Source: Byssovorax sp. | GTDB taxonomy: Bacteria > Myxococcota_A > Polyangia > Polyangiales > Polyangiaceae | Direction of reading: 5' to 3' | NCBI GenBank assembly: GCA_025362495.1 | Contig: JANYGI010000033.1 | Location: forward strand, 1-41,495 | DNA length: 41,495 bases | In this document: positions 1 through 41,495 of the stretch, piece by piece | Position numbering within the stretch: the stretch's first letter is position 1 | How the letters are laid out: every line of letters begins with the position of its first letter | Notes under the pieces: generated by a model | Seen by the model: the letters and a program-made list of their open reading frames with translations, nothing else | Database searches by the model: none | What the model was told of the DNA's origin: nothing | Translations under genes and position numbers: made by a program

Positions 1-1
1 G

Positions 2-1243
2 CTGAAGATCGAGACCTTCCGGAACGTCGAGCCGTGCGAGCTCCGGTTCGGGGACGGCTTCAACGTGCTGCTCGGGTTGAACGCCACCGGGAAGACGACG
101 CTGCTGGAGCTGATCGCGGCGGCGCTGAGCTTCGACTTCTCTGCGTTCAAGGATGAAGCGTTCGCGGTCGAGTATGATATCGAGTTCTCGACGGGGAGTA
201 TCCATGCGGTGGTAAAAAGTGAGCGCGGCCAGCGCTCTCCCATCGCGAGCGCCATGAACCAGATTTCCGGTCCGTTCATCTTCGACGGGTCGGTGCGTTT
301 GCAATTTTTCGTCACGAGCCCGGCAAAAACATGGACGGTTTGCGCAAATTCGTCATCAGCTTGGCGCGAAGACATTCAAGACATCAACGTCTCTCTGCGG
401 ACGCACCTCGGAGCAAATGGACCAGGCCTCCTCCTCACGGCGATCGCGATGAGCTTCGAACAATTGTCGGGAGGAGCGAACTTAGCAGAACTCATGTCGT
501 GGCAATACGCCCGTCGCTTCGACGAAGCGCTGGACACGTTCCGTGGAACCACCAGCCCAACTACGTGGATCAAACTTGCGGTGGATCGAGCCGACAATAA
601 GCTCGTAGGGATTAACTTCGGTGGTGTCTTCCCACGGGAGCTTATCGACGCGGCTCGCGCTCAGCTAGCGGGCTTGCCCACAAATCGGCAAGGCATGACG
701 ATTCATGCGGAGTCGCTCACATTCCTCCAGGACGTATACGTCTTGTTCGGGTTCAAGACCGCTTACCTTGAGATGCGGTTGGAGAGCAAGGTAGTTGGGG
801 CGACCGTGAGTCAAAAATACAGCGACTTCCGATTCATGTTCGAGGATCACGACGGCTCCGTCGTCCGCCATGACGACCTGAGCTATGGCCAGAAGCGCCT
901 CCTCGCATTCTATTACTATCTCGCCGACAGCCCGGTGACCGTCATCGCCGACGAGCTGGTGGACGGCCTCCACCACACCTGGATCGACGCCGCCATCGAG
1001 GTAATCGGCGACCGCCAAGCCTTCCTCGCCAGCCAGAATCCGCTGCTTCTCGATCACCTGGAGTTCGACTCCGCGGCGCAGGTCGCATCGACGTTCATCA
1101 CCTGCCGCACCGAGCGGATCGGGGACGACAAGCGCATGAGCTGGTCAAACCTTTCCGATTCCGACGCCGAGCGCTTCTTCCGCGCCTACCAGGTCGACGT
1201 GAAGCACGTCAGCGAGCTCCTCCTCTCCAAGGGCCTCTGGTGA
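2..1243 (+). CDS. AAA/ABC-type ATPase (5'-truncated by window edge)
   Basis: The reading frame is open from the second base of the window, so the start lies just outside; probably only a few residues are missing because the first visible strand (LKIETFRNVEPCEL) is the usual N-terminus of RecF/SMC-like ATPases. A Walker A motif, GLNATGKTT, lies at 74-100, an ABC-type signature LSYGQKR begins at 878, and a Walker B-like TVIADEL follows near 940-957. SQNP further on resembles the switch region of these ATPases. This is an AAA_15/AAA_23-like ATP-binding protein of about 414 visible residues without an obvious long coiled coil. The stop overlaps the GTG start of the next gene (GTGA), so the two are translationally coupled and probably act together. 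In such families the ATPase usually powers or senses for a partner nuclease in anti-phage or repair systems; that role here is inference. The ATPase family is certain, the biological role is not. Confidence 0.85.
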   Translation: MKIETFRNVEPCELRFGDGFNVLLGLNATGKTTLLELIAAALSFDFSAFKDEAFAVEYDIEFSTGSIHAVVKSERGQRSPIASAMNQISGPFIFDGSVRLQFFVTSPAKTWTVCANSSSAWREDIQDINVSLRTHLGANGPGLLLTAIAMSFEQLSGGANLAELMSWQYARRFDEALDTFRGTTSPTTWIKLAVDRADNKLVGINFGGVFPRELIDAARAQLAGLPTNRQGMTIHAESLTFLQDVYVLFGFKTAYLEMRLESKVVGATVSQKYSDFRFMFEDHDGSVVRHDDLSYGQKRLLAFYYYLADSPVTVIADELVDGLHHTWIDAAIEVIGDRQAFLASQNPLLLDHLEFDSAAQVASTFITCRTERIGDDKRMSWSNLSDSDAERFFRAYQVDVKHVSELLLSKGLW

Positions 1244-2004
1244 GCGGCGTCTCCTTCGATCTCCACATCCTGATCCTCTCGGCAGACTCGGGGAACGATG
1301 GGCGCCCTCTCCGAGCGCTGGCGCGCAGCATGCTCCGCCTCGTCGATCCCAGCTACCAGGACAAGCGCGTCGATCTCGAGCCCGAAGGTGACGAAGCCCA
1401 GCGCGCGACGCACAGGAATGCCTATCAAGGCCAGAAGAGGACCGCCGGCCACCAGAAGCTGGTGACGATCGCCCGCGCCGTCGCGCGCCACGTCCTCGAT
1501 GAGCGCGGGTTCGTGCTCTTCCACATTGACGCCGATCAGGCCTGGAAGAACCGCGACGAGCCGAGCGACAACATCCGTCGATTCCACGACATCGTGAAGC
1601 TCAACGTCGGGCGCGCCGTGGACGATTTGCGGGCCAGCAACGAGAGCCCGCGCAGCAACGCCGAGATCATGTCGCGGCTCTACCTCGTCTCGCCCTACTG
1701 GTGCATCGAATCGTGGCTCTACCAGAACACGGTCGTCGCCAGGGAGCTTTGCCACAAGCACCACAGCGGTCGCGACGCGAAGCAGTTCGAGCGCTGGCAG
1801 CACCACCGCGGCGAGCTCGACGACGAAGACAAGCCCAAGGCCCAGATCTACTTGCACGACCAGCACAACCACGATCTCGCGAGCCGGGCCTTTCCGGCGA
1901 GCGCCGTCGATGAAGTGGGGAAGTCGTTCCACGAGACCGTGGAGCGCCTGCGATCGTCGCGGGCCCTCGTCGCCGCGCTCGGCGCGACGCACCCGGGCTA
2001 TTGA
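1240..2004 (+). CDS. Unrecognised protein, TOPRIM-like nuclease candidate, partner of the ATPase
   Basis: A 254-aa soluble protein without signal peptide or membrane segments. The GTG start at 1240 overlaps the stop of the ATPase gene by four bases. I do not recognise a named family with certainty. The layout resembles TOPRIM-type proteins of two-gene ATPase systems (as in the AriB, RloB and DUF4276 groups): an N-terminal strand with acidic residues (LHILILSADSGNDG), a central strand ending in an acidic pair (FVLFHIDAD, about residues 90-98), then a helix containing CIESWLYQN like the conserved E-x-W segment of those proteins. The usual first TOPRIM glutamate is not obvious, so catalysis cannot be assumed. 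The C-terminal third is charged and His-rich. The operon arrangement with an ABC-like ATPase supports a joint function, perhaps defence. It could also be a non-nuclease effector. Confidence 0.8.
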   Translation: MSGVSFDLHILILSADSGNDGRPLRALARSMLRLVDPSYQDKRVDLEPEGDEAQRATHRNAYQGQKRTAGHQKLVTIARAVARHVLDERGFVLFHIDADQAWKNRDEPSDNIRRFHDIVKLNVGRAVDDLRASNESPRSNAEIMSRLYLVSPYWCIESWLYQNTVVARELCHKHHSGRDAKQFERWQHHRGELDDEDKPKAQIYLHDQHNHDLASRAFPASAVDEVGKSFHETVERLRSSRALVAALGATHPGY

Positions 2005-2049
2005 TCCATCCCCACCGCGCCCCGATCGCCTTGCGATAGGCTCCCATCC

Positions 2050-3126
2050 ATGCACCCTCTGCGCGGCGCCGCCCTCGCTGCCCTGCTCGCTCTCCCGGCC
2101 TGCTTCGTCCACGCCGAGGCGCCCGCTCTCCCTCCTCCGGGCCCCGCGAGCGGCCACGCTCCGGCCCATTTCGACGCCGCGAACGCCTGCGTCGACTGGC
2201 GCGCCGGGGTCTCCGGCGACGACGCAGCGCTGCAACACGACGCCTTCGCAGAGCTGGATCCGGCGCACAGTTGCTACGTCGCCGTTCACTATGGCCCCGA
2301 TGGCCCGCGCGTCGATCCCACGCCGCAAGGCTGCGGCTATCCACGCAACGCCTCGACGCTCGACGCGATCGCGCGCGCCGCCGATCGCTACGAGCACATC
2401 GCCGCGGGCGACGCGGTGCCGCTGCCGATCGATCTCGCCTGCGCCCTCCCCGCCGACGTTCGCCTCGCCGCCGCGCGCAACAACGCCACCACGCTCCGCG
2501 CCCTCGCGAAGCGCCTCGCGACGCATGCGCCCTACCCGTACGCGGCCGTATCCACGTTTGGCTTCGGCATCGGCGCGCAGAGCGACAGCGTGCTCGTGCC
2601 CTATCGCCCCGGCGCGACGTGTCCCGCGCTGGGCAAGCGCGACATGGATCTCTTCGGCGTGAACATCGTTCGCGCCGGTCGCGCCGCGGAGGCTTATTTT
2701 GCAGGCGTCGCGCCCGTCATCACCGTGAGCGGCGGCGCGGTGCACTCCACCCTCGTCGAGGCCTTCCTGCTCGAGTGGCTGCTCAGTTGCCGGCTCGGCG
2801 TGCCGGCGAACGCGGTGCTCGTCGATCCGTGCGCCGATCACACCCACACCAACATCCGCAACACCGGCGCGTTCGTCACCGCGATCGGTGGGCGCTCGGC
2901 GTATCTCCTCACCGACGATGGTTTGCAGTCCGGCTACCTCGAAGAGTGGACGAGCTTCGATCTTGTCGGCGGCAGCATCGATCAGCGATCGCTGCGTGAC
3001 TTCGGTTACCTGCTCGGGAGCTGGCGGCGCGCGAGCGTGGGAATGCCCGCGGGGTTCTGGTACACGCCGTACCGCTTCTGGGCCGAGCCCGAGGATGGAC
3101 TCGGCAGCTTCACCTGCGTGCCTTGA
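2050..3126 (+). CDS. DUF218 (YdcF/SanA/ElyC-like) lipoprotein
   Basis: A 358-aa predicted lipoprotein: the signal peptide ends in LLALPAC, a lipobox, within the first 20 residues. The C-terminal half carries the DUF218 pattern: a strand ending in VSGGAVHSTLVEA, then a helix and VDPCADHTHTNIRNT, which match the GG, E and T/N-rich positions of the YdcF/SanA/ElyC family. Family members are envelope proteins linked in enterobacteria to peptidoglycan precursor or barrier functions; their biochemical activity is poorly defined. The first half (Cys and Asp rich) is specific to this protein. It lies 45 bp after the ATPase pair and 74 bp before the next gene in the same direction, so co-transcription is possible. 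The ATG at 2050 is chosen because it begins the signal peptide. No strong ribosome-binding site is visible. Confidence 0.85.
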   Translation: MHPLRGAALAALLALPACFVHAEAPALPPPGPASGHAPAHFDAANACVDWRAGVSGDDAALQHDAFAELDPAHSCYVAVHYGPDGPRVDPTPQGCGYPRNASTLDAIARAADRYEHIAAGDAVPLPIDLACALPADVRLAAARNNATTLRALAKRLATHAPYPYAAVSTFGFGIGAQSDSVLVPYRPGATCPALGKRDMDLFGVNIVRAGRAAEAYFAGVAPVITVSGGAVHSTLVEAFLLEWLLSCRLGVPANAVLVDPCADHTHTNIRNTGAFVTAIGGRSAYLLTDDGLQSGYLEEWTSFDLVGGSIDQRSLRDFGYLLGSWRRASVGMPAGFWYTPYRFWAEPEDGLGSFTCVP

Positions 3127-3200
3127 GCCCGTGACCGGGAGCCGCCGCGCCTCGAAGCAGCGGCGGCGCGGGGTGGACTCGTGATAAGGTCTCGCTCCTG

Positions 3201-5960
3201 ATGCGACCCTTCCTGATCGCCCTCGCTCCGGTCCTCTATCTCCTCGGCTGCGGCAGCGATCCCGCGACATCGAGCGCAGGCGCCAGCAGCGCCAGCGGCA
3301 GCGGGACCGGGGGAGGCCCGGACATCGACACGTTCCTCTCGGCGCCCGCGTCGTGCGCCTACACCTGCCCGAGCGACGGTTGCGCCGAGGCGACGACGCC
3401 CTATGCGTGCCCCGCGCTCGGCGCCTGGGCCAGCATCCCGCACCTCGACGCCTGCGCGACCTGGGACGGGTCGTATCCAGTGCCGGTGAAGGGAGCCTGC
3501 ACCGCGTCGGCGCCCACGGGCGAGGCCCTCAAGACGCCGGGTGTCGACAGCGCCGATCCGGGGCTGCGCGTCCTGCCCGACGGTCGCAAGAACCGACCGG
3601 CGGGCGCCGAGTGGGCCTTCAACGAGGCCGATTTCCTCGGCGGCAACACCAGCGCGATTGCCCGCGTGCCCGGGACTTCGTACGTGCTCACGGTCGATAC
3701 CGGTCCTGACGATCACGCGGTGCGCGCCGTCGATACGACCCTGATCGGCTCGGGTAACCCGGTGACGGCGGCGATCAAGTTCGCGCCGCCTTCCTACCTG
3801 AACAGCGGTATTGCGGTCACGTCCCAGGGCCGCGTGTACGTGGCCACCGGGTTCGGCGTCGTTCAGGCGCTCACGTTCGACCCCGCCAAAGGCACCCTCG
3901 CTCGGACGGACACCGACTCTCTCCCCCTGCCGACGAACGCCGACGGCAAGCCCTGGTATGCCTCCGGCGTCGCCGTGAGCCCGGACGGGAAGCGCCTCGT
4001 CGTCTCGTCCGTCAACCGGTCGCAGCTGCTGGTCTTCGACGTCGACACGGCCTCTCCGACGTACAAATCCTCGCTCGGCGCCGCCGATCTCGGCAGCAAA
4101 GACACCTTCGGGGTCTACATCGATCCGCTCGACGCGCAGGGCTCGCGCGCCTACGTCCCGGTGTGGGGCGGGAAGGTCGTCCTCGAGATCAACCTCGATG
4201 ATCCGGCGAAGCCGAAGGTCGCCCGCAGCTTCGCGACCGACCGCAACCCGCAAGGGATAGCCTTCCTCGACGCCCGCTGGATGGCCGTCGCCAACGACTT
4301 CGGCGAGACGATCTCGCTCGTCGATCGGGTGACCGGCGAGGCCACGTCGGTGCCCGTCGACTTCGAGCCCGGCCGCAAAGGACTCGATGTCTCGCAGCTT
4401 GCTTACGACGTGGGATCATCGCGGCTCTACGCGCTCCTCGCCGGCATCAACGCCGTCGGCGCCTACGACGTCGATCTCACCGCGACCCCGCCGACGCTCA
4501 CGCCCGCAGGGCGCCTGTCGACCTCGTGGTGGCCGAGCGGCATCGTCGTCGCGCCCGATGGAGCCTTGACGGTGACGAACCTGCGCGGCCACCCGCTCGG
4601 GCCGGAGCCGGCCGACACCCTCGACGGCGACGGCCCCAGCGGCCACACGCGCATGCGCGGGAGCGTAGAGCAGATCCCTGCGCCGACGGCGGCCGATCTC
4701 GCGGCCGGCGCCACGGAGACCACAGCGGCGGTGGCCGTCGGCGACGAGGCTGGCTATCCGAAGGTGACGTGTCCAGGCAAGGAGATGGACTTCCCCGTCC
4801 CCCCCACCAACACCATGGGCCCTTCGCCCGTGATCAAGCACATCTTCTTCGTGGTGCGCGAAAACAAAACCTTCGACTCCCTCCTCGGCGACATCGCCGG
4901 CGTGAAGGGAGACCCGAAGTACACCATGAAGGCCACCACCGCCGAGATGGACCAGGTCTGGACCAACTTCCGCGATCTCGCGCGGGGCTTCACCGTGGCC
5001 GACAACTTCTACAACCTCGCCGTGCAGTCGACCCAGGGTCACCAGTGGACGACGTACGGCCGCGCCACCGACTTCTGCGAGCGCACCTGGAGCGCCGATC
5101 TCCGCGCCATCCCGCTCTGCGGCGTCGGCGACATCGGGCGCCCCGAGGAGGGCTCGCTCTTCGAGTGGCTCGGCGCGCACGACGTCGTCTATGACATCCT
5201 CGGCGAGATCGTCGGTAACCCCGCCGAGACCCCGGCGGGCCACAACCCCATCGACATCCACTATCCCGGCGGCCCCGTACAGAACATCCCGTACAACGAC
5301 GACGAGAAGGCCTGTTACACGGCGGGGAGGCTCCGCGTCGCCTGCGATCTCGGGACGTTCACCTACCTGACGTTGCCGAACGATCACACCATCGGCGTCT
5401 CGCCGGAGAACCCGACCCCCGAGACGATGTGCTCCATCAACGACGAGGCCACCGGGATGCTGATCGACGCCATCGCGCACAGCCCGATCTGGGCCTCGTC
5501 GCTCATCGTGGTGACGGAAGATGATCCCCAGTCCGGCGGGGATCACGTCGACTATCACCGCACGCCGCTGGTGCTGATTTCCCCGTGGGTGAAGCGCGGT
5601 TACGTCAGCCGCACGCACATCGACGTCCCCTCGCTCCACAAGCTCTTCGCCCACGTGCTCGGGCTCCCCTATCCCAACCTGCTGGTCGAGAAGGCCGGCT
5701 TGCCGCTCGACGCGTTCACCGGCACCCCGGACTACACTCCCTACGTCGCCAAGCCGCACGCCTGGCCCATCGGCTGCGGCACCGCGGCGAGCGGCGCCGA
5801 GAAGCGCCTCACCGACTCGTGGGATTTCTCCGAGCCCGACGAGCAGCCGGGCCTGGGAGAACAAGTGACGCGGTGGATGCGCGGCAAGCAGCTCGAGAAG
5901 CTCTCGCCGCGCCAGGAGGCCGAGATCGAAGCGCGAAAGGCGCACGACAGCGACGATTGA
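3201..5960 (+). CDS. YncE-like beta-propeller / phosphoesterase (PF04185-like) lipoprotein
   Basis: A 919-aa lipoprotein; the signal peptide ends LYLLGC, with Cys17 as the lipid site, followed by a Ser/Ala/Gly linker. Residues roughly 130-480 form a YncE/YVTN-type beta-propeller, with blade-like strings such as GVAVSPDGKRLVVSS and GIVVAPDGALTV. From about residue 545 comes a phosphoesterase/alkaline phosphatase-superfamily domain: IKHIFFVVRENKTFDSLLG supplies the family start with the ENKT nucleophile region, and SSLIVVTEDDPQSGGDHVDYH supplies metal-ligand Asp and His residues near residues 770-790. This is the same family as bacterial acid phosphatases and phospholipase C-like enzymes. The propeller fused in front probably positions the enzyme or binds a ligand. 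It acts in the periplasm or at the outer surface. The substrate is not predictable. The gene ends 30 bp before the convergent katG. Confidence 0.9.
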   Translation: MRPFLIALAPVLYLLGCGSDPATSSAGASSASGSGTGGGPDIDTFLSAPASCAYTCPSDGCAEATTPYACPALGAWASIPHLDACATWDGSYPVPVKGACTASAPTGEALKTPGVDSADPGLRVLPDGRKNRPAGAEWAFNEADFLGGNTSAIARVPGTSYVLTVDTGPDDHAVRAVDTTLIGSGNPVTAAIKFAPPSYLNSGIAVTSQGRVYVATGFGVVQALTFDPAKGTLARTDTDSLPLPTNADGKPWYASGVAVSPDGKRLVVSSVNRSQLLVFDVDTASPTYKSSLGAADLGSKDTFGVYIDPLDAQGSRAYVPVWGGKVVLEINLDDPAKPKVARSFATDRNPQGIAFLDARWMAVANDFGETISLVDRVTGEATSVPVDFEPGRKGLDVSQLAYDVGSSRLYALLAGINAVGAYDVDLTATPPTLTPAGRLSTSWWPSGIVVAPDGALTVTNLRGHPLGPEPADTLDGDGPSGHTRMRGSVEQIPAPTAADLAAGATETTAAVAVGDEAGYPKVTCPGKEMDFPVPPTNTMGPSPVIKHIFFVVRENKTFDSLLGDIAGVKGDPKYTMKATTAEMDQVWTNFRDLARGFTVADNFYNLAVQSTQGHQWTTYGRATDFCERTWSADLRAIPLCGVGDIGRPEEGSLFEWLGAHDVVYDILGEIVGNPAETPAGHNPIDIHYPGGPVQNIPYNDDEKACYTAGRLRVACDLGTFTYLTLPNDHTIGVSPENPTPETMCSINDEATGMLIDAIAHSPIWASSLIVVTEDDPQSGGDHVDYHRTPLVLISPWVKRGYVSRTHIDVPSLHKLFAHVLGLPYPNLLVEKAGLPLDAFTGTPDYTPYVAKPHAWPIGCGTAASGAEKRLTDSWDFSEPDEQPGLGEQVTRWMRGKQLEKLSPRQEAEIEARKAHDSDD

Positions 5961-5990
5961 GTAACCCGCGTCGCGGCTCTTCAGTGGCTC

Positions 5991-8483
<2,493 letters not shown>

Positions 8484-8497
8484 TCAGGGAGATTCCC

Positions 8498-9211
8498 ATG
8501 CGATTTGTGATGCCTCAGCTTGCCTTCGTGGCCGTCGCCTTCTCGGCGTGCGCCTCGACCCCCACCCCGCAGACGACCGACGTGGCCGCCGCTCAGCATG
8601 CGCAGCTAGCCGCCGCGGACGACCAGGCCGCGGCGAAGCAGATCGCGAAGTACGATCCCGCCGCGCGCCAGGACAAGCAGCGTTGCACTGGCCGGTCCGC
8701 GCGCGGCGAGGCTGAAATCGAGGTCTGCTGGACCTCGGAAGTCAACCCCACGGCCGACCACCTCAAGAAGGCACAGCGCCTCCACGCGCTCGCCGAAGAG
8801 CAGCGCGCCCAGTCCGAGAAGCTGCGTCAGGCCGAGGTCACCGCGTGCTCGGGCGTGTCGGAGATCGACAAGACGATGAGCCCGTTCTCGCACCCCGAGG
8901 ACGTCGCGACCGTGACGCCGCTGAAGTCCGCGGGCGCGTCGGGCAAGCCCGAAGGCGCGGTGATCACCTTCCGCGCGATCGACGGTATGACCTCGCCGCG
9001 GCTGGAGAAGCTGGTCAACTGCCAGCTCGCCCGCAATGCCTGCCTCGAGAACGGCGCGGCCGAGATGGCGTATTGCCCGCTCGTCCTCAAGAACGTCAAG
9101 GCCACCGTCACGCCCGGCGCCGATGGGCTCTTCTCGATCTCGGTGCGATCCGACGATCCCAGCATCGCGCAGGAGGTCCTGAAGCGGTCGCAGGCGCTCG
9201 TGATTCGCTGA
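8498..9211 (+). CDS. Hypothetical lipoprotein
   Basis: A 237-aa protein of unknown function. The ATG at 8498 is preceded by GGGAG, and the signal peptide ends AVAFSAC, a lipobox, near residue 18. The mature part is helical and charged around residues 75-115 (KKAQRLHALAEEQRAQSEK), a short probable coiled coil. A compact domain with several cysteines follows, among them NCQLARNACLENGAAEMAYC. These cysteines do not form a CXXCH heme site. It is transcribed away from katG, from a 224-bp divergent region, and is followed by an intrinsic terminator at 9243-9271, so it is probably monocistronic. Location: lipid-anchored in the envelope. I do not recognise a domain. Confidence 0.8.
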   Translation: MRFVMPQLAFVAVAFSACASTPTPQTTDVAAAQHAQLAAADDQAAAKQIAKYDPAARQDKQRCTGRSARGEAEIEVCWTSEVNPTADHLKKAQRLHALAEEQRAQSEKLRQAEVTACSGVSEIDKTMSPFSHPEDVATVTPLKSAGASGKPEGAVITFRAIDGMTSPRLEKLVNCQLARNACLENGAAEMAYCPLVLKNVKATVTPGADGLFSISVRSDDPSIAQEVLKRSQALVIR

Positions 9212-9242
9212 GAGAGCACCTTCACGCGATGCACGGCGAGAG

Positions 9243-9271
9243 GCCGGCTCGACACGATCGAGCCGGCTTTT
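9243..9271 (+). terminator. Intrinsic terminator after the 8498-9211 lipoprotein gene
   Basis: A perfect nine-base stem GCCGGCTCG / CGAGCCGGC with a seven-base loop is followed by TTTT. It sits 31 bases after the stop codon and has the classical rho-independent form. Confidence 0.88.
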
Positions 9272-9410
9272 CGCCATTTTGCGTCGAGCGCGGACGTCGA
9301 TGGACGCGCGATCGCCACGCCGGGCCCGCACGGTGTGGCGGAAGCGTCCCGCGGCGAGATGGCTGCTCGCCACCACGGAGCGGCAATTTTCGCGCTAACC
9401 TGGGCCCGAG

Positions 9411-11684
9411 ATGACGCGCCCACTCTCCTCGATCGCCCTCGCTGCCGCGCTCGCCGGCGCCGTCGTGGCCTCCTGTTCATCGGACCCGACGAGCGCCGCT
9501 GTGGCCTCCAGCAGCGGCGCGGGCGGCGCTGCGACCACGAGCGCGAACGCTGGCACCGCGAGCGTCGGCGCGAGCAGCAGCGCGGGCACGGGCGGCTCCG
9601 GCGGGGCGGTGCCGCTCCCCGACAAGTTCACCGTCACCGGCGTCGTCACCGACGGGACAGCGCCCCTCGAAGGCGCCACCGTGATGCAGGGCGGCGGCAA
9701 GCCCGCGCTGACGACTGGCATTGACGGCACCTTCACGATCGAGCTGACTACCGCCATCCCGGCGGTCCCCGCCGTGGTCGCCGCCAAGATGGGCCATCGC
9801 TCCGCCGGTATCGAGATCTTCGAGCTGCCCACCGGCCCGATCGAGATCGTCGTCCGCCGCGCCGATCCGCCTGACAACATCGGTTACGTCTACGGCGAGC
9901 CCGGCAACGGCGACAAGGCTCACGACAAATCGACCAAGTTCTGCGGGCACTGCCACACCACCTATTCGAAGCAATTCCAGACCTCGGCGCACGCCAAGGC
10001 CACGCGCGATCCCCTGGTGCAAGACCTCTATGCCGGCGTGGCCTCGGCGCTCGACACCCCCGCGGCGTGCCTCGCCGTCGGCGGCGCGCTGCACGCTGGC
10101 CTGGTGCCGGGATCACCACAGCTCGCGGCCTCGAAGTGCTATGTCGGCGCGGGCGTGCTCCCCGACCTCAACCCGGGTTGCGGCGCCAAGGGGCAGCTCT
10201 CCTGCGACGATCCCGCGCTCCCGCCGGCGAGCCAGCCGACCAGCTTTGGCCACTGCGCCGACTGCCATGCTCCCGGGATCGACGGCAAGGCCGGCGGCCG
10301 CAACCTGCACGAGGCCACGGGGATCGCCTTCGAGAATGGCAATCACTGCGACGTCTGCCACCACGTCCGCGACGTCGATCTCGCGTTGCCCCCCGGCGTC
10401 GGCGGAGCGCTGGTGCTGCAGCGCCCGCGCGAGCACGTCGGCGACAGCCCCGGCGGGCAGCTCATCCAGATCATGTACGGGCCCACCATCGACGCTCCCA
10501 ACCCCTTCATGGGCGGGAGCTACCAGCCCAAATTCATGACCTCGGAGCTCTGCGGCGGCTGCCACCATCAGAGTCAGGAGGCGCTGCTGCCGGGGTCGAC
10601 GCTCGACGCCGCGCGCTGGCCAGGCGGCCTGCCCACCCACTCGACGTACGATGAGTGGGCCGCGAGCTCGTACAACACCCCGGGGACACCGTGCCAGTTC
10701 TGTCACATGCCGAGCGACGACACCGGGCTCGTGAACTCGGTCGACGTGACCACCCCGACCGATCCAAGCATCACCTTCGGCTACGCGCGCAAACCCGAGG
10801 AGATCCACCAGCACGTCTTTCGCGGACCGCTGGCAGGGAGCCCGCGCCTGATCGACAAATCGGTGACCGTGGGTATCGCCGGCGTCGTCAACGCAGGTAA
10901 GCTCGACGCGACCGTCAAGATCAAGAATGTAAACGTGGGGCACGCCATCCCCTCGGGCGAGCCGATGCGCTCGCTGCTCGTGCGGATCCACGCCGACGCC
11001 TGCGGCAAGGCCATGATGCCGGCGGGCGGAATGACACTCGACGACCGGGGCGGCGCGATCGCCGGCGGGACGATCGGAGCCGGCGTGACGGCGAACGGCG
11101 CGCAGCTCACCTGGCCTGCCGGCGCGGCGGTGGCCCAGGCCGGTCAGGTGATCCGCGTCGTGCGCCCGACTGGCACGTTCGACGACTACGCGGGCACTGG
11201 CTTCTTCGCCAATCCCGCGCTGACGCCGGCCCAGAAAGGCCTGGAGATCCGCACACCCGTCGGGGAAGCGCAGGTGATCTCGGCGTCAGGAGGGGTGATC
11301 ACGCTGGGCGCCGCGCTGGCGCTCCAGGCGGGAGATCAAGTGTTCCTGGGCGAGGCCGACGCCTGGCCGCCCGTCGACGGCATGGTGGCCCCGGCGCTCG
11401 CGGGCTCGACTGGTTACAGCTTCGCGCGGACCCTCGTCGATCCGCTCGGGCAGCGCGGCGTACCGCACTATCGCGCGACGGACATGGTGAGCGACAACCG
11501 GATAGCTCCCCAGGCCGTGGCCACGACGACGTACGCCTTTGCCATCCCGCCAGGCTGTCCGAGCGCGACGCTCACGGCCGTTGTGGTCTATCGGCCGATC
11601 CCCCTCGAGCTGGCCCGACAGCGGGGCTGGGACGCGCGCGACTACGTGATCGCCACCACCTCGCAGACGGTGACGCTGCCCTGA
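9411..11684 (+). CDS. Pentaheme cytochrome c lipoprotein with carboxypeptidase-regulatory-like domain
   Basis: A 757-aa exported lipoprotein: lipobox AVVASC (Cys22), then a 45-residue Ser/Ala/Gly linker. Residues about 72-150 form a carboxypeptidase-regulatory-like beta-sandwich (FTVTGVVTDGTAPLEGATV, GIDGTFTIEL). Five CXXCH heme c attachment sites follow: CGHCH at 178, CADCH at 282, CDVCH at 313, CGGCH at 381 and CQFCH at 428. Several free histidines (for example HQHVF near 467-470) could be distal ligands. The last 260 residues form a beta-rich region starting with VGHAIPSGEPMR (about 509-520), a motif also found in the second cytochrome of this window (20257-21351). It probably carries electrons at the periplasm or cell surface; the partner is unknown. 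It has its own upstream region after a terminator and ends seven bases before a convergent gene. Confidence 0.92.
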   Translation: MTRPLSSIALAAALAGAVVASCSSDPTSAAVASSSGAGGAATTSANAGTASVGASSSAGTGGSGGAVPLPDKFTVTGVVTDGTAPLEGATVMQGGGKPALTTGIDGTFTIELTTAIPAVPAVVAAKMGHRSAGIEIFELPTGPIEIVVRRADPPDNIGYVYGEPGNGDKAHDKSTKFCGHCHTTYSKQFQTSAHAKATRDPLVQDLYAGVASALDTPAACLAVGGALHAGLVPGSPQLAASKCYVGAGVLPDLNPGCGAKGQLSCDDPALPPASQPTSFGHCADCHAPGIDGKAGGRNLHEATGIAFENGNHCDVCHHVRDVDLALPPGVGGALVLQRPREHVGDSPGGQLIQIMYGPTIDAPNPFMGGSYQPKFMTSELCGGCHHQSQEALLPGSTLDAARWPGGLPTHSTYDEWAASSYNTPGTPCQFCHMPSDDTGLVNSVDVTTPTDPSITFGYARKPEEIHQHVFRGPLAGSPRLIDKSVTVGIAGVVNAGKLDATVKIKNVNVGHAIPSGEPMRSLLVRIHADACGKAMMPAGGMTLDDRGGAIAGGTIGAGVTANGAQLTWPAGAAVAQAGQVIRVVRPTGTFDDYAGTGFFANPALTPAQKGLEIRTPVGEAQVISASGGVITLGAALALQAGDQVFLGEADAWPPVDGMVAPALAGSTGYSFARTLVDPLGQRGVPHYRATDMVSDNRIAPQAVATTTYAFAIPPGCPSATLTAVVVYRPIPLELARQRGWDARDYVIATTSQTVTLP

Positions 11685-11691
11685 CGACGAT

Positions 11692-12948
11692 TCAGCGCGA
11701 GATGGCGATACCACCGCTCTCGGCGGCGAGGGCGCGCATCAGCGGGCGATCCTGATCGGCGCCGACGCCGACGGTGTCGAAGCGAACGCCGTTGCGGATC
11801 TGGGCGCGGGCCTCGGCGTAGAGCTGCTGTCCGTCGCCGTCGACGTTGGCGAGGCCGTCGGAGAGGAACACCACGCGACGCGGGTGGCTGGCATACGCCG
11901 AGCGCAGCGCGGGGACCGCCGCCGTCATCCCGTCGGGCGAGATGCTCTGAACGAAGACCATGGATCCGACGCGGGTGAGGGCGTTGAGCGACACGAGCGA
12001 GGGAGAGAGCGCCGCGACGGTGCTGCCGAAGAAGACGACGTTGTAGCGCGTCCCGTCGGGGAGCGCCGCGATGGCGCCGGTGAGCTCGGCCTTGGCGATG
12101 TCGAGCTTGGTTTGTCGCGCGGTGAACGTGTTTTGCGCGAGCCCGGGGAGCCCCGCGAACACCGCCGACGCCGAGCCGAGCTGGTTTGCGCTGGTCGGGA
12201 ACGTGAAGCCGGCGAAGGCGCGAGTCCCCGCGGCGGTGAGGGCCGAGAGCGTGACCGCGGGGCTGACGAAGCCCATGGGAGCACCGGAGTCGGCCTCGGT
12301 CATCGAGCCGGAGCGATCGAGGACGAAGACCACGTCCTGCGCGTTCTCGAGCGGAACACCGTAGAACGCCGGCGCGGGCCGCCACGGCTGCGGGCACGGC
12401 GCCGCAGAGGGCGTCTCGTGATAGCCAGTGTACTGGATCTGCGTTTGCGCGCTGGCCTGCGCCTGCGTCTGCGTCGACGTGCTGGCCTGAGCCTGCGCGT
12501 TGGCCTGCGCCTGAGCCTTCGCGTTCGCCTGCGCCTGCGCACTGGCCCAGGCCTGCGCGTTGGCCTGCGCCTGCGCATTGGCTTGCGCTTGCGCGTTAGC
12601 CTGCGCTTGCGCGTTAGCCTGCGCCTGCGCATTGATCTGAGCTTGCGAGTTGGCCTGTGCTTGCGCCTGGGCCTTGGCATTGGCCTGCGCCTGCGCATTG
12701 GCCTGCGCCTGCGCTTGCGCCTTCGCGTTGGCCTGCGCCTGGGAGTTGGCCTCGGCCTGCGCGCTCGCAGACGTGTTGCCGTAGGCGTGAACACTCACGC
12801 TCGGAGAAGGCAGCAAGACAGCGACAGAGGGATACGACGTCGAGAAGTGAGCCGAGCCTCCGAGCTTGGCAGCGCACCCGGTGGAGCCGAGCGCGAGGGT
12901 GGTGAGGGTAAGAGCAAGGGGAGCCGAGGAACGAAGAATAGAAAGCAT
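11692..12948 (-). CDS. von Willebrand factor A lipoprotein with Ala/Gln/Asn repeat stalk
   Basis: A 418-aa lipoprotein. The start at 12948 gives a clean signal peptide ending ALGSTGC, with GGAGG twelve bases upstream; the frame is open further to 13020 but adds only an Arg-rich leader. About residues 60-170 are a low-complexity stretch of alternating Ala with Gln, Asn or Lys (units like AQAQANAQ). A Pro-rich linker follows, then a vWA domain from about residue 205. Its MIDAS motif is intact: [15 protein letters not shown] supplies DxSxS, and [15 protein letters not shown] carries the later acidic residues. vWA domains bind metal and mediate protein contacts. The repeat likely acts as a stalk that projects the domain from the membrane, which is inference. 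It is convergent with the cytochrome gene and divergent from the next gene. Confidence 0.88.
12436..12775 (-). repeat. Low-complexity coding repeat (Ala/Gln/Asn/Lys), units of 6-12 bp
   Basis: An imperfect array of short units such as GCCTGCGCCTGCGCATTG (plus strand) inside the vWA lipoprotein gene. It encodes about 110 residues that alternate Ala with Gln, Asn or Lys. Reading frame is kept throughout, so the array changes only in multiples of three. Such arrays are prone to slippage and may differ between strains. Confidence 0.9.
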
Positions 12949-13097
12949 GGCGGGGCGTAACCTCCGTGGTGTGAGCATCGCCCTCAGCACCGACCGTGCC
13001 ACGGTAAATTTGCCGAGCAATCAAGATCAACCCGTCGACGGCGTGAATGGCGGTTGACGGTATCCCGCGGACGCGAAAGCCGCGTAACATCGGACGC

Positions 13098-14111
13098 ATG
13101 AGTGAGAAACGGCTGTCGCATCCGCTCGCCTCGGCGTCACTCGCGGCGTTGCTCGCGGCCCTCGTCGGCGCCGCGATTCCCTTCGTCGCGTGCAGTGGAG
13201 CAGACACGGCGCCGGCCGACGCCGGGTCCGACGCCCCGACGAGCGACGGCGACCTGCCCGGGGACGACGCCGGAGATGCCATGGCGCCCACCGACGCCGG
13301 TGACGCGGGCGACCCCGCCGACGCGATGCCGGATGCGATGGACGACGGCGACGCCGCCGCCGAGGCGGGGCGCGATCTCTCGAACGACGCGACGAAGTTC
13401 TTCGGCGACAGCCGCTGTGCGCAGGCCAGCGTCCAGCTCTGCGAGGACTTCGAGAGCGGCAAGCTCGACACCACGACGTGGACCGTCACCGGCGACAAGC
13501 CCGTGGTCGACGGTTTGCAGCACGCGCGCGGCAACAAGGCACTTCACATCACCAAGGTCGGCAACGGCGCCTCGTACATCAAGGAGACGAAGACCTTCCC
13601 CGCGACCAACAACACCTATTTTGGTCGCATGTTCGTGTACTTCGAGTCGCTCCCGATAGCGCCGATGCCCTACGCTCACTGGACGTTCGCGGCCGCCTCG
13701 GGCACGGGCGCGAACGGGCAAATCCGGCTGAGCGGGCAGCTCTCGAAGGGCCTCAACCACTTTGGCGTCGGGACCGACACCGGCACGAACGACGCCGGCA
13801 GCGGCGACTGGACCAGCTCCGACAAGGATCCGAACGGCATGCCCGACGCCGTCCCGCTGAAGAAGTGGCTGTGCATCGAGTGGATGCACAAGGGCGACAC
13901 CAGCGAGACGCGGTTCTACCGGGACGCGACCGAGCACCCCTCGCTCTACACCTCGGAGACGAAGCACGGCGGCAACACGAACCCGTACACCCTGCCCACC
14001 TTCACGAACGTGTGGATGGGCTGGCAGGAGTACCAGATGAGCACCGAGACGTTCGAGATGTGGATTGACGAGATCGCGATCGACAAGGAGCGGATTGGCT
14101 GCATCCTCTGA
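13098..14111 (+). CDS. Lipoprotein with concanavalin A-like (polysaccharide-lyase/Cip1-like) domain
   Basis: A 337-aa lipoprotein. The ATG at 13098 starts a signal peptide ending AIPFVAC. About 70 residues of Asp/Ala/Gly-rich linker with repeated DAGD strings follow, then a single domain from about residue 105: LCEDFESGKLDTTTWTV, later YFGRMFVYFESLP, WLCIEWMHKGD and FEMWIDEIAID. This strand pattern is that of jelly-roll lectin/glucanase folds such as heparin lyase-like and Cip1-like proteins, where the CxDFEsG start and the WxxxE and WiDe strands recur. It likely binds or cleaves a polysaccharide outside the cell; catalytic residues cannot be assigned by eye. It is divergent from the vWA gene. 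The stop codon lies inside the first copy of a 13-bp tandem repeat. Confidence 0.85.
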   Translation: MSEKRLSHPLASASLAALLAALVGAAIPFVACSGADTAPADAGSDAPTSDGDLPGDDAGDAMAPTDAGDAGDPADAMPDAMDDGDAAAEAGRDLSNDATKFFGDSRCAQASVQLCEDFESGKLDTTTWTVTGDKPVVDGLQHARGNKALHITKVGNGASYIKETKTFPATNNTYFGRMFVYFESLPIAPMPYAHWTFAAASGTGANGQIRLSGQLSKGLNHFGVGTDTGTNDAGSGDWTSSDKDPNGMPDAVPLKKWLCIEWMHKGDTSETRFYRDATEHPSLYTSETKHGGNTNPYTLPTFTNVWMGWQEYQMSTETFEMWIDEIAIDKERIGCIL

Positions 14112-14141
14112 TCAGGGCCTCTGATCAGGGCCTCTGATCGG
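14105..14141 (+). repeat. 13-bp tandem repeat, 2.8 copies
   Basis: Two perfect copies of CCTCTGATCAGGG are followed by an 11-base third copy, CCTCTGATCGG. The array begins at the 3' end of the jelly-roll gene and includes its TGA stop. Each full unit contains the palindrome TGATCA. Confidence 0.9.
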
Positions 14142-14190
14142 TGAGGTCCCCGAAGCTCGCCACCGGCCTGCGGCGCCGGTGGCGGAACGG

Positions 14191-14268
14191 CTACGGAGCG
14201 CACTTGTGGACGGAGCAGGCTTTGCCCTTGGCGGTGCAGTCGTTGGTCTCCTTCGCGGTGCAGCCGTT
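14191..14268. repeat. 78-bp inverted repeat, left arm
   Basis: Reverse complement of 15399-15476 with three mismatches in 78 bases. The two arms flank nearly all of the Cys-repeat lipoprotein gene. Confidence 0.93.
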
Positions 14269-14313
14269 CCGCGCGGGCAAAGCGCCGACATTTCCGTCGG
14301 GTATCTGGAGCAT
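14191..14313 (-). pseudogene. Inverted relic of the 3' end of the Cys-repeat lipoprotein gene
   Basis: On the minus strand, 14268-14191 reproduces the last 78 bases of the neighbouring gene (15399-15476), including the TAG stop, with 75 of 78 identical. All three differences are synonymous, so the encoded 25 residues (NGCTAKETNDC to HKCAP) are the same. The frame opens at an ATG at 14313, giving a 40-residue peptide. The first 15 residues do not match the parent gene, and no signal peptide is present. It is best read as the remnant of a second, oppositely oriented paralogue. It could instead be a structured element in the leader of the 14316 gene. Confidence 0.6.
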
Positions 14314-14315
14314 TC

Positions 14316-15476
14316 ATGTCGACGAGCATCCGCCGCGCCTTGACGCGACTCTGGCCCCTCCCCCTCGTCGCTCTCTCGCTCGTCGCGCTCGGGTGCGGAG
14401 CCATCGAGTCGACGGGCGACCCCGAGACCGCCTCGAGCTTCGACGACGCGCTCACCGGCAACCAGAAGCGCGCGGTGTGCGACCACATCAAGACCGTCGC
14501 CGGCAACCACGGCATCACCAATCCCCTGATCGTGTCGGGCGTCCCCAACACCGAGACTGGCCTCGTCCAGTGCTGGAAAGACGCTCAGTGGGCCTGCCAG
14601 GGGCCGTACTCGAACTACTGCGGTGGCCCGGTGATCCCCGGCTCCGCCGACGGCCCGTGCGCCCAGCAGCAGGGCGGCCTCGCCATGTACCAGTTCGACG
14701 CAGGCACGTACGCCCAGACGCTCGCCGCGTACGGTGGGGCCATCGTCGAGCTCGACGGCGCCATCGATCAGGGCATCAACACCATCGTCCAGAAGGTGTG
14801 GAGCTGCTCGGCGAGCCCGCACTTCAACAGCCAGGGTGAGGTCATTGCCTGGATGAACGCGGCGAAGCCCGGCACCGCCAGCTACGAGACGTTCCTCTCG
14901 GTGATGGCCCAGTGTTACAATGGCTGTCAGCCCGGGTGGAGCTGCTACGAGCCGATGCGAGCGAGCTACCGCGCCGGCGCGCAAACGCTCCTCGACGCCT
15001 TCGGCACCGATTGCTGGTTCGGCGGGGCAGTCGGCCCGAGCGGATGCACGTCGCAGGAGACGAGCAACGCCGCCCAGTTCGGCTGCGCGTGCGTGAACCA
15101 TCAGGCCAACGGTGGGTATTGCGCCGGTACCGGCTGCACGTCCCAGGAGACGAGCAACGCGGGGCAATTCGGCTGCTCGTGCGTCGATCATCAGGGCAAC
15201 GGCGGCTTCTGCCCCGGCACCGGCTGCACCGCGAAGGAGACCAACGACGCCGCGCAATTCGGCTGCTCGTGCGTCGACCACGCGGGCAATGGCGGCTTCT
15301 GCCCGGGCACCGGCTGCACCGCGAAGGAGACCAACGACGCGGCGCAGTTCGGCTGTGGCTGCGTCGATCACAAGGCCGCGGGCGGCTTCTGCGCCGGCAA
15401 CGGCTGCACCGCGAAGGAGACCAACGATTGCACCGCCAAGGGCAAAGCCTGCTCGGTGCACAAGTGCGCTCCGTAG
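14316..15476 (+). CDS. Lipoprotein with C-terminal Cys-rich 30-residue repeats
   Basis: A 386-aa lipoprotein; GGAG precedes the ATG, and the signal peptide ends LVALGC (Cys27). Residues about 50-235 form a globular domain that begins with NQKRAVCDHIKTVAGNHG and contains QWACQGPYSNYCGG, QQGGLAMYQFDAGTY and a helical second half. The glycine and aromatic pattern vaguely resembles lysozyme-like or endolysin domains, but I cannot assign it. From residue about 243 come four full copies and one partial copy of a 30-residue unit of the type GCTxxETxxAAQFGCxCVDH followed by GGFCxGT, with conserved cysteines probably forming disulphides. The protein ends in a Cys-rich tail (CSVHKCAP). The repeats may bind a wall or surface ligand. 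The last 78 bases recur inverted upstream of the gene. A strong hairpin follows the stop. Confidence 0.87.
   Translation: MSTSIRRALTRLWPLPLVALSLVALGCGAIESTGDPETASSFDDALTGNQKRAVCDHIKTVAGNHGITNPLIVSGVPNTETGLVQCWKDAQWACQGPYSNYCGGPVIPGSADGPCAQQQGGLAMYQFDAGTYAQTLAAYGGAIVELDGAIDQGINTIVQKVWSCSASPHFNSQGEVIAWMNAAKPGTASYETFLSVMAQCYNGCQPGWSCYEPMRASYRAGAQTLLDAFGTDCWFGGAVGPSGCTSQETSNAAQFGCACVNHQANGGYCAGTGCTSQETSNAGQFGCSCVDHQGNGGFCPGTGCTAKETNDAAQFGCSCVDHAGNGGFCPGTGCTAKETNDAAQFGCGCVDHKAAGGFCAGNGCTAKETNDCTAKGKACSVHKCAP
15042..15476 (+). repeat. 90-bp coding tandem repeat, about 4.8 copies
   Basis: Units begin at 15042, 15132, 15222, 15312 and 15402 (the last partial). Each encodes one Cys-rich 30-residue repeat. 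Copies three and four are nearly identical at the DNA level, which suggests recent duplication or conversion. Confidence 0.93.
15399..15476. repeat. 78-bp inverted repeat, right arm
   Basis: This is the 3' end of the Cys-repeat lipoprotein gene, up to and including the stop. It is present inverted at 14191-14268 with 75 of 78 identities. Confidence 0.93.
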
Positions 15477-15499
15477 CGCGAGCGCATCCGGGTAGGGCA

Positions 15500-15540
15500 G
15501 CGCTTCGAGGGTGACCGAGGCGCGGTCAACCTCGCAGCGC
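15500..15540. terminator. Strong hairpin between convergent genes, probable bidirectional terminator
   Basis: An 18-base stem (16 of 18 paired: GCGCTTCGAGGGTGACCG against CGGTCAACCTCGCAGCGC) has a five-base loop. It lies between the stop at 15476 (plus) and the stop at 15550 (minus). There is no T-tract, so it may act with Rho or as an mRNA 3'-end stabiliser. Confidence 0.6.
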
Positions 15541-15549
15541 GCGCCCAGG

Positions 15550-17304
15550 TCAAACCGAGCGGCGACGACGCTTGCGGCTCGCCGCGACGATCACCGCGGT
15601 GGCCAGCACGCCGAGGCCGGACGCGTTCGAGGTCGCGCCTGCTTCACGGCAGCTACAGCTCGCGTCGGTCGGTGTGCCGACGCCGCTCCCTCCGCTGCCA
15701 CTGCCACCCTTGCCGCCGCCTCCGGCCGTCGTGAAAGCCCCACCGGCTCCCCCGCCTCCGCCGGCTCCGCCGGCGCCAGAGGGAGGGGACGTGAGATCGT
15801 CGTCGAGCAGATAGACCGCGGGCCCGGAGCCCTTCACCAGCATCGGCCGATCGCGGAGAGGCGGGCCGACGACGAAGGACTCGATATCTGCGACGGGGAC
15901 CTTGGTGACGGTCCCGAGATCGAGGTGCCAGCGCGCGGCGACCGTCGGATCCGGCACGTGGCGGCGGATCTTCCCGGTCGGGCCGTCGATCAACCACACC
16001 TCGGGCTGCCCTTCGCCCTGGAGGAGCTGCGGGGCGTCCGGGAGATCGATTGACATCTTCAGGGCCGCGAGCGCGGGATCCGTCACGCTGAGCTGGTCGG
16101 TGAAGGCCACGAACCCCCACGCCGTGAAGCTCATCGGATTGACCACGTGGCGCAGCACGCCCACGAGATCCGGCGTCGCGCATTTCATCGTTTGCGGGCT
16201 GCCGGAGAGCGTTTGATCGCGCGAACCGTTCTGGTCGAGGCCCTTCGCCACCACCAGGTGAGGAGCGCCGTCGAAGAGCGAGAACGGCGGGAGCAGCTCG
16301 AATCCGTGGTTGCAGGACTGGATCGCCGCGCAGAGATCGTCGCGATGAAGGCTGGCAGTGCCCTTCTCGGTGGGGATGCCCATCGCGCCCGGCGCCCCGT
16401 CGAAGCCGAGCACGACGTCGATCGGCGCGTCCGGCGCGTCGACGTCCTGGGCCCAGCCCTTGATCACGTCGCAGCCCGCAGAGTCGATGTAGCCGCGCGG
16501 CCGCCGGTCGTTGCACATCGTCGGCTCGCCGCCGCCCGTCGCGAAGACGCCGAGGTGGTTGTTGACCTGGCGCCCCGTGGAGATCACCTGTCCCAGGTTC
16601 TGCACGTAGAGCTGCGACGAGCCGCCGCCGTCCTGGTTCGTGGCATAGTCGATGGTGGGCGCGCCGGCCTCGGCCGCGCTCTGCTGGAGGCGCGTGACCA
16701 GGGTGGAGGCGCTGATCGAGCTCGTCGTCGACATCATGTAGAGCGTGCGGCGATCGGCGCTGGAGCCAATGGCGCTGCGGGCATGCGAGGTGTTGAGGAG
16801 CTGACCGTCGTTGGCGTCCGACCACGGACCGGTGGTGTTGCCTCCGCTGATGATCACGTTGTGACCGCCGACGATCTCGGTGACTCCCGCGAGGGGCGCC
16901 GCGCCGCCGCTGGGCTCGCCCTGGGCGATCCCGGGGCCAAACTGCCAGTAAGGCCTCCCCTCCTTCTGCTGAGCGTTCGCCGGCCAGTCCTCGCCGACGC
17001 CGCGGGCGCGGCCGACGACGTAGGTCCACCCGGGGAAGTCGAAGAAGTCGGCGTTCATGGCCGCTTGCACGCCGACGCCCTGCCCCCATTGCTGGGGAGT
17101 GCCCTTGCGCTCGGCATATTTGGTCGCGCGGATCGAGACCCCGTCGGCGCAGAGATCGACGATGATCATCGCGTCCTGGCCAGGGTGATTGACGAGCGTG
17201 AGGCCCGGGTGAGGGCTGGTCACGTCGGCTCGCGCGACGGGGCCCACCGCCGCGACGGCGAGCGTGGCGGCGAGGGCGGCGGCCCGGCGCGCGAGGGACG
17301 ACAT
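15550..17304 (-). CDS. Phosphodiester glycosidase (NAGPA/DUF2233) domain protein with MYXO-CTERM-like tail
   Basis: A 584-aa secreted protein. The start at 17304 shares one base with the stop of the upstream gene (TGATG), and the frame continues upstream only as a shadow of that gene. The signal peptide ends near GPVARA|DV without a lipobox. Residues about 25-300 form a NAGPA domain: VQAAMNADFFDFPG, ARSAIGSSADRRTLYM and the family hallmark NQDGGGSSQLYVQN (about residue 225). The family includes the mammalian uncovering enzyme that removes GlcNAc from mannose-6-phosphate diesters, and bacterial exopolysaccharide-associated proteins. The second half (about 300-520) has a bacterial Ig-like region (GYIDSAGCDVIKGWAQDVD). 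A Gly-rich linker, CSC, a hydrophobic segment GLGVLATAVIVAAS and RKRRRR end the protein. This resembles the myxobacterial MYXO-CTERM sorting signal, so surface anchoring is likely. Confidence 0.9.
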   Translation of the reverse strand: MSSLARRAAALAATLAVAAVGPVARADVTSPHPGLTLVNHPGQDAMIIVDLCADGVSIRATKYAERKGTPQQWGQGVGVQAAMNADFFDFPGWTYVVGRARGVGEDWPANAQQKEGRPYWQFGPGIAQGEPSGGAAPLAGVTEIVGGHNVIISGGNTTGPWSDANDGQLLNTSHARSAIGSSADRRTLYMMSTTSSISASTLVTRLQQSAAEAGAPTIDYATNQDGGGSSQLYVQNLGQVISTGRQVNNHLGVFATGGGEPTMCNDRRPRGYIDSAGCDVIKGWAQDVDAPDAPIDVVLGFDGAPGAMGIPTEKGTASLHRDDLCAAIQSCNHGFELLPPFSLFDGAPHLVVAKGLDQNGSRDQTLSGSPQTMKCATPDLVGVLRHVVNPMSFTAWGFVAFTDQLSVTDPALAALKMSIDLPDAPQLLQGEGQPEVWLIDGPTGKIRRHVPDPTVAARWHLDLGTVTKVPVADIESFVVGPPLRDRPMLVKGSGPAVYLLDDDLTSPPSGAGGAGGGGGAGGAFTTAGGGGKGGSGSGGSGVGTPTDASCSCREAGATSNASGLGVLATAVIVAASRKRRRRSV

Positions 17305-19763
17305 CAGTTGATCCCCTTGGTGGCGCAGAAGCCGTTGATGCACACGTTGGTCGCGTCGCAGCAGTCGGCCGCGGTGCTGCACTTCTCCTGCGGGCCGGAG
17401 CACGAGCCGCTGAGGGGCGTATTCGAGCACACGAGCGCTCCCATCGGGCCGTTGGGCTCGCAGTAGCCGTTGCAGCACTGGTCGCCCGTCGCGCAGGTCT
17501 GACCATCGGCCTTGCACGGATCGAGGACCCAGAAGCCGCGCGAGTTCCCGGCGAGGATCTCCTGCGCAGGCAGATAGAAGGCCGGGTGGCTCGGATCGGT
17601 GCCGGGCGGCGCGCTGAGATCGATGGCCGCGACCCAGAGCTTCTTCACGGTGGCCTGGGCGAGATCCGTCGTGTCGTAGCCCGGAGGCCAGCTCTGCCAG
17701 GGGACAGCGTTGAGCTGGTTACCGTAGCTCCGACGGCTGGTGAACACCACCCAGGCGTACCCGCCGGCCGAGATCGGGAGCACCGTTGGCTCGTAGTTCA
17801 GGGTCGTGTCGTCTTGCCCGGCCTCACTGTACGAGCTCTGCGGATCGCTCGCGCCGGCGATACCGTGGTTGTTGGGGCCGACAGGCAGGTACGAGGCGCC
17901 GCCGCTCTTGCCGTTCAGCGTTTCCAGCGCCACCGGGCTCGGGCTCCCGCCGAGGGTCGTCCACCAGAGCTCGCTCCGGGCGCCGTTGCGCGTGACCATC
18001 ACCGAGTCGCTCTGGCTCGATCGAACCCCGGTCTCGAACAGGATACCGCTGTTGTCGGGGAGGAAGACAGGATAGCCGATCCGCTGCCCTGCGGCCGGCG
18101 TTTGCAGCGTCTGGAGGTTCGAGAAGGTGTGCGTCGTCGCGTCGTAGGCCGCGGCGACCAGGGGCCCTGACACGTTCTGGGTCTTGCCGGTCACGTCGAT
18201 GTAGGCGAGGAACTTGTCGTCCGGCGAATACGAGGGATAGCCCGCCGCGACGCCGGCCGGCAGGCCCGTCGACACGGCCGCTTGCGGCGCGGCGCTGAAC
18301 TGCCAGAACGAGCTCGTCGCCGACCCGTTGGAGCTGTTGAGGATGGCGGGGTTGGTCGACGAAGGGTCGATGGTGTTGGTCAGCGCGTAGGTGCCGTCGC
18401 CGACGAGGGCTGCCCAGCCGAACACGCCCTCTTGCGTGAGCTGGGCCGCCGAGCCCTGCACGTCGGCCGCGCTCAGATCGTAGAGGAAGGTGCGCCCGTT
18501 GCCCGGGTTCCCCTGCTCGGCCTGGGCGAGGAGGAACTGGCCGCGCGAAGAGACGGTGTGACAGACGCGACACCCGCTGTTGTCGGCCGGGTTCCCCTGG
18601 GCGTTGGTGGGGCTGTTCTGCCCGACGACGAGCTTCGGCGCGAGATCGCCCGAGCGCACGCCGAGGATCGCCGCGCCCACCGAGTGACCGGCCTTGTCGA
18701 GGCTCGCCCAGTTCTTGACGAGCTGCGTACCGTAGGAGTTGTAATACACGCTCCCGGTGAGCCGCGCGGGCGCGATCGTCCAGGTCTGGGAGATGGGCCC
18801 GTAGGACATGCCGTCCTTGGCGAGGGTGAGGCTGACCGTGAGCTGATCGGACTTCCCCCCGGCGGTGTTGGTGGCCATGTCCCAGATGTCCTGGGGGATG
18901 GGGTGACGGATGAATTTCCCGCCGGTCTGCCCGAGGATCGCCGGCTTGCCGAAGGTGCCAGTCCACGAGAACGATTTCGTCGTCGTCTCGAGCTTGATCT
19001 GGATGGCGTCGGCGTCGGCCGGGGCCCAGCTCCACATCAGGAGCGGAGCCAGCATGCCGCGCGGCCAGATCGTCTTGTCGTAGGGATAGAGCAGCGCCAG
19101 ATTCTGGGCCTTCCCATCGCCCGTCGGGGCCCCGAGCACCGTGAGCGTCGCCGGATCGACCGCGACGCCGAGGCCGTCGCCTCCCACGCCGCCGACCCCG
19201 CCTCCAGCCTTGAGATCGCCTGGAGTCGTGGGTATCTGCGCTTGCTCACCCGGGTTCGTCGGATCGGGCCCGTTCTGCGAGGCCGAGAGCTGCACGAAGA
19301 TCTGCCGCTGCACCGTCATCTTGTTGAGGCCGGCCTGGATCGTCACCATACCGCCCGTCGTCCCGGTCGGCGTGAACGCGGCCGTGCTCGACGGGCCCGC
19401 GGGGATCGTCCCGAGGTTGCCCTTGTCGAGGCCCCAGCCGGCGTTGGCCGGTTGACCGTCGAGAGTGGCAGTGTACTTCACCGTCGGCGCCGGCTGGCCG
19501 ACGACCATCATCAGCGTCTGCGGCGCGCTCGGCTCGACGTCGAATCCCTGCATCGTGGCGCCGCCCGCGCCCGTCGACGAGGTCACGAACGAGGGTTCAC
19601 CGCCGGCGCCGCCATGGCTACCCGTGCCTGTCGTCGTGGCGCCCGTGGGAGCGCCGCCCGCGCCCGTGGGAGTGCCGCTCCCCCCACCGCAGGCGGAGAC
19701 GCCCGTGGCCGCCGAGAGCGAGACGCCGAGAGCCAAGTACCAGCGCGACGAGCCTGTTCTCAT
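17304..19763 (-). CDS. Propeller lipoprotein with a single CXXCH heme site and Cys-rich tail
   Basis: An 819-aa lipoprotein. The ATG at 19763 starts a signal peptide ending AATGVSAC (Cys25) and lies two bases after the stop of a small upstream ORF. A Gly/Thr linker and an Ig-like segment (PAPTVKYTATLDGQPAN) come first. In the middle, residues 398-402 are CRVCH, a c-type heme attachment site, within SGCRVCHTVSSRG. From about residue 480 there are TolB/PD40-type blades (AGYPSYSPDDKFLAYIDV, IGYPVFLPDNSGILFETG). Residues about 748-819 form a Cys-rich region with CKADGQTCATGDQCCNGYC and CSTAADCCDATNVCINGFC, resembling small disulphide knot modules. It is translationally coupled to the NAGPA-domain gene. 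It probably acts at the cell surface as a redox-active or ligand-binding scaffold; the exact role is unknown. Confidence 0.88.
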   Translation of the reverse strand: MRTGSSRWYLALGVSLSAATGVSACGGGSGTPTGAGGAPTGATTTGTGSHGGAGGEPSFVTSSTGAGGATMQGFDVEPSAPQTLMMVVGQPAPTVKYTATLDGQPANAGWGLDKGNLGTIPAGPSSTAAFTPTGTTGGMVTIQAGLNKMTVQRQIFVQLSASQNGPDPTNPGEQAQIPTTPGDLKAGGGVGGVGGDGLGVAVDPATLTVLGAPTGDGKAQNLALLYPYDKTIWPRGMLAPLLMWSWAPADADAIQIKLETTTKSFSWTGTFGKPAILGQTGGKFIRHPIPQDIWDMATNTAGGKSDQLTVSLTLAKDGMSYGPISQTWTIAPARLTGSVYYNSYGTQLVKNWASLDKAGHSVGAAILGVRSGDLAPKLVVGQNSPTNAQGNPADNSGCRVCHTVSSRGQFLLAQAEQGNPGNGRTFLYDLSAADVQGSAAQLTQEGVFGWAALVGDGTYALTNTIDPSSTNPAILNSSNGSATSSFWQFSAAPQAAVSTGLPAGVAAGYPSYSPDDKFLAYIDVTGKTQNVSGPLVAAAYDATTHTFSNLQTLQTPAAGQRIGYPVFLPDNSGILFETGVRSSQSDSVMVTRNGARSELWWTTLGGSPSPVALETLNGKSGGASYLPVGPNNHGIAGASDPQSSYSEAGQDDTTLNYEPTVLPISAGGYAWVVFTSRRSYGNQLNAVPWQSWPPGYDTTDLAQATVKKLWVAAIDLSAPPGTDPSHPAFYLPAQEILAGNSRGFWVLDPCKADGQTCATGDQCCNGYCEPNGPMGALVCSNTPLSGSCSGPQEKCSTAADCCDATNVCINGFCATKGIN

Positions 19764-19765
19764 GA

Positions 19766-20059
19766 TCAAACGATACAGACCCTGCCGAGCGAGCGGCAAG
19801 CGCTATCGCCCATCGTGCAAAGGTGCAACGACGCTCGCGCGCCGACGCGGGGAGCGTGCGCGCGCCGCAGCCTCCGATACTGTGTCTCGCGCACGAAGTA
19901 CGTGAGCCAGCAGCGCACGAGGGGATCCTCGAACAGCGCCGCGCGGAAGCCGGCGAGATCGGCGTCGCTCACCGCCGTTGCAGAGAATGCCCCGCAATCG
20001 TCGGCGAAGGCGAGAATCGAGCCGAGGAGCGCCTCATCGATCGGGCGCTGACTCTGCAC
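19766..20059 (-). CDS. Small hypothetical protein
   Basis: A 97-aa frame whose stop lies two bases before the ATG of the propeller lipoprotein gene. I chose the GTG at 20059, though the frame stays open to 20236 with a less protein-like, Arg/Ser/Pro-rich leader. The product starts with QRPIDEALLGSILAFADDC and continues with ALFEDPLVRCWLTYFVRE, a plausible amphipathic helical protein without signal peptide. The last 30 residues are Arg- and Cys-rich. No family is recognised. The tight spacing to the next gene argues for a real first gene of the operon. The main doubt is the absence of a clear ribosome-binding site and the uneven composition. Confidence 0.45.
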   Translation of the reverse strand: MQSQRPIDEALLGSILAFADDCGAFSATAVSDADLAGFRAALFEDPLVRCWLTYFVRETQYRRLRRAHAPRVGARASLHLCTMGDSACRSLGRVCIV

Positions 20060-20256
20060 CTGACCGGGGTTGTGACCGTCGCACAGGCGCGAGCCGCGCT
20101 TCGAGGCTTGTTCTGACGGGGATCGTGAATGGGATATCGGGCCGGGGCGCCGGCAGGAGCGACGAGGGCTTCGCGGGACGGGTCCTGGATCTGCGGGATC
20201 GCACCGTAGCACTGGCGTCGAATCTCGTTGCTCCACGTCGGTCGCGGATCGACACG

Positions 20257-21351
20257 ATGGGATCGATGCTCGCGCGATCAGCCGCCCTCTCGATCGCGAC
20301 GGCCGGAGCGCTCGTGATGATCGCCGCGTCGGGGCGCACGCGCGACGTGCCGCTCCCGGGGCCGGGGCCGCGGCCGCGCGTCGAGCCGATCGCCGGCCTC
20401 GACGACGCGACCGATGCCGGCTGCGAGCGCTGTCACGCCGAGATCGCCGCTGAGCAGGCCGGATCGCTGCATCGAAGCGCGTGGACCAACGACTACTTCG
20501 CGCGCGCGTATGCCCTCGAACCAGCGCCGTTTTGCCGCAAATGCCACGCGCCAGGGGCCGATCCCGCGCGCGAGCCGTCGCTCGCGGAAAAGCACGCGGG
20601 CGTGGGCTGCACGAGCTGTCATGTCGCCGGCGACGCCGTCGTCGGCGCGCGGGGCGCGGCGGCGCGCGAGGGAGGTCACGCCGTGCTCGGCGATCCGCGG
20701 CTCGCGACGGCTGCGGCCTGCGGTGGATGTCATCAGTTCTCGTTTCCCGGCCCGCCCGGCGCCGCCACGGGGCCGATGCAGGACACGCTCGGCGAGCACG
20801 CGCGATCGATCGGCGCGGCGACTCCCTGCCAGCAGTGCCACATGCCCGAAGTGCAGGGCGCGGGCGGCGCCACGCACCGCAGCCACGCGTTCCAGGTGCA
20901 GGGCGATCGCGCGATGCTCGGCCGCGCAGTGACCGTCACGCGGGCCTCGCTCGATCGCGGGCTCGTGCGCGTCACGCTGGCGCCCGGCGCGATCGGCCAC
21001 GCGTTCCCCACGGGGGATCTGTTCCGCCGCGTCGAGGTGCGCGCTTACCCGGTCGACTCCGCGGGGCGACGCCTCGCTGCCGGCTCGGTCGCCGTGCTCG
21101 AGCGGACGTTCAGCGCGACGCCGGTCGGGCACGACGCGCTCGTGCAGGTCGAGCGATCCGACACGCGCCTCGCGGCCGCGACGTCGAGCGACCCGGCATC
21201 GCGGGAGATCACGCTCGTCGTCCCCGCGACGACGCGCCGCGCGCATTACGCGATCGTGTGGCAGCGCCTCTCGCCGACGCTGGCGGCGCGGCTCGGGCTC
21301 ACGATGCACGATCAAGAGACCTTGGTGATCGAAGGGGATGTGAGCCGATGA
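20257..21351 (+). CDS. Pentaheme cytochrome c, exported
   Basis: A 364-aa protein. The N-terminal stretch MLARSAALSIATAGALVMIAASG is a signal peptide or signal anchor, without a lipobox Cys. The ATG at 20266 is an alternative start. Five CXXCH heme sites lie within the first 200 residues: CERCH at 56, CRKCH at 93, CTSCH at 118, CGGCH at 155 and CQQCH at 191. Next come HRSHAF and, at about 247-253, GHAFPTG, then a beta-rich C-terminal domain. The same HxxHxF then GHAxP(T/S)G order is present in the 9411-11684 cytochrome, so the two are related. The stop overlaps the next gene's start (ATGA), placing it first in an operon with two propeller lipoproteins. It is probably a periplasmic electron carrier or multiheme reductase; substrate unknown. 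Confidence 0.9.
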   Translation: MGSMLARSAALSIATAGALVMIAASGRTRDVPLPGPGPRPRVEPIAGLDDATDAGCERCHAEIAAEQAGSLHRSAWTNDYFARAYALEPAPFCRKCHAPGADPAREPSLAEKHAGVGCTSCHVAGDAVVGARGAAAREGGHAVLGDPRLATAAACGGCHQFSFPGPPGAATGPMQDTLGEHARSIGAATPCQQCHMPEVQGAGGATHRSHAFQVQGDRAMLGRAVTVTRASLDRGLVRVTLAPGAIGHAFPTGDLFRRVEVRAYPVDSAGRRLAAGSVAVLERTFSATPVGHDALVQVERSDTRLAAATSSDPASREITLVVPATTRRAHYAIVWQRLSPTLAARLGLTMHDQETLVIEGDVSR

Positions 21352-22595
21352 AGCCAGGGATGATCGACGCTTCGAGCTGCGCGCGAGCCCTCGCGGCGAT
21401 CTTCTTCGTGACAGCGAGCGCGTGCAGCTCCGCGCCGCCGCCGGCGCCCGACGCTCCACGCCTCATGGCGAGCGCCGCACCGCCGAGCGTCGCGAGCGTG
21501 GAGCCGCCGAGCCCCGCGCCGGGGCCGACGGCGCTGATCGACGCGGCGTCGACGCGGGCCGTCGATCCGGCGCCCTCGCCCTCCGTCGCAGCCCTCGCGA
21601 GCGCTACGCGGCGCTTCGAGCCGATCGCGTTGCCCTCGATGGGCGCGGTCCTCGCCGTCGATGGGCGCGGCCCGAAGGACGTGTGGATGCTCGGAGAAAA
21701 CAGCGCGCTCCTGCGCTGGAACGGGGCGCGCGCCGAGCGGCAGAAGGCCCCGAGCTGCCCGTCGCACGTCGTGATGAGCTTCGCCGGCAGCAAGCCCAGG
21801 AGCTACGACGCCGAGCCGGTCTACCGGCGCCTCACCGTCGCCCCGCGCGAGATCATCGTCGGCGGGCCGCGCAGCGCCTGGGGCTACCGCGGCAGCTACA
21901 CCGTCTTCGTCGAGGCGCGCTCGCGCGGTGGATCGGTATGGTCCTGCGGGATGGCCAACGGGTTCGGCACGCCGATCCATCGCGCGGCCGGGGACAGCGT
22001 GCTCGACATCCTGCGCGTCGGTCAGCCCAGCTTCGCCATCGATGATCGCCCCGCCCCTGTGCCGGACGACATGAGCATCGAAGAGTCGCTCCTCGTCGCC
22101 CGATCGAGCGACGACGTCTGGATCGGATCCCCGCTCTACGCGTCGCTCTGGCACTGGAACGGCGTCGCCTGGAATCCGCGTCCGGCCGCGATCGCGACGC
22201 TCTTCGATCTGTGGACCGACGAGTCCGGCGCCGCGTGGGTGCTCGGCTCGACGGCGAAGAACGCGCGCGAAGGCGACCTCGTCCTGCGCTGGGACCTCGC
22301 CGCGAAGGCCTGGCGATCGGTACCGCTCCCGCCCGATCTGCGCGCCACGAGGCTCGGCGGGACGAGCGCGCGCGACGTGTGGCTCTTCGGCACCAAGGCC
22401 TGGTTCCAGTGGGACGGCGTCGCGCTCCGCCGCGCCGAGGCGCTGCTGGGCGAGGTGAACGCGACGTGGTCCACGGCGACGGGCGAGCTCTTCGTCGTCG
22501 GCGCGGATCGCACGAAGAAGGTGGGCACCGGGAAAGATGCGACGCCGGCGGGCGCGGCGTTCCACACGCTCGCGGTCGAGGAGGAGCGACCGTGA
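21348..22595 (+). CDS. Lipoprotein with DVW-type propeller repeats
   Basis: A 415-aa lipoprotein that starts at the ATG overlapping the cytochrome stop (ATGA). The signal peptide ends FFVTASAC, followed by a Pro/Ala/Ser linker of about 75 residues. The rest has repeated blades in which an Asp-Val-Trp string is followed by a Trp/Asn turn: GPKDVWMLGENSALLRWNG, SSDDVWIGSPLYASLWHWNG and SARDVWLFGTKAWFQWDG. Such repeats, common in myxobacterial exported proteins, form beta-propellers; their ligands are unknown. It is the middle gene of a coupled triple with a pentaheme cytochrome and a larger protein of the same type. It might be a binding scaffold for the cytochrome at the membrane. The function is inferred from context only. 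Confidence 0.85.
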   Translation: MKPGMIDASSCARALAAIFFVTASACSSAPPPAPDAPRLMASAAPPSVASVEPPSPAPGPTALIDAASTRAVDPAPSPSVAALASATRRFEPIALPSMGAVLAVDGRGPKDVWMLGENSALLRWNGARAERQKAPSCPSHVVMSFAGSKPRSYDAEPVYRRLTVAPREIIVGGPRSAWGYRGSYTVFVEARSRGGSVWSCGMANGFGTPIHRAAGDSVLDILRVGQPSFAIDDRPAPVPDDMSIEESLLVARSSDDVWIGSPLYASLWHWNGVAWNPRPAAIATLFDLWTDESGAAWVLGSTAKNAREGDLVLRWDLAAKAWRSVPLPPDLRATRLGGTSARDVWLFGTKAWFQWDGVALRRAEALLGEVNATWSTATGELFVVGADRTKKVGTGKDATPAGAAFHTLAVEEERP

Positions 22596-25432
22596 GGATC
22601 CGAAATAGCCTTCTTTTCGCAGCGATTTTCACGACCTCGTGCAGTGGGTCTCCGCCGCCTCCGTTGCCAGCGCCGCTCCCGGTGCCGAAGACCTCGATGA
22701 TCGCGCGGCAGCCGAAGCCCGCGGCGTCGGGGTTCGCCGCGCTCCCGCCCGGCTCGCACGGTCCGTTCGTCGACGCGACGGGCGCTCACGTGAGCCTCGT
22801 CGGTCGCACCGTGACGAGGCGCGCGCCGGGCGGCAGGGACGCATGGTCGGTGCGCATGGGGCGATTCCCGCGCGCCGATCTCGCCGTCCCGCATGACGGC
22901 GCCGACAGCGGCAGCATCGCGCTCTTCGGCGACGGCGCGATCCTCGTCGCCGGCACCGATGGCGAGCTCCTCGCGCTCGCGCCGGATGGGCGATCGCGCT
23001 TCCAGCTCGGCCTGCGCGGCGCGATCGCGGGGATGCTCAGCGTGGCGTCGGGCGACGTCGTCGTGAGCACCAGCGCCGGGCTCGTCACGTCGATCGCGCC
23101 GGATGGAAGCATCCGCTGGGAGACGCGCGTGAGCTTCGAGCAGCTGTCCGAGCCGGTGCTCACGGCGAGCGGCGTGATCCTCATCGCCGCGGCGGACGGC
23201 GCCGTGCTCGCGCTCTCGCTCACGGGCGATCTCCTCTGGCACGAGCCCGCCTTTGCCGACGCGCGCCATCCGCCGGCGGTGGTCGGCGATCGCGTTCTCA
23301 CCGATCTGCGCGTCGATACGCGGGCGTTCTTGCTCGCCGGATCGCACCCCGCCGCGCCGCTCACGTCCGCGACCGGCGCGTACCGCGCGCACGTCGAGAC
23401 GCGACGCGACGGCACGCCGATCGGCCGCGTGCTCTCGATCGTCGCGACCGCGCCCGACGACGTCTGGGCGCTCGTCGGCAAGCTCCGCGCGGACGTGCGC
23501 GATCCCGCGCCGGAGCTGCTGCGCTGGGACGGCCACACCTGGTCCACCGTCGCGGCGCCGAAGCCGCGCTGGCACAAGGAGGTGTTCGCGCTCGGCGCCC
23601 TCCCCGCGGTGGGCGAGCTCGACGCGCGCGCCCTGGTCCGCGGGCCCGGCGGCGCGCTCCGCCTGCTCGCCTCGCGCGACCACCAGCTCGCGGGCGGCGA
23701 CGACTCACCGGGCGACATCGCCACGGCGCGCGCGCCGGTGATCTTCACGCCCGACGGCGCCGCGCTGCGCGAGCGGCGCGAGCTCTTCACCGTGTTCACG
23801 CGCGTGCCGCAGGGCTGGAGCAGGAACGCGGGCGATCTCCGCTACGCGTCGAGCGCCGCCGGCAAAGAGGTGCTCTGCCTCGCCGACGTGTGCCTGCGTG
23901 TCGACGGGCCGACGGCCGCGGTCCTGCCCGGCGACGCGCAGGACGTCGATCCGATCGCCTTCGTCGGCGAGACGCTCTGGTCCGTGCAGATGACGCCCTT
24001 CCGCAACACCGTCGCCAGCACGCTGATCCGCGGCAAGGAGATCGCGCTCGATCACCTCCCGTCGGGCGCGTTGCCGCGGATGTCGGCGCTCTGGGGAAGC
24101 GGCGACGACGACGTCTGGGTTCTGGGCGAAAGCCCCACGACGAGCACGACGATGTCGCAGTTCGATGGGCACGCGTGGACGAGCGTCCGCGCTCCACTCA
24201 CGCACGTGTCGCGCCTCTGGGGCACCAACGCAGACGACGTCTGGGCCGTGGGCGACAGCGGCGTCGCGCACTTCGACGGCGCGCGCTGGTCGCAGATCGT
24301 CGGCGTCTCTGGCCACCTCGTGAGCCTCGCGGGCAGCGGGCGCGACGACGCGTGGGTCGGCGGCGCCGAGGGGCTGTGGCATGTCGCGCGCGCCACCGAA
24401 GCCGAGATCGAGCCTGATCTGGCGGGCCGGCCTGGCCTCGCCCCGCCTGCCACCACGACGCCGAGCCAGCCGCTCGCGGTCACGGCGATCGATCCCGCCT
24501 ACCGGCTCGAGCGCGCGGTGATCACGGTCGATCGCGGCGAGCCGCTGCGCGCGGCGCTCGGCGTCGCCGCGGGCCCCGGCGGGATCGTCTGGCTCCACGA
24601 TGGCCACCGCGTCGTCGAGCTCGACGGTGGCAAAGCGCGCGAGCTCTCGCCAGGAAAATCGAGCGCGCGCTTCGACTGCCAGCGCTGCCTCGCGCCGCTC
24701 GGCGCGGGCGCGGGCTTCGCGCTCTCCGGGGGCCTCGCGCGCTTCACCGCCGGCAACGCCGTACCCGACGGCGCGACGCTCACCGATCTCGTCGCGATCG
24801 CCGCGGCACCTTCGGGCGCGCTCTGGGCGGTGTCGGCGAGCGAGGACGATCGGCTCCCGCACGCGATCGTGCGCACGGCGCGCGGCGCGCGGCTCGTCCC
24901 CGGCGTCCCCGGGGCGGGCTACTCCGACGTCGCGGCGCGCGCCGACGACGATGTCTGGCTCGTCGGCGCGACGAACGCGGCGACCGATGGATTCCGCGCG
25001 TGGCCCGCGGGCGAAGGCCTCGCCATCCACTTCGACGGGCGCGCCTTCACGCGCCGCCGCGGCCCCGAGGGCGCGCTGCTCGCCGTCACCTCCACGGCGG
25101 CGAACGAAGCGTGGAGCGTCGGCCTCGCCGGCTCGCTCGCGCACTTCACGGCGAGCGCTGTCGAAGGCTTCACGATCAGGCCGCCCACGCGGCTCCGCGC
25201 GATCACCGCGGCCTCGCCGACCGATCTCTGGATCGCCGGCGACGAAGCCACGCTGCTCCACGGAGACGGCCACGGCCTGCGCCGCATCGACACCACCGCC
25301 GTGAGCCCGGACGGCGCGCTCACGAGCGTGATCGCCCCGGGATCGAGCCCAGGCTGGGTCGTCGGCCCCGCGGGCATCTTCCGCATCGTGCCCACCGCGA
25401 AAGCCCCGCTCGCTAGATCGCCTGGCCCTTGA
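22592..25432 (+). CDS. Large lipoprotein: PQQ-like propeller followed by DVW-type propeller repeats
   Basis: A 946-aa lipoprotein. The GTG at 22592 overlaps the previous stop (GTGA) and has GAGGAGGAG five bases upstream, so the start is secure. The signal peptide ends AAIFTTSC. Residues about 85-250 look like PQQ-type blades (GDGAILVAGTDGELLALAPDG, GVILIAAADGAVLALSLTGD). From about residue 285 there are DVW blades: APDDVWALVGK, GDDDVWVLGES, NADDVWAVGDSGVAHFDG, GRDDAWVGGAEGLWH, ADDDVWLVGAT and PTDLWIAGDEATLLHGDG. This makes one or two complete propellers. It is the third gene of the cytochrome operon and ends with a 20-bp convergent overlap with the ABC transporter gene. It likely sits at the outer membrane or periplasm; ligand unknown. 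Confidence 0.87.
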   Translation: MRIRNSLLFAAIFTTSCSGSPPPPLPAPLPVPKTSMIARQPKPAASGFAALPPGSHGPFVDATGAHVSLVGRTVTRRAPGGRDAWSVRMGRFPRADLAVPHDGADSGSIALFGDGAILVAGTDGELLALAPDGRSRFQLGLRGAIAGMLSVASGDVVVSTSAGLVTSIAPDGSIRWETRVSFEQLSEPVLTASGVILIAAADGAVLALSLTGDLLWHEPAFADARHPPAVVGDRVLTDLRVDTRAFLLAGSHPAAPLTSATGAYRAHVETRRDGTPIGRVLSIVATAPDDVWALVGKLRADVRDPAPELLRWDGHTWSTVAAPKPRWHKEVFALGALPAVGELDARALVRGPGGALRLLASRDHQLAGGDDSPGDIATARAPVIFTPDGAALRERRELFTVFTRVPQGWSRNAGDLRYASSAAGKEVLCLADVCLRVDGPTAAVLPGDAQDVDPIAFVGETLWSVQMTPFRNTVASTLIRGKEIALDHLPSGALPRMSALWGSGDDDVWVLGESPTTSTTMSQFDGHAWTSVRAPLTHVSRLWGTNADDVWAVGDSGVAHFDGARWSQIVGVSGHLVSLAGSGRDDAWVGGAEGLWHVARATEAEIEPDLAGRPGLAPPATTTPSQPLAVTAIDPAYRLERAVITVDRGEPLRAALGVAAGPGGIVWLHDGHRVVELDGGKARELSPGKSSARFDCQRCLAPLGAGAGFALSGGLARFTAGNAVPDGATLTDLVAIAAAPSGALWAVSASEDDRLPHAIVRTARGARLVPGVPGAGYSDVAARADDDVWLVGATNAATDGFRAWPAGEGLAIHFDGRAFTRRRGPEGALLAVTSTAANEAWSVGLAGSLAHFTASAVEGFTIRPPTRLRAITAASPTDLWIAGDEATLLHGDGHGLRRIDTTAVSPDGALTSVIAPGSSPGWVVGPAGIFRIVPTAKAPLARSPGP

Positions 25433-27245
25433 ACTGGCTCGTGTAGAGCTGGTGGTACACGCCGCGCCGCGCGAGCAGCTCGTGGTGCGTCCCCCGCTCG
25501 ACGATCTTCCCGCCGTCTATCACCAGCACCTGATCGGCGTCGCGGATCGTGCTGAGCCGGTGGGCGATCACGAAGCTCGTGCGCCCTTCCATCAGCCGCA
25601 GGAGCGACTTCTGGATCCGGGCCTCGGTGCGCGTGTCGACGCTGCTCGTGGCCTCGTCGAGGATCAGGATCGCCGGCTCGGCGAGGAGCGTGCGCGCGAT
25701 CGCCAGGAGCTGCCGCTGGCCCTGGCTCAGGTTGCCGGCGCGCTCGGAGAGCACCGTGTCGTAGCCTTGCGGGAGCTGGCGGATGAAGTGGTCGGCGTCG
25801 GCCATCTCGGCCGCGCGGAACACGTCGGCGTCGGTCGCGTCGAGCCTCCCGTAGCGGATGTTCTCCATCACGGTCGCGCCGAACAGGTACGTGTCCTGGA
25901 GGACGAGGCCGAGCATGCGGCGCAGGTCGCTCTTCTTCAGATCGCGGATGTCGGCGCCGTCGATGGAGATCGTCCCGCGATCGATCTCGTAGAAGCGGGT
26001 GAGCAAGTTGATGATCGTCGTCTTGCCCGCGCCCGTCGGGCCGACGAGCGCGACCATCTGCCCGGGCTTCGCTTCGAGCGTCATGTCGTCGAGGATCGTC
26101 GTGCCGGCGCGGTAGCCAAACGTGACGTGATCGAAGCGCACGTCGCCGCGCACCGCCGGCAGCGCGCGCGCTTCGGGGGCGTCGTCGGCCTCGCTCGGCA
26201 CGTCGAGGATCTCGAAGACGCGCTCGGCGCCCGCGAGCGCGGCCTGGAGCGTGTTGTAGAGGTTCGAGAGCTGGCGGAGCGGGTTCACGAAGCCCTGCCC
26301 GTAGTTGATGAACGAGGCGATGAGCCCCACGGTGACCAGGCCCGAGAGCGCCAGCCAACCGCCGAGCCCCGCGAGCACGATCACGAAGAGGTTCCCCAGC
26401 ACCGACGTCAGCGGCATGAGCAGGAGCGCGTAGGTGTTGGCCTGCACGCCGGCGCGATAGACGTTCTCGTTCTCGGCGCGGAAGGCCTCGATCACCGACT
26501 GGTTGCGGCGAAACACCGTCACGATTTTCTGGCCGCCGATCGACTCTTCCATCACGCCGTTGAGCTGGCCGAGGTGCTTCTGCAGCTCCTTGAAGCCCTT
26601 GCGCGTGAACACCGCGACCCAGCGGGTGAAGCCAATCATGATCGGGACGACCAGCAGCGACGCCAGCGCCAGCCAGCGATCGAGCAGGAACATCGCCACC
26701 AGGATCCCGACCATCGAGAGCACGCTGGCGAGGAGCGAGGTGATGTTCTGGGCGACGGCCTGGTTGATGGCGTCAATGTCGTTGGTGAGGCGGCTCATCA
26801 GCTCGCCCGAGGGGTTGCGCTCGAAGAAGTCCATCGGCAGCGTCTGGAGGTGCTGGAAGAGCTCGCCGCGGAGGCGCTTGAGCGCGCGCTGCGAAATGCC
26901 CGCCATCAGCCAGCTCGAGCCGCCCTGGAAGATGTTGCTGGCCAGGTACGCGGCGAGCATCTTCATCGCGATGAGCGCGAGGCCGCTCGCGTCGTGCCTG
27001 GCGATGAAGCCATCGATCGCCACGCCCATCAGGAACGGGCCGGCGAGGCCGAGCAACGTGTAGATGACGATGCCGGCGACGACGACGGCGAGCCCCGCGC
27101 GAAACGAGCGGAAGTAGCCGGCGAGGCGCGCGAGGGTGCCGCGCGGATCCCTGGCGCGCGCGATGTTGCCGAAGCTGGCGCCGGGTCGCATCGCGCCGCG
27201 CATGCCGCCGCCGAGGCTCGGGCCGCTCGGAGCCTGCGCGCTCAC
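25413..27245 (-). CDS. ABC exporter half-transporter, catalytic-site subunit
   Basis: A 610-aa half-transporter, with a six-helix membrane domain in residues about 30-340 and a nucleotide-binding domain after it. The GTG start at 27245 overlaps the stop of the partner gene (GTGA); the extra upstream frame is a shadow. The NBD has Walker A GPTGAGKTT, Q-loop VLQDTYLF, a non-canonical signature NLSQGQRQ, Walker B ILILDEATSSVD with the catalytic Glu, and switch His in IAHRLST. The N-terminus carries a Gly/Met-rich extension before the first helix. Together with the other half it should form a heterodimeric MsbA/MdlAB-type exporter of lipids, drugs or peptides; the substrate cannot be told. The gene converges on, and overlaps by 20 bp, the propeller lipoprotein gene. 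Confidence 0.94.
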   Translation of the reverse strand: MSAQAPSGPSLGGGMRGAMRPGASFGNIARARDPRGTLARLAGYFRSFRAGLAVVVAGIVIYTLLGLAGPFLMGVAIDGFIARHDASGLALIAMKMLAAYLASNIFQGGSSWLMAGISQRALKRLRGELFQHLQTLPMDFFERNPSGELMSRLTNDIDAINQAVAQNITSLLASVLSMVGILVAMFLLDRWLALASLLVVPIMIGFTRWVAVFTRKGFKELQKHLGQLNGVMEESIGGQKIVTVFRRNQSVIEAFRAENENVYRAGVQANTYALLLMPLTSVLGNLFVIVLAGLGGWLALSGLVTVGLIASFINYGQGFVNPLRQLSNLYNTLQAALAGAERVFEILDVPSEADDAPEARALPAVRGDVRFDHVTFGYRAGTTILDDMTLEAKPGQMVALVGPTGAGKTTIINLLTRFYEIDRGTISIDGADIRDLKKSDLRRMLGLVLQDTYLFGATVMENIRYGRLDATDADVFRAAEMADADHFIRQLPQGYDTVLSERAGNLSQGQRQLLAIARTLLAEPAILILDEATSSVDTRTEARIQKSLLRLMEGRTSFVIAHRLSTIRDADQVLVIDGGKIVERGTHHELLARRGVYHQLYTSQFKGQAI

Positions 27246-29023
27246 GACGCGACGTCTCCGGGCGCCGGCTCGCTCGCGGCGTCCTCGGCGAGCCCCTTGC
27301 CGAGCTGCGAGTCGTAGATCTCGCGGTAGACCGGCGACGTCACCATCAGCTCGCGGTGCGTCCCTTCGGCGACGATGCGGCCCCTGTCGAGCACGAGGAT
27401 CGAGTCGGCGTCGAGCACCGTGCTGATCCGCTGCGCGACGACGAAGGTGGTCCGCTCGCCTTTTTTCTCCGCGAGCGCGCGCTGGATCAGCGTCTCGGTC
27501 TCGACGTCGACGGCGCTGGTGCTGTCGTCGAGGATCAAGATCTTCGGATCGACGAGCAGCGCCCGGGCGATGGCGAGGCGCTGCTTCTGGCCGCCCGAGA
27601 AGTTCGCCCCGCGCTGCTCGACGCGGCTGCCGTAGCCCTCGGGCATCCTGCTGATGAACTCGTGCGCCTGCGCCGCCCGCGCGGCCTTCTCGACGTCGGC
27701 GTCGCTCGCGTCGGGGCGGCCGTAGCGGATGTTGTCGCGGACCGTGCCCGAGAACAGCACCGACTCTTGCGGCACGACGCTGACGTGCGCCACGAGCGAG
27801 TCTTGCGTCACGGCGCGCACGTCGCGCCCGCCCACGTCGAGGCGGCCCGAGGACACGTCGTAGAAGCGCGGGATCAGGTTCACGAGCGTCGACTTGCCGG
27901 CGCCGGTCGAGCCGAGGATCGCGATCGTCTTGCCCGGCGTGGCCGCGAGCGAGATGCCGCGCAGCACCGCCTCGCTCTCGTCGCCTGCGTAGGTGAACGA
28001 GACGTCGTCGAAGGCCACCGAGGCCGGCGCCGAGTCGGGCAGCGGCGCGGCTCCCGCGGCGTCGACGACGTCGGGCACGCTGTCCAGGATCTCGTCCATC
28101 CGCCGCAGCGACGCGAGGCCCGCCGCCCAGGTGTTGGAGAGCATCGTCATCATCACGAGCGGCGTCATCGTGGTGAGCAGGTAGTTGGTGAAAGCGACGA
28201 TCTGCCCGATCGAGAGCTCGCCGCGGATCGACTGCAGGCCGCCGAGCCAGATCACGACCACCATGCCGACGTTGATGCACATCGTCAGCGCCGGCGTCAT
28301 CGTCGACATCAGCTGCATGACCTTGATCGAGCGCACGGTCATCGCCTCGTTGGCGACCTCGAAGCGCGCGCCCTCGTGGTCGGCGCGGACCAGGCCCTTC
28401 ACGAGCCGGGCGCCGGCGATGTTCTCCTGGAGGACGTTGTTCACGGCGTCGAGCTTCTGCTGCACGGCGCGGAAGAGCGGCTCCATGCGCACGACGAAGA
28501 AGGCGATCAGGAGCGACGTGATGATCAAGAGCGGCAGCATCGTCAGCGCGAGCTTGCGGCCCGTCGTCACCATCAGCACCAGGCTGCCGATCATCAGCAG
28601 CGGCGCGCGGGTGCCGATGCGGAGCGAGATCTGGGTGAGGCTCTTCACGGCGGCGACGTCGCTCGTGAGCCGCACGAGGAGCTGCCCTGTCTTCTGCCGA
28701 TCGAGATTGCCGAACGAGTAGCGCTGGATCTTCAGGAACAGCGCCTCGCGGAGATCGCGCGCGACGCCCTCGCCCACGCGCACCGAGAAGCCATTGTTGG
28801 CGATGGCGATGACGGTGCTCACCGCCGAGATGCCGAGCATGATCAGCGCGGTCTGGACGACGACGCCGCGATCGTGGCGCAGGATCCCCTGATCGATGAT
28901 CCGCTGGATCAGGCGCGGGATCGCCAGATCCATCGCCACGAGCGTGCTGAGCAGGACCAGCGCGAGTACGGCCAGGCGCTGGTAGGGCCTGACGAAGCCG
29001 AGGAGTCTGCGAATTTCGCGCAT
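27242..29023 (-). CDS. ABC exporter half-transporter, degenerate-site subunit
   Basis: A 593-aa half-transporter with six membrane helices (residues about 15-310) and an NBD. The start at 29023 (MREIRRLLGFVRPYQ) is chosen because it is the usual N-terminus of the family. Walker A is GSTGAGKST, Q-loop VVPQESVLF and signature NFSGGQKQ. However, Walker B is ILILDDSTSAVD, with Asp where the catalytic Glu should be, and the switch His is replaced by Gln in VVAQRIST. These are the changes seen in the degenerate half of heterodimeric exporters such as TM287/288. The partner, encoded immediately downstream with a GTGA overlap, supplies the intact Glu and His and carries the non-canonical LSQGQ signature. 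The inner membrane is the location. Substrate unknown. Confidence 0.94.
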   Translation of the reverse strand: MREIRRLLGFVRPYQRLAVLALVLLSTLVAMDLAIPRLIQRIIDQGILRHDRGVVVQTALIMLGISAVSTVIAIANNGFSVRVGEGVARDLREALFLKIQRYSFGNLDRQKTGQLLVRLTSDVAAVKSLTQISLRIGTRAPLLMIGSLVLMVTTGRKLALTMLPLLIITSLLIAFFVVRMEPLFRAVQQKLDAVNNVLQENIAGARLVKGLVRADHEGARFEVANEAMTVRSIKVMQLMSTMTPALTMCINVGMVVVIWLGGLQSIRGELSIGQIVAFTNYLLTTMTPLVMMTMLSNTWAAGLASLRRMDEILDSVPDVVDAAGAAPLPDSAPASVAFDDVSFTYAGDESEAVLRGISLAATPGKTIAILGSTGAGKSTLVNLIPRFYDVSSGRLDVGGRDVRAVTQDSLVAHVSVVPQESVLFSGTVRDNIRYGRPDASDADVEKAARAAQAHEFISRMPEGYGSRVEQRGANFSGGQKQRLAIARALLVDPKILILDDSTSAVDVETETLIQRALAEKKGERTTFVVAQRISTVLDADSILVLDRGRIVAEGTHRELMVTSPVYREIYDSQLGKGLAEDAASEPAPGDVAS

Positions 29024-29096
29024 GCGGGGGGCGCAGTCTACGCGAAGGCGGCGGGCGTCGGGCCGTCGCCCTCGTGCTCGTGGTAGGCTCCGGGCC

Positions 29097-29876
29097 ATGG
29101 CCAGCGCGGCATCGAAGCTCGTCATCGCGGAAGACCGGACGGTGTATCCGATCGAGGACGACATGGGGGAAGGGTCGCTTCAGCGCTTCATCTCGGAGCT
29201 GCTCCGCGTGCTCGTGGAGCGCTGGCTCGAGAGCCGGGGCAAGCCAACGTTCGTGGGCGCAGACCAGTTCTTTTACTGGAAGCAATACGACCCGAAAGAG
29301 TGCGTCTCACCCGACGTCTACGTGCTGCCCGGCGTGGCTCCGGGCACGGAGATCGGGGCCTGGAAGGTCTGGGAAACGGGTCGTGTCCCCTCCTTCGCGC
29401 TCGAGGTGGTCTCGCGCGACGTGGACAAGGACTACCTGACTTCACCCGCCAAATACGACCGACTCGGCGTCTCCGAGCTCGTGGTGTTCGATCCCAAGCA
29501 CGCGCTGGACCCGGGCCGGTTCCTCTTTCAGCTGTTCCAGCGGGGCAAGCGCGGCCTGGTCTGCGTGCAAGCCACGAACGCCGATCGTGTGAAGTCGAAG
29601 GTCCTCGGCTGCCACCTGCGCGCAGTCGGCGTCGGCGGCGATCTCCGGGTGCGGATCGCGACGGGATTCAAGGGCGAGACGCTGTTCCCCACCGACGTGG
29701 AGGCGAGGGCCGACGAGCGAGTCCAGCGCGAGCGAGCCGAGGCCACCCTGAATGACGAGCGGGCCCAGCGCGAGCGCGCGGAGGCGGCGCTGCGAACCCT
29801 GCAGGCCGAGCTCGCGCTCCTTCGAGGCGCGCCGAAGCCGCCGAGCGCGACGAGCAAGACGAGCCGGCGGAAGTAG
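29097..29876 (+). CDS. Uma2-family (DUF820) restriction-endonuclease-fold protein
   Basis: A 259-aa cytoplasmic protein. The ATG at 29097 begins MASAASKLVIAEDRTVYP. The Uma2 pattern is present: CVSPDVYVLPG (metal-binding Asp), SFALEVVSRDVDKDY (the E-V-V-S strand) and KYDRLGVSELVVFDP. Uma2 proteins have a PD-(D/E)XK nuclease fold and are multiplied in cyanobacteria, Myxococcota and related groups; their biological role is unsettled. The last 60 residues form a charged coiled coil with a duplicated unit (ERVQRERAEATLNDERAQ) and a Lys/Arg tail, a common extension in this family. It is transcribed divergently from the ABC exporter genes. It is probably monocistronic. Confidence 0.9.
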   Translation: MASAASKLVIAEDRTVYPIEDDMGEGSLQRFISELLRVLVERWLESRGKPTFVGADQFFYWKQYDPKECVSPDVYVLPGVAPGTEIGAWKVWETGRVPSFALEVVSRDVDKDYLTSPAKYDRLGVSELVVFDPKHALDPGRFLFQLFQRGKRGLVCVQATNADRVKSKVLGCHLRAVGVGGDLRVRIATGFKGETLFPTDVEARADERVQRERAEATLNDERAQRERAEAALRTLQAELALLRGAPKPPSATSKTSRRK

Positions 29877-30129
29877 CGCTGGGGCTCACTCGGGATTTCG
29901 GAGCGGTGAAGATCCGGTCCGGCGGCGACGGGATCGGCCGAACGAGAGGCAGTATCGCCCTGACGCGCCTCGACCACGGCACCGACGTTCGGGGCGAGTC
30001 CGCCGTTGCCAGGAGACGGTCAACCAGGCAATCGTCAATCGACCGAGATCGATGGCGCCGCGCCGAGATTGACACCGCTGGTCATCCGGGCTCTTCGTGA
30101 CTCAGCATTCTCTCCTGGAGAAGCTGCCC

Positions 30130-30571
30130 ATGCGCCTGATGATTGGGATCGTAGCCCTCGCCGCGTCGCTCGCCCTCGTGACCGGGTGCGCCAAGAAGCC
30201 GTGTGAGGCCATACCCGAGTCGGCGGCGCTGAAGTCACTCGGGATCGTGCTCCCCGGGGGGCTCCCTCTGCAAGGACGACAGGGGCGTCGCCGACATCGA
30301 GTACCCGAAGGACCAGGCCGAGACGCTGCCTGCGATCCACACCGCGGCGCTGGGGAAGGCCGGATGGAAGGTGGATCCCATCGCGGATCGCGCCCTCCTC
30401 GCCACCCGCGGCGGAGACACGCTGTTCGTGATGACCTTCAAGGAGACGCAGGAGAGCCCCTTCCCCATGGCGATCGTGCGTTATTGCCAGACGGCAGCCT
30501 GCGGCAAGGACATCTCCGGGGTCGCCAACGCGATGAAGAAGCAAGAAGCGGAGATGAACAAGAAGTCGTAG
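30130..30571 (+). pseudogene. Small lipoprotein gene with +1 frameshift in a C4G6 run
   Basis: The ATG at 30130, preceded by GGAGAAG, starts a signal peptide ending SLALVTGC and continues CAKKPCEAIPESAALKSL. After the run CCCCGGGGGG (30252-30261) the sensible frame shifts by one. With one G fewer, the reading continues as PGGSLCKDDRGVADIEYP, and then through MTFKETQESPF and ACGKDISGVANAM to the stop at 30571. The restored product is a lipoprotein of about 146 residues, with four or more cysteines and no recognised domain. The downstream half still looks like good coding sequence, so the event is recent or is a sequencing error in the homopolymer. Programmed frameshifting is possible but has no other support. 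Confidence 0.7.
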
Positions 30572-30694
30572 CCTACCGGCGGCGCTCGAGCATCGGTGAG
30601 CCAGGTCGGTTTTTCAGGCGCGCCCACGGCGGCGAGAACACGCACTCCCCATCTCGACGAGGATCCCCTCCCCTCGGCATGGAGGTCGCGTACG

Positions 30695-31339
30695 ATGGCT
30701 CTCATGAAGCTTTTCTTTTCGCTCGTCTCGCTCGTGGTCCTCGCCGGCTGCGGCACGCATCCAGCGTACCCGGGGTCGGCGTCCTCCAACCAGACCGTCA
30801 CCGAGCCCGCCTTTCCCTCGGTCGCCGCGTGCCTCGCCGCAATGCGCGCGGCGCCGCCCGGCTCGCTGGAAGCCAATCGTAGCTGCGTCCGCATCGACGT
30901 GGAGAACGCGCTCTCACCGGCGTTCGTGGTGCAAGCGGTCGAGGTCGAGGTCGACGGCGCTCGCCTGTACGCGCGGGAGGAGCCGCTGCACCAGCGCGGC
31001 GAGCTCGATCTCGTGAGCACGTTCACGGTGGGTCTCGGCCAGATGGCGCCCGGGGTCCACGAGATCCGCCTCGGCGCGTCGCTGGTGCCGAACGAGATCG
31101 TCGAGCCGTCGCTGCACGGTTGGCGCTGGCACCTGTGCGCCAAGCACGTCGTCACCGTCGCTCCGGGAGCGGGGTTGAGCGTGAGCGCGCAGATCTACGA
31201 GAACCGCGCGGAACGGCGGCCGATGGGGCAGTGGCCGGTAGCGCGGTATCTCGACAACGGGGTGGAAGCGCCGCCCCTCGTGGGGCCCGGGGGCGTGGAT
31301 CCCGGGGATGCCGGGTGCCCGCGGGTCCTGATCCGGTAG
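30695..31339 (+). CDS. Hypothetical lipoprotein
   Basis: A 214-aa protein with GGAGG nine bases before the ATG at 30695. The signal peptide MALMKLFFSLVSLVVLAGC ends in a lipobox. Residues about 40-190 look like one beta-rich domain: NRSCVRIDVENALSPAF, QAVEVEVDGARLYAREEP, GVHEIRLGASLVPN and CAKHVVTVAPGAGLSVSAQ, with a Pro/Gly-rich end. The alternation of strands and the phrase VEVDGARL resemble small Ig-like or PEGA-like envelope domains, but no family is assigned. It follows the frameshifted lipoprotein gene in the same direction after 123 bp. The location is the periplasmic face of a membrane. Confidence 0.78.
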   Translation: MALMKLFFSLVSLVVLAGCGTHPAYPGSASSNQTVTEPAFPSVAACLAAMRAAPPGSLEANRSCVRIDVENALSPAFVVQAVEVEVDGARLYAREEPLHQRGELDLVSTFTVGLGQMAPGVHEIRLGASLVPNEIVEPSLHGWRWHLCAKHVVTVAPGAGLSVSAQIYENRAERRPMGQWPVARYLDNGVEAPPLVGPGGVDPGDAGCPRVLIR

Positions 31340-31751
31340 CGGGACGGCGAATCGAATCGACCGCCGGGAGCCGCGCCGGGAAGCTACGATGGACCGGTGA
31401 AGCTCGTCGTCCCTCTCGTGTCACTCGTGTTCCGAGTCTGCTCGCGCCATCGCTTCACCGTGGCCGCCGGAGGCGCCATTGGCGTGACTGCCTTTCTGAG
31501 CGACGAGGGCGACAGCGACAGTCCCATTCTGGAGCGACTCGGCATCACCTACGCGGCAGACCGGGACGCGAAGCACCCCGGGGAGCGGGAGCCCGAGGAG
31601 ATGGGTAGCGCCGGAGGGAGCCAGTGCCCGAGGGCGGCGCGACCGTAGCTTGAAAGCTTCGTGCATCCTCGCCCTCTTCGCGCCTCCTGGCAGCACGATT
31701 TCTCACCCGCATCCCGGCGCCGTCGACCACGTCCTCGGCTAGGCTCCCTCG
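31340..31751. other. 412-bp stretch without a convincing gene
   Basis: The only candidate is a plus-strand frame from the GTG at 31397 to 31648 (83 residues, starting MKLVVPLVSLVFRVC). It has no ribosome-binding site and a Glu/Gly/Pro-rich second half. Its start weakly echoes the start of the 30695 lipoprotein gene (TACGATGG and TGAAGCT in both), so it might be a decayed signal peptide. No terminator, tRNA or repeat was seen here. Confidence 0.4.
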
Positions 31752-32579
31752 GTGCGCAACCTCCCCTCCACCAACGCTCGCTACTGGGCCACCATCGTCA
31801 GCGCCTGCTGCATCGGCGAGACGCTGGGCGACTTCATCTCCCGCGGCCTGAAGCTCGGCTACGGGCTCGGGTCCATCGGGCTCTTCGTCCTCTTCGCGCT
31901 CGTCCTCTTCGTCGAGCTGCGCGCGCACGTGAAGAACGAGATGCGCTACTGGACGGCGGTCGTCATCACCAGCACCACGGGGACGACGCTCGCGGACTTC
32001 ACGAGTCGCTCGCTCAAGCTCGGCTACGCGGTGGCGTCGGCGCTGCTGATCGTGCTGCTCGCCGGCCTCTTCTACACGGCGCATCGCACGGCGCCGAAGC
32101 CCTCGGCGAAGCCCCCGCTGCTCCCCGAGATTGACCTCGACGCCCCCCGCGTGGGCGGCAAAGACGGGATCCTCCCGCGGGTCGACATCGAGGCTCCCAC
32201 GCGGAGCACGCTCCTCGCAGACGCCGTGTACTGGCTCCTGATCCTGGTGGTGAGCACCTTCGGCACGACGATGGGCGACTTCGTGTCTGACGGCCTCGAG
32301 CTCGGCCCCGGCAAAGCCTCGCTGATCCTCGGAGGCCTGCTCGTCGTCGTCCTCGTGGTGGAGCTGCTCGCGAAGACGCCGAACCAGATCCGGTACTGGA
32401 CTGCCATCGTCATCACCAGCACCGTCGGAGCGACGTTTGGCGACTTCCTCACCAAGGACGACGGGTTGAAGCTCGGCTACGGACCGGGCACTGCCGTGCT
32501 GCTCACCGTCTTTCTGGTCATCCTGATCGGAGGCCATTTTCTGGGGCGGCGCGCGACGCCGGCGAAGGCCGTCGCCTGA
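31752..32579 (+). CDS. Membrane protein with four DUF347-like repeats (COG4705 type)
   Basis: A 275-aa inner-membrane protein starting at a GTG. It is built from four copies of one unit, each beginning with a Tyr-Trp and ending in a Gly-Asp or Ala-Asp: YWATIVSACCIGETLGDF, YWTAVVITSTTGTTLADF, YWLLILVVSTFGTTMGDF and YWTAIVITSTVGATFGDF. Each is followed by a LKLGYG-like turn and a hydrophobic helix. This is the DUF347 repeat pattern. About eight membrane segments are expected in two halves, separated by a Pro/Asp-rich loop around residues 110-150. The function of the family is not established. The two-by-two duplication suggests a pseudo-symmetric transporter-like fold, which is inference. It stands alone between intergenic regions. 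Confidence 0.85.
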   Translation: MRNLPSTNARYWATIVSACCIGETLGDFISRGLKLGYGLGSIGLFVLFALVLFVELRAHVKNEMRYWTAVVITSTTGTTLADFTSRSLKLGYAVASALLIVLLAGLFYTAHRTAPKPSAKPPLLPEIDLDAPRVGGKDGILPRVDIEAPTRSTLLADAVYWLLILVVSTFGTTMGDFVSDGLELGPGKASLILGGLLVVVLVVELLAKTPNQIRYWTAIVITSTVGATFGDFLTKDDGLKLGYGPGTAVLLTVFLVILIGGHFLGRRATPAKAVA

Positions 32580-32747
32580 CGTTCCTCGACCACCCGAGCG
32601 CGGATCATGCCGCCGCGCGCGTCGTTCGATGCTCAGGAGGGAAACTTCCTCACGCTGTGCGCGCGTCTCGACGCGAGCTTCCTCACGCCCAGCGCACGCG
32701 GAGATCAGACCGGGACGTCCCTCGTGTTAGCGTGATCGTTCATGCTC

Positions 32748-32752
32748 GGAGG
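32748..32752 (+). promoter_or_regulatory. Ribosome-binding site deciding the start of the vWA/MopE gene
   Basis: GGAGG four bases before the ATG at 32757. It favours that ATG over the in-frame ATG at 32742, which has no such site. Confidence 0.7.
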
Positions 32753-32756
32753 TCCA

Positions 32757-35700
32757 ATGCCCCGCTTGCGATGGCTACTCGCGCTTTGTGCTGCTGTGCT
32801 CTTCTTCGCCGCCCCCCGCCGCGCCTTCGCGGTCGATCTCGTGATGAACGGCGGCACGATCACGCTCGGAGGCGTGCAGACGTTCAACATCGTCTCGCTC
32901 ACCAACGGGGCGAAGGTGCTGGTCACGCCCTACAACGGCGTTGACAAGGTCAACACCGGGAACCTGGTGATCAAGGCCAACAGCATCACCATCGACGCGA
33001 CGAGCTCGATCACGGCGAAGGGCTCGGGCTACCAGGCGGGGCTCTGCCAGAACGGGAGCGGGCCGACGACGTTCCCGCTCTCGGGCGGGCGCGGCGGGTG
33101 CGGCGTGCGCGACTCGGCCGGCGGCGGCGCGCACTTCGGCGGCGGCGGCCGCGGCACGAAGGACTGCTCGGTCAACGGCTGCACGTTCCCGCAGGACTAC
33201 GAGGAAGACTGCGTCGGCGCCGTCAGCGGGAACGTCTGCGCGAACTACACCGACTGCCGCAACAACGACGCGCTCCCGAGCGTGGCCGGGCAGCCCTTCC
33301 AGCACTCGCTCTACGTCAGTGACTTCGGCGCGGCCGGCGGTGACAAGGGCTGCCGCGACAACGACGGCTTCGTCCCGTCGGCGGGCACCACCGTCGCGGT
33401 GACGGGCGGCAACGGCGGCGGGCGCATCGTCCTCTTCGCCGCCAACGCCGCGCAGACGGGCACGATGAACATCGCCGGGACCGTGTCGACCAAGGGCAAC
33501 CGCGGCTGCGGCAGCGGCAACGACTCGGCGGGCGGCGGGGCCGGCGGCACGCTGCTCCTCATCGGCGACACCGTGACCATCGCGGCGAGCGCCGTCGTCA
33601 ACGCGGCCGGCGGGCGCGGCGGCGACACGCAGCCGAAGCCTGATCCGGAGTGCGCCGGGACGCAGACCAACGGCACCTGCGACGACTGCGGCGGCGGCGG
33701 CGGCGGCGGGATCATCAGCGTGCTCTCGCGCGTGGCGAGCATCGCCCCCGCGGCCACGTTCGACGTGTCCGGCGCGCTCGGCGGCGTCTGCCCGATCTGC
33801 ACCGGCGAGGCCGGCGGCGGCGCGGGCGAGCTCCAGATCGACGGCGCCTACGTCGGCGAGGTCTGCGACGGCTACGACAACGACTTCAACGGCGCGGTCG
33901 ACGACGGCCTGCCCCCGCTCAACTGCAGCGGGAACATGGTCGCGTCGTGCGTCAACGGCGTCCCGCAGCAGTGCCCCGTCAACGTGGCGACGTGCACCGC
34001 CTCGGTCACCGACACGCGCCCCCGCTTCGTGGTCATCGTCGACACGTCGGGCTCGATGCTCAACGATCCCGCCGGCAAGCCGACGTTCGGCGACGGCTCG
34101 GTCGGCCACGTCGGCGTCGACACCAGCAGCGACGTCGACACCGTCGACGGCAACAACTCGCGGCTCTTCATCGCCAAGAGCGCGCTCAACAACGTGCTCG
34201 CGGCGTTCCCGGACGCCGACTACGCGCTCGCCCGCTACCACCAGGACGAGTCCGTCAACCGGAGCTGCCAGGCCGCGAGCTGGTTCGAATGCCAGCAGCT
34301 CTGCTGCAGCTACGACGATCCGCGCAACAACGTGGCGCCCACCTACCCGAGCCCGCCCGGCTGCAACATGCAGGCGATCTACTCGGCCGGTTACCCGGCG
34401 ACGCTCAACGGCAACATCAATGTCGGCTGGCCGAACCAGGGCGACTGCATCAACTACGCGGGCTCGTGCGGCGCCCCGCGTCGCGGCGCCGACATCCTCG
34501 TCGGCTTCAACAAACCGCTGCAGCAGACGCTGAAGTGGCTCGACGGCGCCGAGACGAATTTCAACGCGAGCACGCTGCCCGGCGACGCCTGCAACTTCAA
34601 CGGCGGCGGCGACTGCGAGCTGCGCGCGACCGGCCCGACGCCGCTCGCGGCCTCGCTCGACGCGGCCGCCGACTACCTCAAGCCGATCATCCAGTGCGAC
34701 GGCGCGGTGCCCTGCCGCAAGTACTCCGTCATCCTGCTGACCGACGGCGCCGAGAGCTGCCAGGGCAACCCGATCGCCTCGGCCACCGCGCTGAAGAGCG
34801 TCGTCGCGACCACCCAGGTGAAGACCTACGTCATCGGCTTCAGCACGCTGCCGAGCGAGACCGCGCAGCTCAACGCCGTCGCCGCCGCGGGCGGGACGAC
34901 GAGCGCGTTCTTCGCGTCGGACTCCAGCGGCATCTCCAACGCCCTCGCGACGATCATCGCGTCGTCGACCAACTACGAGAAGTGCAACGGGCTCGACGAC
35001 GACTGCGACGGCCTCATCGACGAGGACTTCCCCGACAAGGGGCTGGCCTGCGACAACGGCCTGAAGGGCGTCTGCAAGGGCACCGGCGTCCGCGTGTGCA
35101 ACGCCACGCAGGACGGGACGACGTGCCAGATCACCATCCCGGGCCTCGCGCCCACGAACGAGGTCTGCAACGGGCTCGACGACAACTGCAACGGCCTCGT
35201 CGACGAGAACGGCATCTGCCAGACGTGCGTGCCCAGCGTCGAGGTCTGCAACGGCGTCGACGACAACTGCGACGGCATCATCGACAACAACCCCGTCGAC
35301 GCAAACCAGCCCTGCGGCGTCGCGACCGGCGAGTGCTCGCCCGGCCTCACCGTGTGCACCGCGGGGGTCCTCGGCTGCGCCGGCGCGATCGGCCCGCAGA
35401 TGGAGACGTGCAACGGCCTCGACGACGACTGCAACGGCGTCGTCGATGGGATGACGGCGGCCTGTTATTCGGGCCCCGCGGGCACCTCGGGCGTCGGCGT
35501 CTGCCACCCCGGCAGCCAGCCCTGCACCGCGGTCGTCGGGAGCGGCGTCCCCGCGTTCGGTCCGTGCGTGGGGCAGATCGTGCCCTCGTCGGAGCTCTGC
35601 GACGGGCTCGACAACGACTGCAACGGCCTCGTCGATGACAAGGTCCCCGACGGCTTCGGCCACATGACCGGCGACGCGTGCTGCCCCTCCGCGGGCAAGT

Positions 35701-36626
35701 GCGGCACCGGCGTTTGCACCTTCGGCGCCTACGCGTGCGCGGGCTCGCAGGTGGTCTGCGACGGCGCGATCCTCCCCTCGCCCGAGCTCTGCGACGGGCT
35801 CGACAACGACTGCAACGGCATGGTCGACGACGTGCCCGGCAAGGGCCTCCCCTGCGTGCTCCCGGGCGGCTGCCCCGGCATGCTCGACTGCCAGGTCGGC
35901 CTCGGCCTCGTGTGCGTCGCCGCGGCGACGGGCCTCGAGGTCTGCGATGGCATCGACAACGACTGCGACGGGAGCATCGACGAAGAGCCCGACGTCTCGA
36001 ACAACGATCCTTCGCTCGGCGTGGCCTGCGACATCCCGACCGCGCCGAACGATCACGCGCCGTGCGCGCCGGGCAAGACGGTCTGCAAGAGCGGCAAGCC
36101 GACGTGCGAGGGCTCGGTGACGCCCGCGCCCGAGGTCTGCGACGGCGTCGACAACGACTGCGACGGCAACATCGATCAGCCGAACCCGTGCCCCGGCGAG
36201 CTGGTGTGCAAGGACGGCATGTGCCTGAACAAGTGCCAGACGGGCGAGTTCCCCTGCCCCGGCGGCGAGGTCTGCAACGAGGGCGTGTGCGTGCCGATCG
36301 GTGACGCCGGCGTGCCCACGAGCGCGACGGGCGCGGGCGGCGGCGCGATGACGACGACGTCGGGCGCGGGCGGCAGCGCCGGCGTGACCACGACCAGCGG
36401 CGGCCTGACGACGACGACGAGCGTCGGCGCGACCACCAGCGGCGCGGGCGGCGCGGGCGGCGATCGCAACGTGTACGGCCTCGCCACCGGCGGCGGCGGG
36501 TGCTCGTGCGACGTGGCCGGCGATCGCAGCGCATCGGAGCGGCTCGGCGTCCTCGCGGCGGTGGGCCTCGCGCTCGCGGCGCGGCGACGGCGCCGCGCGG
36601 CTCGCGTCGAGGGAGGTGCAAAGTGA
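32757..36626 (+). CDS. vWA and MopE-repeat surface protein with MYXO-CTERM-like anchor
   Basis: A 1289-aa secreted protein. The signal peptide ends PRRAFA|VDLV. Residues about 20-365 are Gly-rich with repetitive short strands (NLVIKANSITIDATSSI, GIISVLSRVASIAPAAT), likely a beta-helix. A first MopE-type motif, VCDGYDNDFNGAVDD, precedes a vWA domain from about residue 420 (FVVIVDTSGSML, intact DxSxS). Eight further motifs of the form C-N/D-G-x-D-D/N-D/N-C-N/D-G-x-V/I-D follow between about 740 and 1140, for example EKCNGLDDDCDGLIDE and ELCDGLDNDCNGLVDD. They match the putative metal-binding motif named after Methylococcus MopE. A Thr/Gly/Ala linker, CSC at about 1249, a short hydrophobic helix and RRRRR end the protein, as in MYXO-CTERM. 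The stop overlaps the next start (GTGA). Probably Ca- or Cu-dependent adhesion or binding at the surface. Confidence 0.92.
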   Translation: MPRLRWLLALCAAVLFFAAPRRAFAVDLVMNGGTITLGGVQTFNIVSLTNGAKVLVTPYNGVDKVNTGNLVIKANSITIDATSSITAKGSGYQAGLCQNGSGPTTFPLSGGRGGCGVRDSAGGGAHFGGGGRGTKDCSVNGCTFPQDYEEDCVGAVSGNVCANYTDCRNNDALPSVAGQPFQHSLYVSDFGAAGGDKGCRDNDGFVPSAGTTVAVTGGNGGGRIVLFAANAAQTGTMNIAGTVSTKGNRGCGSGNDSAGGGAGGTLLLIGDTVTIAASAVVNAAGGRGGDTQPKPDPECAGTQTNGTCDDCGGGGGGGIISVLSRVASIAPAATFDVSGALGGVCPICTGEAGGGAGELQIDGAYVGEVCDGYDNDFNGAVDDGLPPLNCSGNMVASCVNGVPQQCPVNVATCTASVTDTRPRFVVIVDTSGSMLNDPAGKPTFGDGSVGHVGVDTSSDVDTVDGNNSRLFIAKSALNNVLAAFPDADYALARYHQDESVNRSCQAASWFECQQLCCSYDDPRNNVAPTYPSPPGCNMQAIYSAGYPATLNGNINVGWPNQGDCINYAGSCGAPRRGADILVGFNKPLQQTLKWLDGAETNFNASTLPGDACNFNGGGDCELRATGPTPLAASLDAAADYLKPIIQCDGAVPCRKYSVILLTDGAESCQGNPIASATALKSVVATTQVKTYVIGFSTLPSETAQLNAVAAAGGTTSAFFASDSSGISNALATIIASSTNYEKCNGLDDDCDGLIDEDFPDKGLACDNGLKGVCKGTGVRVCNATQDGTTCQITIPGLAPTNEVCNGLDDNCNGLVDENGICQTCVPSVEVCNGVDDNCDGIIDNNPVDANQPCGVATGECSPGLTVCTAGVLGCAGAIGPQMETCNGLDDDCNGVVDGMTAACYSGPAGTSGVGVCHPGSQPCTAVVGSGVPAFGPCVGQIVPSSELCDGLDNDCNGLVDDKVPDGFGHMTGDACCPSAGKCGTGVCTFGAYACAGSQVVCDGAILPSPELCDGLDNDCNGMVDDVPGKGLPCVLPGGCPGMLDCQVGLGLVCVAAATGLEVCDGIDNDCDGSIDEEPDVSNNDPSLGVACDIPTAPNDHAPCAPGKTVCKSGKPTCEGSVTPAPEVCDGVDNDCDGNIDQPNPCPGELVCKDGMCLNKCQTGEFPCPGGEVCNEGVCVPIGDAGVPTSATGAGGGAMTTTSGAGGSAGVTTTSGGLTTTTSVGATTSGAGGAGGDRNVYGLATGGGGCSCDVAGDRSASERLGVLAAVGLALAARRRRRAARVEGGAK

Positions 36627-38767
36627 AGGGCGCCCTCGCGATCCTGGCCGCGACGATCGTCGCGGCGGCGCCGGCCCTCGCCGGCTGCACGACCGACGCC
36701 TTCTGTTTCAGCTGCAACGATTTCCCGACGCCCGACGGCGGGACGACCACGGTGGCCGCGAGCAGCTCCACGAGCGGCACCGGCGGCGAAGGTGGCAACA
36801 TCTTCACCGGCAGCGGCGGCGCCACGTCCACGAGCGGCGCGGGCGGCGCCGACGCCTGCGCCGCCGACACCGACAACGATCCGAAGAACTGCGGCTCGTG
36901 CGGCAACGTCTGCGAGCTGCTCGGCGCGTTCCCGAAGTGCGTGGCCGGGAAATGCGCGATCGACAAGTGCGCGGCGGGCCACGTCGATCACAACGGGATC
37001 GTCAGCGACGGCTGCGAGTACTCGTGCTCGGTCACCAACGGCGGCGTCGAGATCTGCGACGGCCTCGACAACGACTGCAACGACGTCATCGACGACAACT
37101 TCGATCTGACGAGCGACGTGAACCACTGCGGCTCGTGCGGCACGGTCTGCGGCCTCGGCAACGCCAGCGCGAAGTGCATGCCCGTGAACGGCTTCCCCGA
37201 GTGCGTGGTCGACACCTGCAAGCCGGGCTTCTCCGACCTCGACAAGCTCGCGCAGAACGGCTGCGAGTACGTCTGCCCGGTCTCGCCGCCGACGGCCGAG
37301 ATCTGCAACGACAAGGACGACAACTGCGACGGGCAGATCAACGAGGGCAACCCCGGCGGCGGCGTGCCCTGCGAGTCGACGTGCCCTGGCGGGGTCTGCC
37401 TCGGCGAGTGCACCGCGGGGACGACGCTCTGCGCGGGCTCGGTCCTGATCTGCATCGCGGGCGCCGGCCCGACGCTCGAGACCTGCGACGGCAAGGACAA
37501 CGACTGCGACGGCGTCGTCGACAACGGCTTTGATTTCCAGACCGATCCGCTCAACTGCGGCGGGTGCGGCAACGTCTGCTCGCCCGACAGCGCCATCGGC
37601 GGCTGCTCGGCCGGGCAGTGCGTGATCGCGGCCTGCGCGCCCGGTCACGCCAACCTCGACGGCAACCCGGCGAATGGCTGCGAGTACACCTGCCCGGTGA
37701 CGCCGCCGACCGTGGAGAGCTGCAACGGCCTCGACGACGACTGCAACGGCATCGTCGACGACGCCGCGGTGATCGCCGCGCAGAAGCCGCCGACGGCTCT
37801 CTGCTACCCGACCCCGGGGACGCCCTGCGCCGGCGCGGATTTCCAGTGCCTCGGCGCGCCCGGGTGGAAGTGCAACTACGGCCCCGGCGTCGAGGTCACC
37901 TCGAGCGGCACGCTCGCCGTCGTCGAGACGAAGTGCGACGGCGTCGACGGCAACTGCAACGGGCAGGTCGACGAGGCCTTCTCGGATCTCGGGACGGCCT
38001 GCGACAACGGCCTCTTCGGAGCCTGCCGCGACGTGGGCCAGCGCGTCTGCGATCCCGGCGACATCACCGCGACGACGTGCGATCTCTCGGTGCTGCCCGA
38101 CGCCGTGCCCGGCGCCCCGTCGGCCGAGCTCTGCAACAACGTCGACGACGACTGCAACGGCGTCGTCGACGACGGGATCGTCGACGACATGGCCCTCGTC
38201 AGCGTGACCGGCGGCTCGTTCCTGATCGATCGCTACGAGGCCTCGCGCCCCGACGCGACGGCGCAGTCACCGGGCCTGAACGAGAGCCGGCGCTGCGTGG
38301 TCCCTGGCCGGATCCCGTGGACGTTGACGACCCACGCCGAGGCCGCCGCGGCGTGCGCGTCGACGGGCGCGCGCCTCTGCACGGGCGCCGAGATGCAGGC
38401 GGCCTGCGAGGGCGCGGCGCAGAGCGCGTACCCCTACGGCGCGAGCTACCAGCCGCTCACCTGCAACGGCCTCGACTTCGACGGCGTCCCCGGCGGCACC
38501 GACGACGACGTGCTCATCGCGACCGGCGCCGCGGCCACGAACGGCTGCGCGACGGCGCTCAACGTGCACGATCTCTCGGGCAACGCCGCCGAGTGGACGA
38601 GCACCGTCACCGGCAACACCGGCGCTCCGCAGAACCTCAGCATCTACCTGACGAAGGGCGGCTCGTACAAGACGCCGGCCCTCGGCCTGACGTGCCAGTT
38701 CTCCCTCAGCCGCTTCGCCTCGAACGCGATCTTGCCGGACCTCGGCTTCCGCTGCTGCCACGACTGA
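36623..38767 (+). CDS. MopE-repeat lipoprotein with C-terminal FGE/SUMF1-like domain
   Basis: A 714-aa lipoprotein. The GTG at 36623 overlaps the previous stop and has GGGAGG nearby; the signal peptide ends APALAGC. A Gly/Thr/Ser linker is followed by Cys-rich modules (PKNCGSCGNVCELLGAFPKC) and six MopE-type motifs, such as EICDGLDNDCNDVIDD, ETCDGKDNDCDGVVDN and ELCNNVDDDCNGVVDD, which alternate with DxxNCGxCGxxC units. From about residue 526 to the end is a formylglycine-generating-enzyme-like domain: SVTGGSFLIDRYEAS, ARLCTGAEMQAAC, HDLSGNAAEWTS, GGSYKTP and LGFRCC. In such multidomain proteins this fold usually serves binding rather than sulfatase maturation; the catalytic cysteine pair cannot be confirmed. 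It is coupled to the vWA/MopE gene, so the two likely work together on the cell surface. Confidence 0.92.
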   Translation: MKGALAILAATIVAAAPALAGCTTDAFCFSCNDFPTPDGGTTTVAASSSTSGTGGEGGNIFTGSGGATSTSGAGGADACAADTDNDPKNCGSCGNVCELLGAFPKCVAGKCAIDKCAAGHVDHNGIVSDGCEYSCSVTNGGVEICDGLDNDCNDVIDDNFDLTSDVNHCGSCGTVCGLGNASAKCMPVNGFPECVVDTCKPGFSDLDKLAQNGCEYVCPVSPPTAEICNDKDDNCDGQINEGNPGGGVPCESTCPGGVCLGECTAGTTLCAGSVLICIAGAGPTLETCDGKDNDCDGVVDNGFDFQTDPLNCGGCGNVCSPDSAIGGCSAGQCVIAACAPGHANLDGNPANGCEYTCPVTPPTVESCNGLDDDCNGIVDDAAVIAAQKPPTALCYPTPGTPCAGADFQCLGAPGWKCNYGPGVEVTSSGTLAVVETKCDGVDGNCNGQVDEAFSDLGTACDNGLFGACRDVGQRVCDPGDITATTCDLSVLPDAVPGAPSAELCNNVDDDCNGVVDDGIVDDMALVSVTGGSFLIDRYEASRPDATAQSPGLNESRRCVVPGRIPWTLTTHAEAAAACASTGARLCTGAEMQAACEGAAQSAYPYGASYQPLTCNGLDFDGVPGGTDDDVLIATGAAATNGCATALNVHDLSGNAAEWTSTVTGNTGAPQNLSIYLTKGGSYKTPALGLTCQFSLSRFASNAILPDLGFRCCHD

Positions 38768-38777
38768 TCCCGGGCTC

Positions 38778-40373
38778 CTACTCGTCGCGCAGGTTCGTGA
38801 ACTCACGAGCCAGCGCGGCGAGCACCGCGTAGTCGAAAGGCTTGTCCAGAAGCCGATTTCGCACCGTCCCGAGGAACTCGCTCGCCTTCGGCGTGAAGGC
38901 GCCGCCGGTGAGGAACACCATCCGCTTCGCCTGCTGCGGCGCGAGGCGCACGACCTCGGCGTGGAGATCCATGCCGCTCATCCCGGGCATCATCAGGTCG
39001 GAGAAGATCACGTCGAAGCGCTGGCCGCCGGCGATCCGATCGACGGCCGCGGCGGCGCTCGTGAAGGTGGTCACGTCGTGCTCGCTCGCGAGGAGGCGCG
39101 CGAGGATCGCGCAGAGGCGCGGCTCGTCGTCGACGATCAACACCTGGCCACGCCGCGCGCGCGGCACGCCCGCGTCGGCGGCGGTCGCTGCCTCGATCTT
39201 CGGCGTGAGAGCCTCGTGACGCTCGACGCTGGCATCGCCGGGCGCGGACAGCTCCGGGAAGCTGATCCGGAACAGGCTCCCCTTGCCGACCTCGCTCTCG
39301 ACGGTGAGCGTGCCGCCGAGGCGCTCGACCAGATCTTTGCAGATCGAGAGCCCGAGCCCGGTGCCGTTGCTGCGCGGCTTGGTGGTGAAGAACGGCTCGA
39401 AGATGTGGGCGAGGAGCGGCGCGGCGATCCCTTCGCCGGTGTCGGCGACCTCGATCTGCACGCGCCCGTGGCTGTCGCGGCGCGTGCTGAGGCGGATCTC
39501 GTTCTCGTCGACGTGCCCCTCGGGGATCGACTGCGCGGCGTTGACGATCAGGTTGAGGCAGACCTGCCCGAGGCGCGCGTCGTTGGCGAGCACGCGCGGC
39601 ACGCCGCCATAGTCCTTGATTAACCGCGCGCGCTGGCTGACTTCGCTGCTGACGATGTTCGCCGACGAGTCGAGCACCCGCTCCACGTCGACCGGGCCGA
39701 TGCCGTCGTCGGCGGGGCGGGAGAACGTGCGCAGATCGCGGACGATGCTGCGGATGCGGAGCAGCCCCTCGCGCGAGTCGGCGAGGGCCAGCGCGATCGG
39801 CGAGCCCGACCCGAGGGCCGGGCGATCGCTGCTGCCCTCGGCGAGCAGGTTGGCGACGAGCTCGAGGTTGGCGATGGCGTACGCGAGCGGGTTGTTGATC
39901 TCGTGCGCGACGCTCGCGGCGATCGTCCCGAGCGAGGTGAGCCGATCCGCCTCGACGAGCCGCGCCTGGAGCTGCTCCCGCTCGCGCGCGAGCAAGAGCC
40001 GATCGAGCGCCAGGAGCAGCGCGTTCACGTCGACGGGCTTGGCGAGGTACGCGTTGGCGTCGATCGCCGCCGCCTTGGCGGTGCGATCGGCGCTGACGGC
40101 GATCACCGGGATCGCCGCCAGCATCGGATCTTGCTTCTGCGCGACGCGGAATTGCCAGCCATCCATCTGCGGCATCATCAAGTCGAGGAGGATGGCGTCG
40201 GGGCGCGCGCCGCGACGCAGCAGATCCATCGCTTGCTGCCCGTCACTGGCGCTCAGCACCTCGTACCCGTCGTAACGGAGCACGGTCTCGAAGATTTCGC
40301 GGATGTCTTGCTCGTCGTCGACGATGAGCACCGTGCGATTGGCTCGAGCCTTTCTCTGACCCGCATCCAGCAT
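38778..40373 (-). CDS. Hybrid signalling protein: REC - histidine kinase - REC
   Basis: A 531-aa cytoplasmic protein without membrane segments. The ATG at 40373 is chosen over an upstream TTG. The first receiver domain (residues about 13-130) has VLIVDDE, phospho-acceptor Asp64 in AILLDLMMP, and Lys112. The kinase core follows: H-box SVAHEINNPLAYA with His157, N-box CLNLIVNAAQ, G1 DTGEGI, F-box FFTTK and G2 GTGLGLSICK. The second receiver (about 410-531) has VLIVDDEP, Asp459 in VIFSDLMMP and a Lys in LLDKPF. Input is therefore a phosphotransfer or a partner protein rather than a fused sensor, and the kinase could control its own C-terminal receiver. This build is common in myxobacterial networks. 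It lies 147 bp downstream of glmM in the same direction and converges on the FGE-like gene with a 10-bp gap. Confidence 0.94.
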   Translation of the reverse strand: MLDAGQRKARANRTVLIVDDEQDIREIFETVLRYDGYEVLSASDGQQAMDLLRRGARPDAILLDLMMPQMDGWQFRVAQKQDPMLAAIPVIAVSADRTAKAAAIDANAYLAKPVDVNALLLALDRLLLAREREQLQARLVEADRLTSLGTIAASVAHEINNPLAYAIANLELVANLLAEGSSDRPALGSGSPIALALADSREGLLRIRSIVRDLRTFSRPADDGIGPVDVERVLDSSANIVSSEVSQRARLIKDYGGVPRVLANDARLGQVCLNLIVNAAQSIPEGHVDENEIRLSTRRDSHGRVQIEVADTGEGIAAPLLAHIFEPFFTTKPRSNGTGLGLSICKDLVERLGGTLTVESEVGKGSLFRISFPELSAPGDASVERHEALTPKIEAATAADAGVPRARRGQVLIVDDEPRLCAILARLLASEHDVTTFTSAAAAVDRIAGGQRFDVIFSDLMMPGMSGMDLHAEVVRLAPQQAKRMVFLTGGAFTPKASEFLGTVRNRLLDKPFDYAVLAALAREFTNLRDE

Positions 40374-40520
40374 CCCCAAAGCATAGACGCGCCGCGACGG
40401 ACCATTCCACCGGGCGGCAGACTATCGCCGCCGCGATGAGGAAATGATGGAGCCTGTTGTGAGCGGTTGCACCCGATGTGAGGCTTTCTCAGTCGGGCGC
40501 GGACAGACGCGAACGAGCGA

Positions 40521-41495
40521 TCAGGCCGAGACGGCCGAGAGATCTTTCTTCGCGGCTGCCAGGATTTCCTGAGCAAACGAGGTGATGACCGCGTGGTCCT
40601 CGCCTTCGACCATCACCCGGAGCTTGGGCTCGGTGCCGCTCCAGCGAACGAGGATGCGGCCGCGATCGCCGAGCACCTTCTCGATGCGGTCGACGGTGAG
40701 CCGCATACCCTTCATCGCGTCGAGCGGCATGCGCGAGGCGAACGTCGCGTTCTCGAGCACCTGCGGCACGCGCTCCATCGCGGCCGACGCGAGCTCGGAG
40801 AGCGATTTCCCCTCTTCGAGCATGATCGCCAGCACCTGGAGCGCGGCCACGATCCCGTCGCCCGTGGTCGCGTGGTCGAGGAAGATCAGGTGCCCCGATT
40901 GTTCACCGCCGAACGAATAGCCGCCGGCGCGCATGGCCTCGACGACGTAGCGATCGCCGACGTTGGTGCGGATCACCTTGCCGCTCTGCGCGTGCATGGC
41001 CCGCTCGAGCCCGAGGTTCGACATCACGGTGGTGACGACGGTGTTCTTCGGGAGGCGGCCGAGGCGGAGCAGCCGGCTCGCGCAGAGCGCCATCACCACG
41101 TCGCCGTCGACGACCTGGCCCTTCTCGTCGACCATGATCACGCGGTCGGCGTCGCCGTCGAGCGCCACGCCGATCGCGGCGCCGCGACGGACGACCTCGT
41201 GGGCCATGTGCTCGGGGTGGAGCGCGCCGGCGTCGCGGTTGATGTTCTTCCCGTTGGGCTTGATTCCAAGGGCGTGGACGTCGGCGCCGAGCTCGCTGAA
41301 GACCGCCGGCGCGACGACGTACGCGGCGCCGTGGGCCGCGTCGACGACCATCTTCATCCCGTCGAGCGAGAGGCGTGAGGGGAAGGTGTTCTTGCAGAAC
41401 ACGACGTAGCGCCCGCGGGCGTCCTCGATCTTCACGGCGCGCCCGATCGCCGCGCCGGTGACGGGCGCCTCGTCGAGCTCGTGGCTGCCGAGGAG
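40521..41495 (-). CDS. glmM: Phosphoglucosamine mutase GlmM (N-terminal part outside the window)
   Basis: The frame is open to the window end, so only the C-terminal 324 residues are visible, out of about 450 expected. GlmM converts glucosamine-6-phosphate to glucosamine-1-phosphate on the way to UDP-GlcNAc for peptidoglycan and lipopolysaccharide. Visible signatures are the metal-binding loop GVALDGDADRV, the sugar-binding GGEQSGHLI and the phosphate-binding RWSGTEPKLRVMVEG near the end. AAHGAAYVVAP and GIKPNGKNIN also match the family and favour GlmM over phosphomannomutase. The catalytic serine loop lies outside. The next gene downstream is the hybrid kinase, after 147 bp. An internal GTG at 41435 is not the true start. 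Confidence 0.95.
   Translation of the reverse strand, partial: LLGSHELDEAPVTGAAIGRAVKIEDARGRYVVFCKNTFPSRLSLDGMKMVVDAAHGAAYVVAPAVFSELGADVHALGIKPNGKNINRDAGALHPEHMAHEVVRRGAAIGVALDGDADRVIMVDEKGQVVDGDVVMALCASRLLRLGRLPKNTVVTTVMSNLGLERAMHAQSGKVIRTNVGDRYVVEAMRAGGYSFGGEQSGHLIFLDHATTGDGIVAALQVLAIMLEEGKSLSELASAAMERVPQVLENATFASRMPLDAMKGMRLTVDRIEKVLGDRGRILVRWSGTEPKLRVMVEGEDHAVITSFAQEILAAAKKDLSAVSA

Follow-up and report, generated by a model that had tools for sequence, protein, structure and literature searches.

An inverted copy of a gene's own 3' end in front of its start in a Byssovorax sp. genome: a possible trace of a replication template switch

How can the last stretch of a gene come to lie backwards just in front of that gene's own start, and does it serve any purpose there? 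We address this question for a lipoprotein-like gene, here called B, in a window of 41,495 nt (by window we mean the whole stretch of DNA that was analysed), read on the forward strand of contig JANYGI010000033.1 of Byssovorax sp. (GCA_025362495.1).

The inverted copy and its rarity

Gene B (14316-15476, plus strand) encodes a 386-aa lipoprotein-like protein, with what we take to be a probable lipoprotein signal (lipobox). Its layout comprises an N domain (about residues 41-240) common to its relatives, four Cys modules of 30 residues each (R1-R4, at 15042-15401) and a shortened fifth module, R5, that carries the stop. What has been copied is this last Cys-rich module together with its stop: positions 14190-14268 of the minus strand are an inverted copy of 15399-15477 of the plus strand, identical at 76 of 79 bp (96.2%; 130 bits) with 0 indels, and the two arms are 1,130 bases apart. 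The initial annotation had described a reverse-complement match of 75/78 bases up to and including the stop (14191-14268 against 15399-15476), which is confirmed here, and a single matching base beyond the stop extends this core from 78 to 79 bp. The arms contain identical runs of 29 and 26 bp. The right copy is the intact 3' end of gene B, with its stop at 15474-15476. The left copy, by sequence comparison, preserves the reading frame and the stop over the copied stretch, and consists of the linker residue N, the terminal Cys module (peptide NGCTAKETNDCTAKGKACSVHKCAP), the stop and one further base. Codon comparison also bears out the earlier observation that the three differences are all synonymous in the frame of the Cys repeat: left and right read GAC/GAT at 15428, TCC/TCG at 15455 and GTC/GTG at 15458, and each change falls on a third position.

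The inverted pair is beyond chance and looks unusual for this genome. Our same-genome sample comprised 120 stretches (2,013,194 bases, 12,413 of them N), none longer than 20 kb, to which the window was added, and every piece was compared with itself; it is a non-random sample, in which many contigs are represented by their first 20 kb and five by additional pieces. Among the 54 inverted matches found in these 2.01 Mb at E up to 0.001, the window's pair ranks second by score overall and first among pairs whose arms are at most 5 kb apart. Just one other inverted pair reaches both 60 bp and 88% identity: L143, on contig 67 of the same genome, which ranks first by score, is a 143-bp repeat at 97%, with arms at 3842-3984 and 12127-12269, 8.1 kb apart. 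One of its arms reaches the contig's last base; the repeat may represent a mobile element or a break in the assembly. Third in rank is a 97-bp pair at 87.6% (L123), with arms 4.8 kb apart and one arm at its contig's first base. The same sample contains 7 direct duplications that reach both 60 bp and 90% identity. A separate self-comparison of 28 loci, which include the window's own and two same-genome paralogue loci and some of which overlap, gave as the longest inverted matches besides the window's own 77 bp at 73% (L009) and 44 bp at 82% (L025).

One reading of such a pair is that two similar tails were misjoined during assembly. The genome is indeed a draft, of 240 contigs and 96.56% complete, and a paralogue of B on contig 15 is truncated by the contig start; however, three sites distinguish the two copies, neither of which is close to an end of the 41-kb contig, and we regard an artefact as improbable.

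Ends of the copy and its possible origin

The outer end of the left copy is abrupt, its flank showing no extension of the likeness (1037 to 2000 of 2000 shuffles equal its score), and the inner end is abrupt at high identity. One end lies no more than 1 bp from the stop codon, the other no more than 3 bp from a module boundary. A repeat finder gives a 97-nt version of the repeat, in which eight mismatches are added to this core on the inner side. Set against the end of module 4, the inner flank does no better than shuffled flanks (215 to 2000 of 2000 shuffles equally good), but a longer homology is kept as a point in favour of a gene remnant (below). For the inner flank (14269-14298, minus strand), BLAST and shuffle controls leave a faint, borderline likeness to the end of Cys module 3: a gapped BLAST pair joins 14239-14295 with 15285-15338 (57 bp, 84%). 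When this flank was compared with all module ends, of which module 3 was the best, the score was not significant under strict gap costs, being matched by 608 of 1500 shuffles and 972 of 2144 real pieces of the window, and under lenient gap costs it was borderline, being reached by 25-65 of 1500 shuffles and 61-131 of 2144 window pieces (2-6%). Taken as 50 bases and set against 400 shuffles, it was equalled by 147 under strict scoring and by 2 and 7 under two lenient scorings. A local-alignment test was passed equally well by 509 of 2000 shuffles and by 687 of 1686 pieces of the window.

The two junctions of the left copy are themselves linked by a perfect 11-bp inverted repeat, GCGGAACGGCT/AGCCGTTCCGC, whose left arm (14182-14192, plus strand) crosses the outer junction and whose right arm (14262-14272, minus strand) crosses the inner one. 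This pattern was noticed after the fact; when other pairs of points equally far apart in the window served as a control, 2 of 13,599 were spanned likewise by an 11-bp repeat. A mobile unit bounded by terminal inverted repeats was rejected, as no target-site duplication was seen: by eye, the flanks TGGCGGAACG (14180-14189) and GCGAGCGCAT (15478-15487) share none of at least 2 bases.

We favour a one-off local inverted duplication by replication template switch, to which we give about an even chance, because the 11-bp repeat spans both junctions and the arms are 1.1 kb apart. The nascent strand, on reaching about 14189, would have jumped within the same fork to the opposite strand at the 3' end of B (about 15477), and would then have copied the last 79 bases of B backwards, to 15399. 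A fold-back onto its own AACGGCT sequence would next have added CCGC before the strand rejoined its original template; the 11-bp repeat could be a trace of this folding back. Afterwards the intact gene would have acquired at least one change, and the left copy no more than two. In the passages concerned, PMC3161906 gives a fork size of 1.5 kb and suggests switching within a fork for some E. coli inversions, and the spacing of 1,130 bases, being below that size, fits such switching; two further papers describe template switching as producing reverse-complement copies (PMC8794818) and as acting between inverted repeats (PMC8604942). The inverted orientation and the abruptness of the outer end and, at high identity, of the inner end support a template switch, as does the rarity of such pairs, for no other with arms at most 5 kb apart reaches 60 bp and 88% in the 2.01 Mb sampled, L123 coming nearest. 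Against it stand the position of the ends near a stop and a module boundary, which an accident does not need, the fact that all three differences are synonymous, and the borderline likeness of the inner flank to module 3 under lenient gap costs, which would point to a longer and older copy. The late notice taken of the junction repeat also counts against it, and no genome with an empty ancestral site was found. We infer the mechanism and the order of its steps, and likewise that the left copy, just upstream of B, is probably non-functional.

Another reading, raised at first inspection beside an inversion or conversion event, is a lost head-on paralogue. In this reading a second B-like gene once lay upstream, either on the minus strand and head-to-head with B or in tandem and inverted afterwards through the 11-bp repeat; gene conversion with B would have kept its last module alike while most of the rest was deleted or decayed. 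The copy of one module plus its stop, with an intact frame and synonymous differences, agrees with this, as does the weak, borderline likeness between the adjoining 30 bases and the end of a module, but that likeness is gone under strict gap costs and in local alignment. A GC-rich hairpin lacking a T run is predicted in the gap between gene A and the left copy (14157-14185), five bases past the left copy's stop, a possible place for the terminator of a minus-strand gene. At the other end, the ATG of B lies just 47 bases from the copy, which speaks against a lost gene. An existing minus-strand frame of 40 codons contains the left copy, its ATG 3 bases from that of B, and was judged from its layout alone unlikely to be a gene.

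The family to which B belongs has varying C-terminal parts, which also speaks for this reading. In the relatives search the full protein matches 15 of 59 genomes, its own counted, and the N domain in the matched loci then carries varying C-terminal parts. The closest relative found is the paralogue on contig 15 of the same genome (L023:1-954), 66% identical in the N domain, which has a B_lectin domain at its C-terminus and is cut by the contig start; in another genome (G029; L017, about 2176 onward) the N domain of B is fused to a region matching the C-terminal part of gene D, the neighbour of B. As the N domain precedes a B_lectin domain in one case and a gene D-like region in another, gene B is a member of a modular family, and this family is probably secreted. 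The N domain itself has no Pfam match above cut-off and no credible match among solved structures, and a single-sequence AlphaFold model was too poor for use (pLDDT 43); a conserved Glu and a GLGMFQF-type motif suggest, as we presume, a lysozyme-like fold.

The tail is carried by this locus alone in the draft genome: it was not found elsewhere there, and neither of the other two N-domain copies found in the draft has it, which counts against a lost paralogue. Of the two proposals made at first inspection, an inversion-type duplication is supported; a minus-strand paralogue with this tail was not found in the draft genome. We consider a gene remnant possible, if on balance doubtful, and an ordinary mutational origin of one kind or the other, template switch or remnant, the most likely explanation of the copy.

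Searches beyond this genome covered the protein, its modules and the surrounding region. None of the 58 relatives in the relatives search bears the same genus label, those found being too distant for the locus to be seen in them, and a scan of genome contigs with a single protein, from which records of the own genome were possibly left out, found no relative. A search with the upstream region gave matches in 30 of 108 family genomes, the own genome included; the matches outside it are short (about 25 to 70 bases, best E 5.5e-6) and do not show the locus itself. Matches to genes A and D, which flank B, are neighbours in 0 of the 13 other genomes that match both (family searches of 106 genomes each, many of them fragmented). 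Matches to the Cys modules occur in 4 of the 106 genomes searched in the family and 6 of the 183 in the order, own genome included. The loci of such matches in G028, G168 and G049 were compared for inverted repeats only, and a match in G031 (L039) was dropped as spurious, as it falls in a simple tandem repeat.

Selection, inversion and RNA pairing

Do the synonymous differences show that the left copy was once selected as protein, as the initial annotation held? Random single changes in the 78-bp core are synonymous in 18-27% of cases, and if all changes had fallen on a neutral left copy the probability of three synonymous changes out of three would be 0.006-0.02. At 15428, R3, R4 and the left copy all read GAC and R5 reads GAT, and because of this agreement the change probably arose in the intact gene. 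For the remaining two differences the probability that both are synonymous is about 0.03-0.07. Selection filters whatever changes occur in the intact gene, and with one of the three probably placed there and the other two at these values, past selection on the left copy does not follow. When a gene and its inverted fragment differ only synonymously, the fragment need not have been under selection.

Selection on both tails would however be expected if B were an invertible gene, since either tail completes the same protein. Recombination between the tails would flip the whole of gene B and align it with gene D instead of gene A. Gene A (13047-14111, plus strand) is Cip1-like and polysaccharide-lyase-like, at 26.9 bits just under the Pfam cut-off of 27, and gene D (15550-17304, minus strand; the start is our choice, and the gene was searched as 15550-17253) encodes a NAGPA-domain protein and is convergent with B. 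Each orientation of B would be in line with one of these neighbours, recombination anywhere inside the 79 bp restores the full reading frame in either orientation, and the identical runs within the arms would suit it. On the other side, no recombinase or integrase domain was found among the 12 window proteins scanned, the assembled draft shows no opposite orientation, and the arms exceed the 10-40 nt given for invertons in a passage of PMC11892184. A second hairpin is predicted between gene B and the convergent gene D (15496-15545), and the hairpins on both sides may isolate B. A terminator scan that requires a T run lists neither this hairpin nor the one at 14157-14185. We hold an invertible gene to be very improbable. 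If true, the gene's tail would serve as a phase switch: B would flip between the transcription contexts on its two sides and remain functional, the repeats being its own last coding module.

The remaining proposal concerns RNA. With the hairpin bounding it upstream and the ATG so close downstream, the left copy fills much of the space expected for the promoter and leader of B, and no sigma-70-like promoter was found in 14000-15700. The panhandle suggested at first inspection is energetically possible, given a transcription start upstream of the left copy: pairing of the arms gains about 114 kcal/mol over local folds, and the predicted fold of 14186-15560 pairs them. If the RNA were a selected element, its leader would begin upstream of the left copy, pair with the 3' coding end of B and control decay or translation. 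Yet such an energy follows from any inverted repeat of this kind, the region 14112-14330 has no exceptional stability by itself (z -1.70; equalled by 11 of 200 shuffles), no promoter of the type sought was found, and ribosomes would presumably clear the 3' arm. The panhandle is unsupported, and we attach little probability to a selected RNA element. In a scan of 13000-17600, a CPEB3-ribozyme-like Rfam match (14575-14640, minus strand; 19.8 bits against a cut-off of 35) was taken as chance.

Two further repeats lie on the gene A side of the window. At 14106-14131, across and just after the stop of gene A, CTCTGATCAGGGC stands in two tandem copies, with a predicted hairpin. At 12419-12802, within a minus-strand VWA-domain gene, a long tandem array of 12/18-bp units encodes an Ala-Gln-rich repeat.

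Comparison with known systems

A literature search, not aimed at exactly this arrangement, found no published report of it. The locus resembles invertons in that an inverted partial copy of a gene's C-terminal end adjoins the gene. Shufflons of the hsdS or PilV type likewise have an inverted partial C-terminal copy beside the gene. Unlike in these systems, both tails here encode the same peptide, so that flipping yields no new protein, and no recombinase was found among the 12 window proteins scanned. With gene remnants left by partial duplication the locus shares a gene-end fragment within an intergenic stretch; here, in contrast, the fragment has the opposite orientation, and any further remnant is a borderline hint at most. 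From inverted duplications made by template switching, and from quasipalindrome mutations, the locus differs in its spacing, which at 1.1 kb is longer than in classic quasipalindrome events. The likeness lies in the short reverse-complement copy, its abrupt outer end and the inverted repeat at the junctions. If a template switch is indeed the origin, the locus is an example of how a coding fragment can land backwards upstream of its gene, with long complementary ends arising by accident.
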